A DNA stretch of 64,000 nucleotides from Hymenobacter sp. DG01 (GTDB taxonomy: Bacteria; Bacteroidota; Bacteroidia; Cytophagales; Hymenobacteraceae), in assembly GCF_006352025.1 (NCBI RefSeq), contig NZ_CP040936.1, forward strand, positions 4,094,001 to 4,158,000, read 5' to 3'. Positions 1 through 64,000 of the stretch are shown here, in pieces. The position numbers and the translations under genes were made by a program. Numbering within the stretch: position 1 is the stretch's first letter; each line of letters opens with the position of its first letter. The notes under the pieces are model-generated. The model was not told where the DNA came from. It was given only the letters and a program-made list of their open reading frames with translations, and searched no databases.

Positions 1-2
1 CG

Positions 3-1499
3 GGCGTGACCCAGCGTAAGTCGTGGTACGATATCTGGGACTTTACGGTACGCGACGCGGTGGAGGAGAAGTCGGGCCGGCTGTACTCCCAGCACTGGTC
101 GTTTACGGCGGCTGGGGGCACCAACTCCCTGTCTTCCTCCTTTGCTCTCTACCCCCTCATCCCCAACCCGAACTTCAACAACAACAGCTTCTTCGTGAAG
201 CGGGTCAGCTACGCTGGTATTCAGCCGTTCGGGGTGATTCTGGTGGCCAACAGCGCCGGTACCACGGCGGCGGGCAACTTCAAGGCCAAGCGCAAAAGCC
301 AGCGCACCAACCTGGGCTATGCCGAGTACAAGCTCTTTGTCAATAATCCCGACCCGATCATCTATCCTACCTCCCCGCGGCCGGCCAACCCTACCGTTAC
401 CACCAGCTGCGCTAACGGCATCACCACCTTCACCCTGAAAGTAGATCAGGCTGGTTTTGGCGTGGTCTTTATTGACGGCGACCAGAACGGGCAGTACGAC
501 CGGACCAAGGACCGGGTGCTGGAAAACAACACCGTCATCGGCGACAACACCTTTAAGTGGGACGGCAAAACCGACAGCGGCGACCCCATGAGCCAGACTA
601 ACCTGAGCGTAACGTTTTCCAGCGGGGTCGGCCCCGTAAACTTTCCTATCTGGGACTGTGAGCAAGCACCTACCACGGGTATCTCGGTGCAGGATGTGCG
701 CCCCGGCAACCAGGGCGCCCAGGACTATATCTTCTGGAACGACTCATTGCTGGCGCCCAACTTTGCGGCTCCGCTCATCAACCCCATCGGGACCAACACC
801 GTGGCCACCAGCCACAAGTGGGGCACTAACCAGGGCGACGGCCGCCTGGTGAACTCCTATGCTGTAGGGCTGCTGGCCCGGGGCAATGCCATCCAGATTA
901 CCTACGACCCCTCCACGGCCTGCGCTACTACCCCCCCGATAGTGCTGCAACCCCTGCCTGTGGAGCTGGCGCACTTTGGGGCCGCCCTGCGCGGGCAGGC
1001 CGTGGCCGTGAACTGGGAAACTTCCTCGGAGCGCAACAGCGCCTACTTTACCGTGGAGCGCAGCCCCGATGCCCGCTCCTTCGAGCCGCTTGGGCGGGTA
1101 GCCGCTGCGGGCACCAGCACCACCACGCGCCGCTACAGCTTCACCGATACTGAGCCGCTCGCGGGCACAGCCTACTACCGCCTCCATCAGGTAGATATCA
1201 ACGGTACCCATACCTACAGCCCGGTGGTGCCCGTGCGCAATGGGGCCGCGCTACTTGGGGTGGTGTACCCCAACCCGGTTACCTCCGAGCTGAATATTCG
1301 TCTGCGCACGCCCGTGGCCGGCCCGGTTTCCCTGCGGATTCTCGATGCTACCGGCCGGGTGGTATGGCAGGAGCAGCGCCGGCTTGAGGCGCCCACCACT
1401 TTCCTGCGGGTAGCGGCGGCCCAGCTGCCGGCCGCCCGCTGGTACGTGTTGCAGGTGCAGAGCACCACGGCCCTGCTGGTGGAGCGCTTTCAGAAATAG
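3..1499 (+). CDS. Secreted protein with T9SS C-terminal sorting domain (5' partial)
   Basis: The reading frame is open from the window edge, so the N-terminus and any signal peptide lie outside; a GTG at 6 is probably internal. The first 240 or so residues are not recognisable. From about residue 315 a segment beginning LPVELAHFGA and running through NWETSSERNSAYFTVERS to YYRLHQVDINGTHTYS is the fibronectin-like module that often precedes type IX sorting domains in Bacteroidota. The last 75 residues (VVYPNPVTSELNIRL, LDATGRVV, ending VERFQK) are a type A sorting domain. The product is therefore expected to cross the outer membrane by the Por system and be anchored or released. The function of the main body is unknown. 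A strong terminator follows 24 bases after the stop. Confidence 0.8.
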   Translation, partial: GVTQRKSWYDIWDFTVRDAVEEKSGRLYSQHWSFTAAGGTNSLSSSFALYPLIPNPNFNNNSFFVKRVSYAGIQPFGVILVANSAGTTAAGNFKAKRKSQRTNLGYAEYKLFVNNPDPIIYPTSPRPANPTVTTSCANGITTFTLKVDQAGFGVVFIDGDQNGQYDRTKDRVLENNTVIGDNTFKWDGKTDSGDPMSQTNLSVTFSSGVGPVNFPIWDCEQAPTTGISVQDVRPGNQGAQDYIFWNDSLLAPNFAAPLINPIGTNTVATSHKWGTNQGDGRLVNSYAVGLLARGNAIQITYDPSTACATTPPIVLQPLPVELAHFGAALRGQAVAVNWETSSERNSAYFTVERSPDARSFEPLGRVAAAGTSTTTRRYSFTDTEPLAGTAYYRLHQVDINGTHTYSPVVPVRNGAALLGVVYPNPVTSELNIRLRTPVAGPVSLRILDATGRVVWQEQRRLEAPTTFLRVAAAQLPAARWYVLQVQSTTALLVERFQK

Positions 1500-1522
1500 C
1501 TACCCTACCCCCTGTAAAGCAC

Positions 1523-1560
1523 AAAGCCGCTCCTGGTACCAGGAGCGGCTTTGTTTTTGT
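1523..1560 (+). terminator. Rho-independent terminator of the sorting-domain gene
   Basis: A perfect 30-nt palindrome (1523-1552, AAAGCCGCTCCTGG around GTACC) is followed by GTTTTTGT. It lies just behind the stop codon at 1499. Confidence 0.8.
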
Positions 1561-1630
1561 CGGCTGTGGGCAACGGGCGGGCCGCGCTCAGGCTGCGTGA
1601 CTTGCCTTTACCACGCAGGTGGCCCGCACG

Positions 1631-1660
1631 AAAAAGGCCCACCCGGGTAGGGTGGGCCTT
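1631..1660 (-). terminator. Terminator of the M43 protease gene
   Basis: On the minus strand the stem AAGGCCCACCC/GGGTGGGCCTT is followed by a T run (A run at 1631-1635 on the plus strand). It lies 27 nt downstream of the minus-strand stop at 1687. Confidence 0.75.
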
Positions 1661-1686
1661 CGCATAGCTCAGAGGGGAGAGGTTGC

Positions 1687-3396
1687 CTATTGCTTAATGA
1701 AGCGCTGATGGGTTACCTGCTGCCCGTCGGCAATGCGCAGGGTGTACACGCCCCGGGCCAGCTGCCCGATGTTGAGCAGGTTGCCATCGAAGCTTATCTG
1801 CTTCATTTCGGCCCCGCGCACATCAAACACCTTCACTGACACGGCAGCGGGGCTGATGGCCGCCGGAATTTCCAGGTTAAGCACATCGGAGGCCGGGTTC
1901 GGGAAGATGCGGTAGCCGGCTGCCTCGGCCGTTTCGCCGGCCTGGCGGGCCGTACCGCCCGAAATCGTGAGGCTGTAGTCTTCGGTTTCGCCGTAGCTGT
2001 AGCTGTTGCAGCTGGTAGTGGCCGAGGCGTCACTCATGACGATGCGTAGGCGGGTTTTGCCGGTTTGGGCCGTAGCGGGCACCGTAAACGTGCTGGTCAG
2101 GGTGCTGGCCGAGGAACTGCTGCGGCTGGCTACCAGCTCGCCCGAGTCCGTGAAGTCGCCGTCCTGGTTGTAGTCGATGTACACCTTCCAGTACTCCGTG
2201 TAAGCCGAGGAAGCGTAGCCGGCGGAATAGCTGATGGTTTGCGTGCTGCCGGCCGTTACCGTAGTGCCCAGGGCCGTGCCATCGTAGTAGCCCGCGTTAG
2301 CCCCGGAGGTGCGATTGATAGAGCCCAGCTGCACCAGGTCTATCCACTCGTACGAGGTGCTGCTGCCCTTGGAGGCGCAGTAGGTGGGCGTGGTGGGGGT
2401 AGGGGTAGTGCCGCCGGGGGCGGTTGCGCCGTTAGAGGAAACCAGGGAGGCGCGAGCCCCGCCGGTGGCAAACAGAGCGTTCATGCGGGTCGATTGCCCG
2501 GTGGAGAACATGTACATGCAGGCATCATCCACGTAGTCCATGTAGTTCATGAACATGTCGCCGTTCGGGCCGTTGGTGCAGGTCACCTTCGGGAAGGAGG
2601 GGCAGCCGTAGTTGCTGGTTTGCTGGGTAGGCGTGTCCGCTACCAGGTCGTTGCCGCAGCTGGCGTCGCCCCAGATGTGGCGCAGGTTCAGCCAGTGGCC
2701 TACCTCGTGGGTGGCGGTGCGGCCCAGGTTGAAGGGCGCCGATGAGGAGCCGCCCCGCCCGAACGCCGAGGTCAGGATTACTACCCCGTCGGTGCTGGCC
2801 GGGCCGCCGGGAAACTGCGCGTAGCCCAGCACCCCGCCCGAGAGGTTGCACACCCATAGGTTCAGGTATTTGCCCGAGTCCCAGGCGTCGAGGCCACCGG
2901 TGCTGGCCTTCTTCATGGCATCATCGGTGCCCCAGCTGGTTTTGGTGGTCGATTTGCGCTCGATGCCGGTGGTAGCCGCGCCCGAGGGGGTGCGCTTAGC
3001 CAGCACGAACTGCAGGTTGGGGTCAGCCGCCAGACCGGCAAAGGCCGCCGGAGTCTTGCTAACGTCGGCGTTGGTTTTGCTGAAGTCCTCGTTCAGCACG
3101 TCCAGCTGCGACTGAATCTGGGCGTCGGAAATGTTCTGGGCTGTGGTGTTGTACAGCACGTGCACCACTACCGGAATGGTAATGGCGGCTGTGGCGCGCC
3201 GGGCCAGGGACCGGCTGGCAAACTCCTGAGTCTGGCCCTCAATGCCAGCCAGGCGCTGGGCTAGGCCCGGGTCGGCGGCCAGCTGAGCAGCCAGGTTTTC
3301 CATGGTGGCGCACTGGCGCACCGTCTGGGCTTCGGTCGTAAGCGAGGCACCCAGCCCAAGGCAGGCCAGGGCCATTGCGTAAATGGTTTTTTTCAT
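1687..3396 (-). CDS. Secreted M43 (cytophagalysin-type) zinc metalloprotease, T9SS sorted
   Basis: 569 residues. A signal peptide ([16 protein letters not shown]...TEAQ) is followed by a pappalysin/cytophagalysin catalytic domain: the zinc motif [11 protein letters not shown] (H230, H234, H240; E231 catalytic) and a Met-turn region around [16 protein letters not shown] Pro/Thr-rich linker ([11 protein letters not shown]) leads to a GEVED domain ([17 protein letters not shown] ... [10 protein letters not shown]) and then a type A Por sorting domain ([23 protein letters not shown], ending RFIKQ). It is expected to be exported, sorted through type IX secretion and to degrade extracellular protein; the substrate cannot be told. 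The start codon is fixed by the signal peptide. Confidence 0.93.
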
Positions 3397-3750
3397 AGAC
3401 TGTGTTTTGGTTGTGGTGAAAAAGGGCGTGGGAGAGAGAACGGAAAAACAGGCGTGTGGTTGTGAGAAAAGGAGCGAAGCTTCGAAATTATTGAAAATAT
3501 TTCAATGTATAGCCTGGTTATTAACGAAACTGTATAAGATTGACAAAGCTCGGTTTTCCCGTTTTCAATCGGCTTCCCTGATAAGTGCAAAGTGGTGGCC
3601 CTAATGGTAAAGCCCAGATCTGCAACTTTCTAGGCATGCCAAACAGGCGCTCCATGGCTGCCGTCGCCCGATACTTCCCAGAATGAGCTACCCGGAAAGC
3701 AGAACCGTAGCGGGGTAGGGCTGGCCGCCGACTACGTGCCCGCCCGGCAC
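3397..3750. other. Intergenic region upstream of the M43 protease
   Basis: No convincing gene. About 3480-3560 is AT-rich against its surroundings and probably holds the protease promoter, but no exact TAnnTTTG element is seen on the minus strand. Confidence 0.4.
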
Positions 3751-3783
3751 AAAAAAACGCCCGACCACAGGGGCCGGGCGTTG
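3751..3783 (-). terminator. Terminator of hflX
   Basis: On the minus strand the stem AACGCCCGGCC...GGGCGTT is followed by seven T (A run 3751-3757 on the plus strand), 25 nt after the hflX stop. Confidence 0.8.
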
Positions 3784-3807
3784 AAAAGCCACGCACAGGG
3801 AAACGCA

Positions 3808-5148
3808 TTAGGCTTCCTGGTCGTCGGGCTGCACGGGATGTACGGAGGGGTAGCGCGTCTGATACAGCGCCGATACGTTGCGCACGAGCAGGGCCCGCAG
3901 CTCATCAATATTCTCGCGCTCCTGCGCCGAAATAAAGATAACCGGGTCGTGGAGCTTGGCCATGTAGGTTGCTTTCAGCTGCTCCAGGGTGGGGCGGGGG
4001 GCCGGGCCATCCTCGTCGTCGGTGTTCATTTCCTCGAAGCCGCCGTGGTGCTCTACGGCCGGCTCCTGGGTGTACTGGTCAATCTTGTTGAACACCAGCA
4101 GCATGGGCTTGTCGGCGGCCTCAATATCCTTGAGGGTTTCGTTTACTACCGCAATCTGCTCCTCGAAGGTGGGGTGGGAAATGTCCACTACGTGCACCAG
4201 CAAATCAGCTTCCCGAATCTCATCGAGGGTGCTCTTGAAGCTCTCAATCAGGCGGGTGGGCAGCTTCCGGATAAACCCTACCGTGTCGGAGAGCAGGAAG
4301 GGCATGGTGTCGAGCACTACTTTGCGCACGGTGGAGTCCACGGTGGCGAAGAGCTTGTTTTCGGCAAACACCTCGGCCCGGCTCAGCAGGTTCATGATGG
4401 TGCTTTTGCCTACGTTGGTGTAGCCCACCAGGGCCACGCGCACCACGCCAGTGCGGGTTTTGCGCTGGGTGTGGCTTTGCTTGTCCAGCTCCTTGAGGCG
4501 GTCTTTCAGGAAGTCTATTCGCTCCCGCACCACGCGCCGGTCCGTCTCGATTTCGGTTTCCCCCGGTCCGCGTTGGCTTACGCCACCACCGCGCTGCTTG
4601 TCCAAGTGAGTCCAGAGGCCGGTGAGGCGGGGCAGCAGGTACTGGTACTGGGCCAGCTCTACCTGGGTGCGGGCCGTGGCCGACTTCGCCCGGCTGGCGA
4701 AAATATCAATAATGAGCAGGCTGCGGTCCACGATTTTGACCTTCAGCTCGGCCTCTAGATTGCGCAGCTGGGAAGGCGAAAGGTCGTCGTCGAAGATGAC
4801 CATGCTGGCCCCGGAGTGCTGCACGTAGGCCTTGATTTCTTCGAGCTTGCCCTCGCCCACAAACGTGCGGATGTCGGGCTTGTCGAGGCGCTGCACGAAG
4901 CGTTTGGTAACGGTGGCGCCGGCGGTTTCGGCCAGGAAGGCCAGCTCATCGAGGTACTCCTGGGTGCGGGCGTCGGCCTGGCGCTTGTCGGGCACGGCCA
5001 CCAGCACGGCGGTTTCGGCCTCGGGGGCGGTTTCGAAGGTGGCGTCTTTGTTGCCCTGGGCCAGAATGCGGCCGGCCCGGCCCTTCACGGTATCGAAGGA
5101 GCCGTGGTGGCGGGTGCTGTTCTGGCGGCGTTTAGATTCTTTGGCCAT
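3808..5148 (-). CDS. hflX: GTPase HflX (ribosome-splitting factor)
   Basis: 446 residues, normal for the family. The N-terminal HflX domain (to about residue 185) contains the glycine-rich signature QRGGGVSQRGPGETEIETDR before the GTPase domain. The G domain shows G1 GYTNVGKST, G3 DTVG and G4 NKID. Known HflX proteins bind the 50S subunit and split stalled 70S ribosomes, mostly under heat stress, in the cytoplasm. The C-terminal tail is acidic (MNTDDEDGPAPRP) and variable. The ATG is preceded by TACCTTTT (minus strand, 5156-5163), one base off the Bacteroidota -7 element. The gene lies 50 nt downstream of the cytochrome gene on the same strand. Confidence 0.95.
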   Translation of the reverse strand: MAKESKRRQNSTRHHGSFDTVKGRAGRILAQGNKDATFETAPEAETAVLVAVPDKRQADARTQEYLDELAFLAETAGATVTKRFVQRLDKPDIRTFVGEGKLEEIKAYVQHSGASMVIFDDDLSPSQLRNLEAELKVKIVDRSLLIIDIFASRAKSATARTQVELAQYQYLLPRLTGLWTHLDKQRGGGVSQRGPGETEIETDRRVVRERIDFLKDRLKELDKQSHTQRKTRTGVVRVALVGYTNVGKSTIMNLLSRAEVFAENKLFATVDSTVRKVVLDTMPFLLSDTVGFIRKLPTRLIESFKSTLDEIREADLLVHVVDISHPTFEEQIAVVNETLKDIEAADKPMLLVFNKIDQYTQEPAVEHHGGFEEMNTDDEDGPAPRPTLEQLKATYMAKLHDPVIFISAQERENIDELRALLVRNVSALYQTRYPSVHPVQPDDQEA

Positions 5149-5198
5149 ATTTTAGAAAAGGTAAGGGGCCGGGGAGAGCGGCGCGGGTAGGGGCAAGG

Positions 5199-5975
5199 TT
5201 AGCGCAGGGTAAGGGAGTATTCCGCCACCTGCCGGATCTGCTCTTCGGTGAGTTGGTCTTCGAAGCCGGGCATCTTGCCCAGGCCGTTGGTTACCATGTA
5301 CACGCGCCCAACGGTATTCAGGTTGCTTTTGGTCAGGTCGTGGGCGCCATTGAGGCCCAGCTTGCCGTCGGGGCCGTGGCACACGGCGCAGCGCTGCCCG
5401 AACAGGACTTTACCGGCCACCAGCGCCTCGGCTGGCTCGGAGACTTCGGAGGCTGCGGCCAGGGTAGCAGCCTCCGCGTTGGAAAGGCCGGGGGCGGCGT
5501 GGGCCGCCGTGTCAACGGGGGCGGCGGCCTCCGGGGTGGCCGTGGCCTCGGCCAGGCCCGGGCTGCTGGCGTAGGTAGTGCTGGTTGCGCCGTTTGGCAC
5601 GGCGGGCTTTTGCAGGGCCAGGGAGCCGGTTTCCGATACGCCGTACACGTACACAAACCCCAGCAGCGTCAGGACCACGCCCGGCTTCTGCTGGCGGCGC
5701 ATGGCCGCAATAGCCAGGGGCAGCAGCACCAGCACCAGGCCCAGCTTCACCCACACCCAGCCCGGCACGCTCCCGGGCAGGGTAGCCAGCAACGCCCCAC
5801 CCGAGGCCAGAATCAGCAGGCCCAGGCCCGAGTCCACGATGCGGGTGCGGGCCCGCAGAGCGCGCAGCGTGTCGAGGCGGCCCGCCAGCAGCAGCCCCGC
5901 TTTCAGCAGGTAAAACAGCAGAAACACCAGCACCACCACCAGGTGCAGGCGCAGGAAAAAAGGAAAAGCAGCCAT
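5199..5975 (-). CDS. Membrane-anchored cytochrome c domain protein
   Basis: 258 residues from the ATG at 5975; an upstream in-frame ATG at 6044 would put a non-hydrophobic tail in front and lies beyond a consensus promoter, so it was rejected. The N-terminal 125 residues hold about four hydrophobic helices (FLRLHLVVVLVFLLFYLLKA; LGLLILASGGALLATL; WVKLGLVLVLLPLAIAA; VVLTLLGFVYVYGV), resembling SirB/YtpI-like membrane proteins. An Ala/Pro/Thr linker follows, then a c-type haem domain with CAVCH and a downstream MPGF, where Met is the likely sixth ligand. It probably carries electrons at the periplasmic face of the inner membrane; the partner is unknown. Confidence 0.82.
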   Translation of the reverse strand: MAAFPFFLRLHLVVVLVFLLFYLLKAGLLLAGRLDTLRALRARTRIVDSGLGLLILASGGALLATLPGSVPGWVWVKLGLVLVLLPLAIAAMRRQQKPGVVLTLLGFVYVYGVSETGSLALQKPAVPNGATSTTYASSPGLAEATATPEAAAPVDTAAHAAPGLSNAEAATLAAASEVSEPAEALVAGKVLFGQRCAVCHGPDGKLGLNGAHDLTKSNLNTVGRVYMVTNGLGKMPGFEDQLTEEQIRQVAEYSLTLR

Positions 5976-5982
5976 AGAGGGG

Positions 5983-5990
5983 CAAAGATA
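5983..5990 (-). promoter_or_regulatory. Bacteroidota -7 element for the cytochrome gene
   Basis: TATCTTTG on the minus strand, an exact TAnnTTTG, 7 nt before the ATG at 5975. The transcript would have almost no leader. It supports the chosen start. Confidence 0.6.
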
Positions 5991-6084
5991 GGGGCTGCCG
6001 GGCAGGCACGAGGGGTTAGGCCGCTGGTGGGGGGTAGGGGGCACCGCTTATTCGCTGCTATACAACTCTGCTGCTCCGGCCCCG

Positions 6085-6092
6085 TACCTTTG
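6085..6092 (+). promoter_or_regulatory. Bacteroidota -7 element for the glycosyltransferase gene
   Basis: TACCTTTG, an exact TAnnTTTG, 30 nt before the ATG at 6123, in the divergent region with the cytochrome gene. Confidence 0.6.
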
Positions 6093-6122
6093 CACTCTTT
6101 TCCGCTCCCTCATACCCCTGGA

Positions 6123-7253
6123 ATGCGCGTTGCCATCGTTATTAATACCAGCTGGAACATCTGGAACTTCCGGCGCAGCCTGGTGCAGGCCCTGCAGGCC
6201 GCCGGCCACGAGGTGCTGGCCATAGCTCCCCCCGACGATTACTCGGCCCGCCTGGAAACCGAGCTGGGTTGCCGCTTCGTGCCCATTCTGATGGAAAACA
6301 AGGGCACCAACCCCGTGAAAGATGCCCAGCTCACGCGCCGCTTCTACCGCCTCTACCGCCGCGAGCGGCCCGATGTGGTACTGCACTACACCATCAAGCC
6401 CAACATCTACGGCACCATAGCCGCCCGGCTGGCCGGCATCCCCAGCGTCAACAATGTGTCGGGCCTGGGCACGGTGTTTATCGTGAAGAACTTCGTGAGC
6501 CGGGTGGCCCTGGGTCTCTACCGCTTCGCGTTCAAATTTCCGAAGCGGGTGTTTTTCCAGAACGACGATGACCGCCAGCTGTTTCTGGAGCACGGCCTGG
6601 TGGAGAAGCGCATCACCGACGTGCTGCCCGGCTCCGGCATTGATACCCACCGCTTCCGGCCCGCCCCCACGTTCGAGCGCCACGAGCCGTTTACCTTCCT
6701 CATGATTGCCCGCGTGCTCTACGAGAAGGGCGTAGAAGAATACTTTGAGGCAGCCCGGCGGGTGCGCGAGGCCGCACCCGGCACCCGCGTGCAGCTGCTT
6801 GGGGGTATTGATGAAAGCGGGGGGGTAGGCGTGAAGCGGGCTGTGTTTGAGCAGTGGCTGCAGGCCGGCCACGTCGAGTACCTGGGCACCTCCGACGACG
6901 TAGCAGCCCACATCCGGCAGGCCGACTGCGTGGTGCTGCCTTCCTACCGCGAGGGCACGCCCAAAACCCTGCTCGAAGCCGCCGCCATGGGCAAGCCCAT
7001 TGTAACCACCGATGTGCCCGGCTGCCGCGAAACTGTGGTTGACGGCCAGAACGGCCTGCTCTGTGAGGTGCGCAACGCTCCTGACCTGGCCGACAAAATG
7101 CTGCGGGTGCTGCGCCTGCCCGCTCCCGAGCTGGAGCAGATGGGCCGCGCCGGCCGCCGCCTGGCCGAGCAGAAGTTCGACGAGCGCATCGTGCTGAACA
7201 AATACCTGCAGGTGGTGCAGGAAGTAACCGCCGCCCGCTCAAAACGCTCGTAA
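6123..7253 (+). CDS. Glycosyltransferase family 4 (GT-B fold)
   Basis: 376 residues starting MRVAIVINTSWNIWNFRRSL; the frame is open far upstream but the family N-terminus and the promoter at 6085 fix this ATG. The N-terminal Rossmann domain binds the acceptor side. The C-terminal half has the GT4 features ARVLYEKGVEEYFEAA and the donor-binding PSYREGTPKTLLEAAAMGKP followed by TTDVPGCRETV. It resembles the WbuB/PglA-type enzymes that add a hexosamine to a lipid-linked sugar during O-antigen, capsule or glycan assembly. The next gene, 49 nt downstream, is rfbC, which supports surface polysaccharide synthesis. The precise sugar is not predictable. Confidence 0.9.
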   Translation: MRVAIVINTSWNIWNFRRSLVQALQAAGHEVLAIAPPDDYSARLETELGCRFVPILMENKGTNPVKDAQLTRRFYRLYRRERPDVVLHYTIKPNIYGTIAARLAGIPSVNNVSGLGTVFIVKNFVSRVALGLYRFAFKFPKRVFFQNDDDRQLFLEHGLVEKRITDVLPGSGIDTHRFRPAPTFERHEPFTFLMIARVLYEKGVEEYFEAARRVREAAPGTRVQLLGGIDESGGVGVKRAVFEQWLQAGHVEYLGTSDDVAAHIRQADCVVLPSYREGTPKTLLEAAAMGKPIVTTDVPGCRETVVDGQNGLLCEVRNAPDLADKMLRVLRLPAPELEQMGRAGRRLAEQKFDERIVLNKYLQVVQEVTAARSKRS

Positions 7254-7302
7254 TTCTGGCTAATTTGCGCCGGCTGCGGGCATCATCATTAAGTAAGACT
7301 AC

Positions 7303-7845
7303 ATGGAGTTTAAGTACTTTGCTATTCAGGGAGTGGTAGAAATCCAGCCCCGGGTGTTCGGCGATGCCCGCGGGGCCTTCTTCGAGTCCTTCAGCGCCCA
7401 GAAAATGACCGAGGCCGGCATTATCGGCGAATGGGTGCAGGACAACCAGTCGCGCTCCGATCGGGGCGTGGTGCGCGGCCTGCACTTTCAGAAGCCGCCC
7501 TTCACCCAGGCCAAGCTCGTGCGCGTGGCCCAGGGTCGCGCCCTCGATGTAATTGTGGACATCCGCAAGGATTCGCCTACCTACGGCCAGCACCTGATGG
7601 TAGAGCTGGACTCGGAGCGCTACAACATGCTGTACGTGCCGCCCGGGTTTGCCCACGGCTTCACGGCCCTCGAAGACAACACGCTCTTCCTCTACAAGTG
7701 CACCAACTACTACGCGCCCCAGTCGGAGGGCGGCCTGCTCTGGAACGACCCCGCTCTGGGCATTCAGTGGGGGGTAGAAAACCCCACTGTGTCGGCCAAA
7801 GACCAGATCCTGCCTACCCTCGCGGAGCTGGACAGCCCTTTCTAG
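7303..7845 (+). CDS. rfbC: dTDP-4-dehydrorhamnose 3,5-epimerase
   Basis: 180 residues, full length for RmlC. The cupin core shows VVRGLHFQKPPFTQAKLVRV with the catalytic His region, then YVPPGFAHGF and the later YYAPQSEGGLLWNDPALGI signature. It converts dTDP-4-keto-6-deoxyglucose to dTDP-4-keto-rhamnose in the dTDP-L-rhamnose pathway. rfbA, rfbB and rfbD are not in this window. A TAATTTG just after the glycosyltransferase stop is one base short of the -7 consensus, so the gene may also have its own promoter. It converges with murF across a large inverted repeat. Confidence 0.95.
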   Translation: MEFKYFAIQGVVEIQPRVFGDARGAFFESFSAQKMTEAGIIGEWVQDNQSRSDRGVVRGLHFQKPPFTQAKLVRVAQGRALDVIVDIRKDSPTYGQHLMVELDSERYNMLYVPPGFAHGFTALEDNTLFLYKCTNYYAPQSEGGLLWNDPALGIQWGVENPTVSAKDQILPTLAELDSPF

Positions 7846-7847
7846 GT

Positions 7848-8254
7848 GGTGATGAGGTAAATAGTGAGAGGTGAGAGGTGACTGGCGGCAGACTTCTGGC
7901 CTGCGGCCAGGCGTCTGCCCGCCGGGAAATGGGGCAAGTCTCCTGACTTGCAGCCGCCGCAGGCGGCCACCTCGCTCTTGCGCCGCTTGGGCCACCTGAG
8001 CGGCCTGGGTACATCCGGGCCGTAGCATCCCTGAAAAAGAAAGCCCGTGCAGCAGTGTTGCACGGGCTTTCTTTCTTGGGAAGGATGGGTGGGGTAGCAG
8101 TTCAAAGACTCCCGAATGGCGCAGGCGCGAGGTGGCCGCCTGCGGCGGCCGCAAGTCAGGAGACTTGCCCCATTTCCCGGCGGGCAGACGCCTGGCCGCA
8201 GGCCAGAAGTCTGCCGCCAGTCACCTCTCACCTCTCACTATTTACCTCATCACC
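7848..8254. repeat. Long inverted repeat with 128-bp arms between rfbC and murF
   Basis: 7848-7975 is the reverse complement of 8127-8254 with a single mismatch (at 7952). The arms begin GGTGATGAGGTAAATAGTG and contain smaller internal palindromes (GCAAGTCTCCTGACTTGC; CAGACTTCTGGCC...). The 151-bp centre holds a terminator-like hairpin. There is no open reading frame that looks real. It fills the whole gap between the two convergent genes, ending 2 nt from the murF stop. Confidence 0.9.
8036..8076. terminator. Bidirectional terminator inside the inverted repeat
   Basis: Stem GAAAGCCCGTGC (8039-8050) pairs with GCACGGGCTTTC (8060-8071), flanked by an A run on the left and TTTCTT on the right. 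It can end both rfbC and murF transcripts. Confidence 0.75.
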
Positions 8255-8256
8255 TC

Positions 8257-9567
8257 CTATACCAGCTCTACCAGGGTTTCCAGGCCCATGCCGCGGGAGC
8301 CTTTAATCAGGAGCTGGCGGTTGCGCAGGGGGTGGGCCTGCAGCCAGGCGGCGGCTTCGGGCTTGGTAGCGAAGTGCAGGAAGGTGGGGTCCAGGGCGGC
8401 GTGGCGCATATCGGAGCCTACCAGAACCACGGTGCCGAAGGGCAGGCTGCTCAGCAGCTGCCCGATAACACGGTGCTCGGCTTCACTGTCGGGGCCCAGC
8501 TCAAACATGTCGCCCAGAATTACCACCTTCTCGGCGGGGTTGCCGGGGCGGGCAGCAAAGCTGTTCAGAGCCGCCGTCATGCTGCTGGGGTTGGCATTAT
8601 AGGCATCCAGCACCAGCTCGTTGTGGGCCGTGCGCACCAGCTGGGAGCGGTTGTTGGTGGGCGCGTAGCTAGCCAGCGCCTCGGCAATAGCGGCCGGCTC
8701 TACCTTGAAGTAGGCGCCTACTGCGGCGGCGGCGGCCAGGTTCGGGAAGTTGTAGCCGCCCGTAATCTGGGCCTCTACCGCCGTGCCATCGAACAGGCGC
8801 AGCACCACCTGCGGGGCCGCGCTGATCAGCTCAGCGGGGTAGCTGTCGGTGGGACCGGGGTAGGTAATGCGCTCCGCCACGGTGGCGGCCATGCCGGGCA
8901 GGCGGGCGTCCAGGGTGTTTACGAAAGCCAGCCCGCCTACCTGCTCCAGAAACCGGAACAGCTCGCCCTTGCCTTTCACGATGCCCTCTACCCCTCCAAA
9001 CCCCTCCAGGTGGGCCTTGCCGATGTTGGTGATCAGGCCGTGGGTAGGCTCGGCCAGGCGGCAGAGCAGCTCAATCTCGCCCTGGTGGTTGGCGCCCATT
9101 TCCACAATGGCCAGCTCATGCTCGCCGGGCCGGATGCTGAGCAGGGTAAGCGGCACCCCAATGTGGTTGTTGAGGTTGCCGCGGGTGTACTGCACCTTGT
9201 AGCGCTGGCGTAGCACTGTGTACACCAGCTCTTTGGTGGTGGTTTTGCCGTTGGAGCCGGTAATGGCCAGCACCGGAATAATCAGCTGACGGCGGTGGTA
9301 GTGGGCCAGCTCCTGCAGGGCCAGCAGCGGATCGGGGGCGAAGGTGTAGCGCTCCGGGTCCTGGGCAGCCAGGGCTTCATCATCGACCACGGCGTGGCGG
9401 GCGCCCCGGGCCAGGGCCTGCGGCGCGAAGTCGCGGCCCCGGAACGAGGGGCCATTCAGGGCAAAGAACAGGGTGCCGTCCTGGGGCTGGCGCGAGTCGG
9501 TGCTGACGGCCGAAGCGGCCCGGAACCGGCTGTAGAGCGCCGCGAGGTCGGGCGTGCGGTTTTGCAT
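8257..9567 (-). CDS. murF: UDP-N-acetylmuramoyl-tripeptide--D-alanyl-D-alanine ligase
   Basis: 436 residues from the ATG at 9567; the frame stays open upstream over the antisense of the next gene, but the MurF N-terminus (LAALYSRFRAASAVSTDSRQ) begins here. The Mur ligase ATP loop is ITGSNGKTTTKE, followed by NLNNHIGVPLTLL, EMGANHQGEIELL and the C-terminal substrate domain with DAYNANPSSM. It adds D-Ala-D-Ala to UDP-MurNAc-tripeptide, the last cytoplasmic step of peptidoglycan precursor synthesis. It stands alone, away from any dcw cluster, and is divergent from the FG-GAP gene at 9622. Confidence 0.95.
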   Translation of the reverse strand: MQNRTPDLAALYSRFRAASAVSTDSRQPQDGTLFFALNGPSFRGRDFAPQALARGARHAVVDDEALAAQDPERYTFAPDPLLALQELAHYHRRQLIIPVLAITGSNGKTTTKELVYTVLRQRYKVQYTRGNLNNHIGVPLTLLSIRPGEHELAIVEMGANHQGEIELLCRLAEPTHGLITNIGKAHLEGFGGVEGIVKGKGELFRFLEQVGGLAFVNTLDARLPGMAATVAERITYPGPTDSYPAELISAAPQVVLRLFDGTAVEAQITGGYNFPNLAAAAAVGAYFKVEPAAIAEALASYAPTNNRSQLVRTAHNELVLDAYNANPSSMTAALNSFAARPGNPAEKVVILGDMFELGPDSEAEHRVIGQLLSSLPFGTVVLVGSDMRHAALDPTFLHFATKPEAAAWLQAHPLRNRQLLIKGSRGMGLETLVELV

Positions 9568-9621
9568 GTAACTTAGGGCAGAAGAAGTGTGTTCGTAACT
9601 CGGACCATAACGCCCGTATGC

Positions 9622-11934
9622 ATGCGTCAGTATTTTACCGCCAGCTTTCTGGCCGCTCTTCTCAGCGGCTTTTCCCTCCCGGCCTCGGCCCAGAGCAGCG
9701 CGCCGTTTGGCTTTGAATACCGCGACGTGGCAAAAGTAGTGCACGGCACCTATACCCTGCGCAACCCCTGGGTGGGCGGCCTGAATTCGCCCCAGTTTTC
9801 CAACATCGATCTGAACGCCGACCAGGAACCCGACCTGTTTGTGTTTGACCGGGCCGCGGGCCGGGTATTTACGTTTCTGAGCGTGGCGGCCCCCACGGGC
9901 CGGGCCTGGCAGTACGCCCCCGAGTACGAGGCCCTGTTTCCGGCCGGTCTGCAAAGCTGGGCCCTGCTGCGCGACTATGACTGCGACAACCGGCCCGACC
10001 TGTTCACCTATGCCAACGGGGGCAACATCCGGGTGTATCACCACGAGCCCGACGCCCAGGGCCGGCCGGGCTTCCGGCTGGTTACCAGCCAGCTCACCTA
10101 CTTCGACCCCGACCCGGTGCTGGGTGGCGACATCAACATCACAGGCGGGGGCTACAACATGCCCGATGTGCGGGACGTGAACGGCGACGGCCGGCTGGAC
10201 ATTGTGACCTACGACTTTGCCTCGCCGTTTCCGGCCGTGAACTACTACCGCAACACCAGTACCACCGCCTGCGGAGGACTGCAGTTTGCGCTGGGCTCCG
10301 ACCACTGGGGCGGGTTTGCTGCCTGCCTGGGGCCGTGCACCAGCTTCGCGTTTGGCACCGAGCAGTGCCAGTCGGCCCCGCTGCGGCCCCAGCATACGGG
10401 CGGCTACAACCTCACGCTGCTGGACCTCGACGGCGACGGGGACCAGGACGTACTTACGGGCCGCGACAACTGCGCCGAGCTGGTGAGCCTGCGCAACGAT
10501 GGCACGGCCCAAACGACCAACATGCCTCGCAGTGGCCTGAACACCAGTTTCCCGGCGGGCACTGCCGCCGCCCGCGTACCCAACTTCCCGGCCGCTTACC
10601 TCGCCGACGTTACCTTCGATGGGCGCCCCGATGTGCTGGTGGCCCCCAACCTCTACGACAACGTGGATACCGTGGAAACCCGTCAGTCGGTGTGGCTTTA
10701 CCGTAACACGGGCACCGGCGCGGCCCCAACGCTGGTGCGCGAGCAAACCGATTTTCTGCAGCGCGACATGCTGGAGGTAAGCGAAGCCGCGGCCCCCACC
10801 TTCGGGGATGTGGACGGCGACGGGCTGCTAGATATGCTGGTGGGTGGGGTGAGCCGCAACAACGCGGCCGGGTTTTACCGGGCAAGCCTGAGCCTGTACC
10901 GCAACACTGGCACGGCTACCCAGCCCGCGTTTCAGCTGGTCACCACGGATTATCTGGGCCTGCTCAGCCGCAAATACACCCAGCTGAAGCCCGTATTGAC
11001 CGACCTTAACCGGGATGGGGCCCTGGACCTGGTGTACTCGGCTACCCGGCCGGGCGTCACGGCGGGTCAGGCAGCTACCCATGCCGTGTATTACCTGCTC
11101 AATACCGCTGCTCCGGGCCGGGCCGCCGTGTTTGGTACTACCCCGGCTACGTTGGCTACCCTGCCCGCCAGCGCCGGCAACGCGCTTTGTTTCACGGATG
11201 TGGATGTCGATGGACGCCTGGATCTGCTGCTGGGAACCAACGTGCCCGATGAGGGCGGCTCCCTGCGCTACTACCGCAATACGGGTGCAGCTAACCTGAG
11301 CCAGGCCTTTGCCCTGCAGGAGGCCGACTTCGGGCAGTTGCGCACCGCTACCGGGCAGCGCCCCGTGAACCTGCACCCCGCCGTAGCCGATTTCGACGGG
11401 GATGGCCGCCCTGACCTGCTGACGGCCGATGCCAGCGGCCAGATTCGCTTCTTCTCGAATTACCGCGCCCAGACAGGGGCCTTCCAGGGCCGCACCGACC
11501 TGTTCTATAACGCCCTGACCGGGCAGTTTCTGGCCGGGCGGCTGGGCACGGCCGCCCTGTTCCACTACGCCCTCGCTGCCCCCGACCTCACCGCCGACGG
11601 GGCCCCCGAGCTGTTTCTGGGGCTGGAGGGCGGCGGTGTCACCAGCTTCGTGACCCGCAACCGCCTCATTACCTCTCAGCAGACGGCTCAGGCTACCCTA
11701 CCCCTGCAGGTGTACCCCAACCCGGCCCTGACCGCCGCCACCGTGGAAGCGGCCCAGCCCGTACGGGTTACGCTGCTGGACCTGGCCGGGCGCGTGGTGC
11801 GGCCTGCTACCCCCCCCGCCCGCCAGCACCGGCTGGATCTGACGGGGCTGGCCGCTGGTATTTATCTGGTGCGCTGCCAGGCCCTAACTGGCGAAACGGC
11901 CGTGCGCCGCCTGGAGGTAGCGGCCGAACGCTAG
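9622..11934 (+). CDS. FG-GAP/VCBS repeat protein with T9SS sorting domain
   Basis: 770 residues from the ATG at 9622, which gives a clean signal peptide (MRQYFTASFLAALLSGFSLPASAQ). About nine Asp-rich calcium-binding repeats are spread over residues 55-670: DYDCDNRPDLF, DVNGDGRLDIV, DLDGDGDQDVLTG, DVDGDGLLDMLVGG, DLNRDGALDLVYS, DVDVDGRLDLLLG, DFDGDGRPDLL and others, as in integrin-type beta-propellers. The end is a type A Por sorting domain (LQVYPNPALTAATVEAA, DLAGRVV, AGIYLVR). It is probably a surface or secreted adhesion or scaffold protein. No catalytic motif was seen. Confidence 0.92.
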   Translation: MRQYFTASFLAALLSGFSLPASAQSSAPFGFEYRDVAKVVHGTYTLRNPWVGGLNSPQFSNIDLNADQEPDLFVFDRAAGRVFTFLSVAAPTGRAWQYAPEYEALFPAGLQSWALLRDYDCDNRPDLFTYANGGNIRVYHHEPDAQGRPGFRLVTSQLTYFDPDPVLGGDINITGGGYNMPDVRDVNGDGRLDIVTYDFASPFPAVNYYRNTSTTACGGLQFALGSDHWGGFAACLGPCTSFAFGTEQCQSAPLRPQHTGGYNLTLLDLDGDGDQDVLTGRDNCAELVSLRNDGTAQTTNMPRSGLNTSFPAGTAAARVPNFPAAYLADVTFDGRPDVLVAPNLYDNVDTVETRQSVWLYRNTGTGAAPTLVREQTDFLQRDMLEVSEAAAPTFGDVDGDGLLDMLVGGVSRNNAAGFYRASLSLYRNTGTATQPAFQLVTTDYLGLLSRKYTQLKPVLTDLNRDGALDLVYSATRPGVTAGQAATHAVYYLLNTAAPGRAAVFGTTPATLATLPASAGNALCFTDVDVDGRLDLLLGTNVPDEGGSLRYYRNTGAANLSQAFALQEADFGQLRTATGQRPVNLHPAVADFDGDGRPDLLTADASGQIRFFSNYRAQTGAFQGRTDLFYNALTGQFLAGRLGTAALFHYALAAPDLTADGAPELFLGLEGGGVTSFVTRNRLITSQQTAQATLPLQVYPNPALTAATVEAAQPVRVTLLDLAGRVVRPATPPARQHRLDLTGLAAGIYLVRCQALTGETAVRRLEVAAER

Positions 11935-11950
11935 CCTGGTTTCCTGGTCG

Positions 11951-12010
11951 TTACACACGCGGAAGCCCGCGGCATCTGCTACCAGATGCCGCGGGCTTCC
12001 GCGTGTGTAA
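11951..12010. terminator. 28-bp perfect hairpin between convergent genes
   Basis: The 28-nt arm starting TTACACACGCGGAAGCCC (11951-11978) is exactly complementary to 11983-12010, with a CTAC loop. There is no T tract on either side, but the position between the FG-GAP gene (stop 11934) and the amidase gene (stop 12018) suggests a shared terminator or RNA-protecting structure. Confidence 0.7.
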
Positions 12011-12017
12011 CGAGGGC

Positions 12018-12827
12018 TTAGTGGGGGGCGGGCTGCTGCAGCACCAGGCTTTGCAGAGCAAAATGGTCGCCGTCCTGCAGGGCCGGGAACCGCTCCCGGA
12101 AGGCCTCCAGCTCGGAGCGGCGCAGGGCGCGGGTAATGCTGGTTTCCTGGTTGCCGACTTCCACCAGATACTCGCCGCGCATGTCCAGCAGGGCCGAGTC
12201 GCCGGTGTAAGCATGGCCGTTGCCATCCAGCCCCACGCAGTTCACGCCCATGGTGTAAGCCAGGTTTTCGATGGCCCGGGCCCGCAGCAGGGTTATCCAG
12301 GCCGTGCGCCGGATGGCGGGCCAGTTGGCCACGTACAGCAGCAGATCGTAGGGGTTATCGAGGGGGTTGCGGCTCCAGACAGGGAAGCGCAAATCGTAGC
12401 AGATCAGCGGGCAGATGCGCCAGCCCCGCCACTCTTCAATCAGGCGGTCAGTGCCGGAGCTATACACCTCGTGCTCCCCGGCCATGGTAAACAGGTGGCG
12501 CTTGTTGTAGTGGCTGACGGTGCCATCGGGCCGCACCCACAGCAGGCGGTTGTAGTAGGCCTCCTGGTCCTTGATGATGATGCTGCCCACCACTACCGCG
12601 TCGCGGGCGGCGGCCAGCTGGCGCATCCAGGCGGTGGTGGGGCCGTCCACGGGCTCGGCCAGCTCGGCCGCCTTCATGCTGAAGCCGGTAGTAAACATTT
12701 CTGGCAGCACAATCAGGTCCGTGGCAATCGATATTTCATCGATGTGGCGGCCCAGCTCCCGGCGGTTGGCTTGCGGATCGTGCCACTGGAGGGAGGCCTG
12801 CACGAAGGAAACAGTCAGATCAGACAC
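12018..12827 (-). CDS. Nitrilase-superfamily omega-amidase (YafV/NIT2-like)
   Basis: 269 residues. The nitrilase triad is visible: E43 in LPEMF, K109 in YNKRHLF and C143 in ICYDLRFP. The sequence follows the YafV/Nit2 branch (NWPAIRRTAWITLLRARAIEN). Family members hydrolyse alpha-ketoglutaramate or alpha-ketosuccinamate, the by-products of glutamine- or asparagine-dependent transamination. The gene directly upstream on the same strand (123 nt) is a methionine-type aminotransferase, its usual metabolic partner. On the minus strand TAACCTTG at 12832-12839 is one base off the -7 element, so the gene may also be transcribed on its own. Confidence 0.88.
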   Translation of the reverse strand: MSDLTVSFVQASLQWHDPQANRRELGRHIDEISIATDLIVLPEMFTTGFSMKAAELAEPVDGPTTAWMRQLAAARDAVVVGSIIIKDQEAYYNRLLWVRPDGTVSHYNKRHLFTMAGEHEVYSSGTDRLIEEWRGWRICPLICYDLRFPVWSRNPLDNPYDLLLYVANWPAIRRTAWITLLRARAIENLAYTMGVNCVGLDGNGHAYTGDSALLDMRGEYLVEVGNQETSITRALRRSELEAFRERFPALQDGDHFALQSLVLQQPAPH

Positions 12828-12950
12828 AACAACAAGGTTAAAGCAGAAGGCAAACAGTTAAGTCCTGTATTATACCGAAAAACAAGAAGATTCGGCGCAT
12901 AAAACTGCCGGCAGCTCTAGGTCATCGCGCCGTACTGCCGCCCCGGCTCC

Positions 12951-14108
12951 TTAGAGCTGCCGGAGCCGCTCGGCGGCGGCGCGCAGGGTAGCCTCCTGCT
13001 TGGCAAAGCAGAAGCGCACGAGCCGGTGGTCCTGGCGGTTGTGGTAAAAGGCCGACAGCGGAACCACGGCTACCCCGGTTTTCTGGGTCAGGCGGCGGGC
13101 AAAGGTTTCGTCGTCGAGGTCGGGGGCCAGGGCCTGGTAGTCGGCCACCTGGAAATAGGCCCCCTGCACCGGCAGCAGCCGGAACCCGGTACCGGCCAGC
13201 AACTCCCGGAACAGGTCGCGCTTCTGCTGGTAAAAGGCCGGCAGCGCATCGTAGAGGCTGGTTTCGGGCAGCACATCAGCCAGGGCGTGCTGGGTAGGCG
13301 TGCTCACGCTGAAGGTGATAAACTGGTGCACCCGGCGCAGCTCCGCCGTGAGGGCCGGTGGGGCCACGCAGTACCCCACCTTCCAGCCCGTGGCATGGTA
13401 GGTTTTACCGAACGAGGACAGCACAAAGGCTCGCTCCCGTAGCTCGGGGTGGCCCGCCACGCTGTGGTGCGGCTCCCCGTCGAATACCATGTGCTCATAC
13501 ACTTCATCACTGAGCAGCAGGGTAGGGGTAGGCCGCAGCAGCTCCGCCAGGGTGTCCAGGTCGGTGGGGGTGAGAGTAGCGCCCGTGGGATTATGGGGCG
13601 AGTTAAGCATAACCAGCCGGGTGCGCGGGGTCAGGGCCGCCGCCACCCGGTCCCAGTCGGGGCGGAAGTGGGGCTGTAGCAGGGGCACGTACACGGGCAC
13701 ACCGCCCTGCAGGCGCACGGCCGGGGCGTAGAGGTCGTAGGCCGGTTCCAGAATTACTACCTCGTCGCCGGGGCGCACCACGGCGGCCAACACCGCGTAC
13801 AGGGCTTCGGTGGCGCCGCTGGTCACGGTAATTTCGGTGGCTGGGTCGGGTAGGTAGTTATAAAGCCGGGCGGTTTTGGCGGCAATGGCCTCGCGCAGGC
13901 GCGGCAGCCCCGGCATGGGGGCGTACTGCTGGTGCCCGGGTGTGAGTACATGGCGGCCCAGGGCCTCCAGCAGGGGCCGGGGCGGGTCGTAGTCGGGGAA
14001 GCCCTGGGCCAGGTTGATGGCCCCGCTGTCCTGGGCCAGCTGGGTCATCACGGCGAAAATGCTGGTGCCCACATCGGGCAGTTTGGAGGCGAGGGAGGGG
14101 TAGGGCAT
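12951..14108 (-). CDS. PLP-dependent methionine/glutamine aminotransferase (YbdL-like)
   Basis: 385 residues, fold type I aminotransferase. The N-terminus INLAQGFPDYDPP, the substrate region SPHNPTGATL, the aspartate in LLSDEVYEHMVFDG and the PLP lysine K235 in SSFGKTYHATGWKVGY match the YbdL/kynurenine-glutamine transaminase branch. Known YbdL prefers methionine; relatives use glutamine as amino donor for 2-oxo-4-methylthiobutyrate in methionine salvage. The omega-amidase gene downstream would drain the alpha-ketoglutaramate formed and make the transamination irreversible (inference from the pairing). Confidence 0.92.
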   Translation of the reverse strand: MPYPSLASKLPDVGTSIFAVMTQLAQDSGAINLAQGFPDYDPPRPLLEALGRHVLTPGHQQYAPMPGLPRLREAIAAKTARLYNYLPDPATEITVTSGATEALYAVLAAVVRPGDEVVILEPAYDLYAPAVRLQGGVPVYVPLLQPHFRPDWDRVAAALTPRTRLVMLNSPHNPTGATLTPTDLDTLAELLRPTPTLLLSDEVYEHMVFDGEPHHSVAGHPELRERAFVLSSFGKTYHATGWKVGYCVAPPALTAELRRVHQFITFSVSTPTQHALADVLPETSLYDALPAFYQQKRDLFRELLAGTGFRLLPVQGAYFQVADYQALAPDLDDETFARRLTQKTGVAVVPLSAFYHNRQDHRLVRFCFAKQEATLRAAAERLRQL

Positions 14109-14182
14109 GGCAAAGGATAGAAACCGATACCCAAGGTAGCACGGCCGCCGCGGGTTACCACCCCGTGCGGGTCCTGCCGGCG

Positions 14183-17100
14183 CTACGAAGCCGGCAGGGT
14201 GCTGGCCGGCAACGACACCCGGAACGTGGTACCCTCGCCTACCGTGCTGTCCACGGCAATGTGGCCGCCCACGTTCTGCACTACCCGGTTTACAAGGTAG
14301 AGGCCCAGCCCGGCCCCTTCTACGTGGTCGTGGAAGCGGCGGAACAGCTGAAACAGCTGCCCCCCAAAGCGCTGCAGGTCCAGGCCCAAGCCGTTGTCCT
14401 GTACTTCCAGCACCGGATGGCCCTCCACCAGCAGGGTGCGGAGCCTGATGCGGGGCCGGCGGTGCGGAGCGGCATATTTCAGGGCGTTGCTGAGCAGGTT
14501 GTAGAGGACGCTCTGCAGGTGGGGCCGCACAAAAAGCAGCACCGGCACGGCCCCGAAGCTCACCTCAATCAGAGCGCGGGAGGTGGTTACCTGCTCCTGA
14601 ATGCTGAGCAGCACTTCCTCCGTCAGCTGGGCCAGGTCGAGCGGCTCGGCGGGCTGCTCGTGGCGCAGCTTCTGCAGGCGCACCAGCTCCGTGAGGTTGT
14701 GGATGGTGCCGTCAATCTGGTGCAAGGACTTCTCGAACATGGTGATGAGCTTCATGGCGTCCGGGTCGCGGAAGAAGGCCGTGCGGATCAGCTCCTGAAA
14801 AATGCCCGCCATGTTGTGAATGGGCTGCTTCAGATCATGCGAGACAGCGTACACAAAGCTGTCGAGGTCCTGGTTGGTACGCGTGAGCTCGGCGTTTTTC
14901 TCCTCCAGGCGCTGCTGCACCCGCTTGTAGTCGTCGATGTCGGTGGTGGTGCCAAACCAGCGCTGAATCTGGCCGTGCTCGTCGCGCAGGGGGCGGGCCC
15001 GGTGCAGAAACCAGCGGTACTGGCCGGTGCGCACGTCCAGCAGGCGGGTTTCCATATCCAGCTCCGTTCCCGTCCGGATGCTCTGGCTGAACTCGTTGTA
15101 CACGGCTTCCTGCTCAGCGGGCCAGAGCAGGCCGGTCCAGCCTTCCTGCAGGCTCTGCTCCACGGGTACGCCAGTGTAGTAGGTCCAGCGGGAGTTCAGG
15201 TAGTCAATAACCCCATCGGGCCGCGCCGTCCAGACGATGGCCGGCACGCTTTCGGCCAGAAAGCGAAACTGCTGCTCGCTGCGCCGCAACTCCTCGGCCA
15301 GTAGGCGCTGGTCTTGCACATCGGCGCAGGCTCCGTAAAAGCATTGCAGCTGGCCATCGGCCGTAAACGAGGGTACCGAGCGGCTGAGGTGCCAGCGGTA
15401 CTGCCCGTCGTGGCGGCGCAGCCTGACCTCCACGCTAAACGGGCTGGCTGTAGCGGTGGCCTGCTCAAAGGCCTGGCGGGCCGTGCTCATGTCCTCGGGG
15501 TGGAGGGCCAGGCTCCAGCACCGCGGCAGGTCGTCGATGGTCTGGCCCGTGTACTCAAACCACTGCGGGCTCAGGTACTCCATGGAGCCATTGGGTAGCG
15601 TAATGCTGGTAATCTGGGGGAGCGACTCGGTCATGACCCGCAGGATTTCATCCTGGCGGCGCAGCTCCTGATTTAGGTCATCGAGGCGAAGGCGGGCCTG
15701 CACACGTTCCGTCACTTCCACCGCAAACGCCAGAATACCCTGGGGCTGGCCAGCATTGTCCAGCAGGGGCTGAACAGTGAAATCGAAGTAGCGCTGCTCT
15801 TGTGCCCCCTCAGGCCCCAGCCACACGCCGCGCTCCTGCTCCACCAGGGTCTGGCCACTGGCGTAGGCCTCGTCCAGCAACTCAAACAAGCCCTGGCCGG
15901 CCAGCACCGTGGCCGCCTGCCGAGCCGTCTGGCCCACCCGCACCTGCCCGCCCAGCAGGTCGCTGAAATGTTGGTTGATGAAGCCCACCAGGTGCTGAGG
16001 CCCAAGCAGCGTGGCAATAAAGGCCGGCACCTTGCCCAGAATCAGCTGCAGTTCCCGGTCTTTCTGCTCCAGCAGCTGCTGGGTTTGCTTCTGGTCTTCG
16101 ATATCAGTGCAGGTACCAAACCACTTGGCTACCCGTCCTGCCTGATCGAGCACGGGACGGGCCTGGGCCAGAAACCAGCGGTACTGGCCGTGCTGGCCGC
16201 GCAGGCGGTAGTCGCACTGGTAGTTGGTGCCGGTTTGCTGGGCCTGCTGCCACTGGGCCGTGGTGCGTAGGCGGTCGTGAGGGTGAACAAGGGCGGCCCA
16301 GTCTGCGTCCTGAAAGCTGCGCAGGCCGGTGTACTCGATCCAGCGCTGGTTGGTGTAGAGGCTGTGGCCCTGGGCATTGAGCACCCACACCAGCTGCGGA
16401 ATAAACTCGGCCAGCACCCGGAACTGCTCCAGGCTGTAGTGCAGGGCCCGCTCGGTGGCCTTGGCCTGGGTTACATCCTGCACGGCGCCCAGCAACCGGA
16501 CTACCTGGCCTTCCTCGTCGCGGATGATGTGGAAGCGGTCCACAGCGTCGGCCCAGCTGCCATCGGCGCGGCGCATGCGGTAGCTGAGCTGGTAGTCGGT
16601 TTCGGAGCCGGTGCGCAGGGCCTCCAGGGCCGCGTCAACGTGGGGGCGGTCATCGGGGTGTAGGCAGCTGTACCAGAACTCCTGGGTCTGGTACTCGGGC
16701 GTGCGCGGGTAGCCGAAAGCCGTGGTAAACATTTCGTTGTGCCACAGGTGACCCGTGCGCAAATCCAGTTCCCAGAGCACATCGTGGCTGGTGCGGGCCA
16801 GGGTCGAAAAGTTATCGTGGCTAAGCTGCATTTGCTGCTCGGCCTGCACCTGGGCCGTCACATCAAGTACCCGTACCAGAATGCAGCGCAGCTCGCCGGC
16901 CGGGCTCAGCACCGGTTTCAGCAACACCTGGGCGTAGTGGGTGGTAGGGGCCTGGCCCGCCGTGCGGGCCGGTAGCTGGTAGCGCAGCGCGTCCAGGCGA
17001 CTGGTGGTCTGATGTTCCAGCACCTGCTGCAGCGCCGTCTGCCAGCGGTCCAGCTCCGGCGAGTCTGTTTGGGCCGGCAGCACGGCCAGGGCCGGCTGCC

Positions 17101-17242
17101 CTACTAGGGCTTCCCGCGGCCGGGCCAGCAGCTGACACATGGCCTCGTTAAGCGCTGCCACCTGTAGCGTAGGGGTCAAAACAAGATGGGGGGCTGGCAG
17201 AACCTCAAACAGGAGTTGGAAATCGAGAGACTCAGAAACCAT
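14183..17242 (-). CDS. Cytoplasmic hybrid-free sensor histidine kinase with six PAS domains
   Basis: 1019 residues, no membrane segment or signal peptide. PAS-like units lie at about 10-135, 145-270, 275-395, 400-520, 530-660 and 660-780; several have the PAS_3 hallmarks (LYTNQRWIEYTGL, MEYLSPQWFEYTGQ, YLNSRWTYYTGV) and PAC motifs (RRHDGQYRWHLSR). The dimerisation box is AVSHDLKQPIHNMAG with the phospho-accepting His, and the ATPase domain has N (LLSNALKYA), DNGLGLDL and GAGLGLYLVNRV. There is no receiver domain, so phosphate must go to a separate regulator. Signals are probably small molecules or redox state, but none can be named. It is divergent from a STAS-like gene. Confidence 0.92.
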   Translation of the reverse strand: MVSESLDFQLLFEVLPAPHLVLTPTLQVAALNEAMCQLLARPREALVGQPALAVLPAQTDSPELDRWQTALQQVLEHQTTSRLDALRYQLPARTAGQAPTTHYAQVLLKPVLSPAGELRCILVRVLDVTAQVQAEQQMQLSHDNFSTLARTSHDVLWELDLRTGHLWHNEMFTTAFGYPRTPEYQTQEFWYSCLHPDDRPHVDAALEALRTGSETDYQLSYRMRRADGSWADAVDRFHIIRDEEGQVVRLLGAVQDVTQAKATERALHYSLEQFRVLAEFIPQLVWVLNAQGHSLYTNQRWIEYTGLRSFQDADWAALVHPHDRLRTTAQWQQAQQTGTNYQCDYRLRGQHGQYRWFLAQARPVLDQAGRVAKWFGTCTDIEDQKQTQQLLEQKDRELQLILGKVPAFIATLLGPQHLVGFINQHFSDLLGGQVRVGQTARQAATVLAGQGLFELLDEAYASGQTLVEQERGVWLGPEGAQEQRYFDFTVQPLLDNAGQPQGILAFAVEVTERVQARLRLDDLNQELRRQDEILRVMTESLPQITSITLPNGSMEYLSPQWFEYTGQTIDDLPRCWSLALHPEDMSTARQAFEQATATASPFSVEVRLRRHDGQYRWHLSRSVPSFTADGQLQCFYGACADVQDQRLLAEELRRSEQQFRFLAESVPAIVWTARPDGVIDYLNSRWTYYTGVPVEQSLQEGWTGLLWPAEQEAVYNEFSQSIRTGTELDMETRLLDVRTGQYRWFLHRARPLRDEHGQIQRWFGTTTDIDDYKRVQQRLEEKNAELTRTNQDLDSFVYAVSHDLKQPIHNMAGIFQELIRTAFFRDPDAMKLITMFEKSLHQIDGTIHNLTELVRLQKLRHEQPAEPLDLAQLTEEVLLSIQEQVTTSRALIEVSFGAVPVLLFVRPHLQSVLYNLLSNALKYAAPHRRPRIRLRTLLVEGHPVLEVQDNGLGLDLQRFGGQLFQLFRRFHDHVEGAGLGLYLVNRVVQNVGGHIAVDSTVGEGTTFRVSLPASTLPAS

Positions 17243-17264
17243 GGTAGAACGGGGCGGGAACAGG

Positions 17265-17272
17265 CAAAGATA
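17265..17272 (-). promoter_or_regulatory. Bacteroidota -7 element for the six-PAS kinase
   Basis: TATCTTTG on the minus strand, exact TAnnTTTG, 22 nt before the ATG at 17242. Confidence 0.6.
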
Positions 17273-17395
17273 CGCAGGCGCCGGCCCCCGGCCCTATCAA
17301 AAAGCACAACGGTTTTCGGGCCGGGGCCGGCCTACCCCTCCGCTCAGGCGAAAGTGCCGCCGATGCCGTTTCTTTATCACTAAATACACTGAATT

Positions 17396-17791
17396 ATGGC
17401 GCTACGACTGCTGCACCAGGACGAGTACATCAGCATCTACTTCGACTATGGCAACGACTGGCTGTATGCCGACTGGACCGGGGACCAGACCGGGGAGTCG
17501 GTGAAGGCTAGCGCGCTGCGCATGCTGGAGCTGCTGCGCCAGGAGCAGTGCCATAAGGTGCTCAATGACAACCGCCGCGTAACCAGCATGTGGCTCGATG
17601 CCTCAGAGTGGGGCGGCAAGGAGTGGTTTCCGGCCATGGCCGAGGCCGGCCTGCAGTACTTCGCCTGGATTTACTCGCCCAACGTCTATAGCCGCCTTTC
17701 CACCGACCTGACCCTGGAGCACACCACCCGCCCGGTAGTGCTGACCTTCGACAACCCTGAAACGGCCGCCTCCTGGCTGCGTCAGATGTAG
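17396..17791 (+). CDS. SpoIIAA/STAS-like small protein, paralogue 1
   Basis: 131 residues, soluble. The pattern (YADWTGDQTGESVKASALRM ... KVLNDNRRVTSMW ... AGLQYFAWIYSPN ... VLTFDNPETAASWLRQM) has the strand-helix alternation and late LTFDNPETAASWL helix of SpoIIAA-like/STAS proteins found near Bacteroidota signalling genes. A second copy lies at 22.3 kb. It is divergent from the six-PAS kinase with a 153-nt gap, suggesting a signalling role, but no biochemical function is established. Family assignment is tentative. Confidence 0.7.
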   Translation: MALRLLHQDEYISIYFDYGNDWLYADWTGDQTGESVKASALRMLELLRQEQCHKVLNDNRRVTSMWLDASEWGGKEWFPAMAEAGLQYFAWIYSPNVYSRLSTDLTLEHTTRPVVLTFDNPETAASWLRQM

Positions 17792-17869
17792 CCGGCCCCC
17801 GGGCCATCGGGTTTGCTTTCGGGCCGGAAGCGTAGTTTCTTCGGGGAATTTCCATCCGATTTTTCCCGC

Positions 17870-20746
17870 GTGATAGTTTCCCTGCGTACGTTGCTGCCGG
17901 CGGCTCTGCTGGTAGCCCTGCCCTGCGGGGCCGCCCTGGCCCAAACCCTTCCCGTGCTCGACCAGGTACCGGCCTCCGTGCGGTGGTATGAGGTGCGTAC
18001 GCCCCACTTCCGGGTGCTTTACCCCGAGGGGTTTGCCGAGCGCGCCCGCCGCACCGCCCATCGCCTGGAGCAGGTACACGAGCCGGCGGGGACCTCGCTG
18101 GGCCTGGCCGCCCGGCCGGTAACCGTGGTGCTGCAAACCCGCACCACTATCGGCAATGGCTTCGTGACGCTGCTGCCGCGCCACTCCGAGTTTTTCACCA
18201 CCTTCCCCCAAGACCCCTTCCTGACCGGCACCCTCGACTGGCTGGATCAGCTGACCGTGCACGAGTACCGGCACGTGGTGCAGTATGATAAGGCCCGGCA
18301 GGGGGTAGGGCAGCTGGGCTACCTGCTGGGAGGCTACGGCGGGCTGGGGCTCACCACCCTGGGTGTGCCCGACTGGTTTGCTGAAGGCGACGCCGTGGGC
18401 ACCGAAACCGCTCTGACCCGCAGCGGCCGGGGCCGGATTCCGAACTTTGATGCCTACCTGCGGGCTAACCTGCTGGCCGGGCGGCGCTACTCCTATGCTA
18501 AGGCCGTGGCCGGCTCCTTCCGCGACCAGGTGCCCAACCACTACGTGCTGGGCTACTTCCTGACCACCCGCCTCAAGCGCACAGCCGGTGCCGGAGCCTG
18601 GGGTGAGGTGCTCAACCGCTACTACCGCTTTCCGGTGTACCCGCTTTCGTTTTCCGACAAGCTCCGCCTGACCACCGGCCTGCGCACCGACGACCTGTAC
18701 GCCCGCACCATGCAGGAGCTGGACAGCACCTGGCGCGCCCAGCAGGCCGGCCGGGAGCTGACACCTGCTACCGACCTGCCCGTGGCCGCCACTCAGCAGG
18801 TCTTCACCGAGTACCAGTTTCCGCAGTACATTGATAACAATACCGTTTTAGCCCTGAAAAGCGGCCTGGGCCACACCCCGCAGCTGGTGGAGCTGCACCG
18901 GGGCGGGCAGGAGCGGCAGCGCCTGGTGCTGGGCCTGCACCACAACGCCGAGCAGCTCTCGGTGGGGGGCGGCAAAGCGGCCTGGCTGGAGTTTCGCTAC
19001 AGTCCGCGCTGGCAGCAGCAGGTGTACTCCGAGCTGCGCGTGCTGAACCTGGCTACCGGGCAGCTCAGCCGGCCCGGCCGCCGCACTCGTTACACCGCCG
19101 CCGTGCTCTCGCCCGATGGGCAGCGCCTGCTGACCGTCAGCACTGACTCGGCCTACCAGCACCGCCTGCAGCTGCTGGATGCCGGCAGCGGGGCCGTGCT
19201 GCGCACCTTCGCCAACCCTCGTAACCTGCCCTACCTGCACCCGCGCTTCGGGGCCGATGGCCGCACGGCGGCGGTGGTGCGGCTAGAAGCGGCCGGCAAA
19301 AGCCTGGAGCTGCTGGAGCTGGAAACGGGCCAAAGCCGTACGGTGCTACCCCCCGCCAACGACAACCTTTCGCACCCCCAGCCCTGGCAGGACTATGTGC
19401 TGTTCAACTCCCCTCGCTCGGGGCAGGATGAGGTGTACGCCGTGCGCGTGGGTAGCGGGCAGGTGCGGCAGGTAACGGCGCGCCCGGTGGGGGCCTACCA
19501 CGCTGCCGTTTCGCCCGATGGGCAGCGCCTGGCTTTTCATGAGGTGCGGGCCCAGGGCAGCCGGGTGCTGGAAATGCCCCTGCGGCCGGAGCAGTGGCGG
19601 CCGGTGGCAACCCCTACGGCCCCCGCCCCGCCCAACCTCTATGCCGATGAGCTAACGGTCCGGGAGCCCGGCGCCCGCACGGTGGGAGCCGTGCTACCTC
19701 AGGATTCGGTGGCCGGCGCGTCCCTTACTGCCCGCCGCTACCGCCGCCTGCCTCACGCCCTGAACCTTTATGGCTGGGGGCTGGTACAAAGTCCCTCGGG
19801 CACGGGCCTGAATCTGGGCCTGCGGGCTCAGGACGTGCTGAGTACCACCCAGCTGCTGGTAGGCGCCGGCTACGACGGGGTGGAGCGCACCGGGCGCGTG
19901 TTTGCCGATGCCAGCTACCAGGGCCTCGGGCCGGTGCTGGACCTCAGCCTGGAGCACGGCGCCCGCCGGGTGGCCGGCCGCCTGGCCACGGGCGGCACCG
20001 ATTACGACCGGTGGCAGTACAACCGCCTGAGCGTGGGCACCCGCCTGCCCCTGACGCTCACGACCTCTCGCATGCTTACCTCTCTCACGGTGGGCACGTA
20101 CTACCAGCTGGAGCAAACCCAGGGCTACGAGCTGGCCTCGCGCCCGATTACCGAGGCCGGCCGCCGGCCCCTGCACGCGCTGGTAGGCAGCTTGGCCTTC
20201 GCCCGCACCCTGCGCCAGAGCTACCGCGACGTGGCCCCGCGCTGGGGGCAGAGCCTAAGTGTGGTGTGGCGCGGCACGCCCTTCGGTACAGGGCTGTCGG
20301 GGGAGCAGCGGGCGGCACAGGCCAGCCTGTTTCTGCCGGGGGTAGGGCTGCACCATGCCGTGCGCCTGCGGGCGGGCTACCAGTGGCAGCAGCAGCAGGA
20401 GTACCGGTTTGGCTCGGCCATCTTCTACCCCCGCTCCCTGCCCTACCTCAGCTACAACACCCTGGCCTCCCTGAGCGCCGAATACCGCCTGCCCCTGGCC
20501 GACGTGCACTGGGAGCTGGGCCGGGTGCTGTACGTGCAGCGCCTGAAAGGCAGCGCCTTCGCCGATGGCGTCCGGGGCGAATCGGGGCTGCTGCGGGGCA
20601 GCTACTACACCTTGGGCTTCGATGTATCGGCGGTGTTTAATCCGCTGCGCCTGCGCACTCCCCTGGAGGCCGGTGTGCGTACCGTGTATAACTCCTACTA
20701 CCGGCGCTGGGAGCTGCAGCCCTTGGTGCTTAACGTGGGTTTCTGA
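17870..20746 (+). CDS. Outer-membrane protein: gluzincin-like domain, TolB-type propeller and beta-barrel
   Basis: 958 residues from a GTG at 17870, which puts a signal peptide (SLRTLLPAALLVALPCGAALAQ) at the N-terminus; an upstream TTG at 17813 is less likely. Residues 30-250 carry HEYRH (131-135) and PDWFAEGDA with E172, the zinc-ligand layout of MA-clan peptidases. Residues 300-590 contain PD40/TolB-like blades (AVLSPDGQRLLTVSTDS, AAVSPDGQRLAFHEVRA). The final 300 residues alternate aromatic and polar positions (YLSYNTLASLSAEYRLPLAD) and end in Phe, as outer membrane barrels do. It is probably a surface protein with peptidase potential; substrate and activity are unknown. Confidence 0.78.
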   Translation: MIVSLRTLLPAALLVALPCGAALAQTLPVLDQVPASVRWYEVRTPHFRVLYPEGFAERARRTAHRLEQVHEPAGTSLGLAARPVTVVLQTRTTIGNGFVTLLPRHSEFFTTFPQDPFLTGTLDWLDQLTVHEYRHVVQYDKARQGVGQLGYLLGGYGGLGLTTLGVPDWFAEGDAVGTETALTRSGRGRIPNFDAYLRANLLAGRRYSYAKAVAGSFRDQVPNHYVLGYFLTTRLKRTAGAGAWGEVLNRYYRFPVYPLSFSDKLRLTTGLRTDDLYARTMQELDSTWRAQQAGRELTPATDLPVAATQQVFTEYQFPQYIDNNTVLALKSGLGHTPQLVELHRGGQERQRLVLGLHHNAEQLSVGGGKAAWLEFRYSPRWQQQVYSELRVLNLATGQLSRPGRRTRYTAAVLSPDGQRLLTVSTDSAYQHRLQLLDAGSGAVLRTFANPRNLPYLHPRFGADGRTAAVVRLEAAGKSLELLELETGQSRTVLPPANDNLSHPQPWQDYVLFNSPRSGQDEVYAVRVGSGQVRQVTARPVGAYHAAVSPDGQRLAFHEVRAQGSRVLEMPLRPEQWRPVATPTAPAPPNLYADELTVREPGARTVGAVLPQDSVAGASLTARRYRRLPHALNLYGWGLVQSPSGTGLNLGLRAQDVLSTTQLLVGAGYDGVERTGRVFADASYQGLGPVLDLSLEHGARRVAGRLATGGTDYDRWQYNRLSVGTRLPLTLTTSRMLTSLTVGTYYQLEQTQGYELASRPITEAGRRPLHALVGSLAFARTLRQSYRDVAPRWGQSLSVVWRGTPFGTGLSGEQRAAQASLFLPGVGLHHAVRLRAGYQWQQQQEYRFGSAIFYPRSLPYLSYNTLASLSAEYRLPLADVHWELGRVLYVQRLKGSAFADGVRGESGLLRGSYYTLGFDVSAVFNPLRLRTPLEAGVRTVYNSYYRRWELQPLVLNVGF

Positions 20747-20758
20747 GCCCCGCGCTGG

Positions 20759-21196
20759 CTATTCGGCCGCCCGGAATACCAGCACGGGCTGAGAGTGCTC
20801 GGCATCATAGAGAGCCAGCCGGCGGTTGCTGATGGTATAGCGGGTTACCTGGGGCAGCAGCTGAAAGTAGCGCGTTTCCAGGTTTTGGTTGGCGCAGGTA
20901 GCGTAGGTAGCAAACTGCGTGGAAAAGCTCAGCTGAGATGTGCCCGAGTTCAGCAGGTAGCTGCCGCCGTAGCGGTTGCAGGCCGCCTGGCCCGTGTTAT
21001 TGCTGCCCACGGCGTTCAGCAGCAGGTCGGTGGCCGAGCTGCCGGGCTGCTGGCTGGGGGCTTGCCCATCTATTTCAACCAGTAGCCAGCGCTGATCCAG
21101 CAGATAAACCGGCGCGGGCACCGGCTCCGTATCCTTGGCACAACCCGTGAGTAGGGCAACGGTGGTAGAGCAGATAAGGGGTAGGAGGCGCCGCAT
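20759..21196 (-). CDS. META-domain lipoprotein, copy 1
   Basis: 145 residues from the ATG at 21196; the open frame upstream was rejected because MRRLLPLICSTTVALLTGC gives a lipobox (LLTGC) exactly where expected. The body fits the META/DUF306 (HslJ-like) fold: LDQRWLLVEIDG near the start, ACNRYGGSYLL in the middle and a YDAEHSQPVLVF ending. Such lipoproteins sit in the cell envelope and the E. coli relative is linked to heat and novobiocin response. A similar gene lies at 24650. It converges with the beta-barrel gene with only 12 nt between stops. Confidence 0.82.
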   Translation of the reverse strand: MRRLLPLICSTTVALLTGCAKDTEPVPAPVYLLDQRWLLVEIDGQAPSQQPGSSATDLLLNAVGSNNTGQAACNRYGGSYLLNSGTSQLSFSTQFATYATCANQNLETRYFQLLPQVTRYTISNRRLALYDAEHSQPVLVFRAAE

Positions 21197-21278
21197 AGAA
21201 ATAAGAACGAAGCAGGATGAGAGAAAGCCAGGCAATGAAAGGAGCAAGGTAACAGACAAATGGTTGCATACTTGCGCT

Positions 21279-22106
21279 ATGTCTACTGTACTGCCGCTCA
21301 CGCCTGCCAATTTCACCCTGCCCTTTCCTGACCACTACCTGCAAGTGCGGAGCCTGCGCCATGCCAGCCCCGAGGCCGAAGGGCGGCCCTGGCTGGTGCT
21401 ACTGCACGATTCCCTGGGCAGCATTCGGCTCTGGCGCGACCTGCCCGAGCAGCTGGCCACCGCCCTAGGGTGCCACGTTCTGCTTTACGACCGGCGCGGG
21501 TATGGCGAGTCGGCCCCGCTGGGCCCCTACCCCCGCACCCCGGCCTACCTCGAAGAAGAAGCCCAGACCATACCCGCCGTGCTGGCCGCCTGCGGTATCA
21601 CGCGGGCCGTGCTTTTCGGCCACTCCGATGGCGGCACGCTGGCGTTGCTGGCGGCGGCCACGGCGCCTCCGGCCCTGGTGGCAGCCGTGGTAATCATTGG
21701 GGCGCACGTATTTGTGGAAGAAGAAACGCTACGAGGCATCCGGGCGGCCCGGCAGCAGTACGCCACCACCGATTTGCCCCAGCGCCTGGCCCGCTACCAC
21801 GGCGCCAACACCGAAGGCCTGTTCCGGGCCTGGACTGATACCTGGCTGAGCCCTGAATTTCGGGCTTGGAACATAGAGCACTACCTGCCCCGGGTGCAGT
21901 GCCCGGTGCTGGTGCTCCAGGGCGCCCACGATGAATACGGCACCGAGGCCCAGGTAACGGCCATTGCCAGCCAGGTGGCGGGCCCAGCCCAGGCCGAGCT
22001 GCTGCCCGGTCTGAGGCATACGCCCCACCGCCAGGCCCCGGAGCTGGTCGTAAGCATAACGGCCTCCTTCCTGCGGGCTCACCTGGCAGGGCTGCCTAAT
22101 GAGTAG
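21279..22106 (+). CDS. Alpha/beta hydrolase
   Basis: 275 residues from the ATG at 21279. The nucleophile elbow is GHSDGG (S116), the oxyanion region is LLHDSLGSIRLWRDL, the acid is probably in LQGAHDEYG and the His in LRHTPHRQAPE. DRRGYGESAP before the elbow is typical of lipase/esterase-like or haloperoxidase-like members. No signal peptide, so it acts in the cytoplasm. The substrate cannot be assigned. It is divergent from the META lipoprotein with an 82-nt gap containing TACTTG, a weak -7 candidate. Confidence 0.87.
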   Translation: MSTVLPLTPANFTLPFPDHYLQVRSLRHASPEAEGRPWLVLLHDSLGSIRLWRDLPEQLATALGCHVLLYDRRGYGESAPLGPYPRTPAYLEEEAQTIPAVLAACGITRAVLFGHSDGGTLALLAAATAPPALVAAVVIIGAHVFVEEETLRGIRAARQQYATTDLPQRLARYHGANTEGLFRAWTDTWLSPEFRAWNIEHYLPRVQCPVLVLQGAHDEYGTEAQVTAIASQVAGPAQAELLPGLRHTPHRQAPELVVSITASFLRAHLAGLPNE

Positions 22107-22272
22107 CTGTGCTCGTAATAATCACGCATCAGGGTGGGTAGAGCCCACAAGAAAGAGGCCTCAGCCCTGGTAGTTAATGAAGTATAATTATATTTATTTA
22201 GGGTGTCTTAGCCTCCGGTAAGCCTCGGGGTAGGGTTCTGGTCAATGACGGTACCGGGTGGGCTAGCTCTTC
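22107..22272. other. AT-rich intergenic region
   Basis: Contains a short AT-rich tract (TATAATTATATTTATTTAG near 22182-22200), unlike the GC-rich surroundings. It probably holds the promoter of the STAS-like gene, but no exact -7 element is present. Confidence 0.35.
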
Positions 22273-22296
22273 TTGTTTTCCAGTTTATGTAGTGTC

Positions 22297-22746
22297 GTGC
22301 CCTCACGCCTTTCCGCCCAGCATCCGGAGCATTTGTCTGCCCGGCAGCCTTCCGATCTGCACTTGTTACGGGAGCTGCCGCAGCTACGGCTGTTGTCTGA
22401 CGCGGCAACTGAGCTGCTGTGGGCCGATTGGCGCGGACCCCAAACGGCCGCTACCGTGCGGGAAGGGGCCGAAGCCGTACTGGCCGCCGTGCAGGCCGGG
22501 AAGTACACCAAGCTCCTCAACGACAATACCCACCTGACGGTAATGAACGTGACGGCTCAGGAATGGGATTCCATTCAGGTGCTGCCCCGCCTGTTTAATG
22601 CCGGGCTGCAGTATCTGGCCTGGGTGTACCCGCCCGACCTCACCGGCCGCCGCCACACCGATTACTCCGTCAACCGCAGTTCCTGGCCCCTGCTTCTCAC
22701 CTTCGAGGAGCGACAGATGGCTCTGGAATGGCTCCGGCAGCACTAA
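22297..22746 (+). CDS. SpoIIAA/STAS-like small protein, paralogue 2
   Basis: About 149 residues from a GTG at 22297; a TTG at 22273 (157 residues) is the alternative and the start is uncertain. It aligns by eye with the protein at 17396: LLWADWRGPQTAATV, KYTKLLNDNTHLTVMNV, FNAGLQYLAWVYPPD and LLTFEERQMALEWLRQH match YADWTGDQTGESV, KVLNDNRRVTSMW, AEAGLQYFAWIYSPN and VLTFDNPETAASWLRQM. Same fold, likely same type of signalling role, function unknown. A GC-rich hairpin follows at 22752-22780. Confidence 0.68.
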   Translation: MPSRLSAQHPEHLSARQPSDLHLLRELPQLRLLSDAATELLWADWRGPQTAATVREGAEAVLAAVQAGKYTKLLNDNTHLTVMNVTAQEWDSIQVLPRLFNAGLQYLAWVYPPDLTGRRHTDYSVNRSSWPLLLTFEERQMALEWLRQH

Positions 22747-22842
22747 CGCTACCCGCGCGGCGGGCGCGAAAGCGCGGGCTTCGGCACTTATTCGGGGGTA
22801 GGCCGTGTTGGGCAGGCAGCGCCCCATTGCCTATTCTCTGTT

Positions 22843-23292
22843 ATGCAAGCACCGAAGCTCCTCTGCCTGACTACTCTTTGCGCCGCCGGACTAATTGTTC
22901 CCACGGCTTCCGCGACGGCCGACGGCCCCTCTTCCGTTACGGTGGTGGTATCGGCCCTGGCCTCTACTTCCGCCGCCGTAAAGCTGTATTTCTACAACGC
23001 GCGGGAGAAGTTTCTGACCAAGGGCGGCTACGCCTTTATGCGGGTAGTGAAGCCCGGCGGGCAGCAGCAGGTAAGCCTGCCGGTGGAGCTGGAACCCGGC
23101 GAGTGGGCCGTGGCTATTACCCAGGATACCAACAACAACGACAAGCTGGATAAGAACTTTATGGGCATCCCGACGGAGCCCTTCGCCTTCTCCAACAACG
23201 TGCGCCCCCGCCTGGCTCCACCCGATTTCAACGACTGCAAATTTACCGTGGGCGGTCCGGGCAAAGTGGTCAGCATTGTCCTGACCAAGTAG
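22843..23292 (+). CDS. DUF2141 family secreted protein
   Basis: 149 residues. A signal peptide (MQAPKLLCLTTLCAAGLIVPTASA) is followed by the DUF2141 pattern: VKLYFYNAREKFL, AITQDTNNNDKLDKNFMGIP, EPFAFSNN and PDFNDCKFTV. The domain is common in Bacteroidota and predicted to be a periplasmic beta-sandwich; no activity is known. Its stop codon abuts the stop of the convergent next gene with no spacer. Confidence 0.85.
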   Translation: MQAPKLLCLTTLCAAGLIVPTASATADGPSSVTVVVSALASTSAAVKLYFYNAREKFLTKGGYAFMRVVKPGGQQQVSLPVELEPGEWAVAITQDTNNNDKLDKNFMGIPTEPFAFSNNVRPRLAPPDFNDCKFTVGGPGKVVSIVLTK

Positions 23293-23775
23293 CTACTCCT
23301 TCCGAAACGGATTCACTCCGCGCGCCAGTCGGCCGGTTACTTCCACGGCGCGGCGGGCGCGGGTTTCGGCCTGCCGCGCCGTGCTGATGTGCTGGGCCAG
23401 GGCCCGCCGGGCCCCGTGGGGTAGGGCCTGAAACCGGAGCATGGCTTCGGGCCAGGCGTCCAGGGCTTCGGCCAGCTCGGCGGGCAGAGGTACCTGGTCG
23501 GGCTCGGGGTCGGGCTCCAGCTGCAGCTGTACGTATTGTCCCACCTGCACCCCGGCCGTCAGGCACAGTTCTTTGTTAACCATAAGGTAGCGCCCGCCGC
23601 CGGCCTGGGGCAATAAGCTCAGCCGGATGGGGTGGCCGTTCAGGGTGCCGCGCACGCGCTTGGTGGTTTTGCCGCCCAGCGCCTCCACGAGTAGCGGCGA
23701 AAGGTGCACCACCTGGGTTGGCATAAAGCTGGGGCCGCCGGCTTCCAGGTAAGCATCAAACGAGTGCAGAGACAT
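23293..23775 (-). CDS. YdeI/OmpD-associated, DUF1905 domain protein
   Basis: 160 residues from the ATG at 23775 (MSLHSFDAYLEAGG). The first 90 residues fit DUF1905, a small beta-barrel (VVHLSPLLVEALGG, KRVRGTLNGHPIRLSLLP, YLMVNKEL), and the C-terminal helical part (LPAELAEALDAWPEAMLRFQ, ARRALAQHISTARQAETRARR) fits the YdeI/OmpD-associated family, linked elsewhere to bacteriocin or peptide resistance. Its 3' end touches that of the DUF2141 gene. Confidence 0.8.
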   Translation of the reverse strand: MSLHSFDAYLEAGGPSFMPTQVVHLSPLLVEALGGKTTKRVRGTLNGHPIRLSLLPQAGGGRYLMVNKELCLTAGVQVGQYVQLQLEPDPEPDQVPLPAELAEALDAWPEAMLRFQALPHGARRALAQHISTARQAETRARRAVEVTGRLARGVNPFRKE

Positions 23776-23883
23776 GGGGTAGAGCAAAGGGGGGAGGGAC
23801 GCCGCCGGGCCACCTCCGGCACAAAACTTTTTACCGGGTATGCGGCTTATACCCGCCTGAACTTGTAATCATCTTCCTTCAGC

Positions 23884-24585
23884 ATGAAAATAGAAATCTG
23901 GTCTGATATTGTGTGCCCCTTCTGCTACATCGGCAAGCGGCGCCTGGAAAACGCGCTGGCCCGCTTTGCCCACGCCGATGCGGTGGAAATTGAGTGGCAC
24001 AGCTTTGAACTGGACCCCGAGGCCCGGCCTAAACCCGGCGCCAGCCTCTACCAGCTGCTGGCCGCCAAGTACGGCAATACCGAGGACTGGGCCCGCCAGA
24101 TGAGCGCCAACATGACCCAGATGGCCGCCGAAGAAGGCCTGGCCTTTGACTTCGACCGGGCCGTGCACGCCAACACTCTGCACGCCCACCGCCTGGTGCA
24201 CCTGGCCGACAAATTTGGCAAGCAGGACGCAGCCAAGGAGCGTTTCTTCAAAGCCTACCTCGAAGAAGGCCAGGACCTCAACGACTTCGCTACCCTCGCC
24301 CGCCTGGCTACCGAAATAGGCCTGCCCGCTGTCGAAGTAGAGCAGGTACTTCACTCCGAGCAGTTCACCCAGGAGGTGCGCCACGATGAGTACCAGGCCC
24401 GCCAGATTGGGGTGCGCGGCGTGCCCTACTTCGTTTTCGATGACAAGTACGCCGTGTCCGGGGCCCAGCCTACCGAGCTGTTCCTAGAAGTGCTGGACAA
24501 GGTATGGGAAGAAAGCCGCCCCCGGCCCGTGCAGCTGGCCGGCACCGATGGCGCCGCCTGCGGCCTCGATGGCAGCAACTGCTAA
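23884..24585 (+). CDS. DsbA-family oxidoreductase, FrnE type
   Basis: 233 residues, no signal peptide, so a cytoplasmic thioredoxin-fold protein. The active site is CPFC (C11, C14) right after the first strand; the helical insertion (HANTLHAHRLVHLADKFGKQ) and the cis-proline loop GVRGVPYFVF are characteristic of FrnE/2-hydroxychromene isomerase-like members. The C-terminus has two more cysteines (ACGLDGSNC), also seen in FrnE proteins, where they can form a second disulfide. Likely role: thiol-disulfide exchange in oxidative stress. Confidence 0.9.
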   Translation: MKIEIWSDIVCPFCYIGKRRLENALARFAHADAVEIEWHSFELDPEARPKPGASLYQLLAAKYGNTEDWARQMSANMTQMAAEEGLAFDFDRAVHANTLHAHRLVHLADKFGKQDAAKERFFKAYLEEGQDLNDFATLARLATEIGLPAVEVEQVLHSEQFTQEVRHDEYQARQIGVRGVPYFVFDDKYAVSGAQPTELFLEVLDKVWEESRPRPVQLAGTDGAACGLDGSNC

Positions 24586-24605
24586 GCTCAAGCTGCTTCA
24601 ATAGC

Positions 24606-24642
24606 AAAAAGGCCACTTCCTGCATTGGGAGTGGCCTTTTTA
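24606..24642. terminator. Bidirectional terminator
   Basis: AAAAAGGCCACT pairs with AGTGGCCTTTTT around a 12-nt loop; A run on the left and T run on the right let it serve both the FrnE gene and the convergent META lipoprotein gene. Confidence 0.85.
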
Positions 24643-24649
24643 GTTGATT

Positions 24650-25096
24650 TTACTCGGCTTTTTCAAAAATAAGCAAGGGCCGCAACGTATTGCTGGCATC
24701 ATAAAGCCGCAGCTCGTTACCGCTGATTTCATAGCCTACGGTGCGGGGTAGGGCCGCCAGAAATTTATCCTCAATGCTCTGAGCGGGGCAGGTGGCTTTG
24801 GTAGAGGATTGCTCGCTGATGCTGAGCACGCCGGGGCTGCTACTCAGCGTGAAAGTGCCCCCGAAGGAGTTGCAGGGCGCCAGGCCTTCCGTGCGGTTAG
24901 GGCCGGTAGTAAACCGGATGTAGGAGCGAAAGGTATCGGAGTAGCTGGAAACCGACAAGGGCGTTTCTTCTACCTGCACCAGCTTCCAGCGGGTGTTCAG
25001 CAGCTCCGGGGCGGGCGGGGCGTCCTTATCATCCTGGCAGCTGCCAACCAAAAGTCCCAGCCCGATAATGCCTGAGTAGAGGAGGGGTTTGCGCAT
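24650..25096 (-). CDS. META-domain lipoprotein, copy 2
   Basis: 148 residues with a lipoprotein signal peptide (MRKPLLYSGIIGLGLLVGSC; lipobox LVGSC). The domain follows the same plan as the protein at 20759: LNTRWKLVQVEE, PCNSFGGTFTL, a Cys-containing ATCPAQSIEDKFLAALP helix and a LRLYDASNTLRPLLIFEKAE ending. The two are clearly paralogues, though diverged. Probably an outer or inner membrane-anchored envelope protein; function unknown. Confidence 0.82.
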   Translation of the reverse strand: MRKPLLYSGIIGLGLLVGSCQDDKDAPPAPELLNTRWKLVQVEETPLSVSSYSDTFRSYIRFTTGPNRTEGLAPCNSFGGTFTLSSSPGVLSISEQSSTKATCPAQSIEDKFLAALPRTVGYEISGNELRLYDASNTLRPLLIFEKAE

Positions 25097-25178
25097 AAGT
25101 GAAGGGTAGGAAAGGTGGGGTACAGCACAGAGTAGCGCCGTTATAATTTACAGAGCTGCCTGCCGGCCAAAAGGTTGC

Positions 25179-25219
25179 AAACCAAAAGCGCCGCCCAACA
25201 TGGGCGGCGCTTTTGGTTT
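25179..25219. terminator. Strong hairpin terminator of the aldo/keto reductase gene
   Basis: A perfect 19-bp stem (AAACCAAAAGCGCCGCCCA, loop ACA, then its complement), located 32 nt downstream of the minus-strand stop at 25251. On the minus strand it is followed by TTTGC; it may also insulate the META gene. Confidence 0.75.
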
Positions 25220-25250
25220 GCGAAGGGGGTAGGACTTATACCGGTTGCTG

Positions 25251-26234
25251 CTACAGCTGCCCCAGCTGCTGGCTGATAAAATCTACCTCCTGGGGCGAGA
25301 GCTGCACCTCAATAGCACGGGCGTTCTGCACGGCCTGCTCGGCGTTGCGGGCACCCACCAGCGCCACCGAAATCCCCGGCTGGGCCAGCGTCCAGCGCAG
25401 CACCAACTGCCCGAGGGTGGCGTTTTTGCTTTCCGCCATGGGCCTGATTTTATCCAGGAAGGCATTCACGCGGGTCACGAACTCAGGCTTGAACAGCGGG
25501 TGCGTGGCGCGCAGGTCGCTGGCTTCAAAGTGCTGGCCGGGCTTGATTTTGCCGGTCAGCAAACCCAGCTGCATGGGGCTGTAGGCCAGAATAGCCTTAT
25601 TGTGCTCCAGGCAATAGGGCACCACATCCTGCTCAATATCGCGGCGCACCATGCTGTAGGGCACCTGGTTCGAGGCTAGGTTTACTACCTGCTCGGCTTC
25701 GCGCATCTGCTCCACGGAATAGTTGCTCACGCCCGCGGCCCGCACTTTGCCCTGCTCAATCAGGCGCTGCACGGCCTCCATGGTGTCGGCAATGGGCGTG
25801 GTTTTATCGGGCCAGTGAATCTGGTAGAGGTCAATGTAGTCGGTGCCGAGGCGGCGCAGGCTGTCCTCGCACTCCCGGATGATGCTTTCCGGGGCTGCGT
25901 ACTTGTACACATCAATGTCCTGGCCTTGGTTGTTTTTGCTCTTGAAGCCGAAGTCGCCCCTCTGCTCGTCCCAGCGCATGCCAAACTTGGTCAGGATCTG
26001 GACCTGGTCGCGGGGTAGGGTTTTGATGGCTTCGCCCACAATTTCCTCGCTCAGGCCCTGCCCGTAAATAGGGGCCGTGTCGATGCTGGTTACGCCTAGG
26101 TCGAAGGAAGCGTGGATGGCGCCTACGGCGTCGTTCTGCTCGGTGCCGCCCCACATCCAGCCGCCGGCCGCCCAGCTCCCGAACGTAATGCGCGAGGCGC
26201 GCACGCCCGAAGAGCCTAATTCAATGTATTCCAT
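25251..26234 (-). CDS. Aldo/keto reductase
   Basis: 327 residues, full length. The catalytic tetrad is D52, Y57 (IDTAPIYGQGLSEE), K83 (LTKFGMRW) and H140 (LYQIHWPDKTTP). The barrel continues through RAAGVSNYSVEQM, ILAYSPMQLGLLTGK and the NADPH-binding VGARNAEQAVQNARA. It is likely to reduce aldehydes or ketones with NADPH in the cytoplasm; the physiological substrate is unknown. It is closest by eye to the YdhF/IolS-type general AKRs. Confidence 0.92.
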   Translation of the reverse strand: MEYIELGSSGVRASRITFGSWAAGGWMWGGTEQNDAVGAIHASFDLGVTSIDTAPIYGQGLSEEIVGEAIKTLPRDQVQILTKFGMRWDEQRGDFGFKSKNNQGQDIDVYKYAAPESIIRECEDSLRRLGTDYIDLYQIHWPDKTTPIADTMEAVQRLIEQGKVRAAGVSNYSVEQMREAEQVVNLASNQVPYSMVRRDIEQDVVPYCLEHNKAILAYSPMQLGLLTGKIKPGQHFEASDLRATHPLFKPEFVTRVNAFLDKIRPMAESKNATLGQLVLRWTLAQPGISVALVGARNAEQAVQNARAIEVQLSPQEVDFISQQLGQL

Positions 26235-26386
26235 GATGAAAGGATAGAAAAGTGTCGGAATTACCGGGCTGCTTGGGGCCCGGAATCAGTACAAACCGGC
26301 CGCGGTAGCCAAAGGTTACGGGCCACTGGCCCCGGCCTGGGGGCCAGTTCAACGGTACCGGGCCGCCCTGCCCACAACGGCCACGA

Positions 26387-27097
26387 CTACTTTTTCCGGT
26401 AGGGGAACCCGCCCGCCGACGTACGTACCAGGTCCCGGGTAAGGCGGGTGGGCTTGAGGGCCGCGTTGCCGAGGCGCTCAAAATCAAAGCGCCACACCAG
26501 CTGCCCGCTGCGGCAGTCGTGGAGGGTAAGGTTGGTGGTGGCCTGGCTGCTCGGAATGGCCGAGGGCTGGTTGGAGCCCAGCAGGGGCTCGTTCAGCAGC
26601 ACGCGGCCCATCAGGCCCAGCCCGGCGGGCAGGGGCTGGTACAAATCGGTTTGTCCCGAAAGGATGGCATCAACGCCCAGCACCTGCTGCAGCCGCTCCA
26701 TAGGCTGCTCGGGCAGGGTAGCGTAGCTGATGCCGGCCTGCTGCAGGCGGCGGTTGGTTTCGGCTACGTCCTGAAACCGCACGGAGTAGCCGCGCGCCGG
26801 CTGTTGCTGCTGCAGCTGGGCCTGAAGCAAGGCCTGCAGCTGGTAGGCCACGACCTCGCCTTCGCGGCGCTGCTTTTCCTGCCAGGCCTGCTGCACCCGC
26901 TGCAGGGTAGCGTGGGAGGTATCGGGGCCAAGGTTGTGAATGTCGCGGAGCCGGATGCGGTCCTGGGTAACCTCAAAGGGCAGAATGGCCACTGTTTGGT
27001 GGATAGTAAGGGCGGGGGCATCCAGGGTGTGGGCCGCGTAGCGGGCCGGCGCGCAGGCCGTCGCCAACAGCAAAAGCCCAAAAAATAGCCGGAGCAT
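26387..27097 (-). CDS. Lipoprotein of unknown function
   Basis: 236 residues from the ATG at 27097, which gives a lipobox (MLRLFFGLLLLATAC); the longer open frame upstream is not supported and a promoter sits at 27159. The body starts TVAILPFEVTQDRIRLRDIH, then a Gln-rich helical stretch, VLGVDAILSGQTDLYQP and a late TTNLTLHDCRSGQLVWRFDFE. This layout (early ILPF strand, middle DAILSG strand, late LxDxxSGxLVWR strand) is like the CsgG/GNA1162/LpoB-type envelope lipoproteins, but the match is loose. It is divergent from a second lipoprotein gene. Confidence 0.7.
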   Translation of the reverse strand: MLRLFFGLLLLATACAPARYAAHTLDAPALTIHQTVAILPFEVTQDRIRLRDIHNLGPDTSHATLQRVQQAWQEKQRREGEVVAYQLQALLQAQLQQQQPARGYSVRFQDVAETNRRLQQAGISYATLPEQPMERLQQVLGVDAILSGQTDLYQPLPAGLGLMGRVLLNEPLLGSNQPSAIPSSQATTNLTLHDCRSGQLVWRFDFERLGNAALKPTRLTRDLVRTSAGGFPYRKK

Positions 27098-27158
27098 GTC
27101 TGTGTAGGATAAAAGGGGGTAGGAGCAGGCAGCGCGGGCCGCCCGCGGCAGGCCGCCG

Positions 27159-27166
27159 CAAAGGTA
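27159..27166 (-). promoter_or_regulatory. Bacteroidota -7 element for the lipoprotein gene
   Basis: TACCTTTG on the minus strand, exact TAnnTTTG, about 60 nt before the ATG at 27097. Confidence 0.55.
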
Positions 27167-27352
27167 GGGAGCCCGCCCTACCCCCTCAAGACACCCAAAG
27201 GCGGCCCAGCCCTTAAACGCGGACCCCGGAGTGCAAACGGTTGAGTTTAAGCTCTTCTGCCGGGTGTGCAGCTTTCCGGCCCGGCGCAACTTCCGCCCTG
27301 CGAGGCCGGTATAGCAAGGCAGATATTCTTTCCTCACTCTACGCAAAACCTG

Positions 27353-27958
27353 ATGAAGTCTTTCCTGACCGCAGCCCTGTTGCTGCTCATAACCTTGGTG
27401 AGCAGTTGTTCTTCGCCCGTAGCCGTGCAGCAAAAGCCCGGCGTCGATTTCAGCCGGTACCGGACCTATGCCTGGGCCAAAACCGACGTGAAATCGGCCG
27501 ACTCCCAGAACCCCATCTACAAAAGCTCCCTCAACGACGAAATCATCCAGAACGCCATCAACAGCGAAATGGCCAAGCGCGGCATCCGGCCTGTAACCGG
27601 CAACGCCCGCCCCGATTTCTACCTGACCTACCACCTCTACATTGAGGAGGCCGAGCGCACCGTGGCCAACCCGCCCGCGCCGGGCTATGCCTTCCCTTAT
27701 GCTATGTCGTATCGGGGGCGCTTTATCCCTATCAACTACGGGTACTGGTATACCTCGCCCTACTACAACACGGGCTACCGCACCGAGACGTACAAGGAAG
27801 GCACCATGATTCTGGACTTTATTGATGCCCGCAGCCGTAACCTGGTATGGCGCGGCTCCGTGGCCGACCCGGTGGGCAACCCCGCCCGCATCGGCGAGGA
27901 ATTTGCCAAAGACGCCAAAGAAATCCTGGACAAGTTTCCGGTAGAAGCCCAGAAGTAA
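27353..27958 (+). CDS. DUF4136 lipoprotein
   Basis: 201 residues from the ATG at 27353; the lipobox is VSSC after a short hydrophobic stretch (MKSFLTAALLLLITL). The DUF4136 pattern is clear: VDFSRYRTYAWAKTD near the start, IIQNAINSEMAKRGIRPV, PDFYLTYHLYIEE, a Tyr/Gly-rich middle and EGTMILDFIDARSRNLVWRG followed by a conserved C-terminal helix (RIGEEFAKDAKEILDKFP). Known only as an envelope lipoprotein family of Bacteroidota and Proteobacteria; no function established. Confidence 0.87.
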   Translation: MKSFLTAALLLLITLVSSCSSPVAVQQKPGVDFSRYRTYAWAKTDVKSADSQNPIYKSSLNDEIIQNAINSEMAKRGIRPVTGNARPDFYLTYHLYIEEAERTVANPPAPGYAFPYAMSYRGRFIPINYGYWYTSPYYNTGYRTETYKEGTMILDFIDARSRNLVWRGSVADPVGNPARIGEEFAKDAKEILDKFPVEAQK

Positions 27959-27983
27959 GAGGCCCCTTGCGGGTACTCGCTAC

Positions 27984-28017
27984 CAAACGCCCGTCGGCCC
28001 GACGGGCGTTTTTTTGT
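27984..28017 (+). terminator. Terminator of the DUF4136 gene
   Basis: AAACGCCCGTCGG pairs with CCGACGGGCGTTT and continues into a T run, 26 nt after the stop. Confidence 0.85.
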
Positions 28018-28263
28018 GGGGCGCCGCCGACAGGCCATTATTCTGCCAGGAAATGGGTCGTAAATATTTGCTGGCGTAGTCCTATTATAGAAGAGAATGA
28101 ATCCTGCAGCTTTAGCGGCTTTCCTCCGGTTTATGCCCTGTAAAACGTTTGTTTATAAAAGGTTGCGAGGTATGAGGATAGTTATAAAAGCCAGAATTTT
28201 ATAAGCAAAAAACAGGGCTTGGCGGTAGCAGCGCGGCCAAGCGGGGGCGTAGAAACCCTCGCT

Positions 28264-28725
28264 ATGAACACACCCCCTAATCCTGCGGCTGGCGCTGCCT
28301 CCCGGCTACCCGAAGTAGTTTCTGATGCTTCCCTTGTGGTTCCCGTTATTGAGGAACACGCCGTGATTCGGCGGGAGGTGGTGGAAACGGGCCGGGTGCG
28401 CCTGACCAAGACCATAGAAGAGCACCCCGAAACCCTGAACTTCACCTTGCTGCACGATGAGGTGCAGGTGGAGCGGGTGCCCGTAAACCAGTTTGTGGCC
28501 GATGGGGCTACCCTGCCCGGCGTACGCTACGAAGGCGACACCATGATTATTCCGGTGGTGCGTGAGGTAGTAGTAAAGCGCATGCTGGTGGTAGAGGAGC
28601 TGCACATCACGAAGCACGAAGTACCCACCCAGGAAAGCCACCAGGTAGTGCTGCGCCAGGAAACGGTGCAGGTTACCCGCGAGCCGCTGGCCCCACCCGC
28701 TCCGGGCATGCCCCCGGCTTCCTGA
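28264..28725 (+). CDS. DUF2382 (YsnF/AvaK) domain protein
   Basis: 153 residues from the ATG at 28264. Almost the whole protein is a DUF2382 domain: VVPVIEEHAVIRREVVETG, VRLTKTIEEHPETLNFTLLH, DEVQVERVPVNQFV, MIIPVVREVVVKRMLVVEE and SHQVVLRQETVQVTRE. Repeated short charged beta-strands are typical. The family is tied to stress response in other bacteria (YsnF). The next gene, 58 nt downstream on the same strand, has the same domain, so the two probably form one stress unit. An in-frame ATG at 28219 is less likely, as the added residues carry no domain. Confidence 0.82.
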   Translation: MNTPPNPAAGAASRLPEVVSDASLVVPVIEEHAVIRREVVETGRVRLTKTIEEHPETLNFTLLHDEVQVERVPVNQFVADGATLPGVRYEGDTMIIPVVREVVVKRMLVVEELHITKHEVPTQESHQVVLRQETVQVTREPLAPPAPGMPPAS

Positions 28726-28783
28726 CTTTCCCCCTTACGTTTCTTTTCCTTCCTTTTTTTCACCCTAATCCTCCCCTAAAGCT

Positions 28784-29677
28784 ATGAACCAGACCGTAGT
28801 AGGAATCTTCGAAACCGCTGCCCAGGCCCAGCAGGCCGCCCAACGCCTGGCTGCCGCCGGCTTTACCACCGAGAACGTAGATGTAGCTTCCAGCAACAGC
28901 TACAATAGCTATAATAGCCAAGGCTCCGACAGCAACTACCGCAATAACAGCGGCACGGCCGTGGAAGGCGCCGCCGACGCGGCCGGCCGCACGGCCGAAC
29001 GGGCCGGCGACGGTATCAGCAACTTCTTCAGCAACCTGTTCGGGGGCGACGACTCCGAGGATGCCCGCCGCTACTCGCACGTAGCCCGCAACAGTGGCTC
29101 GGTGGTAACGGTGCACGCCCACTCCGAGGAAAACGCCCGCCGCGCCGCCGAAATCCTGGACGAAGCCGGTGCCGTTGACGTAGATGAGCGCGCCGGCCAG
29201 ACGGGCTACCAATACGGCAACAGCTACGCTGCCGGCGCCACTACCGGCGCTGCCACCACCGATACCGGCGCCACGGCGCAGGTAATTGAGGAAAACCTGC
29301 AGGTAGGCAAGCGCGTGGAGCAAACCGGCGGCGCCCGCCTGCGCAGCCGCATTGTAGAGCGCCCCGTGGAAGCCAACGTGCGTCTGCGCGAAGAGCACAT
29401 CAACATTGAGCGCCGCCCCGTGGACCGGCCCGCCACCGAGGCCGACTTCGCTGCCTTTAAGGAAGGCGAAATCGAAATTACGGAAAGCGCCGAGCGGGCC
29501 GTAGTGGGCAAAGAAGCCCGGGTAGTAGAGGAAATTTCGTTGGGCAAGGAGGTAACGGAGCGTGAGGAAACCATCCGGGACACCGTGCGCAAAACCGAGG
29601 TAGATGTGGAGCGCCTCGACGGCGGCCGCACCAGCACCGACTCCGATACCGACTACACCACCCCGCGCAACAGCTAA
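28784..29677 (+). CDS. General stress protein with YflT-like N-terminus and DUF2382 C-terminus
   Basis: 297 residues. Residues 1-135 look like a split heat-induced stress protein YflT domain: TVVGIFETAAQAQQAAQRLAA, then a low-complexity Asn/Ser tract, a Gly/Ala/Arg-rich segment with FFSNLFGG, and VVTVHAHSEENARRAAEILDEAGA. After a Thr/Ala-rich linker comes DUF2382 (IEENLQVGKRVEQTGGARL, VEANVRLREEHINIERRPVD, EIEITESAERAVVGKEARVV, ETIRDTVRKTEVDVERLD). The C-terminus is disordered and polar. Likely cytoplasmic, with a role in desiccation or oxidative stress by analogy; this is inference. Confidence 0.82.
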   Translation: MNQTVVGIFETAAQAQQAAQRLAAAGFTTENVDVASSNSYNSYNSQGSDSNYRNNSGTAVEGAADAAGRTAERAGDGISNFFSNLFGGDDSEDARRYSHVARNSGSVVTVHAHSEENARRAAEILDEAGAVDVDERAGQTGYQYGNSYAAGATTGAATTDTGATAQVIEENLQVGKRVEQTGGARLRSRIVERPVEANVRLREEHINIERRPVDRPATEADFAAFKEGEIEITESAERAVVGKEARVVEEISLGKEVTEREETIRDTVRKTEVDVERLDGGRTSTDSDTDYTTPRNS

Positions 29678-29704
29678 GCGGCTGCTTCAGCAGTAGCCTG
29701 CCCT

Positions 29705-29738
29705 GAAAAACGCCCGGAGCAATCCGGGCGTTTTTTTG
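29705..29738 (+). terminator. Terminator after the DUF2382 pair
   Basis: AAAAACGCCCGGA, loop GCAA, TCCGGGCGTTTTTTT: a compact stem with a seven-T tail, 29 nt after the stop. Confidence 0.88.
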
Positions 29739-29880
29739 TGCGCGGTACCTGGCCGGGTTGCCTGGCTTGGGCGTGCGTATCTTGCGGGCTGCCGCTGTTG
29801 GGGTGCCTGGCCTCCGGAAGGGGGTAGGGCCTTTGCCGGCGCGGCCTTGAGGTTCCGGCCATGTTTTGCTTGTTGCTGCT

Positions 29881-30858
29881 ATGAGTTTGTTACGCGTTTC
29901 CGGGGTGAGTGTGCAGGAGAAAGAGCGGTTTGCCCTGCACGAAGTCAGCTTCACGCAGCAGCGCTTCCAGAAGCTGGCCATAGCCGCCGAAACCGGGGCC
30001 GGCAAAAGCACCTTGCTGCAGGTGGTGGCGGGCTTGGTGCAGCCCACGGCCGGGCAGGTATGGCTAAACGATAAGCGGGTGAAAGGCCCGGCGGAGCAGC
30101 TCATGCCCGGCCACCCCGGCATCAGCTATTTGTCGCAGCAGTTTGAGCTGCCGCGGTTTCTGCGGGTAGAGCAGGTGCTGCGCTACGCCAACAAGCTGCG
30201 TGCCGGTGCCGCCGAGCAGCTTTATGAGGTGTGCCGCATCAGCCACCTGGCCCAGCGCCGCACCGACGAACTTTCCGGCGGCGAGCGGCAGCGCATTGCC
30301 CTGGCCCGGCTGCTGCTTTCTTCCCCCCAGCTCCTGCTCCTCGACGAGCCCTACTCCAACCTGGATATGGTGCACAAGCGGGTGCTGAAAGCAGTGGTGC
30401 AGGACATCGGCGACCAGCTGGGTATTACCTGCACCCTTATTTCCCACGACCCCCTGGATACGCTTTCCTGGGCCGATGAAATTCTGGTGATGCAGGGTGG
30501 CCGCATCGTGCAGCAAGGCACCCCGGCCAATATCTACCGTCAGCCGGTGTCGGAGTATGTGGCCGCGCTTTTCGGGGGGTATAACCTGTTCAGCGGCTCA
30601 CTGGCCAAAGCCCTGACGGGTCGCCCGGCAGATACCCGCAAGCGCCTGCTCGCGCGCCCGGAAAGCCTACGGCTGGTAGCAGAAGCCACCGGCGGGGTAG
30701 CAGGTACCGTAATCGGTAGCCGGTTTTATGGCAGCTACCAGGAGCTGGAAGTGCAGGTGTCGGGGGCCCGGGTACTGGTTCGGGCCACCGAGGCCAGTTA
30801 CGGACCGGGCCAGAGGGTGCACCTCGCGCTGGCACCCGAAGAGGCGTGGTATCTGTGA
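29881..30858 (+). CDS. ABC transporter ATP-binding protein with TOBE-like C-terminus
   Basis: 325 residues from the ATG at 29881. Walker A reads AETGAGKST, so the first Gly of the usual GxxGxGKS/T is Ala. Q-loop region SYLSQQFELP, signature LSGGERQRIALA, Walker B LLLLDEPYSNLD and the H-loop SHDP follow. After residue 235 a TOBE-type domain (LLARPESLRLVAEATGG, GTVIGSRFYGSYQELEVQV) resembles PotA/FbpC-type subunits of spermidine, iron or molybdate importers. No permease or binding protein is adjacent, so this is an orphan subunit whose partners must lie elsewhere. Confidence 0.87.
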   Translation: MSLLRVSGVSVQEKERFALHEVSFTQQRFQKLAIAAETGAGKSTLLQVVAGLVQPTAGQVWLNDKRVKGPAEQLMPGHPGISYLSQQFELPRFLRVEQVLRYANKLRAGAAEQLYEVCRISHLAQRRTDELSGGERQRIALARLLLSSPQLLLLDEPYSNLDMVHKRVLKAVVQDIGDQLGITCTLISHDPLDTLSWADEILVMQGGRIVQQGTPANIYRQPVSEYVAALFGGYNLFSGSLAKALTGRPADTRKRLLARPESLRLVAEATGGVAGTVIGSRFYGSYQELEVQVSGARVLVRATEASYGPGQRVHLALAPEEAWYL

Positions 30859-30859
30859 G

Positions 30860-30882
30860 TAGTAGGGTAGGGTAGGGTAGCT
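30860..30882. repeat. Short GGGTA tandem repeat
   Basis: About three and a half copies of TAGGG in a row just after the ABC gene. It echoes the GGGGTAG word that is frequent across the window. Confidence 0.6.
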
Positions 30883-30998
30883 AACCAGTTATGGAAGAGT
30901 ATAGCTAGATTGCCCGCACCCGGGGCTGCTTATTTCGTGCTCTGGGGGCTCTGGCCCGAGCTCTTATTTGCCTTATTATCTCTACGTGTATCCTTGGT

Positions 30999-33146
30999 AT
31001 GACGCAATTCCGCACCCATGTCCGGGTTGGTCTGGGCGCCGCTGTCCTGAGCCTTGCCGCTTTTCGTGCTGCTCCCGATGACTTTGTTGCCCACCTGATC
31101 CAGCAGCTTACTCGATACTACGCTGCTATCTATCCGGAAAAAAGCTACCTGCACCTGGATAAGGAAGTGTATGCGGCCGGCGAAACCATCTGGTACAAGG
31201 CATATCTGGTAGAGGGCCAAAGCCATCAGCCCGATACTATGAGCCGGGTACTCTACGTGGACCTTATAAACTTTAACCGGCAAGTAGTGGCGCAGCAAGT
31301 GTTGCGGCTTCAACGCGGTACCTCACCCGGCGACTTCCTGCTACCCGACACGCTGCAACAAGGCATTTACACCCTGCGGGCCTACACAAAATGGATGCGC
31401 AATGCTGGCCCCGAGTTTTTCTTCACGCGCCCCGTAACGGTATGGTCTGGTACTGGGGCCGCCGCTAACAAACGGGCGGCGCATCGGGCGGCTACCCCCC
31501 AGAAGGGCACGCATGTGCAGTTCTTCCCCGAAGGCGGCTATCTGATTGCCGGCCTGGAAAGCACCGTAGGGTTTAAGGCGACGGATACCTATGGCCACGG
31601 CACGCCCGTAAGCGGCCAGATTCAGGATGAGCAGGGAAATATGGTGGCCATTATTAAAAGCCACCATTTAGGCATGGGGCGCTTTCAGCTGACCCCGGCC
31701 GCCGGAAAGCGCTATACGGCGCAGCTGCGGCTTTCCTCGGGGCAGTCCGTCGTTTATCCTCTGCCTGAAGCCCAGCCCGCCGGTTTTACCATGCGGGTGT
31801 TGCCGCTTGCCGATGGCTACAAGGTTATAATTCAGCGCCGGATGCCGCCAGGAACACCTGCCGAGCGCGTTACCGTGGTAGCGCAGGTACGTGGGCAGGT
31901 AGCTTATGCCGGCCAAGCCACCATAAATGACCAGGAAGCATTTGCCGCATTCATTCCCAAAAACAAATTTGTGGGCGGGGTAGCCCACTTTACCTTGTTT
32001 GATGGCGCACAAGTAGCACGGTGTGAGCGGCTGGCCTTCGTAGATTCCGACCCTGGGTTGCGCCTGCAGGTACGCCCGGACAAGGCTACCTATGGCCCCC
32101 GCGAAAAAGTTACGGTACACATAACGGCCTCTACCCCCGCCGGACAGCCTGCTGCTGGTCAGTTCTCCCTGGCTGTAAATAACGCTGCCCTGGTGCCTGC
32201 CGACTCCGGGGGCACCGACATTCGCACGCATCTGCTGCTTACCTCCGACCTGCGTGGGCAGGTGGAGCAGCCCGGCTACTACTTCCGGGCCGCTGGCTCG
32301 GCGGCAGTTGCGCAGGCTCTCGATGATCTGCTGCTCACCCAGGGCTGGCGCCGCTTTGTGTGGAAGCAGGTGCTGGAAGGCCAGTTGGGAGAGCGGCCTT
32401 ACCCGTTGGAGCAGAGCATTAGCCTGAGCGGACGGGTAGTAAACAGCAAAGTACCGGTTAGTGCCGCGGCTGTCACGTTGTTTCGCTTTAATCCAACCCA
32501 AACGCTTAGCGCCACCTCCACCGACGCGAGCGGCCGGTTTGCCTTTGCCCAGTTTAGCGGCCTTGATACAGCGCGGGTAGTGCTGCAGGTGAAGCCAACC
32601 AAAGGGCTGCGTAACCCGGTTATTCAACCTGATCAGCCCTGGGAAGGCATTGGACCGGAAGCACTACTGCTGGCACCACTGACTACACTGCCGCCAATGG
32701 CTGCACCGTATCTGGCTAGCAGCCGGCGCAACCAAGCCATGGAGCGGCAGTATCGGCTCGATGCCCGCACCATTGTCCTGCGTAATGTAACGGTGCAGGG
32801 TAAAAAAGTGGCCCTTACTGATCCGCGCCGCGCCTTATACACCCGCGCCGACGCGGTGGTGAACACCAAGGACATACCGGCCGCCAGCACCTATACCAAT
32901 GCTTTATTACTGCTGCAGGGACGGGTGGCTGGCCTAACCATAGCGGCTTCCTTACCCTCTCTGGACGCCCGAAGCGCCACCTTATACTGGAACCCAGCCG
33001 CGACAACGGGTGCCAGCGGGGTAGCTACTGTTACTTTTTACACTTCCGACGAAGGCGGGCCATTCCGGCTTACGCTGCAGGGGATTTCCTTGGCTGGTAT
33101 CGCCGGGTGCGGTAGCAGTAGCTTCCAGGTAGTGGCCCGGCAGTAG
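30999..33146 (+). CDS. MG2-domain envelope protein (macroglobulin/TonB-plug-like)
   Basis: 715 residues with a signal peptide-like N-terminus (VGLGAAVLSLAAFRAAPDD). Residues 43-140 show the MG2 hallmark EKSYLHLDKEVYAAGETIWY followed by KAYLVEG and GIYTLRAYTKWMRNAGPEFF. Several beta-sandwich modules follow (FFPEGGYLIAGLESTVGFKA, VRPDKATYGPREKVTVHITA), then a carboxypeptidase-regulatory-like unit (ISLSGRVVNSKVPVSAAAVT) and, from about 600, a plug-like segment (RRALYTRADAVV, ALLLLQGRVAGLTI). This architecture is widespread in Bacteroidota outer membranes; its role is unknown. The start has TATCCTTG one base from the -7 consensus immediately upstream. Confidence 0.78.
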   Translation: MTQFRTHVRVGLGAAVLSLAAFRAAPDDFVAHLIQQLTRYYAAIYPEKSYLHLDKEVYAAGETIWYKAYLVEGQSHQPDTMSRVLYVDLINFNRQVVAQQVLRLQRGTSPGDFLLPDTLQQGIYTLRAYTKWMRNAGPEFFFTRPVTVWSGTGAAANKRAAHRAATPQKGTHVQFFPEGGYLIAGLESTVGFKATDTYGHGTPVSGQIQDEQGNMVAIIKSHHLGMGRFQLTPAAGKRYTAQLRLSSGQSVVYPLPEAQPAGFTMRVLPLADGYKVIIQRRMPPGTPAERVTVVAQVRGQVAYAGQATINDQEAFAAFIPKNKFVGGVAHFTLFDGAQVARCERLAFVDSDPGLRLQVRPDKATYGPREKVTVHITASTPAGQPAAGQFSLAVNNAALVPADSGGTDIRTHLLLTSDLRGQVEQPGYYFRAAGSAAVAQALDDLLLTQGWRRFVWKQVLEGQLGERPYPLEQSISLSGRVVNSKVPVSAAAVTLFRFNPTQTLSATSTDASGRFAFAQFSGLDTARVVLQVKPTKGLRNPVIQPDQPWEGIGPEALLLAPLTTLPPMAAPYLASSRRNQAMERQYRLDARTIVLRNVTVQGKKVALTDPRRALYTRADAVVNTKDIPAASTYTNALLLLQGRVAGLTIAASLPSLDARSATLYWNPAATTGASGVATVTFYTSDEGGPFRLTLQGISLAGIAGCGSSSFQVVARQ

Positions 33147-33190
33147 CGGCTGCGTTGGTGGGGTAGGGTAGTAGCTTTATAGTCAGTAGC

Positions 33191-35056
33191 TTACTCAAAC
33201 CAATGCACCGTAAAGCTGGTGCCTTCGCCTACCACACTCGAAACCGCCAGATGCCCTCCGCGGCTGTTGATAATACGCTGCACCAGATACAACCCTACGC
33301 CGGCCCCTGCTACCCCTGGGTGCTGGCGCTCAAACGAAGGGAAGGCCGCCGGGCTGGTTTCCGCACGTATGCTCATGCCCAGGCCGTTGTCCCGCACCAG
33401 CAGCTGGGGCTGCCCCGTAGCCGATAGGCTGCTGCGCACCAACAGGTGCGGCGTGCGCTCAGGGTGGGCAAACTTGAGGGCGTTGCTGATCAGGTTGTGT
33501 AACACTGAGCGCAGGTTGGCCCGCCCGTACAGGAGGGTAGGGGCCGCGGCGGTATCCAGCTCAATAATGGCCTGCGACTCTTCTACCTGAGGCCGCAGCC
33601 CCAATACCACCTCTTCGGCTACGCTGCGCACGTCCAGGACCTCGGTGGGGGCGGCCAGCTCCCGCTGGCTCTGTACGGTAGCAGCCAGGTCGTGCAGAGT
33701 GTTGTCCAGCTGACCCAGGGCCTCATCTACCATAGTAAGCAGCACCGCTTGCTCGGGGTCAAGAAAGGTGGCGGAGCGGCGCAGCTCATCAAACAGGCCC
33801 CGCAGGTTAAACAGCGGCTGCTTGAGGTCATGCGAGGCAGTGTACACGAACGTGTCCAGGTCGCGGTTGGTGCGGGCCAGCTCGTCGTACTGGGTCTGGA
33901 GCACTTCCCGCAGGCGGTGCTGATCATCTACGTCCGTACAGGCGCCAAACCAGCGCGGCCCCCGGACGTCGGCCAGCTGCCGGGCCCGGATGATGTGCCA
34001 GCGGTACTGCCCATCGTGGCGGCGCATTTCGTACAGGCCTTCGTATTCCTCGCCGGTAGCCACGCACTGCACCCAGCGCCGGGCGGCCTGGGCCTGCTCC
34101 ATGGGGTCCAGCAACGATATCCAGCCGGTAGGGCCCAGCTGCTGAGCCGATAAGCCGGTGTACTCGGCTGTGTGCTTGTTGTAATAGTCAATGAAGCCCT
34201 CGGCGGACGCCGTCCAGATAAGCTGAGGAATGCTGTCGGCGAGAAAGCGCAGCTCGGCCTCGCCCCGGCGCAGGGCCTCTGATAGCTCGCGCTGGTCGTG
34301 CACCTCCGTTACGGCCCCGTGCCAGAACACGGGCTTATCGGGGGCGTGCAGCTCCGGGAGGCCCCGGCTCAGCATCCAGCGGTACTGCCCGTCGTGGCGG
34401 CGCAGCCGATACTCGAAGTTCCAGCCTATCCCGTTCGTGCGGGCCGCCTCCGACTGATAAAGCACACGCAGCCGGTCGTCGGGGTGTACCAGCAGGGGCC
34501 AGATGGTGTTCAGATCGGCGGTGGGAGGCTGGCCGGTGAAGTAATACCACTGCGGACTCACGTACTCGAAGTTTCCTTGCGCGTCCAGGCTGAAGGTAAT
34601 CAGGGGGGCCGTTTCCGTGAGCACGCGCAGGCGGGCATCGAGCCGGCGGGTTTCAATGGCCAGCTCGTGGGCCCGCTGCCGGGACTCTTCCTGGGGGGTT
34701 ACATCTACCGCGAACAGCAGCAGCCCCAGTGCCTGGTCGTTATCGTCGCGCAGGGGCTCCAGCGTGAAGTCAAAGTAGCGTAGGCCGGGTTCCTGCTCCG
34801 CTGTCGCAGGCATCTGCAGGGGGTAGGCCTTGGCCACGTATGGCCGCCCCGACTGGTACACCTGCCGCATCACGTCCTGCAGATCAGGGGGCAGCAGGCC
34901 AGCCTGGGTAGCCAGGGGCTCGTCGGTAGAGGTGGGGCTGCCCAGCAGCAGCTGCATAGCTTCGTTCAGATACCCAATGCGCAGCTCCGGCCCCAGCAGG
35001 GTACCAACGCCCGCAGGCATGTGCCGAAGAATGGTTTGCAGCTGCTGTTCGCGCAT
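33191..35056 (-). CDS. PAS-domain sensor histidine kinase next to the BLUF gene
   Basis: 621 residues, soluble. Three PAS units: about 1-120 (LQTILRHMPAGVGTLLGPEL), 145-260 (FEYVSPQWYYFTGQPP, RRHDGQYRWMLSR) and 265-385 (FIDYYNKHTAEYTGLSAQ, RRHDGQYRWHIIR). The His box is TASHDLKQPLFNLRG; the ATPase domain has NLISNALKFA, DNGLGMSI and GAGVGLYLVQRI. It shares its PAS and kinase core style with the kinase at 14183. The gene starts 21 nt downstream of the BLUF frame on the same strand, so photoreceptor and kinase were probably one transcription unit. Confidence 0.92.
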   Translation of the reverse strand: MREQQLQTILRHMPAGVGTLLGPELRIGYLNEAMQLLLGSPTSTDEPLATQAGLLPPDLQDVMRQVYQSGRPYVAKAYPLQMPATAEQEPGLRYFDFTLEPLRDDNDQALGLLLFAVDVTPQEESRQRAHELAIETRRLDARLRVLTETAPLITFSLDAQGNFEYVSPQWYYFTGQPPTADLNTIWPLLVHPDDRLRVLYQSEAARTNGIGWNFEYRLRRHDGQYRWMLSRGLPELHAPDKPVFWHGAVTEVHDQRELSEALRRGEAELRFLADSIPQLIWTASAEGFIDYYNKHTAEYTGLSAQQLGPTGWISLLDPMEQAQAARRWVQCVATGEEYEGLYEMRRHDGQYRWHIIRARQLADVRGPRWFGACTDVDDQHRLREVLQTQYDELARTNRDLDTFVYTASHDLKQPLFNLRGLFDELRRSATFLDPEQAVLLTMVDEALGQLDNTLHDLAATVQSQRELAAPTEVLDVRSVAEEVVLGLRPQVEESQAIIELDTAAAPTLLYGRANLRSVLHNLISNALKFAHPERTPHLLVRSSLSATGQPQLLVRDNGLGMSIRAETSPAAFPSFERQHPGVAGAGVGLYLVQRIINSRGGHLAVSSVVGEGTSFTVHWFE

Positions 35057-35077
35057 GGAGGGGGTAGGGAAGAAGGG

Positions 35078-35511
35078 CTAGGCCAGAACGCTGCCCTGGG
35101 GGCCGAAGACTGCCTGCCGTACCAGATCTATAATCAGGGCGTCGGCAATGGGCAGCGAGTCGGGGGTAGGAGGGGCCTGATGGGGTAGGAAAAATCCCTG
35201 CAGCGTAGTGAAGCTCTCCTCTTCCAGGGGGTGAAAAGCCATGGACCACTCCGCGAAGCTGCGGGCGCTAATCGGCTTGTTGGCCAGCTGCAGCACGTTG
35301 GAGTGGCGGCCATCCCGGGCAATTTTTCGTAGAGCGGCTCAATAATGGCCGGGTCACCTTCAATCAGCTGGGCAATGTTGCCGTGGCTGTAAAACAGGAT
35401 GCCGGTGACCTGGTGGCGGGCATTATCGCGCTGGCACTGATCCAGCAGCTCTTTCAGGTCCTGGTCTGAGAGGGGACGCACCGCCCGGCTCATATACACA
35501 ATGTGGTTCAT
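35078..35511 (-). pseudogene. BLUF blue-light photoreceptor, frameshifted
   Basis: Reading from the ATG at 35511, residues 1-63 are a typical BLUF domain: HIVYMSRA, DNARHQVTGILFYS and NIAQLIEGD. The flavin-site residues Tyr6, Asn30 and Gln48 have the same spacing (24 and 18) as the Tyr, Asn and Gln of AppA. After LYEK the frame is lost in a run of five A (35325-35329 region, antisense). With one extra A the protein continues IARDGRHSNVLQLANKPISA and through FAEWSMAFHPLEEE to the stop at 35078, which completes the domain. Either an inactive allele or an assembly error. Confidence 0.8.
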
Positions 35512-35804
35512 AGGCATAAGCAGCGCCCCTTTCCCGTGCGCCAACACTAGTCCAGAAAACTCCGGTGAGGGGAAGGGCAGACACCGAACGCATCAGCAAG
35601 ATACCAGTCCTTCCGGATATGGGACAGAGCCGCTGCTACCAAACCAACCACAACAGGAACAGTTTAGTTGCTTGCCCCGGCGCCGGGGCCGCGCCTACCC
35701 GCCTAGCCAAGCTCGGGCATAACGGGTTGGCCGGCCCAACGTAGGTAAGAAACACGCACCCCGGCGGCCACGGTCCGCTGCCCGGCCACGCTACCCTCTT
35801 ACCG

Positions 35805-36299
35805 ATGAAAACAACCCAAGCTGCCCTGTGGGGCGTGTTGGCCGGGGCGGCCGGCGTTGCCGCCATGACCCTGGCCGAGAAAGTGGAGCAGCGCTTTACG
35901 CGCCGGCCCAACTCCTACGTGCCGGCCCATACGCTGGAGCGCCTGCTGCGCCTGCCTCATAAGCCCGACGAGCAGCGCCTCGGCCTGAACTGGACCATGC
36001 ACTGGGGGCAGGGCATCGTGCTAGGAGCCGTGCGCGGACTGATGGCCGCCGGGGGCCTGCGCGGGCCGGTGGGCTCCTTTCTGTTCCTGAACCTGCGCCT
36101 GCTCAACGACCAGACCCTGGAAAACGCCACCGGGGTAGGGGCCCCGCCCTGGACATGGCCCCGCGATGAGCAGGCCATTGACCTGGTGCACAAAAGTATT
36201 TACGCCTTCGTGGCCGGCCTGGTCGCCGACCGCCTGGTGGCCAGGCCGCCCCGCCCGGTGGTGCCCCGGCCCGGCTGGACGCCCGGGCGCCCGGCCTGA
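35805..36299 (+). CDS. Small membrane protein of unknown function
   Basis: 164 residues. A hydrophobic N-terminal helix (TTQAALWGVLAGAAGVAAMTLA) is followed by a conserved-looking ARM: EKVEQRFTRRPNSYVPAHTLE and an amphipathic second helix around MHWGQGIVLGAVRGLMAAGG. A Trp-containing motif (GAPPWTWPRDEQAIDLVHK) precedes a third hydrophobic stretch IYAFVAGLVADRLV and a Pro/Arg-rich tail. The composition suggests an inner membrane protein. No family recognised with certainty. Confidence 0.7.
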   Translation: MKTTQAALWGVLAGAAGVAAMTLAEKVEQRFTRRPNSYVPAHTLERLLRLPHKPDEQRLGLNWTMHWGQGIVLGAVRGLMAAGGLRGPVGSFLFLNLRLLNDQTLENATGVGAPPWTWPRDEQAIDLVHKSIYAFVAGLVADRLVARPPRPVVPRPGWTPGRPA

Positions 36300-36404
36300 G
36301 TTGCCGAAGCCAAAGCAGTTTATCAGCTATTTTTCCCGCGCCTTTCGTATGGAAGTGGTGCCCGCGCGCCCAGCCGGACGCCACTTCTTCTTTTGCTCAC
36401 GTGT

Positions 36405-36845
36405 ATGAATAAGCTTTCCAGTATTCTTCTGATTGATGATGATAAAACGACCAACTTCCTTAATGAGCTGATGCTGCGCAAGCTGGATGTGGCCGACCGG
36501 CTGCTGGTAGCCCTCAACGGCCGCGAGGCCCTGGAGATGCTGCAGGAGCACTGTGCCGCCGTTTCGCCCTCCTGCCCGGTTCTTATTTTTCTCGATATCA
36601 ATATGCCCGTGATGAATGGCTTCGAGTTTCTGGACAGCTACAGCCAGCTGCCCTGGGTGAAGCATCGGGCCACGGTAATTGTGATGCTGACTACCTCGCT
36701 GCACTCCCGCGACCTGCACCGGGCCCAGCAGCTGCCCGTGGCCGGCTTCGTGAGCAAGCCCCTCACGGCCGAAAAAGTAGAGACTATTCTGCGCCAGCAC
36801 TTCCCCGACGCTGTGGGCGGAAGCTCATCCGTAGCCCCCAGCTAA
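36405..36845 (+). CDS. Single-domain response regulator (receiver only)
   Basis: 146 residues from the ATG at 36405. The acidic pocket (LLIDDDKTT), phospho-acceptor D64 (IFLDINMPVMNGFEF), Thr in VMLTTS and K118 in GFVSKPL form a complete receiver. There is no output domain, so it probably acts as a phosphate shuttle or by protein binding; histidine kinases without receivers lie at 33191 and 14183 and are candidate partners (inference). Confidence 0.93.
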   Translation: MNKLSSILLIDDDKTTNFLNELMLRKLDVADRLLVALNGREALEMLQEHCAAVSPSCPVLIFLDINMPVMNGFEFLDSYSQLPWVKHRATVIVMLTTSLHSRDLHRAQQLPVAGFVSKPLTAEKVETILRQHFPDAVGGSSSVAPS

Positions 36846-36945
36846 GCCTGCCGCCGGCCAGAAGATAGAGGCCCGGGAGCCAACACAAGGTTTTTGTCTT
36901 GCGTAGGAGGAGGGTTTGTACCGTACTTTTTTAGCACCTCACATC

Positions 36946-37221
36946 ATGGCTGATTCCTCCCATTCCTCTGCCCCTGATTCTGGCTGGGCTGCCCCCGGCG
37001 GTTTGTCGCCCATCCCGAAAGAAGAGCTTTTCCGCGTCCTCGACGAGGAGAACATCCAACTCAAAGACCTGCCCAAAAAGAATAAGCACCTGGCCGACAA
37101 AATCCGGGACATCTACGAAAAGTCGTCGGGCGAAAAGCTGAAGCCCGCCGATATGGAGGCCTTTCAGGCCCTGGTTGGCCGCGAGGCTACCGAGTGGATT
37201 GCCCGCCGCCCACACGTATAG
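36946..37221 (+). CDS. Small conserved-looking cytoplasmic protein
   Basis: 91 residues from the ATG at 36946. After a Ser/Pro-rich start it has a helical body (PIPKEELFRVLDEENIQLKD, KKNKHLADKIRDIYEKSSG, KPADMEAFQALVGREATEWI) rich in Lys and Glu. No family recognised. The preceding sequence contains TACTTTTTT, one base from the -7 consensus. A strong hairpin follows. Confidence 0.6.
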   Translation: MADSSHSSAPDSGWAAPGGLSPIPKEELFRVLDEENIQLKDLPKKNKHLADKIRDIYEKSSGEKLKPADMEAFQALVGREATEWIARRPHV

Positions 37222-37271
37222 GCCCCCGGCTGCCCCGGCCTGCGGCCGGAGGCCGGCCGCTTTATCTGGCG

Positions 37272-37308
37272 CCCCGGCGCGGTAGTGCTTCGTGCTGCCG
37301 CGCCGGGG
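37272..37308 (+). terminator. Hairpin after the small gene
   Basis: CCCCGGCGCGGTAG (37272-37285) pairs with CTGCCGCGCCGGGG (37295-37308) with one mismatch. No T tract follows, so it may be a Rho-assisted or RNA-stabilising structure. Confidence 0.5.
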
Positions 37309-37470
37309 TGCTGGTGTGTAGAGGCAGGGACAGGGCGGGTGCAAGAGCCTGGAACAGACGGCCCCTCAGAGCCGCGAAAACGGCGTTTAGCGCAAGCTGA
37401 GCAATATCCGAAGGGTTGCGGCTGCCGTAGGGGGTAGGAGATTCATCACCTCCCCGACCTGCCTGACCCC

Positions 37471-38547
37471 ATGCGCCAACTCTCCCTTACCCAGCTCCTG
37501 CCCGCTGCCTCTCCCCGCTACCGGGGGCGCCCATCTGTAGTTTCTGTGCTGCTCCTGCTACTGGCAACTCTCCTGCTCGGCAGCTGCGCTACTTCCCGCC
37601 CCGGCAGCGCCGTGCGGAAAAAAGTGCAGGGCAAAACCTACGTGATTATTGGGGCATCCAGCGGCTTTGGCCGGGGCATGGCCGAGCAGCTCGGGGCCAT
37701 GAAAGCCAACGTGGTGCTGGCTGCCCGCCGCGCCGAGGTGCTGGAGGAAGTGGCCGACAAAGTGCGGGCCGCGGGCGGCCAGGCCCTGGTAGTGCCCACC
37801 GACATCAGCCAGCCCGAGCAGGTACAGCGCCTCGCCGATGCGGCCCAGCAGCAGTTCGGGCGGGTTGATGTTTGGGTGAACGACGTAGGGGTAGGGGGCA
37901 TCGGGCGGTTCTGGGACATTCCCCTGGCCGACTACTCCCGCCTGATCGACGTGAACCTGAAGGGCATCGTGTACGGCAGCCAGGTCGCCATCAAAATTTT
38001 CCAGAAGCAGGGTAGCGGCACGCTCATGAACCTGGGCTCCGTGGAAAGCAAGGTGCCCCTGGCCTACCACGCCGTGTACGCCGCCACCAAAGGCGCCATC
38101 CGCAACCTCGACCGGGCCCTGCACCACGAGCTGCGCCTGCAGGGCTACAAGAACATTAAAGTGGTAACCATTGAGCCCTGGGCCGTGGATACTCCGTTCT
38201 GGGGCCACGCGGCCAACTACAGCGGCGGCACCCCGCGCATGGCCGCTATGGACCCGCCCAGTAAGGTGGTCAACGCCATGGTGCGCTCTTCGGTGCGGCC
38301 CCGGCAGGAGCTGCCGGTGGGCTGGAAGGCCCGCGGTGCCTCGTTCTCTCACCAGATTCTGCCCCACTTCACCGACCGGATTTCGGCCAACATCGTGCAC
38401 CGCTACCAAATGAAAACCGCGCCTCCCGCTCCGGCTACCCCCAGCTCCCTTTACCAACCCGTGCCCACCGGCCAGGGCGTGGACGACGGCGTGAAAAAGC
38501 GCATCAAGCAGGAAAACCGCCAGCGCAAGCAGCAGAAGAAAGGCTAG
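37471..38547 (+). CDS. Short-chain dehydrogenase with lipoprotein-type signal
   Basis: 358 residues. The N-terminus has a long hydrophobic helix ending in a lipobox (LLLLLATLLLGSCATS). The remainder is a complete SDR: coenzyme motif GASSGFGRG, VPTDIS, NDVGVGG at the NNAG position, S in NLGSVES and YAATK (Tyr-x-x-x-Lys). A basic tail (KKRIKQENRQRKQQKKG) ends the protein. SDRs are normally cytosolic because NAD(P)H is there, so a lipoprotein anchor is odd; the other possibility is that the helix is a plain membrane anchor with the enzyme in the cytoplasm. Substrate unknown. Confidence 0.82.
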   Translation: MRQLSLTQLLPAASPRYRGRPSVVSVLLLLLATLLLGSCATSRPGSAVRKKVQGKTYVIIGASSGFGRGMAEQLGAMKANVVLAARRAEVLEEVADKVRAAGGQALVVPTDISQPEQVQRLADAAQQQFGRVDVWVNDVGVGGIGRFWDIPLADYSRLIDVNLKGIVYGSQVAIKIFQKQGSGTLMNLGSVESKVPLAYHAVYAATKGAIRNLDRALHHELRLQGYKNIKVVTIEPWAVDTPFWGHAANYSGGTPRMAAMDPPSKVVNAMVRSSVRPRQELPVGWKARGASFSHQILPHFTDRISANIVHRYQMKTAPPAPATPSSLYQPVPTGQGVDDGVKKRIKQENRQRKQQKKG

Positions 38548-38590
38548 TTGGGCGCCCCCGAGGCTGGCCAGAAGCGCCTGCTTCCAGAAA

Positions 38591-38626
38591 TAACATTGGC
38601 GTAACCTCTGGTAATATTGGCGTAAC
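38591..38626. repeat. Direct repeat upstream of the esterase lipoprotein gene
   Basis: TAACATTGGCGTAAC (38591-38605) and TAATATTGGCGTAAC (38612-38626) differ at one position and are spaced 21 bp start to start, close to two turns of the helix. A paired regulator-binding site is a reasonable reading. Confidence 0.55.
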
Positions 38627-38692
38627 TCCGGCCCGGCAGATAACGGCGTTCTTTGCGGCTCAAAACCACAAAATTCCTTTACCTGCTTGTGT

Positions 38693-39880
38693 ATGAGCCG
38701 CAAATTTCTGGCTGCAACGCTTCTCTGGGCCGCTACGGCCGCACCCTTGCTCACGGCCTGCGACGACGATAACGTCATTGAGTCGTCGGATAACAAGGTC
38801 ACCTACAGCCCCCCGGCCAGCGTTTCGTCGTTGCGCTTCATTGGGGAGAAAATTGTACCCTACAACCAGAAGTTCAACAACACCACCCTGGGTGGCTTCT
38901 CGGGCATCGACTACCGTCCCGAAACCGGCATGTACTACATCATGTGCGATGATGCCTCGGCCCTGCAGCCGGTGCGCTTCTACATGGCCCGCCTTGATTT
39001 CAACGAAAGCAGCTTCTCCGACGTCACGTTCACGGGCGTGACCACGCTCAAGCGCCCCGACGGCAGCAACTTCCCCAGCCCCACCGCCGACTCAAACGCC
39101 ACCATCGACCCGGAGGGCATCCGCTACGACCCCGCCACCTGGCGCATCATCTGGTCGAGTGAGGGGGTGCGCAACCTGACCCGCACCCCGGCCGTGCTCA
39201 ACCACCCCTTCCTGCGCGAAGCCAACCCCGACGGTAGCTACGTGGCCGAGTTCGGCCTGCCTTCGCTGTTCCGGATACAGGCCACCGATAACGGCACGCG
39301 CTCCAACGGCTCCTTCGAGGGCTTGTCTTTGTCGCCGGATGGGCGCTTTCTCTACACCGCCCAGGAAGAGCCCCTCTACGAGGATGGCCCGCGGGCCAGC
39401 CCTACCGTGGCCGGCTCCCCCATCCGCATCCTGAAGTATGACCGCACTACCCGCCAGCCCGTGGCCCAGTACGCCTACAAGCTGGATGCGGTGCACAAGG
39501 CACCCGTACCCGAAACGCAGTTCCAGCTTAATGGGGTAGTAGAGGTGCTGGCTATGTCGGAGACGAAGATGCTGGTAATGGAGCGTTCCTTTGCCGTGGG
39601 CGCTACCCCCGACTACTCCGTGAAGATCTATGAAATTGACCTGACCGGCGCCACCGACGTTTCATCCCTGACCTCGCTGCAGAGTGCCAGCTACACCCCC
39701 GTGAGCAAGCGCCTGGTGCTGGACGTAGCCACTACGGGCGTCAAGCGCATCGATAACCTGGAGGGCATGACCTTCGGCCCCAAGCTGCCCAACGGCCACC
39801 ACTCGCTGGTACTGGTATCCGACGACAACTTCGGAGCCACCCAGATTTCACAGTTCCTGGCCTTTGAGGTAATGCCCTAA
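38693..39880 (+). CDS. Esterase-like phytase lipoprotein
   Basis: 395 residues from the ATG at 38693. Lipobox LLTAC after LAATLLWAATAAP. The body fits the phytase-type beta-propeller esterase-like family: LGGFSGIDYRPETGMYYIMC, DPEGIRYDP, NGSFEGLSLSPDGRFLYTAQE, GVVEVLAMSETKMLVMERSF and the closing LEGMTFGPKLPNGHHSLVLV with SDDNF. Similar proteins release phosphate or carboxyl groups from small esters; the true substrate here is unknown. Anchored in the envelope. Confidence 0.85.
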   Translation: MSRKFLAATLLWAATAAPLLTACDDDNVIESSDNKVTYSPPASVSSLRFIGEKIVPYNQKFNNTTLGGFSGIDYRPETGMYYIMCDDASALQPVRFYMARLDFNESSFSDVTFTGVTTLKRPDGSNFPSPTADSNATIDPEGIRYDPATWRIIWSSEGVRNLTRTPAVLNHPFLREANPDGSYVAEFGLPSLFRIQATDNGTRSNGSFEGLSLSPDGRFLYTAQEEPLYEDGPRASPTVAGSPIRILKYDRTTRQPVAQYAYKLDAVHKAPVPETQFQLNGVVEVLAMSETKMLVMERSFAVGATPDYSVKIYEIDLTGATDVSSLTSLQSASYTPVSKRLVLDVATTGVKRIDNLEGMTFGPKLPNGHHSLVLVSDDNFGATQISQFLAFEVMP

Positions 39881-39904
39881 AGCGCACCCCGCATCCTCTG
39901 AAAA

Positions 39905-39938
39905 ACAAAAGCCGGCCTAGTGCCGGCTTTTGTTTTTT
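39905..39938 (+). terminator. Terminator of the esterase gene
   Basis: ACAAAAGCCGGC, short loop, GCCGGCTTTTGT, then TTTTT; 24 nt after the stop. Confidence 0.88.
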
Positions 39939-39985
39939 AGCCGCCCTGCAGCCGGAAACTGCTCGTTTTGCTCTTATAATGGACC

Positions 39986-41062
39986 ATGAAACCGCACTAT
40001 CCTATCCTTGATGGCCTCCGGGGCGTGGCCGCCATTCTGGTGGTTGTCTTTCACGTCTTCGAAGGCCACTTTCCCAATTTCGCCCAACACCCCATCCACC
40101 ACGGCTACCTGGCTGTCGATTTCTTTTTTCTGCTCTCGGGCTTTGTGGTGGGCTACGCCTACGACGACCGGTGGCCGCGCATGAACACCCTCGACTTCTT
40201 CAAGATCCGGCTGGTGCGCCTGCACCCGCTCATTCTGCTCAGCGTGCTCATTGGCGGCGTCTGCATCTGGCTTGACCCCTACATGCACATCCCTGGGCAA
40301 GTGGGCCTGCTCAAGCTGCTGGGCATCCTGCTGCTCACCGCTACCCTGCTGCCCGCCCCCGACCTGCGCGGCTGGGGCGAAACCCACTCCCTGAACGGGC
40401 CGCTGTGGTCGTTGCTGCAGGAGTACGTGGCCAACCTGCTCTATGCCGTGTGGGGCCGTAAGCTCAGCCAGCGCGGCCTGTGGGGGTTGGTGGTTATTAG
40501 TGGGGTAGCTCTAACCTGGGTGGCCGTAGCCCGCGGCGACATTGCCACCGGCTGGGCCCACTCTAACATCTGGATAGCTGTTATCCGGATGCTGTACCCC
40601 TTCTTCGCCGGGCTGCTGCTGTTCCGGGCGGGGCGGCTGGTGCGGGTGCCGTTTGCGTTTCCGCTGTGCTCTCTAGCCCTGGCGGCGCTGTTTTGCCTGC
40701 CCTATTTCCCTGTCAATGGGCTGTATGAGGCGGCCTGCATCCTGTTCGCGTTTCCGCTGATTGTGGCGGCCGGGGCTGGCGGGCAGGTAAGTGGGGCTGG
40801 GGCCAGGGTGTGCAAGTTCCTCGGCGACCTTTCCTACCCCCTCTATATCACCCACTACCCCTTCATGTACCTCTATACCAACTGGCTGATTAACCGCAAG
40901 CCCACACCCGCCGAGGCTGCGCCCGTGGCCCTGGGCCTGCTGGTGTTCGTGTTGCTGCTGGGCTACGCCGCCCTCAAGCTCTACGATGAGCCGGTGCGCG
41001 CCTGGCTTCGGGAAAAAGTGCTGTTGAAGCCTGCCCCCGCGCCAGTGGCCTCGCGAAAATAA
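39986..41062 (+). CDS. Acyltransferase 3 family membrane protein
   Basis: 358 residues, about ten hydrophobic segments. The N-terminus YPILDGLRGVAAILVVVFHV with the conserved Arg and His, then GYLAVDFFFLLSGFVVGYAY and RLVRLHPL, are the signature of the acyltransferase 3/OafA family, which acylates surface sugars. The C-terminal basic tail is cytoplasmic. No polysaccharide genes are adjacent, so its target is not visible from context. Confidence 0.92.
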   Translation: MKPHYPILDGLRGVAAILVVVFHVFEGHFPNFAQHPIHHGYLAVDFFFLLSGFVVGYAYDDRWPRMNTLDFFKIRLVRLHPLILLSVLIGGVCIWLDPYMHIPGQVGLLKLLGILLLTATLLPAPDLRGWGETHSLNGPLWSLLQEYVANLLYAVWGRKLSQRGLWGLVVISGVALTWVAVARGDIATGWAHSNIWIAVIRMLYPFFAGLLLFRAGRLVRVPFAFPLCSLALAALFCLPYFPVNGLYEAACILFAFPLIVAAGAGGQVSGAGARVCKFLGDLSYPLYITHYPFMYLYTNWLINRKPTPAEAAPVALGLLVFVLLLGYAALKLYDEPVRAWLREKVLLKPAPAPVASRK

Positions 41063-41223
41063 CCGGCCGCTCCGATTGCCACCTGCTAGCTACTATGCGA
41101 GGCGGGCCGGGTACTGGGTTCCGGGTAGGAAATGCCCTATATTGAGTGCGTTATATGTGCGCCCGACCCCCGGAACCCTGGGGCGTGCCCGAACTTTAGG
41201 AAAATAGTGGCTTCTAAGACGAT

Positions 41224-41919
41224 ATGGTTTCAAGCGAGCATAACCGATTAGCCGAGTTAGATTCTTACAATATCCTGCACTCAGCTCAGGAAAAGCTATT
41301 CGACGATCTGGCGGAGCTGGCGGCCTATATTTTTAGCGTTCCGGTAGCGCGCATAGCGTTTGTACATAGGCAAGGGGTATGGCACAAGGCCAGCGTGGGC
41401 ATGCCCGCCCAGGAAACTATTGACCTGGAGCAAAGCCTGTGTCCGCGCGCCATTAAGGCCGATGAGCCCGTGCTGGTGTACACTGATTTGGCCGCCCTTC
41501 CTCAGGCCAGCACCGACACTGCCCGGGAGCGGCAGGTACGGTTTTATGCCGGCGCCCCGCTGCGCACTTCGGCAGGCCACTGCATCGGAACGGTATGCCT
41601 GGCCGGCTACGAGCCTCGCCAGTTCACGGAGGCGGAGCAGCAGCTGTTACAGCAGCTGTCGGGGCTGGTGGTGCAGGCCCTGGAGGCGCGCCGCTACCTG
41701 CTGACGGCGCACACTCCGGCGGAATGGGAGCTGCTCCGGCAGGACGCCGAGGAGGCCCTGCACAACCAGATGGCGGTAGTCCGCTACCTCAAGGCCCGCA
41801 GCGAAGGCCAGGTGCCCGTGCCTTCCGCCTTGCTGGAGCCTATTTCCAGGCGCCTGGTTGAGGTGGCCGAGGTGTTCAGCCTCGGCCGGCCGCCCGAAGC
41901 GCCCGAAGGCAGCGTATAG
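41224..41919 (+). CDS. GAF domain protein
   Basis: 231 residues. A GAF domain spans about residues 20-160: EKLFDDLAELAAYIFSVPVA, IAFVHRQGVWHKASVGM, SLCPRAI, VRFYAGAPLRTSAGHCIGTV and CLAGYEPRQFTEAEQQLLQQ. A helical C-terminal tail follows (EWELLRQDAEEALHNQMAVV). No output domain, so it likely binds a small ligand and acts through a partner. The Bacteroidota habit of free-standing GAF proteins near PAS kinases fits. Confidence 0.87.
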   Translation: MVSSEHNRLAELDSYNILHSAQEKLFDDLAELAAYIFSVPVARIAFVHRQGVWHKASVGMPAQETIDLEQSLCPRAIKADEPVLVYTDLAALPQASTDTARERQVRFYAGAPLRTSAGHCIGTVCLAGYEPRQFTEAEQQLLQQLSGLVVQALEARRYLLTAHTPAEWELLRQDAEEALHNQMAVVRYLKARSEGQVPVPSALLEPISRRLVEVAEVFSLGRPPEAPEGSV

Positions 41920-42110
41920 CTACCCCTGCCGCCGGTCGCAACTGCCGGCCCGCCGGCGGGAGTAGCCTCAGGATATAAAGTGCGTTAGTTTGCCAGCAGG
42001 GGATGTAGCTGAACGGAGGGCCCTGCGCCACCTAACGGCTGGGGCCTGCATGCCGGTAAGCATGCCGTTTTAACGCTCACGCGGAGCTTACCGGGGCACC
42101 TACCTGTTCG

Positions 42111-43637
42111 TTACCGCTGAGCCTGCGGGCCAAGCAGGGCTTCGAGGCGGCGCAGACGCTCTTCCAGCGCGGCGGTAGCGGTGGCCGATGAGGTGCCTGT
42201 GGCAGCCGTGGTTTGCAGCTGCTGCACTTGCTGGCGCAGGTGGGCGTTGTCGGCTTTCAGCGCCAGTACCTGCCGGTACAAGGCCTGAATGGCAATGAGG
42301 TTCACCCCGTCGAAGTCGGCTTGGTTGATGGTGGTGTCGTTGCCGATGACGCCCAGCGCGTCGTGGCCGAAGGCCTGGTAGAAGTCCTGAGCCATGGGGC
42401 CGTAGTGGCGCATGGTGCGCGGGTCCTGGCCGCGGTAGTTCCAGGAGCCCAGGCGCATCTGGTTGATGCGGGCCAGAAACTCGTTGCCGTCGGCCACCCG
42501 CACCAGCTCCTTCTTGGTTGAGTCGGACGTAACCTGCCAGGAGTTACTGCCCGCGTTCAGCACCACGCCTATGCTCATGGCAGCGTTAGAGTAGAGGCGG
42601 TAGCCCCCGGAGTAGCGGGCTGAAAACTGGTTGTTGACCGTGGCCCGCAAGGAGTCGTTAACGGAGGCATCGGCAATGGTGAAGGTGCCCGACCGGCCGG
42701 CGGCCGAGGCGAAGCGGCCCAGGGCCACGGCGTTGGCGGCATTAGCCGTGCATCGCTCGCCCAGTGCCACCGCAGCGCGGCCCCGGGCCAGAGAATTAAT
42801 GCCCGATACCAGGCTGTAGCTGCTCTTCACGCGGCAGAGGTTGCCAAACACGACCGAGGCAGTGGAGTTTTGATCGATAGTATTGCTGGCGCCGATAGCC
42901 GTGGAATAGCTACCCCGAACGGTGTTGTTGTACCCACTCGCTAGGCTGTAGTTGCCGCCCACAGAATTATTATAGCCGAAGGCAGCGCTGTAAAAGCCCA
43001 GGTTGCTGCCGTCCCACTGGGCCCCGTCGATGCCGCCGGCCCGGAAGGCCCCGTAGAACGACGACCACATCATCCGGTCGCCGGCGCCTGTGGTGGGTGC
43101 GGTTGTGGAACCATAGCCTACGTTGGTCCGGACCACAAAGCCGGCATCGGCATTGTCAAGGATCATTCCGGTTCCGTTTTCGTAGTTATCGGTCAAGCGC
43201 TGGCCGTTGAGCCTTACCAGGCCCACGTTACTGATAGTCAGACCTGCGGTGCCCGGTGTGGCCGCCGTGCCGCCCACCAGCCGCTTGCCGTTGAGCACCA
43301 GGTTTTGGCTGAGCACATGGTTACCGAGGTTGTCGGCGGCGCGGGCTTTATCTGGAATAAAGAGCCAGCTACCCCCCGCAGCGTACCAGAAGCCCTGGCG
43401 GCCATCGGTCTGGAATACCATCAGGCCATCTGGCGGCGTGGCAATGCCAACGCGAGTCACCGAGTCCATGCGCGGAATGAGCAGGCCCTTGCCCTGGGCG
43501 TCGATATCCAGGATGGCGGCGGGGTTGGGAGTGCCCGCCGTGCCAATACGTACGCCGCCGGGGGTGGTCTGGGCCTGGGCCGAAGATAGGCCCGCTAGCA
43601 GGCCCGCCACGAGGAAAGAGAAGTAGCCGTGTTTCAA
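42111..43637 (-). CDS. Secreted protein with YadA-like head repeats and S74 chaperone domain
   Basis: 508 residues from a TTG at 43637; the ORF runs open to 43823 but that part overlaps an unrelated pseudogene on the other strand, and the TTG gives a proper signal peptide (KHGYFSFLVAGLLAGLSSAQAQ). Head-type repeats (FYSAAFGYNNSVGGNYSLAS, YSTAIGASNTI, AVALGERCTANAANAVALGR) lead to a peptidase S74 intramolecular chaperone: SDSTKKELVRV with the Ser/Lys dyad region, FLARINQMRLGSWNYRGQDP, HYGPMAQDF and a C-terminal coiled coil (LALKADNAHLRQQVQQLQT). This is the tail-fibre type used for trimer folding, probably a trimeric surface fibre. Confidence 0.85.
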   Translation of the reverse strand: MKHGYFSFLVAGLLAGLSSAQAQTTPGGVRIGTAGTPNPAAILDIDAQGKGLLIPRMDSVTRVGIATPPDGLMVFQTDGRQGFWYAAGGSWLFIPDKARAADNLGNHVLSQNLVLNGKRLVGGTAATPGTAGLTISNVGLVRLNGQRLTDNYENGTGMILDNADAGFVVRTNVGYGSTTAPTTGAGDRMMWSSFYGAFRAGGIDGAQWDGSNLGFYSAAFGYNNSVGGNYSLASGYNNTVRGSYSTAIGASNTIDQNSTASVVFGNLCRVKSSYSLVSGINSLARGRAAVALGERCTANAANAVALGRFASAAGRSGTFTIADASVNDSLRATVNNQFSARYSGGYRLYSNAAMSIGVVLNAGSNSWQVTSDSTKKELVRVADGNEFLARINQMRLGSWNYRGQDPRTMRHYGPMAQDFYQAFGHDALGVIGNDTTINQADFDGVNLIAIQALYRQVLALKADNAHLRQQVQQLQTTAATGTSSATATAALEERLRRLEALLGPQAQR

Positions 43638-43746
43638 GAGGAAGGAAGTAGGAAAGGAAGTATAGGACAAGTCTTTACCCTGTGAAGGTAAGCGCCAAAT
43701 AGCATCCCAAAGAAAAGCACAACCCTCCTGCTTTGCTATATACTCT

Positions 43747-44098
43747 TGTCTGAAGCTTCTGACGGCGCTCATCGGCCCTGGCCGTAAACCCACGGCCTCC
43801 GGGCGACTCTTCCGCATCATCACCCGCCTGGCTGTACAGGAGCTGGAGGCGTGGTTTCTCGGCGACCGGGCCGCTATCCAAGCTGCCTACCCCCGCGTGC
43901 GCCCCCAACCCTTCGCGGCCTCCCCCACGACCCCAATACCATTGCCGGCACTTGGGAAAGCCTCTGGCGTGTGCTGCAGCAGGGCAAGTACTACCCCACC
44001 AGCAAAGCCAAAGTGGAATGGGCCGAAACCACATGGAGCCGAGGCGGAATACCTCGGCCAGTTTTCAGTATTTCTGTCATGGCCTGGCGCAGCTGTAA
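43747..44098 (+). pseudogene. DUF4276 gene remnant, three frames
   Basis: Frame 1 (43747 to about 43924) reads CLKLLTALIGPGRK ... ITRLAVQELEAWFLGDRAAI, with the ELEAWFLGD core. Frame 2 (about 43926 to 44030) reads HDPNTIAGTWESLWRVLQQG and YYPTSKAKVEWAE. Frame 3 (about 44030 to the TAA at 44098) reads HMEPRRNTSASFQYFCHGLA. Joined, these give the C-terminal two-thirds of a DUF4276 protein. The first shift falls in a run of C at 43922-43926; the second is at 44029-44033 and needs a small deletion. The 5' end and any AAA-ATPase partner usually encoded beside this family are missing. Host-like GC content. Confidence 0.8.
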
Positions 44099-44154
44099 CG
44101 CCCGCTGCCGGGGTGGCAATGGTTGCTGCCGAGGTGACAAGAGTCCCGTCTGGT

Positions 44155-44191
44155 GCGAGCTACAAGCTCGCTCTAGACGGGGGTGAACAAG
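44155..44191. repeat. Imperfect inverted repeat at the island edge
   Basis: CCCGTCT...GCGAGC / GCTCGC...AGACGGG, a 37-nt hairpin between the DUF4276 remnant and the AT-rich cassette. Resembles a REP-type palindrome. Confidence 0.55.
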
Positions 44192-44216
44192 TATGTGTAT
44201 ACACGTAGCGCTTAGT

Positions 44217-44224
44217 TAGATTTG
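44217..44224 (+). promoter_or_regulatory. Bacteroidota -7 element for the GAPS4-like cassette
   Basis: TAGATTTG, exact TAnnTTTG, 27 nt before the ATG at 44251. The cassette thus carries its own promoter matched to Bacteroidota sigma factor. Confidence 0.6.
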
Positions 44225-44250
44225 TAGATTGGCCTGAACAAACTAATTAT

Positions 44251-45165
44251 ATGGGAGAAAAATCTAAAACGCTTGGCGAACTTGGTGAAAACAAAGTCAA
44301 GTATCTAATGGATTTAGTAGGCTGGAGCCCGAATACTAAAAATTTATCCATTCCTTGTATTGCCAGTGAGGAACATAAAGAAAATATTGAGCCTAGAAGG
44401 ACTCACGGTATTGACGCTCTTTACAGATATGAGTGTCCACTTGTAGAAAATAGCTTGGCATTCGTAGTGGTATCGTCTAAAAATCAAGGCGATTATAATG
44501 CTAAACCCACCATAGCCAAAAAGTACTTTGTTGAACTTGCTAATACAATAAACTGCTTTAAGGAATCTGAAATAAGAAAAGATATATCTAAGCTTTATAA
44601 ATTGAATAGAAAATATATTGGAATTGTATTTTGGCTGTCGGAAGGTGATGATGAAATTGATTTGATAAACAAATTTTCTGAGGAAAATTTGTTGCCAGGT
44701 GTTAAAAACACTTTTCATGCTATTGTATTGATAGATAATTTAAAGGCAAATTTTCTGTTTGATTCGGTAAATTATGTTAAAGACAATTACATTAATACCG
44801 AATTTTATTATCATAACACAGGTTACAATTCTTCTCCAACAAATAGGATTACCTCCGGTCATATATTGCCTGCAGAGGTGATTAATTCTGGCTTGTTGAC
44901 ATTCAAAGCTAGTGAAGGTGATATTGACTGTCTTATAGTAGTGTCCATAGAAAGGTATTCCGAAGAAGGTTTTAAGAGATTAATATCTTTATGTCAAAAT
45001 ATCACTGATAATTGGGTCGAAAAAGTTGTTATTCTTTTTGGTGAATACAACAACACTGATAGTTCTTCTGTTGACAAGGTGAAATTATCAGTAAAAGATG
45101 ATAAATTTACCAGAAAAATAGATGTAAATTCCTTTAAACAATCTCTGAGAAATGTCAATATCTAA
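44251..45165 (+). CDS. GAPS4a-like PD-(D/E)XK nuclease-fold protein
   Basis: 304 residues, soluble, strongly AT-rich compared with neighbours. The N-terminal 80 residues look like a restriction-endonuclease fold: helix with E10/E13 (KTLGELGENKVKYLMDLVGW), D55 in THGIDALYRYECPL and strand FVVVSSKNQ with K77; the acid expected two residues before K77 is Ser75. Next come KKYFVELANTINCFKESEIR and YIGIVFWLSEGDDEIDL. This order (GE helix, THGID, S-S-K, long helix with CFK, FWLSEG) matches my memory of GapS4a, the nuclease of the GAPS4 anti-phage pair. The gene overlaps the next by 14 nt, so they are co-translated. Identification from recall, not from search. Confidence 0.72.
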   Translation: MGEKSKTLGELGENKVKYLMDLVGWSPNTKNLSIPCIASEEHKENIEPRRTHGIDALYRYECPLVENSLAFVVVSSKNQGDYNAKPTIAKKYFVELANTINCFKESEIRKDISKLYKLNRKYIGIVFWLSEGDDEIDLINKFSEENLLPGVKNTFHAIVLIDNLKANFLFDSVNYVKDNYINTEFYYHNTGYNSSPTNRITSGHILPAEVINSGLLTFKASEGDIDCLIVVSIERYSEEGFKRLISLCQNITDNWVEKVVILFGEYNNTDSSSVDKVKLSVKDDKFTRKIDVNSFKQSLRNVNI

Positions 45166-46066
45166 CCTTGAAGATAATAGTGCATCTGAATTCTGGTTGC
45201 CTCAAGGAGGGCAGTTAATATCTATTTTGTCTTCGTATAATATCAAAGATTTTGACTTGTATTCCTTGCTTAAGAAAAAAGGAATGCTAGTGGGTGAAAG
45301 AGATAGAAAGCAAATGATAATGCTTCTTGCTTCAACTCTTATTACTCCAGCTGATTTTATTTATTTAGCTAAGCGTATCTCTGATAGAGAGGATAAATAC
45401 AGAACAATAGAGGCTAGTATTCAGGCTAACGAAGACGCTGATGTAATAAGTGATATAATAACTAAGGAATATATAGATAGACTGATGGGGGCATCATCTG
45501 ATAAGTATCCGACCTTTTCTATAAGAGATATTGAGTATGAAAGCCACAGTGATGGTAAAGTTTCTGTTATAGGTAAAGTCGAAACCCACGACTGGGTTAG
45601 AAGCTTGCAGGCTACATCTAAACTTCATGATTTCTCCTTTGAAGTAGAGTATACAGGAAACTCTGTTCGATATATATCGGGTACGACAACATTAGAGACA
45701 AAAAAACTAATCAGATATATCCGTGATGAAGTTAATAAAACCTTAAAAACAAACGGTGTGGTTAATAGAAGATCTAAAATTTTCATTTTAAGAAATAATT
45801 ACTTTAATAATCAAATATCTATGTTTGAGTTTTTTAGGAAATTTGAATCAAATGAATATTCGTGTTTAAAATTTATTAAAACTATCGATATTATATTTAA
45901 TATCCATGAGCTTGCTAGAGTCCCTAAAGAATTCAAGTGGATGAAGGAAAAAATAAACGAAATTTCCCTTAAAGGTGATAATATAGAATCTAATGATGTT
46001 GTTAAATTAGGTGAAAAGGTTGCTTGGATTTTGGGGAAATTGAGTCTGAATTCAGTTTTACAGTAA
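45152..46066 (+). CDS. GAPS4b-like partner protein (apparently cut short by a frameshift)
   Basis: 304 residues to the in-frame stop at 46066. The N-terminus has the winged-helix-like pattern SEFWLPQGGQLISILSSYNI followed by YSLLKKKGMLVGERDRKQM and LLASTLITPADFIYLAKRIS, which recalls the GAPS4b N-terminal domain. The rest is Lys/Ile/Asn-rich, with no catalytic motif seen. The last 11 residues (KLSLNSVLQ and before) probably lie out of frame: at the G run 46033-46036 one extra G would continue into GEIESEFSFTVNELQGRCVI, encoded to 46314, giving about 385 residues. GAPS4 needs both proteins for phage defence in published work; activity here depends on whether the shift is real. Confidence 0.7.
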   Translation: MSISNLEDNSASEFWLPQGGQLISILSSYNIKDFDLYSLLKKKGMLVGERDRKQMIMLLASTLITPADFIYLAKRISDREDKYRTIEASIQANEDADVISDIITKEYIDRLMGASSDKYPTFSIRDIEYESHSDGKVSVIGKVETHDWVRSLQATSKLHDFSFEVEYTGNSVRYISGTTTLETKKLIRYIRDEVNKTLKTNGVVNRRSKIFILRNNYFNNQISMFEFFRKFESNEYSCLKFIKTIDIIFNIHELARVPKEFKWMKEKINEISLKGDNIESNDVVKLGEKVAWILGKLSLNSVLQ

Positions 46067-46314
46067 ATGAACTGCAAGGCAGATGTGTTATTAAGTACGG
46101 TTTTCCAGCTGGTCATAAAAAAACAAGAAAAGGTAATAGTAGGAGTGTTGAGTTTGAAACTAAATTAGTAAGTATAGAAATGAATAATAAAAGTTCTATT
46201 GTTAAAAAAGCAATTGTTGCAGATTTTAATGCGAGAAAAGCTCTTATTTGTAGCGAGATGATAAATATTGGAAAGTTGAAAAACGATGTTGATAATCAAA
46301 TAAATTTGATATGA
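46037..46314 (+). pseudogene. C-terminal fragment of the GAPS4b-like gene
   Basis: Reads in the next frame: IESEFSFTVNELQGRCVIKY, GFPAGHKKTRKGNSRSVEFE and KKAIVADFNARKALICSEMI to the stop at 46314. The only start codon is a TTG at 46024 inside the previous gene, with no ribosome site, so it is best seen as the C-terminal third of the same protein. The composition is the same as upstream. A clean terminator hairpin follows only after this fragment, which also argues that the original gene ended here. Confidence 0.7.
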
Positions 46315-46327
46315 ATCCTTTGTAAAA

Positions 46328-46365
46328 CAGAGGGCTTCCTAGTTAGACTAGGAAGCCCTCTGTTT
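46328..46365. terminator. Terminator between the cassette and mfd
   Basis: CAGAGGGCTTCCTAGT, loop TAG, perfect complement, then TTT. On the minus strand the stem is followed by TTTTACAAAGG. It can end the cassette and mfd. Confidence 0.8.
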
Positions 46366-46373
46366 AATCATTC

Positions 46374-49300
46374 CTACACCCCTACCTTCTCCACGCTGCC
46401 CAACTCGCTCAGGATACGCTTGGCGGCCTGGACGTTCTTCACGTCCTCGACGGAGAGGATGAGCTGCTCCTTGCGCTCCTTCATGGAAGCGGAGCGGGGG
46501 TGGGTTTGCACGTAGCTGAGGATGTTGCCGAAGGTGTCGCTCTGGAAGTACCGCTCGTTGTTGGTGGCCGGAATAAAGCCTTTCAGCAGGTTCTTCTTCA
46601 GCGTCAGCTTCTCGAAGCCCACCTGGCAGGCTTGCCAGCGCAGGCGCACGATGTCGGCCAGCTGCTCCACCTCCTGGGGTAGCGGCCCGAAGCGGTCCAC
46701 CATGCCGTTGATGACTTTGCGCAGGTCCTCGGGGCTTTTGGCCCTATCCAGTTTGCTGTACAGCTGCAGGCGCTCCGATACGCTGCTCACGTAGGAATCG
46801 GGGATGAGGATTTGCAGGTCCGTTTCGATGTTGCACTCCTTGGGGCCGCTGGTGCCGGCCGCTTCCTGCAGGCGCTGGGTAGGGTCGCCGAGGAACAGGT
46901 CGCGGAACTCGGTTTCCTTCAGCTCCTGCACCGCCTCGTCCAGAATCTGGTGGTAGGTCTCGAAGCCCAGGTCGTTGATAAAGCCCGACTGCTCGCCGCC
47001 CAGCAGGTTGCCCGCCCCCCGGATGTCCAGGTCGCGCATGGCCACGTTGAAGCCCGCGCCCAAGTCCGAGAATTCCTCCAGGGTGCTCAGGCGCTTGCGG
47101 GCGTCGCTCGGCAGGCCCGCCACCGGGGGCGTGAGCAGGTAGCAATACGCCTTCTTGTTGGAGCGGCCCACCCGGCCCCGCATCTGGTGCAGGTCAGAGA
47201 GGCCGTGCATGTGGGCCCGGTTGATGATGATGGTGTTAGCGTTCGGAATATCCAGGCCACTCTCGATGAGCGTGGTGCTCACCAGCACGTCGTAGTCGCC
47301 ATCCACGAACTTCATCATTCGCTTTTCCAGCAGGTCGCCGTCCATCTGCCCGTGCACGTAGGTCACGCGGGCATCGGGCACCAGGCGCAGAATCATATTG
47401 GCCTGCTCCTCAATGTCCTTCACCCGGTTATGCACATAAAACACCTGCCCACCCCGCTTCAGCTCGCGGGCAATGGCGTCGCGCACCAGCATCTCATCAA
47501 ATACGTGCAGCTCGGTTTGCACGGGTTGGCGGTTGGGTGGGGGGGTAGCAATTACCGACAGGTCGCGGGCGCCCATCAAGGAGAAGTGCAGGGTGCGCGG
47601 AATGGGCGTGGCCGAGAGGGTCAGCGTATCCACGTTCACCTTCAGCTCCTTGAGCTTGTCCTTGGTTTTTACCCCGAACTTCTGCTCCTCGTCGATGATG
47701 AGCAGGCCCAGGTCCTTGAACTTCACGTCCTTGTTCGTGAGGCGGTGCGTACCGATGAGGATGTCGGTTTTGCCCTCCGCCACCCGGCCCAGGGTTTCCT
47801 TGATTTGCTTGGTAGTCTTGAAGCGGTTTACGTACTCCACCGTCACGGGCAGGTTGCTAAGCCGCTCCCGGAAGGTTTTGTAGTGCTGCATGGCCAGAAT
47901 GGTAGTGGGTACCAGCACGGCTACCTGCTTGCCATCGGCCACGGCCTTGAAGGCGGCCCGAATGGCTACTTCCGTCTTGCCGAAGCCCACGTCGCCGCAC
48001 ACAAGGCGGTCCATGGGGTGGGGCACCTCCATGTCGCGCTTCACGTCTTCAGTGGCCTTGGCCTGGTCGGGCGTGTCCTCGTAGATGAAGCTCGATTCCA
48101 GCTCGGCCTGCATAAAGGAGTCGTGGGCGAAAGCGTGGCCGGGCGCGGTTTTGCGCTTGGCGTACAGCCGGATCAGTTCGGCCGCAATATCCTTCACCTT
48201 CTTCTTAACCGACTTCTTCTTGTTTTCCCACTCCGGCGAGCCCAGCTTGCTCATGGTGGGCGGCGTGCCCTCGGCCCCGCTGTACTTGGCAATTTTGTGC
48301 AGGGCGTGGATGCTCACCGTCAGCACGTCGTCGTCGCGGTACACCAGCCGGATGGCCTCCTGCACCCGGTCGTTGATTTCTACCTGCGTGAGGCCCGCAA
48401 AGCGCGCAATGCCGTAGTCCTGGTGCACCACGTAGTCGCCGGGCACCAGGGTGCGTAGCTCCTTCAGGGTCAGGGCCTTTTTCTTCGAGAACTTCCTACC
48501 CTCCTGGGCGCGGTAAAACCGCTCGAACAGCTGGTGGTCGGTGTACACCACCAGTTTCAGGTTTTCGTCGATGAAGCCCTCGCGCAAGCCCAACAGCATG
48601 TGCTGAAACTGTACGTTGTTATCCAGCTCATCGAAGATGGTGCGCAGGCGGTCGGCCTGGCGGACCTGCTCGGCGGCAATAATATTGGTGTAGCCCTTCG
48701 CCTGGTTGTCGTGCAGGTTCTTGACGATGCGGTTGAAGTCCTTGTTGAAGCTGGGCTGGGGCTTGGTAGTGAACTGGAATTCCTCAGCGCCCTTGAAGTA
48801 AAAGCGCTTGCCGAACTCCACCACCGGAAAGCCTTCCAGCAGCTTCTTGAACGTCTTGCCCGACTCAAACAAATCGGCGGGCTTGCTCACTACCTGGGTG
48901 CCGCCCGCTACCTCCAGCAGCTCCTTAAAGCTGGCTTCGGCCTTGTCGAACGACTCATCCACCACGTCCAGGGTCTGGCGCACGTCCTTGGCCCAGATGC
49001 AGGTGTTCTTCGGGATGAAGTCCAGGAAAGCCTCCCGCGTTTCCTGCAGCAGCTTGGTTTGCACGTTCGGGATGATGCTCACCTGCTGGCGCTTCTCCAC
49101 CGACAGCTGACTTTCGGGGTCAAACGTCCGAATCGTCTCCACCTCGTCCCCGAACAGCTCGATACGGTAGGGCAGCTCGTTGGCGTAGGAGAAAATATCC
49201 ACGATACCGCCGCGCACCGCAAACTGCCCCGCCTCATACACAAAGTCGGTCCGCTCAAAGTCGTACTCCGCCAGCATGTCGCTGATGAAGTTTACGTCCA

Positions 49301-49901
49301 GCTTGTCGCCCACTTTCACCACAAAGGTGTTGGCCACCAGGCTTTTCTTGTTGATAACCTTCTCGAACAAGGCCTCCGGATACGTCACAATAAGCGCCCC
49401 CGTGGTACCGGGCACCTGGCGTGGGGTAGCCTCCGGCGTTTCCGTCACCTCGCCTGAGCCCAGCACCGCCAGCGGCGAGGCTGGCGTTTCGGCCGCCGCG
49501 GCGGCCGCTTCCCGGCGGGCCGTGTTGAGGCGGTTGAGCACTTCGGCCCGCATCAGCACATTGGCGTTTTCCGTCTCATCGAAGCGGTAGGGGTGCTTGT
49601 AGGAGCTCGGGAACAGCAGCACCTCCGGCCCGTCGGGGAGCAGGCTCTGCAGGTCGGCCATGAAGTAGGCAGCTTCTTCCTTATCGTGCAGGATAAACAG
49701 GTGGGACAGCGGGCCATGCGTGACGGCGGCGGCCACCACCGCATCCTGGCTGCCTACCAGACCGCGCAGCTGCAGGCGCAAATCAGCGTTCCGGCTTTGG
49801 TCGGGGGTAGGGATAGGCCGGGCCGCCCCGTGCAGGCGGGCCGACAGAATCTGCACGTCGGTATCGAGGCGGTATAGACGAAGGAAATCGGAGACTTTCA
49901 A
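46374..49901 (-). CDS. mfd: Transcription-repair coupling factor Mfd
   Basis: 1175 residues, full length. Domains in order: UvrB-like N-terminal region (GLVGSQDAVVAAAVTHGPLS; IVTYPEALFEKV; AGQFAVRGGIVDIFSYA), the RNA polymerase interaction domain (VPGDYVVHQDYGIARFAG ... LVYRDDDVLTVSIHALHKI), the RecG-type translocase (Walker A GDVGFGKTEVAI; DEEQ in LLIIDEEQKFGV; SATPIPRTL; VHGQMDGDLLEKRM; QMRGRVGRSNKKAYCYLL) and the C-terminal TRCF domain. Mfd pushes stalled RNA polymerase off damaged DNA and recruits UvrA. Next to the AT-rich cassette, it marks the stable chromosomal flank. Confidence 0.97.
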   Translation of the reverse strand: MKVSDFLRLYRLDTDVQILSARLHGAARPIPTPDQSRNADLRLQLRGLVGSQDAVVAAAVTHGPLSHLFILHDKEEAAYFMADLQSLLPDGPEVLLFPSSYKHPYRFDETENANVLMRAEVLNRLNTARREAAAAAAETPASPLAVLGSGEVTETPEATPRQVPGTTGALIVTYPEALFEKVINKKSLVANTFVVKVGDKLDVNFISDMLAEYDFERTDFVYEAGQFAVRGGIVDIFSYANELPYRIELFGDEVETIRTFDPESQLSVEKRQQVSIIPNVQTKLLQETREAFLDFIPKNTCIWAKDVRQTLDVVDESFDKAEASFKELLEVAGGTQVVSKPADLFESGKTFKKLLEGFPVVEFGKRFYFKGAEEFQFTTKPQPSFNKDFNRIVKNLHDNQAKGYTNIIAAEQVRQADRLRTIFDELDNNVQFQHMLLGLREGFIDENLKLVVYTDHQLFERFYRAQEGRKFSKKKALTLKELRTLVPGDYVVHQDYGIARFAGLTQVEINDRVQEAIRLVYRDDDVLTVSIHALHKIAKYSGAEGTPPTMSKLGSPEWENKKKSVKKKVKDIAAELIRLYAKRKTAPGHAFAHDSFMQAELESSFIYEDTPDQAKATEDVKRDMEVPHPMDRLVCGDVGFGKTEVAIRAAFKAVADGKQVAVLVPTTILAMQHYKTFRERLSNLPVTVEYVNRFKTTKQIKETLGRVAEGKTDILIGTHRLTNKDVKFKDLGLLIIDEEQKFGVKTKDKLKELKVNVDTLTLSATPIPRTLHFSLMGARDLSVIATPPPNRQPVQTELHVFDEMLVRDAIARELKRGGQVFYVHNRVKDIEEQANMILRLVPDARVTYVHGQMDGDLLEKRMMKFVDGDYDVLVSTTLIESGLDIPNANTIIINRAHMHGLSDLHQMRGRVGRSNKKAYCYLLTPPVAGLPSDARKRLSTLEEFSDLGAGFNVAMRDLDIRGAGNLLGGEQSGFINDLGFETYHQILDEAVQELKETEFRDLFLGDPTQRLQEAAGTSGPKECNIETDLQILIPDSYVSSVSERLQLYSKLDRAKSPEDLRKVINGMVDRFGPLPQEVEQLADIVRLRWQACQVGFEKLTLKKNLLKGFIPATNNERYFQSDTFGNILSYVQTHPRSASMKERKEQLILSVEDVKNVQAAKRILSELGSVEKVGV

Positions 49902-49926
49902 AGCGGGTATCGGCTAGAGGAGGAGG

Positions 49927-49934
49927 CAAAGGTA
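49927..49934 (-). promoter_or_regulatory. Bacteroidota -7 element for mfd
   Basis: TACCTTTG on the minus strand, exact TAnnTTTG, 25 nt before the ATG at 49901. Confidence 0.6.
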
Positions 49935-49975
49935 GAAGCCCGGCCGAATGAATATCCGGTCGGGCAAAGGGCAAC

Positions 49976-50055
49976 TGTCATTCCGAGCAAAGGGAGGAAT
50001 CTGGGTCAGGCCATTGAATGGTCAGCTCAGGTTTTCCTATTTGCCCGGAACGACA
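49976..50055. repeat. Degenerate inverted repeat (TGTCATTCCGAGC type)
   Basis: TGTCATTCCGAGCAAAGGGA at 49976 faces TTGCCCGGAACGACA at 50041-50055 on the other side of an 80-nt element. The arms match at about 15 of 20 positions. No gene within. Confidence 0.55.
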
Positions 50056-50191
50056 CGGCGGCTGACAGGACGTCAGGCGCGTGCCTTACTCAATACCGCC
50101 CCCGCGCCCCGAAAGTTTCCGACACATTTCGGTAACACTCGCGTATCTTCCTACCTCACGCAGTACAAGTAGCCCCGGTGGGTGTAAGGCT

Positions 50192-50404
50192 ATGACGGAC
50201 AAGCAACAGCACAGCGGCTCGGAGGAGTGGGATAACCTCCTGAGCCACCTGCGCCAGATTCGGGAACAGGTGCGCCAGCAAGGCCCCCTGCCCGACCACG
50301 AAAAACAGGAAGTCGCCAATGCGTTTCACCGCGGCCTGGAGCTGCTGGAAAACCAGGTTCGCGACATGGAAGGCGGCCTGCGCGGCAGTTCCGGCCGGTG
50401 GTGA
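50192..50404 (+). CDS. Short helical protein, unknown
   Basis: 70 residues from the ATG at 50192 (MTDKQQHSGSEEWDNLLSHL); longer readings start in repeat sequence and are not credible. It is one long amphipathic helix (RQIREQVRQQGPLPDHEKQE, ANAFHRGLELLENQVRDMEG) with Gly/Arg at the end, probably a coiled coil. Host-like GC content and codon use support a real gene. No family recognised. Confidence 0.55.
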   Translation: MTDKQQHSGSEEWDNLLSHLRQIREQVRQQGPLPDHEKQEVANAFHRGLELLENQVRDMEGGLRGSSGRW

Positions 50405-50459
50405 GGGGTAGGAAAGTATGTAAAGCAAGCCACACCCTGCCGACAGCAATAAAAACACC

Positions 50460-50555
50460 TGTCATCCTGAGCCTAAGCGAAGAACCTCCACCATTAGCTA
50501 ACTCCTTACGTGAGGACGAAGCGGTAAAGATCCTTCGCTTAAGCTCAGGATAACA
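50460..50555. repeat. REP-like inverted repeat (TGTCATCCTGAGC type)
   Basis: TGTCATCCTGAGCCTAAGCG at 50460 faces its near-complement ending TTAAGCTCAGGATAACA at 50555. About 24 of 28 arm positions pair. The motif is of the kind often dispersed in Cytophagales genomes. Confidence 0.7.
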
Positions 50556-50682
50556 GACGCCTTTTCGTGTGTATGTACGCCGCCATAGCTTAGTCAGGCG
50601 GGCAGAAGATTAGGCCAAAACTGCATACGGAAGCCACCTGCGGCGGTATCTTCGTGGCTTATTCTCTTCTATCTTTTTCTTA

Positions 50683-51423
50683 GTGCGCGGTTCTTCTCAC
50701 CTGGCCATTGGCCTGATTACCGGCGTGGCCGTGGCGGGCCTCGTGCCGGGTATTCCGTTTTCAGCCGCTGGCATTGCTTTGGCCGGCTTCTCGTCCCTGG
50801 CTCCTGACCTCGACCACCCCGGCTCCCGGCTCAGCAAGCGCCTGGGTTTCGCCCAAAGCTACGTGCGCTGGGCGTTTGTAGCGGTAGCGGCCGGACTGGC
50901 CCTGTACACTCATTTTCAGCTCCCGCCCGGCCCCGATAGGCGCATGGGCTTTACGGCGGCGCTGGCGTTTGGACTTATCGGGGCCGCCATGCAGGGCGAC
51001 TCTACCCGCAAGCTGGCACTCCTGTTCACAGGTTTGTGCACGGTAGTGGCCGGCCTGTACACCGGCTTCGTGTGGCTGAGCATGTTGGGCCTGTTTGTGG
51101 GGGTAGCCCCCTACACCTCCCACCGTTCCTGGACCCATACGCTCTGGGCCGCCGGCTTCTGGACCTACATCGGGCACCTGGCCAACCAGGGCCTGGGCTG
51201 GCACGGGGTAGCCTGGTTTGCCGGGGGCGGGTACCTCTCGCACCTGCTGGCCGATACGCTCACCAAAGCCGGCGTGAAATGGCTCATGCCCCTCACCGAC
51301 CTGACGCTAAAGATCCCCCTGATCCGGACGGGCTCCAAAAGCGGCAACTTCCTGGAAGTAGCTATTTGCGTCGGCTACGGGCTGCTGGTGCTGGGGCTGG
51401 TGGTGGGCCGGCTGGGCTTCTGA
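50683..51423 (+). CDS. YdjM-type membrane metal-dependent hydrolase
   Basis: 246 residues from GTG at 50683. The family signature is visible: SHLAIGLITG at the N-terminus, LAPDLDHPGSRLSKR, YTSHRSWTHTLWAA and GGGYLSHLLADTLTKAG, giving several His and Asp for a metal site between membrane helices. The E. coli homologue YdjM is LexA-regulated, but nothing here shows an SOS box. Five to six hydrophobic segments. TATCTTCG at 50647 is one base off the -7 consensus. Confidence 0.88.
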   Translation: MRGSSHLAIGLITGVAVAGLVPGIPFSAAGIALAGFSSLAPDLDHPGSRLSKRLGFAQSYVRWAFVAVAAGLALYTHFQLPPGPDRRMGFTAALAFGLIGAAMQGDSTRKLALLFTGLCTVVAGLYTGFVWLSMLGLFVGVAPYTSHRSWTHTLWAAGFWTYIGHLANQGLGWHGVAWFAGGGYLSHLLADTLTKAGVKWLMPLTDLTLKIPLIRTGSKSGNFLEVAICVGYGLLVLGLVVGRLGF

Positions 51424-51904
51424 GGACTGCCCGGCGGCCGGAACCCGCTCCGTTGGTCTGCTGTTCACGGGGCTTGGGCTGCCAGATAGCCCGGCCAGGC
51501 GAAATAATGCCGGTTACAGCCGGCGCCGCTTTACCTTGCCGCCTGGCTGTGGTGCCAGAAACGCGGTTTGCCCACCCGGTTTATCTACCTAGCGCACAGC
51601 CCGGCCTAGCTCAACGCATGGCGTTTAGGCAAAAGCGGCGTATTTTGCACTTATTGAATTCGTATAAAGAATATATATTATATAATATTGTGGAAGAATG
51701 TCATTTACCGCTATATTATTGGTTTATATAACCCGTTGAATATAAGTTGACAGCAGGCGCCTTTCTACGCGCCTCGTTCCCCGGGTAGGTATAACAGAGC
51801 CGTAGCATCACCCGCCTGAAATTTCTGGTAGTTAACTTCTATAAGATCATGAGATAAACCCCCGTCCTTTCGGCAAATGGCACTACCGTAAAAGTGACAA
51901 CTAG
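51424..51904. other. Gene-free region with AT-rich tract
   Basis: About 480 nt without a convincing gene. 51655-51735 is very AT-rich (runs such as ATATATTATATAATATTG). A short open frame here (to 51731) is out of register with host codon use. Could be leftover acquired DNA or a long regulatory region. Confidence 0.4.
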
Positions 51905-51912
51905 TATCTTTG
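51905..51912 (+). promoter_or_regulatory. Bacteroidota -7 element for the NYN gene
   Basis: TATCTTTG, exact TAnnTTTG, leaving a leader of about 80 nt before the ATG at 52001. The leader may hold a cold-shock-type control region, but no structure could be confirmed. Confidence 0.6.
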
Positions 51913-52000
51913 AGCTGGACCATGCCCCGCGCGGGTCCTGCCGAACCAACCTACCCGCTCTTACTCACACACACCTTTTTGCGCTCAACCCGTTTCCTGT

Positions 52001-53002
52001 ATGAACCAGATGAATAGCCCCCTGATTAGGATCGGCGTCTTCTACGACGGCAATTATTTCCTAAAGATCAGTGATTACTACTACTTCCAGCATGACCGCA
52101 AGGCCCGTATTAGCCTGGAAGGTCTCCATGAATTTATCCGGCACCAAGTAGCAGAAGAAGAAGACGTTGATGTACGTCTGAGCCAGATCATCGACTCCCA
52201 CTTCTTCCGCGGCCGTCTCTCCGCCACCGAAGCCCGCGACAAAGACCGTCTGTTCCACGACCGTCTGCTCGACGATATTCTGATGAACATGGGTATCACC
52301 ACCCACTACATGCCCCTGAAAACGCGCGATGGCCGTTTGCAGGAAAAAGGCATTGATGTGTGGCTGTCCCTGGAAGCGCTGGAACTGGCTATCCACAAGA
52401 GCTTCGATGTGGTAGTGCTCATCGCCGGCGACTCCGACTACGCTCCCCTGATCAAGAAGCTCAACACCGTGGGTACCCGCGTGATGCTGCTGAACTGGGA
52501 CTTCAAGTACACCGACTTCAAGGGCGAAAACCGCGTAACCCGCGCTTCGCAGCAGCTGCTGGAGCAGGCTACCTACCCCGTGCAGATGCACGACATCATT
52601 GACCAGGGCATCAGCACCGGCGACGAGCTGATTGAGGCCATGTTCGTGAATACGCCCGAGCCGGCCGCCTTCCCGGCCGCTCCCAAGCCCGTGCGCCCCA
52701 CCGGCCCCACGGCCGCTGGCCCAGTTGGCACGGTAGGCATCAGCACCATCAAAAACCTGAAGAACGGCTTCGGTTTCGTGGTAATGCCCCCGAACAACCT
52801 GTTTTTCAGCTACGCCGATATGGCCGAAGGGGACTTCAACGACCTGCGCGAAGGCGACTGGGTGGAGTTCACGGTGGGCCGCAACCACCGCGACGAAGAC
52901 TGTGCCCGCAATGTGCGCAAAGTAGAAGCTCCCGAGATGGAAGACGGGGACGAATACGATGAGCACGAACACGAGTCGGCCAGCTCCCCCGAGCGCCTCT
53001 AA
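52001..53002 (+). CDS. NYN-domain ribonuclease fused to a cold shock domain
   Basis: 333 residues. Residues 8-200 are a NYN/LabA-type PIN-like domain: RIGVFYDGNYFL with the first Asp, KGIDVWLSLEALELAIHKSF, VVLIAGDSDYAPLIKKLNTV and GTRVMLLNWDF. A Pro/Ala linker (AAFPAAPKPVRPTGPTAAGP) leads to a cold shock domain (VGISTIKNLKNGFGFVVMPP, NLFFSYADM, DLREGDWVEFTVGRN). The acidic tail (EDGDEYDEHEHESASS) ends it. NYN domains cut RNA and CSDs bind single-stranded RNA, so an RNA-processing role is likely. Codons are biased toward CGT/CTG, as in well expressed genes. Confidence 0.88.
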   Translation: MNQMNSPLIRIGVFYDGNYFLKISDYYYFQHDRKARISLEGLHEFIRHQVAEEEDVDVRLSQIIDSHFFRGRLSATEARDKDRLFHDRLLDDILMNMGITTHYMPLKTRDGRLQEKGIDVWLSLEALELAIHKSFDVVVLIAGDSDYAPLIKKLNTVGTRVMLLNWDFKYTDFKGENRVTRASQQLLEQATYPVQMHDIIDQGISTGDELIEAMFVNTPEPAAFPAAPKPVRPTGPTAAGPVGTVGISTIKNLKNGFGFVVMPPNNLFFSYADMAEGDFNDLREGDWVEFTVGRNHRDEDCARNVRKVEAPEMEDGDEYDEHEHESASSPERL

Positions 53003-53033
53003 TACCTATTAGCTTCCCGGTTCGGTTGCTCTA

Positions 53034-53078
53034 AAGCCGCCGGACAGCCCGCATGTGAGTCGGGCTGTCCGGCGGCTT
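53034..53078 (+). terminator. Terminator of the NYN gene
   Basis: An 18-bp stem (AAGCCGCCGGACAGCCCG, 53034-53051, paired with 53061-53078) around a 9-nt loop; followed by CCGTTTG, so the T tail is weak. Confidence 0.7.
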
Positions 53079-53102
53079 CCGTTTGTAACAAGTGAAGATG
53101 GT

Positions 53103-53247
53103 GAGTGAATGAGTGAAGTAGGCGGCAAGCCCGGTCCGTCTGAACGATATCCGCCTACCCCCTCACTACCCCTGAACCTTGCCGATAGCAAACGTCAGCA
53201 CGAAGCCAACCGCTCGGACGGGCTCCACCTCCTTCACTGATTCACTC
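53103..53247. repeat. Inverted GAGTGAATGAGTGAAG arms between convergent genes
   Basis: GAGTGAATGAGTGAAG (53103-53118) faces CTTCACTGATTCACTC (53232-53247), one mismatch in 16. The right arm ends 2 nt from the thioesterase stop. Same setting as the element at 7848. Confidence 0.55.
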
Positions 53248-53249
53248 CC

Positions 53250-53732
53250 TTACTCATTCGCCCTATCCTCCGAAGGAAACAGCAGGTCGTGGAAGTCGCG
53301 CTTGGTGGCGGGGTAGCGGTTGAAGGTGCCCATGCCACGGGCCACTACCAGGTTGTCGCGGGCAGGGCAGGTAATAAAGGCGCTGCTGACCACCAGGGTT
53401 TTGCCGCTGTGCTCCACCACGCCGTGGGCCACCAGCTCGTCGTGCAGGCGTACGGGCGCGAGGTAGTTGATCTTGAACTCCACCGTTGATACCAGCTCGC
53501 CGGCCGTAAACGCCAACGACAGGGCGGCCGCGCCCAGGGTCGCGTCCATCAGGCCGGCCAGTACGCCGCCGTGGCAGGTGCCCGGCGAAGATAGATGCTC
53601 GTCGCGCACGGTCATGGTGTAGCGCACGTCGCCGGGCTGGGCCACGGTCAGCTCCATGCCGTTGGTGCGGCCGTACTGATTCATCTGGTTGTAGAGGGCA
53701 ATTAGGGTCGGTACGTCGGGGGTGGGCTGCAT
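53250..53732 (-). CDS. PaaI-family hotdog thioesterase
   Basis: 160 residues. The hotdog core has TCHGGVLAGLMDATLGAAAL (HGG with a downstream Asp), VEFKINYLAPVRL and HDELVAHGVVEHSGKTLVV, the acyl-CoA thioesterase pattern. It probably hydrolyses an aromatic or medium-chain acyl-CoA in the cytoplasm; the substrate is not predictable. TACCTTTT at 53760-53767 on the minus strand is one base off the -7 consensus. Confidence 0.9.
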   Translation of the reverse strand: MQPTPDVPTLIALYNQMNQYGRTNGMELTVAQPGDVRYTMTVRDEHLSSPGTCHGGVLAGLMDATLGAAALSLAFTAGELVSTVEFKINYLAPVRLHDELVAHGVVEHSGKTLVVSSAFITCPARDNLVVARGMGTFNRYPATKRDFHDLLFPSEDRANE

Positions 53733-53793
53733 GAAAGGAACAGGAGTTGGAATAGCCGTAAAAGGTAAACTACTTTAGAGAAACCTCACGCCC

Positions 53794-54096
53794 ATGCCCT
53801 CCTACACCTCCTTCGCCGACTTCTACCCTTACTACCTGCGCGAGCACCAGCAACGGGGCACCCGGGTACTGCATTTCATCGGCACCACCTTGTTTCTGAC
53901 GGCCATTATCCTGGCCGTAGCCTGGGCTCGCCCCTTGCTGGTGCTGGCGGGGGTAGTGGCAGCCTACGGGTTTGCCTGGGTAGGGCACTTTTTCGTGGAG
54001 CACAACCGGCCGGCTACCTTCCAGCACCCCTGGCTGTCCCTGCGCGGCGACTTCCAGCTGTACTGGGATTTGCTGCGGGGCAAAGAGAAGTTCTAA
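53794..54096 (+). CDS. DUF962 (Mpo1-like) membrane protein
   Basis: 100 residues. The DUF962 pattern is complete: FADFYPYYLREHQQRGTRVL with the conserved His, HFIGTTLFLTAI, FAWVGHFFVEHNRPATFQHP and WLSLRGDFQLYWDLL. Two hydrophobic helices. The yeast relative Mpo1 is an Fe-dependent dioxygenase of 2-hydroxy fatty acids; the bacterial role is not established. It is divergent from the thioesterase with a 61-nt gap, suggesting related lipid metabolism (inference). Confidence 0.85.
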   Translation: MPSYTSFADFYPYYLREHQQRGTRVLHFIGTTLFLTAIILAVAWARPLLVLAGVVAAYGFAWVGHFFVEHNRPATFQHPWLSLRGDFQLYWDLLRGKEKF

Positions 54097-54103
54097 CCCC
54101 AGG

Positions 54104-54544
54104 CTATAGCTCCCGGCGCATCAGCAGGTGCGGAATTGTGCCGAACAGCGTGTGTGAGGGCGCTACCACCGTGTAGCCCAGGCGCAGGTAGAAGGGCACG
54201 GCCTGCTCGCGGGCATGCAAAACCACTTCCGTAAGGCCCTGGCTGCGGGCTGCCGCCTCCAGGTGCTCCAGCACCTGCCGCCCCACGCCGCGCCCCTGCC
54301 CGGCCGGGTGCACGGCCATAAACCGCACCTGTCCCTGGCCGGGGCCCGAGGGGTGCAGCCGCCCTACCCCCACCGCGTAGCCCTCCGGGGCCAGAAGCAG
54401 GGCGTGGGTGGTAGTGGGGGCAAGGTCATCGTCGGCCCGCTCCGAGCCTTCAGGCTGCTGCCAGGGCTGGCGCAGCACTTCGTAGCGGAGGCGGTAGTAG
54501 GCGGCCCACTCGGCCGGCGTTTGGGGGCTAATAATGGCGGACAT
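54104..54544 (-). CDS. GNAT family N-acetyltransferase
   Basis: 146 residues from the ATG at 54544. The GNAT acetyl-CoA loop is seen in VRFMAVHPAGQGRGVGRQVL (Q/RxxGxG), with the N-terminal helix AEWAAYYRLRYEVLRQPWQQ and the C-terminal FYLRLGYTVV. It is close to the ElaA/YjaB kind. Target unknown. Convergent with the DUF962 gene with 7 nt between stops. Confidence 0.9.
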   Translation of the reverse strand: MSAIISPQTPAEWAAYYRLRYEVLRQPWQQPEGSERADDDLAPTTTHALLLAPEGYAVGVGRLHPSGPGQGQVRFMAVHPAGQGRGVGRQVLEHLEAAARSQGLTEVVLHAREQAVPFYLRLGYTVVAPSHTLFGTIPHLLMRREL

Positions 54545-54630
54545 GGGCAGAAAACAGCGGACTGCCGCCAAGATACCCAGAACCGGCCGTGAACTTACGG
54601 CTGGGCAGGTCGGGCATTTCGGCACCTGCT

Positions 54631-54638
54631 TATCTTTG
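54631..54638 (+). promoter_or_regulatory. Bacteroidota -7 element for yajQ
   Basis: TATCTTTG, exact TAnnTTTG, about 63 nt before the ATG at 54702. Confidence 0.6.
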
Positions 54639-54701
54639 GCCCTAACCTGCGCGGCTGCCTCACGTAGCCTACTCTACCATTCTCCCCCTATTTTTTTTCT
54701 C

Positions 54702-55193
54702 ATGGCCTCGTTTGATATTGTCAGCAAAGTAGATCCGCAAACCCTCGAAAACGCGGTGAACACAGCCAAAAAAGAGCTCCAGACCCGCTACGACCTGCGC
54801 GACACCAAGGGCGGCATCGAGCTGGACAAAAAAGCCAACACCATCACGCTCAGCTCCGAAAACTCCATGCGCATCAAGGCCCTGGAGGATATTCTGCTGG
54901 CGCGCATCGTGAAGCAGGGCATTGATGGCACGGCCCTCGATTTCACGGCCGAAGAGCAGGCCAGCGGCGCCCTGGTCAAGAAAGTGGTGAAGGTGCGGGC
55001 CGGCGTCGATAAGGAGGTCGGCCGCAAAATCATCAAAGCCATCAAAGACGGCAAAGCCAAAGTGGAAGCCCAGATGCAGGACGACCAGGTGCGCGTTACG
55101 GCTAAGAAAATTGATGAGCTGCAGGCCGCCATTGCCCTCGTGCGCCGCGCCGACGTAGGCCAGCCCCTGCAGTTCGTGAACATGAAGTCGTAG
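54702..55193 (+). CDS. yajQ: YajQ-family nucleotide-binding protein
   Basis: 163 residues, exact family length. Starts MASFDIVSKVDPQTLENAVN; continues with ELQTRYDLRDTKGGIELDKK, VRAGVDKEVGRKIIKAIKDG and VRVTAKKIDELQAAIALVRR. Two RNA-binding-like folds. In Xanthomonas the relative binds cyclic di-GMP and affects transcription; in other species it binds tRNA or GTP. Cytoplasmic. Confidence 0.95.
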   Translation: MASFDIVSKVDPQTLENAVNTAKKELQTRYDLRDTKGGIELDKKANTITLSSENSMRIKALEDILLARIVKQGIDGTALDFTAEEQASGALVKKVVKVRAGVDKEVGRKIIKAIKDGKAKVEAQMQDDQVRVTAKKIDELQAAIALVRRADVGQPLQFVNMKS

Positions 55194-55198
55194 TGTAT

Positions 55199-55369
55199 GG
55201 AGGTGATGAGGTGAATAGTAAATAGTGACAGGTAAGCAGTGAGAAGCGCCGGGAAAATGCTGGCCTGGCCTCTGCCTGCTACCCCCTGTCTTACCGGAAA
55301 CCGTTCCACCCTTCACCTATTGCCTTTCACCTCACACCTCATCACCCTATCACCCCCTCATCACCAGTC
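55199..55369. repeat. GTGATGAGGTGAA-type repeat upstream of terC
   Basis: GGAGGTGATGAGGTGAATAG at 55199 faces CCTCATCACC-type sequence (55330-55369) on the other end, with a GC-rich middle. The left end resembles the arm of the element at 7848. No open frame of note. Confidence 0.45.
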
Positions 55370-55370
55370 C

Positions 55371-56141
55371 ATGAACTTCGACTTTTCCGTTTTTTCTGAC
55401 CCCCAGACCTGGGTGAGCCTGCTCACGCTCACGTTCATGGAGATTGTGCTGGGCATTGATAACATCATCTTCATTTCCATCATCGTCAACCGCCTGCCGC
55501 AGGAGCAGCACAACCGGGGCCGCACCATTGGCCTGCTGCTGGCGCTGTTGTTCCGCATTGGGCTGCTGCTGAGCATTTCCTGGATTGTGGGCCTGAAGGC
55601 TCCGCTGTTCTCCCTGCCCGTGCCCTGGATGGCCGATGGTTGGAACGTGACCGGCCGCGACCTGATTCTGCTGGGCGGCGGCCTGTTCCTGATTGGCAAG
55701 AGCACCACCGAAATTCACACCAAGCTGCAGGGCGAGGAAGAAGGGGAGCACGGCGCCAAAGGCGGTGCTACGATGGGCAGCGTTATCATTCAGATTATCC
55801 TGATCGACATCGTCTTCAGCTTCGACTCCATCCTGACGGCCGTAGGTCTGGTGGATAACGTGCTGATTATGATTCTGGCCGTTATCCTGTCCATGGGCGT
55901 AATGCTGGCCTTCAGCGGCCTGGTAGCCGACTTCGTGAACCGCAACCCTACCATCAAAATGCTGGCCCTGTCCTTCCTGATTATGATTGGGGTGATGCTG
56001 GTGATGGAAGCCTTCCACAAGGAAATCGAGAAGGGGTATATCTACTTCGCTATGTTCTTCTCGCTGGTAGTAGAAGTGCTGAACATGCGCCTGCGCAAGA
56101 AAACGGCGCCCGTGCACCTGCGCGACTCCCAGTACGACTAA
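55371..56141 (+). CDS. TerC family integral membrane protein
   Basis: 256 residues, seven hydrophobic segments. The conserved Asp-containing motifs are present: MEIVLGIDNIIFISIIVNRL and IDIVFSFDSILTAVGLVDN, along with FLIGKSTTEIHTKL. The family is linked to tellurite resistance, manganese export and metal loading of exported proteins. The soluble loop (QGEEEGEHGAKGGA) is charged. Start chosen at the ATG (MNFDFSVFSDPQTWVSLLTL). Confidence 0.93.
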   Translation: MNFDFSVFSDPQTWVSLLTLTFMEIVLGIDNIIFISIIVNRLPQEQHNRGRTIGLLLALLFRIGLLLSISWIVGLKAPLFSLPVPWMADGWNVTGRDLILLGGGLFLIGKSTTEIHTKLQGEEEGEHGAKGGATMGSVIIQIILIDIVFSFDSILTAVGLVDNVLIMILAVILSMGVMLAFSGLVADFVNRNPTIKMLALSFLIMIGVMLVMEAFHKEIEKGYIYFAMFFSLVVEVLNMRLRKKTAPVHLRDSQYD

Positions 56142-56165
56142 GCGGCCCTACCCCCTCCCACACGC

Positions 56166-56203
56166 AAAAGCGCCCGGAACCTAGTCTCCGGGCGCTTTTC
56201 TTT
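56166..56203. terminator. Bidirectional terminator
   Basis: AAAAGCGCCCGGA, 8-nt loop, TCCGGGCGCTTTT and TCTTTT. It lies between the convergent terC and DnaJ-like genes. Confidence 0.82.
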
Positions 56204-56212
56204 TACATGAAG

Positions 56213-57022
56213 CTAGGCGCTGCGCATAAAGTATAGAATAACAATCAGTAGCAGTACGCACCCTACCCCGCAGTTCAGGGCCAGCCCTGAGGAGCTGCGC
56301 TTGCGGGCGCCCAAGGCGGCCATCAGCAACAGCAGCACCGGCGCAAATACAAAGTTGCCATACACGGTGGTTTCATCCGCGCGCTCCAGTGGCTGCCCGC
56401 TGATGGCTGTAGCCCGTACTTGTCCAAACAGGGCGCTGGCCCGGATGGTAAGCGGCGTGCCAACTTCCCAGTTGTAATCGTAGTTGCGGAAGCTGACGTG
56501 GGGTGTCCGGATGGTGTAGTACGTCACGGACCCGCTCCGGCGCGAGGACAGGGTATGGCGCTCTACGCTCTGGACTGGCTCCCGCGGATACTCCCGCGTC
56601 CAGCAGAAATCAAGCAGCAGCAGCCCGCAGAACAGCAGCATCAGGCGGCAAAACCACCGGCCCCAGGGCGCATAGCGGGCATACACGGCCGCGTAAGGGT
56701 CGGGGGCGGGGCCGCGCCGGGCGGCCGCTGCCCGCCGGTGCCGTACCTCTGCCTGGGCCCGGGTTGGCGCCGCCTGAGGGGGTAGGGTGGCCGATGGGTC
56801 CGGCGGGCGACGACGAATGGCCAGGGCCGCGTCGTAGAGCTGCCGGCGCGCTGGCTGGCTCAGCACATCGTAGGCCGCATTAATAGCCAGGTACCGCTCG
56901 TGAGCGGCGGGGTCTGGCGTGCGGTCGGGGTGGGTGAGCAGCACGAGGCGGCGGTAGGCCCGCCGTATTTCCTCGGGGGTAGCCTGCTCACCCACTTCCA
57001 GGGTAGTGTAAAACGTGCTCAT
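56213..57022 (-). CDS. J-domain membrane protein
   Basis: 269 residues. The J domain occupies residues 3-70 (FYTTLEVGEQATPEEIRRAY, HPD at 31-33, AINAAYDVLSQPARRQLYDA). After a basic linker come a transmembrane helix (FCRLMLLFCGLLLLDFCW), an external-looking beta region (RHTLSSRRSGSVTYYTIRTP) and two C-terminal hydrophobic segments (FVFAPVLLLLMAALGA; GVGCVLLLIVILYFM). It probably recruits DnaK to the membrane. Its ATG overlaps the stop of the preceding gene (ATGA), so the two are translationally coupled. Confidence 0.85.
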   Translation of the reverse strand: MSTFYTTLEVGEQATPEEIRRAYRRLVLLTHPDRTPDPAAHERYLAINAAYDVLSQPARRQLYDAALAIRRRPPDPSATLPPQAAPTRAQAEVRHRRAAAARRGPAPDPYAAVYARYAPWGRWFCRLMLLFCGLLLLDFCWTREYPREPVQSVERHTLSSRRSGSVTYYTIRTPHVSFRNYDYNWEVGTPLTIRASALFGQVRATAISGQPLERADETTVYGNFVFAPVLLLLMAALGARKRSSSGLALNCGVGCVLLLIVILYFMRSA

Positions 57023-57447
57023 TCCGGCCGAAGCAGCTGGGCCAGGGTTTCCGTCTGGTCCTGGGCGCGGCGCACGGCCAGCTCCAGCAGGCGCCGGTTC
57101 AGCTCGGCCCTATGGAGGCGGTAGAAGCTCGTTTCCGCTTCCGTAAACAGGCCCGTTACCAACCCGATGATGGTGTAGCGCAGCTTGGTATTGCGGCTCA
57201 GCAGCTCACCCACTACCCGCTCCCGCGCGCTACGCTCTACCTCCGCGAAAGCCATGTGGTGGTCTAGTATAAAATCGGCTACTGCGGTCAGCAGCCGCAG
57301 GTTTTGCAGCTTCAGCACGGGCCGGAGCGTGAGGTGCAGAAAGCTCCCGACGGTATCGGGTGAGGCATCGGCGGGTAGCGCGGTGGCAACGGGAGGGCGC
57401 AGGGCCAGCAGAGCGGCGTCAGTATCGGAGGTAGAGAAAGAAGACAT
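57019..57447 (-). CDS. Helical protein coupled to the J-domain gene
   Basis: 142 residues. All-helical: SPDTVGSFLHLTLRPVLKLQ, NLRLLTAVADFILDHHMAFA, RYTIIGLVTGLFTEAETSFY and HRAELNRRLLELAVRRAQDQ. No family recognised. The 4-nt ATGA overlap with the J-domain gene suggests its product works with that protein, perhaps as a client or regulator (inference). Confidence 0.65.
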   Translation of the reverse strand: MSSFSTSDTDAALLALRPPVATALPADASPDTVGSFLHLTLRPVLKLQNLRLLTAVADFILDHHMAFAEVERSARERVVGELLSRNTKLRYTIIGLVTGLFTEAETSFYRLHRAELNRRLLELAVRRAQDQTETLAQLLRPE

Positions 57448-57482
57448 ATCACAATAACCACGAAGAAGGTCAGAATCCTAAA

Positions 57483-57526
57483 AAAACTGCCCGCCCGGCC
57501 TTTTGGGGCCAGACGGGCAGTTTTAT
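57483..57526 (-). terminator. Terminator of the M36 protease gene
   Basis: On the minus strand the stem ACTGCCCGTCTGGCC/GGCCGGGCGGGCAGT (imperfect) ends in TTTTTT (A run 57481-57486). 60 nt after the stop at 57588. Confidence 0.78.
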
Positions 57527-57587
57527 GCTAGTCAGTACAGCCAGTTCCGGTGCCGGTTTCTGCCGGCTCCGGAACTGATTGACGGAA

Positions 57588-60257
57588 TTAGTGCTGCACT
57601 ACCACCTTTTTGGTGATGGTGCCTTCTGAGGTGGTCAGGCGCACTACGTACACGCCGCCCGTGAGGTCAGCCGTGTCAATGTTCACGCCATCCAGCAAGC
57701 GGGCCGCTGCCACCTGCTGTACCCGTACCCGCTGGCCCAGAATCGAAACTAGCTCTACCTGTACCGGCGAAGCGCTGCTGATCTGGGTGCGTACCCGTAC
57801 CTGGCCGTTGGCCGGGTTGGGAGCTACCTCCAGCAGTTTCTCGCTGAGGGCCTGGCGGCTGCTCGTTACGGTAGAAGGCAAGTCGAAGGCGGCCGTCTGG
57901 TCGTTGAGCAGGTTCGAGCTGCCCTGCTTGGCGCTGAAGCCCAGGCCGCGGCGGGCAAACACGCGCCAGATAAGGGCCGAGTTGGCGGCCTTGTTATTCA
58001 GGGAGTCAGCCTTCAGAATGGCGTTGCGGCCGTCCACGAAGCCCGGGTTGCAGGCCTGCAGCTTCAGGCCGTCCATTACCAGCTGCAGGGCAATGTTGTT
58101 GCCGCCGGTAGAGCCGCGCAGGTCGGGGTTGTAGCCGTACTTGTTGATGAGGGCCCAGTTCAGGTCCCAGAGCATAGAGGCCCACACGTAGCCAATAGCA
58201 TGCTCTGCAGTATAATCACTTCCGTTTACCGTTTTACCCACGTAGGCATAGGTAGAGGGGTTGGTGGTCATGTTGGTGCTGTAGCGGGTGGGGCGGATGC
58301 CGGGGCCGCTGATTTCCTGAAGCTTTGCGTAAGTACCAATGCCCCGGGCCATCGACTCCGTATCGGTGGGCTTGGACGTCATCCAGAGACCGAAGAAGTC
58401 GCTCCAGCCTTCACCCATCTGCTCGGCGCTGCGCAGGCAGTTCGGGGCCGAGGCGCCACCCGTCAGGCGGGTAGAGATGCCGTGGCCGTATTCGTGGGCA
58501 ATAATACCGTTGTCGAAGTCACCGTCGCGGTAGTTAGTGATGCCGCTGGCCGAGAAGGTAACAGCCGTGCCCGCCTGCAGGGCGGTTTTCAGCTTATTGC
58601 CATCGGCCTGGGAAATCATAACACCCGGAATCCGGATGCCTACCGTATCGGCAGTGCCACCAAAGGAAACGGCGCCCTGAGTGGCGTTGTTGTTGATGAT
58701 AACCACCATGCGGGCGCCAGCGGCCTGGGCCTGCTGCACTTTCACGGCAAAGATGCAGTCGCCGCGGTCAACCAGGGCGATGTTGCCTTTCACGGCATCA
58801 GCGTTGGTGTAGGTAGCGCAGCCAAACGTAGGCGTAGCAGTACCGTCGTTTACCAGCACCAGATTGCCGGTGATGGGGCCGCTCCGGGACAGGCGACGCG
58901 TAAATACACCTTCGGCGGCGGCAATAGGTCCGGCCAGGGTGGCCGGGGCCGTAACACTGGCCGTGGTAATGTTCTGGTCCCACAGATACATCTGCATCCG
59001 GGGGTTGCGGCCTTCGGCGGGGGTAGAGAAGTTGGCGTTATTCAGGCTAACCGAGTTGGCGATGAAGGCGTCCTGCGCTTCAGCAAATACGGCGTCGCCG
59101 CCCCGGCCCTGGCCGGAGTAGTTAGTGGCCTGGAAGTTACCACTGGCCTCGTTGAAGCCTTTGCGGGCCATCACGTCGTGCATCATGTTGTTCCAGTAGA
59201 ACAGGTTGATGATGGCCGCGTCGAGGTTGGCGTTGGGAACAGCCGTAACAGCGTTGTTGAAAGGGGCGTCGAAGATTTGGTTGGGCCCGCCTTTTGGGGC
59301 GTAGCCCCCGCGCCACAGCTCAGTAGTGGAGTTGTTGCGGTTGTTGCGGTCTTCGTAGGCGTACACGTTGTTGCCGGCCGTGCGCAGGGAGTCGGCGCCG
59401 GGCTTCCCGTCCACATCATGCCAGCCGTAGGGCGAAACCGCCGGGTCGGCCGGGTCGGTTACTACTTCCCGGGCGCCGTGGTTGGGGCTTTCCACCGTAA
59501 TGGGCCACACATTGTAGCTGTTGCCAGCCGTGGGGCGAGCAGCCGGGGCCGGCGAGGGGGTAGAAACCAGAGCCATAGGCTCGGTGAGCGGAGCCAGGCT
59601 GAACGGCTCGTTAATCACCAGGTCTTGCTGGTCCAGCAGGGCACCCGTGGAGGCATCTACGCGCACGCTCCAGTAGTTGCGGGCGTGCTTGGGGTAAATG
59701 GTTACGTCCCATACCAGGCGCAACTCGCCGGTAGGCATGGGCAGGTACATCAGCTTCACCGGAATGGTTTCCAGGGAAATGCCACCCGTTGAGAATTCCA
59801 GACCGGCGGCGGGGGTACCTGCTTTTTCAATCTGCAGCCCTTGAGGAGCCGGCAGGCTAAGCGCCCGGGCCGCCGCCGATACGGCCTGCTCCGCCGTGAG
59901 GGCGGGCGTGGCCGGGCGGGCCTGGGCGGCCGTGTTGGCGATAAAGCTGCTGTGCAGGGTAGCTACCTTGCCGGTAGCATTCAGGTGCACGTCGGCTACG
60001 GCGTTGTAAATTTCTACCCCTTGGTGGCGCTGCCGAAAATATACGTGCGTAATGCCGTTATGCTCATCGGTGAAGGAGTTGGTTACCACCGGGTCCGCCA
60101 CGTCAGTCGTTTTCAGACCAAGAGCGGAAGTACGTGCTTTCAGGGCATTGCGGGCTTGGTCAAGCAGCACCGATGACTGTGCTGCCGCCAGGCCCGGTAC
60201 GGCCAGAAGCGCGGCCGCGGCCAATGCCCGTGCTGAAGGAGTAAAGGTTGACTTCAT
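57588..60257 (-). CDS. Secreted M36 fungalysin-type metalloprotease, T9SS sorted
   Basis: 889 residues from the ATG at 60257 with signal peptide (ALAAAALLAVPGLAAAQ). An FTP propeptide region (QGVEIYNAVADVHLNATGKV) precedes the M36 domain, interrupted by a PA domain (GNIALVDRGDCIFAVKVQQA ... IRIPGVMISQADGNKLKTAL). The zinc site is HEYGHGISTRL (H588, H592) with a downstream Glu in RSAEQMGEGWSDFFGL. The end is a type A sorting domain (VAPNPANGQVRVRTQ, ILGQRVRVQQV, GGVYVVRLTT, KKVVVQH). It is a second T9SS-exported protease in the window, alongside the M43 enzyme. Confidence 0.94.
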   Translation of the reverse strand: MKSTFTPSARALAAAALLAVPGLAAAQSSVLLDQARNALKARTSALGLKTTDVADPVVTNSFTDEHNGITHVYFRQRHQGVEIYNAVADVHLNATGKVATLHSSFIANTAAQARPATPALTAEQAVSAAARALSLPAPQGLQIEKAGTPAAGLEFSTGGISLETIPVKLMYLPMPTGELRLVWDVTIYPKHARNYWSVRVDASTGALLDQQDLVINEPFSLAPLTEPMALVSTPSPAPAARPTAGNSYNVWPITVESPNHGAREVVTDPADPAVSPYGWHDVDGKPGADSLRTAGNNVYAYEDRNNRNNSTTELWRGGYAPKGGPNQIFDAPFNNAVTAVPNANLDAAIINLFYWNNMMHDVMARKGFNEASGNFQATNYSGQGRGGDAVFAEAQDAFIANSVSLNNANFSTPAEGRNPRMQMYLWDQNITTASVTAPATLAGPIAAAEGVFTRRLSRSGPITGNLVLVNDGTATPTFGCATYTNADAVKGNIALVDRGDCIFAVKVQQAQAAGARMVVIINNNATQGAVSFGGTADTVGIRIPGVMISQADGNKLKTALQAGTAVTFSASGITNYRDGDFDNGIIAHEYGHGISTRLTGGASAPNCLRSAEQMGEGWSDFFGLWMTSKPTDTESMARGIGTYAKLQEISGPGIRPTRYSTNMTTNPSTYAYVGKTVNGSDYTAEHAIGYVWASMLWDLNWALINKYGYNPDLRGSTGGNNIALQLVMDGLKLQACNPGFVDGRNAILKADSLNNKAANSALIWRVFARRGLGFSAKQGSSNLLNDQTAAFDLPSTVTSSRQALSEKLLEVAPNPANGQVRVRTQISSASPVQVELVSILGQRVRVQQVAAARLLDGVNIDTADLTGGVYVVRLTTSEGTITKKVVVQH

Positions 60258-60298
60258 CAAGAAGGGGTAGAGAGGTAAGTGAATGTGTAAGCAGAAGG

Positions 60299-60326
60299 AA
60301 CGGGCCACCTGAGTAGGTGGCCCGTT
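60299..60326 (-). terminator. Hairpin behind the RNA methylase gene
   Basis: AACGGGCCACCT, loop GAGT, AGGTGGCCCGTT: a perfect 12-bp stem about 90 nt downstream of the methylase stop. The T tail is short (CCTT), so it may be a weak terminator or the leader of the M36 gene. Confidence 0.55.
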
Positions 60327-60415
60327 CAAATCTACACAACAAAATGCTTATTTCACGCGAGTGTTTTTAAGTAAATGCCAAGCTTTATTGACAGGCTCGC
60401 ATTTACCGGGCCTGG

Positions 60416-60958
60416 TTACTGTGTAGTTGTCCAGCCTAACTTGCTGATAAAGTCCCACAGAACTACCCCGGCGGCCACGCTTACATTCAGGCTGTGCTTG
60501 GTGCCAAACTGCGGAATTTCCACGGCCGCGTCGCAGAGGGCCAGCACCTCGTCGTCCACTCCAAACACCTCGTTGCCCATCACCAGCGCGTAGGGCCGGC
60601 CGGTTTCGGGCCGGAAGGAGGGTAGGGGCTGGCTGTCAGTGGTCTGCTCCACGGCCACCACCACGTAGCCCGCCGCTTTCAGCTGCTCAATAGCGGCCGT
60701 GGTAGTAGGCGCGTACTCCCACGTTACCGACTCGGTGGAACCTAGGGCCGTCTTGGTGATTTCGCGCTGGGGCGGGCGCCCGGTGATGCCGCAAAGCCAG
60801 ATTTTTTCTACGGCGAAGGCGTCGGCGGTGCGGAAGGCCGCCCCCACATTGTGCAGGCTCCGCACGTTGTCGAGCACTAGGGTGAGGGGGAATTTTCGCG
60901 TATTTTTGAAGTCTGCCACCGTCAGCCGGTTCAGCTCTTCCATGGAGAGTTTGCGCAT
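60416..60958 (-). CDS. SpoU/TrmH-family RNA 2'-O-methyltransferase
   Basis: 180 residues from the ATG at 60958; the exact promoter lies directly in front. SPOUT motifs are complete: LVLDNVRSLHNVGAAFRTAD (motif 1 with N and R), LVMGNEVFGVDDEVLALCDA (motif 2) and IPQFGTKHSLNVSVAAGVVL (motif 3). It transfers a methyl group from SAM to a ribose 2'-O of tRNA or rRNA; the site modified is unknown. Confidence 0.92.
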   Translation of the reverse strand: MRKLSMEELNRLTVADFKNTRKFPLTLVLDNVRSLHNVGAAFRTADAFAVEKIWLCGITGRPPQREITKTALGSTESVTWEYAPTTTAAIEQLKAAGYVVVAVEQTTDSQPLPSFRPETGRPYALVMGNEVFGVDDEVLALCDAAVEIPQFGTKHSLNVSVAAGVVLWDFISKLGWTTTQ

Positions 60959-60963
60959 GGCCG

Positions 60964-60971
60964 CAAAGGTA
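60964..60971 (-). promoter_or_regulatory. Bacteroidota -7 element for the RNA methylase
   Basis: TACCTTTG on the minus strand, exact TAnnTTTG, 5 nt before the ATG at 60958, giving an almost leaderless transcript. Confidence 0.6.
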
Positions 60972-61130
60972 GGAACGCCCGGCCGGGTGTTGGTGGTTGA
61001 GGTTGCTGCCGGCCCCTGGCGTAATGCTCCGGCCGTGCGCCCCACCTGACCAAATCAGTGCCCTAACGCGGCCCCCGCCGCTCCCACGATTCGCGAAGCT
61101 GAAGCTTCGCGCTACATTCCGCTTCCGCTA

Positions 61131-63932
61131 GTGAAAACTGCTACCCCCAAGCCCGACAAGAAACCCATCCGCATGCACGGCTCCCTGGGCCCCGCCCCCG
61201 TAGTCGATACGCCGCTGATGAAGCAGTACTACCAGCTCAAGCAGGCTCACCCCGGTGCGGTGCTCCTGTTCCGGGTGGGCGACTTCTACGAAACCTTCGG
61301 CGAGGATGCCGTCACGGCCTCCCGCATTCTGGATATTACCCTGACCAAGCGTGGGGCCGGCACGGCCTCCGAAACCCCGCTGGCGGGCTTCCCCCACCAC
61401 GCCCTCGATAATTACCTGCCCAAGCTGGTGCGGGCCGGGCAGCGCGTGGCCATCTGCGACCAGCTCGAAGACCCCAAACAGGCCAAAGGTCTCGTTAAGC
61501 GCGGCATCACGGAGCTGGTGACGCCTGGCGTGAGCCTCCACGACAACGTGCTGGAGCGCAAAAGCAACAACTACCTCTGCGCCGTGCATTTCGGCAAGCA
61601 GGAGGCCGGCATTTCGTTTCTGGACATTAGTACCGGCGAGTTTCTGGTGGCCCAGGGCACCGTGGACTACCTGGGCAAGCTACTCCAGAACTTCCAGCCC
61701 GCCGAGGTGCTGTTCTGCAAGAAAAGCCGCCGCGAGTTTGAGGAGCATTTTGGCCCCGATTTCTGCCACTACGCCCTCGATGAGTGGGTCTTCGGCTTCG
61801 ACTACGGTCACGACACACTCACGCGCCACTTCAACACGACCTCCCTCAAGGGCTTCGGCATTGATGGGCTGCGCGAGGGCATCACGGCGGCGGGCTGTAT
61901 TCTGCACTACCTCGCCGAAACCAAGCACACCGATGTGGGCCACATCGGCAGCATCGGGCGGCTGGAGGAAGATAAATACGTGTGGCTCGACCGGTTCACC
62001 GTCCGCAACCTGGAGCTGGTGCAGCCCCAGCACCCCGGCGGCGTGCCCCTTATTGATATTCTCGATCAGACCGTAACGCCCATGGGGGCGCGCCTGCTGC
62101 GCAAATGGGTAGTGCTGCCGCTGAAAGAGCCCGCCCAGATTCAGCGCCGCCTTGACACGGTAGATGCCCTGCTGCAAACCCCCGAGCTGCTGGAAAACCT
62201 GCTCCAGCACCTGCGCCAGATCAACGACCTGGAGCGCCTGATTTCCAAGGTGGCCGTGCGCCGCATCAACCCCCGCGAGCTGCTGCAGCTGGCCCGCGCC
62301 CTGGAGGCCATTGGCCCCATTCGGGAGCAGTTGGCCGCCTCGGGCATCCGGGCCCTACAGAAGCTAGCCGACCAGCTTAACCCCTGCGCCGCTCTGCGCG
62401 AGGAAATCCGGGCGAAAGTCAAGGAAGACGCGCCCATCCTGACCAACCAGGGCGGGGTGCTCAACGATGGGGTAGATAAGGAGCTAGATGAGCTGCGCCA
62501 AATGGCCTTCTCGGGTAAAGACTACCTGTTTCAGCTTCAGCAGCGCGCCATTCAGGAAACCGGCATTGGCTCCTTGAAGGTGGCCTATAACAAGGTGTTC
62601 GGCTACTATCTGGAGGTGACGAATGCCCACAAGGACAAGGTGCCCGCCTCCTGGATTCGGAAACAGACTCTGGTGAATGCCGAGCGCTACATCACGGAGG
62701 AGCTGAAAACCTACGAGGAAAAGATTTTGCACGCCGAGGAGCGTTTGTTCGTCATTGAGCAGAACATCTACAACGACCTGGTGCTGTTTGCCGCCGAGTA
62801 TGTGGCCCAGATACAGCAGAACGCTCGCGCCATTGGCGTGGCCGACTGCCTGGCCTCTTTCGCCGCTACGGCCCGCCAGCACCGCTACGTGAAGCCCGTG
62901 GTAGATGACTCCACGACCCTCGACATCACGGCCGGCCGCCACCCCGTAATTGAGCGCCAGCTACCCCCCGGCGAGCAGTACATCCCCAACGACATCCGCT
63001 TGGACCAGGAGGATCAGCAGATTGTGGTGATTACGGGGCCGAATATGGCCGGCAAATCAGCCCTGCTGCGCCAGACGGCCCTGATTGTGCTGCTGGCTCA
63101 GATTGGCTCCTTCGTGCCCGCTGAGGCGGCCCACGTGGGCGTCATCGACAAGATTTTCACCCGCGTAGGCGCCTCCGACAATCTGAGCAAGGGCGAAAGC
63201 ACCTTCATGGTAGAGATGACCGAAACAGCCTCTATTCTGAACAATCTCTCGGATAGAAGCCTGGTTTTAATGGATGAAATCGGGCGGGGCACCAGCACCT
63301 ACGACGGCATCAGTATTGCCTGGGCCATCGTGGAGCATCTACACAACTCACCGAAGTTCAAGGCCAAAACCCTGTTTGCTACCCACTACCACGAGCTCAA
63401 CCAGCTAGCCGACGACTGCCCACGGGTGCGCAACTACAATGTGGCCGTAAAGGAGGCCGATGGCCGCATCCTGTTTTTGCGCAAGCTGCGCGAAGGAGGT
63501 TCCGAACACTCCTTCGGTATTCACGTGGCCCGCATGGCCGGCATGCCCACCTCCGTGGTGCTGCGCGCCAACGAAATCATGCACCACTTAGAGCAGGAGC
63601 GCACTTCCACCGGCGTGGAAACCGATGTGCCCACCGAGTTCGATGAAGTGCTGGCTGGCCTGGATGAGCAGCCGACTGGGGGCAAAGTAGTGCCGCTGAA
63701 CGGCGTACTACCGGCTTCAGCCGAGGCAACTCGGCGTGGCCCTAAAGCCCAGCCGGCCGCATCCGTGCACAACGCCCCGCGCCCCAGCCTGCAGTTGAGC
63801 ATGTTCGAGCCCGCCGATCCGGCGCTGGAACGCATCCGGGAGCTACTGGAGAAGCTGGACGTGAATACGCTCACGCCCATTGAAGCCCTGCTCAAGCTCA
63901 ACGAGCTCAAGCTGACGATGACTTCTCGCTAA
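61131..63932 (+). CDS. mutS: DNA mismatch repair protein MutS
   Basis: 933 residues from GTG at 61131; an in-frame ATG at 61173 would shorten it by 14. The mismatch-reading motif DFYETF (Phe-x-Glu) sits near residue 50. Later: core helices, clamp ([20 protein letters not shown]), and the ATPase with Walker [14 protein letters not shown], Walker [13 protein letters not shown] and [13 protein letters not shown]. The C-terminal 100 residues are a Pro/Ser linker and a short helical end ([20 protein letters not shown]). A small hairpin (CGCGAAGC/GCTTCGCG, 61092-61111) lies in the upstream region. mutL is not in the window. Confidence 0.96.
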
Positions 63933-63948
63933 AGCCTGCACCGGTGTT

Positions 63949-64000
63949 AAAAATGCTACCCCCACTGCCTTTATGAAGGTAGTGAGGGTAGCATTTTTAT
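63949..64000 (+). terminator. Terminator of mutS
   Basis: AAAATGCTACCC and GGGTAGCATTTT bracket a second stem-loop (CACTGCCTTTATGAAGGTAGTG), ending in TTTTTAT; 17 nt after the stop. Confidence 0.85.

Follow-up and report, generated by a model that had tools for sequence, protein, structure and literature searches.

What is the AT-rich, two-gene cassette next to mfd in Hymenobacter sp. DG01, and does it still encode a complete defense system? We analyzed it within a 64,000-nucleotide stretch of NZ_CP040936.1 (the window). The original prediction was that the cassette is an anti-phage system of the GAPS4 type, placed in a hot spot for defense genes. GAPS4 is said to have been described by Mahata et al. 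in Nat. Microbiol. in 2024 and, to go by the title of that paper, is reportedly carried by the gamma-mobile-trio element.

An imported cassette between a decayed gene and mfd

The features of the locus, in window coordinates, are:

42111-43646, - strand: Peptidase_S74 / adhesin-like gene on the far side of the cassette (PF13884, 2.2e-07)
43786-44073, + strand: 288-bp remnant of a decayed HEC-01B / DUF4276 gene (82% DNA identity to loci L073 and L074)
44100-44140, - strand: two units of a degenerate 21-bp repeat, also found beyond several other mfd-side cassettes
44157-44170, + strand: REP-like palindrome GAGCTACAAGCTCG at the far edge of the cassette, the sole match in 144 kb around the window
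44217-44224, + strand: TAGATTTG, a possible (weak) -7 promoter element, 26 nt 5' of the ATG
44251-45165, + strand: gapS4a, intact, 304 aa, predicted PD-(D/E)XK-like nuclease (NF047933)
45152-46066, + strand: first part of gapS4b, an open frame of 304 aa whose residues 1-287 align with intact relatives (NF047934)
46013-46018, + strand: frame-change site in gapS4b; homology to P0007-P0009 resumes in another frame from 46018
46018-46314, + strand: remainder of gapS4b in that other frame, open to the stop at 46312-46314 (NF047934, P0007-P0009)
46325-46365, no strand assigned: 19-pair hairpin separating the convergent genes gapS4b and mfd (RNA fold -33.7 kcal/mol, z -8.2)
46374-49901, - strand: mfd, an ORF of 1175 aa whose 3' end adjoins the hot spot

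The cassette DNA is foreign and imported. GC content falls abruptly, as the original prediction said, from ~0.60-0.61 in the surroundings to ~0.32 (0.27-0.35) in the cassette (~44.2-46.3 kb). Across 144 kb (the window with 40 kb added at each end), only 3 of 285 segments of 1500 bp have GC <0.42, and all three are the cassette itself. GC3 is 0.27-0.28 in both cassette ORFs and 0.86 in mfd. The cassette does lie between a decayed gene and mfd, and its ORFs (44251-45165 and 45152-46066, gapS4a and then gapS4b on one strand) do overlap by 14 nt.

The cassette was also thought to have its own TAnnTTTG promoter and a closing terminator. The promoter motif is present, but the window has 20 copies of TANNTTTG with 16.8 expected, so the motif is weak evidence. 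(We rejected TAnnTTTG by itself as a signal because it is not above chance in the window.) The hairpin is possibly a two-way terminator, but it was absent from the output of a simple terminator scan.

The first gene encodes GapS4a

The identification of the first protein as GapS4a holds up: it matches NF047933, the NCBI model for GapS4a, at 3e-81 and 273 bits, a small margin above the curated cut-off of 270. In the predicted structure, the N-terminal half is arranged as alpha-beta-beta-beta-alpha-beta (pLDDT 80), which suggests the fold of a PD-(D/E)XK nuclease. The residues that had been singled out (E10, E13, D55, S75, and K77) are all at these positions. Ser75, which had been seen as a departure from the usual acid, is no peculiarity: all 21 aligned GapS4a proteins have it, so we rejected it as the mark of a dead or special enzyme. 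Searches with both window proteins against Pfam and against PADLOC gave no match, and the protein database assigns PF26115 and PF26110 to the two.

The second gene is out of frame

By profile and by the homology of both of its parts, the second gene is gapS4b, as predicted, but it is not whole. The first part matches positions 1-271 of the 355 in NF047934 (131.8 bits), and a third ORF, 46024-46314, matches positions 281-348 (30.9 bits). These scores, in two frames, miss the curated cut-off of 300. (Among six whole GapS4b-like proteins that adjoin or are fused to GapS4a, three also miss this cut-off, namely those of L002, L006, and L007, with 234, 195, and 130 bits; those of L003, L004, and L005 are above it, with 373-378 bits.) The closest whole relatives, P0007, P0008, and P0009, have 386-388 aa. 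They are 55-67% identical to residues 1-287 and 57-69% identical to the 98 residues encoded from 46018, in a different frame.

The last quarter of gapS4b is thus in another frame, and the GAPS4 pair is not intact, contrary to what was first proposed. The break would leave GapS4b with little of its second domain, so we predict that the pair is inactive or impaired, and this copy of GAPS4 may be without function. Conservation does not drop after the break, which is therefore either recent, or an error, or tolerated. We think that the locus is probably an imported GAPS4 that was recently broken.

Is the frame change a real mutation?

A sequencing or assembly error would mean that the system is intact and active. 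This would account for the lack of internal stops after the break, and for the equal conservation of the parts before and after it; also, the break sits in a short run of A. But the run is just four bases, the genome was assembled in 2 contigs, and frame changes are rare in neighboring genes. We compared the proteins of two close genomes (G507 and G519) to the window together with a further 80 kb from the same genome. In a looser comparison, frame changes affected 0 of 83 proteins from G507 and 2 of 80 from G519, and internal stops were seen in 7 and 4 protein matches. In a stricter comparison, there were no frame changes in 73 and 71 proteins; 6 and 4 were flagged, all for internal stops. (We did not take internal stops to indicate broken genes because the ORFs came from an automatic selection that probably includes some antisense frames.) Since indel errors look rare, a real mutation is favored, and we consider an error rather unlikely.

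Broken copies of GAPS4 are also not unusual. We retrieved 31 GAPS4 loci from named genomes with one peptide pattern, which does not amount to a full census. In 24 of these, both ORFs are open at about normal length; three (L021, L022, and L040) run to or near the end of a contig; and four (L020, L034, L038, and L039) are apparently broken.

Another copy bears on whether GapS4b might be naturally split, either into two polypeptides or by ribosomal frameshifting. In G539, from the same genus, gapS4b (L041 2402-3259) is cut off by an in-frame stop about 10 residues before the corresponding place. It too ends just before the same C-terminal segment, with the remainder still recognizable, and in the window, a TTG at 46024 could start the second part. 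On the other hand, the second part would not by itself make up a complete domain, other copies are broken elsewhere in the gene (L034 and L039), and by eye there is no classical slippery heptamer at the break. A heptamer that would fit (T TTG GGG) lies after the homology has switched frame. A split GapS4b is quite improbable, and we retain a recent mutation as our explanation. (Programmed -1 frameshifting at TTTTGGGG was rejected because the homology has changed frame by 46018, which is 5' of TTTTGGGG.)

A hot spot at the 3' end of mfd

Our search covered 61 genomes, drawn evenly from a larger set for this genus. The C-terminal part of mfd was matched in all 61, in G028 via a distant paralogue only. 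We examined the mfd flanks of 59 genomes (the window and 58 others), leaving out G028, which has no full mfd match, and G479. In 18 of the 59, an AT-rich cassette (GC <0.42 in the first 1500 bp) lies directly at the mfd stop. All 18 belong to the 32 loci at which the C-terminal part of mfd shares about 80% identity or more with that of the window (identities are rounded values), and none to the other 27. As a control, the 3' flank of a recG-like helicase gene has such a cassette in 0 of 20 of these genomes. Similarly, in 160 kb each of G507 and G519, none of 317 segments of 1500 bp has GC <0.42.

The cassettes are varied. In tblastx comparisons of their first 2000 bp, only 1 of 153 pairs is related (L088 and L127). 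GapS4a and GapS4b were found at none of the other 58 mfd flanks, and 17 of those flanks hold other cassettes. In this genus, varied, single, AT-rich foreign cassettes collect at the 3' end of mfd, a hot spot as the original prediction held. Our literature search for a hot spot at mfd found no such description, going by titles and the starts of abstracts.

What do the cassettes encode? Besides the window's proteins, we scanned 29 low-GC ORFs of at least 100 aa, which came from the other 17 cassettes and the displaced ones of L076 and L085 (see below), and in addition one L074 gene. Defense-linked proteins are present in 11 of the 18 cassettes (in the window, GAPS4), but many of the matches rest on ATPase domains common to several systems, so they are no proof that a protein belongs to the system named. 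Four cassettes encode OLD/AAA_15-type ATPases (L079, L083, L084, and L086). The others match HEC-03A/B (L081), Clp_N-KAP (L089), NACHT (L090 and L092), PDC-M31A/B (L121), and NsnA/GmrSD with HEPN (L124). The L088 cassette has a weak match to PD-T4-10_B, and that of L126 has HATPase domains only, plus a weak HSDR_N_2. The main proteins of the remaining cassettes (L078, L091, L119, L120, and L127) had no family match in these scans; L120 also has a small ORF with a STAS-like domain.

Because many cassettes at this site are defense-linked, it is highly improbable that the window's foreign two-gene operon is instead a selfish, toxin-like nuclease pair that is retained by addiction and has no role in defense. 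Neither protein matches an antitoxin family. We continue to view the pair as a probable defense system.

Some repeats are found near the far edges of the cassettes. Only 5 of the 18 have the REP-like palindrome GAGCTACAAGCTCG no more than 250 bp from that edge, too few for a general boundary mark. Degenerate 21-bp tandem repeats lie past several cassettes (such as L078 1747-1926 and L081 2053-2232, counted from the mfd stop), with a pattern that was derived in part from 44100-44140 itself.

How cassettes may arrive

In 5 of 20 loci tested (L076, L077, L080, L085, and L088), the 3' end of mfd is repeated 1.6-5.1 kb further out. These displaced copies are 107-400 bp long and 85-98% identical. 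G001 also has an mfd fragment beside mfd, and in L076 and L085, an AT-rich cassette directly follows the displaced copy. This is the pattern that single crossovers between the chromosome and incoming DNA bearing the 3' end of mfd would produce. Cassettes may come in with a stretch of the mfd 3' end and recombine there by crossover; the new cassette would then adjoin the whole mfd, while the older occupant and an mfd fragment would be moved outward.

In the window, no repeat of the mfd 3' end that could have served as an attachment site was found on the outer side of the cassette. The entry route of this cassette is therefore deduced from the other loci. Site-specific integration is unsupported for the window's copy for the same reason, and there was no integrase match among the 29 scanned ORFs.

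The window does have traces of an earlier occupant. The decayed gene past the cassette resembles the second gene of HEC-01 (AAA ATPase plus DUF4276). L073 and L074 carry this second gene whole, downstream of mfd (HEC-01B at 3.3e-83 and PF14103 for the L074 copy), and only a remnant is left here. An earlier defense pair thus occupied the site.

The locus does not widen the range of GAPS4

Of 59 genomes, 2 have GapS4a (the window's own plus a single relative); in the family it is present in 3 of 204, and in a sample of 395 from the phylum, in 6, each count including the window's own. By record title, 24 of the 31 named loci are from Bacteroidota; 5 are from Gammaproteobacteria, and one each is from a Saccharibacteria MAG and a Bacillota MAG. 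GAPS4 in Bacteroidota is thus no new range, and NCBI has models for both proteins, so the proposal that this locus widens the range of the system did not stand. Relatives of GAPS4 are also on two plasmids (of Pantoea and Ewingella) and six IMG/VR contigs; none were found in the phage records that we searched. Separately, four loci from differently named Bacteroidota (L030, L031, L032, and L037) are 99.96-100% identical over 12.9 kb around GAPS4, so they may represent one element or contamination.

The window's locus shares with GAPS4 both proteins (by profile), the gene order, the overlap, and the predicted nuclease fold of GapS4a. It differs in that gapS4b is out of frame and in its site, the hot spot beside mfd. 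A literature search for GAPS4 with phage or defense terms found nothing, and for the string GAPS4 alone, the matches listed were unrelated by title. The Mahata et al. paper (2024, Nat. Microbiol.) is in the reference list of PMC12259885.

Fused proteins and a possibly exchanged cutting domain

GapS4a and GapS4b also occur as a single chain. L002 1501-3630 encodes a fusion of 709 aa, and L042 1465-3630 has an open frame of 722 codons (710 aa from the first ATG). These fusions fit a one-to-one complex. One is from a genome of the window's order and the other is from its family.

A larger protein, of 895 aa, has ~208 additional N-terminal residues before its GapS4a-like and GapS4b-like regions (L007 / L096 8594-11281). 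A search that scored just the 7997 candidates with the most shared words found at least 142 database proteins at E <=0.001, including the query's own record. We aligned 113 proteins of 860-930 aa out of 120 listed. In the N-terminal domain, E34, D43, Q57, and K59 are invariant in all 113 (an E..D..QxK pattern). In contrast, the position of Asp55 in GapS4a varies (D in 55, N in 39, and E in 17), and the position of Lys77 is I, L, or F in 89 of 113, with Lys not among the four commonest residues. These ~890-aa proteins (L007/P0010) hence resemble GAPS4 in one chain but differ in their extra domain and catalytic residues. From the alignment, we read the family as having exchanged its cutting domain, with a degenerate catalytic site in GapS4a and a conserved domain at the N terminus. 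This domain had no credible match in Pfam or among PDB sequences; by eye, it presumably resembles Cap4/DUF4297. A few genes from the fused protein, at L096 4915-6063, is a retron-type reverse transcriptase (a relative of Ec86, E 4e-33).

A possible mechanism for GAPS4

A model of the GapS4b relative P0007 has two tandem sheet-and-helix domains, so GapS4b is tentatively predicted to resemble RdgC and Iml3, which is the fold of lambda RexA. Lambda RexA was absent among the fold matches listed for the model. A profile of 19 GapS4b proteins had one chance-level match among PDB sequences (YceI, E 0.35). GapS4b has no sequence similarity to solved structures, and it differs from RdgC, lambda RexA, and Iml3-CENP-L in its extra N-terminal helical part and its nuclease partner.

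This suggests how an intact system might work. GapS4b would hold DNA in an RdgC/RexA-like, two-domain saddle and would sense an intermediate of phage replication or recombination. GapS4a, as a PD-(D/E)XK nuclease, would next cleave DNA, and the infection would be halted. We consider it likely overall that this GAPS4 was acquired at the mfd 3' hot spot and that the reading frame of gapS4b was lost later, with a saddle sensor and a nuclease as the mechanism that we infer. More tentatively, and with some doubt, GAPS4 could be a modular DNA-surveillance machine, with a RexA/RdgC-like clamp (GapS4b), a tandem nuclease-fold scaffold (GapS4a), and a swappable cutting domain. In the window's genus, it would be taken up, along with many unrelated systems, at the mfd 3' hot spot, which would grow by crossover at mfd.

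The window's cassette is one more GAPS4, and probably an inactivated one. The new elements are the hot spot at mfd, the fold predicted for GapS4b, and the family of fused proteins. The predicted RdgC/RexA-like fold, along with the apparent swap of the nuclease, gives a concrete sensor-plus-effector model for GAPS4. And a search for unknown defense systems in this genus now has a fixed place to start, the 3' end of mfd: the cassettes of L078, L091, L119, L120, and L127 are candidates.
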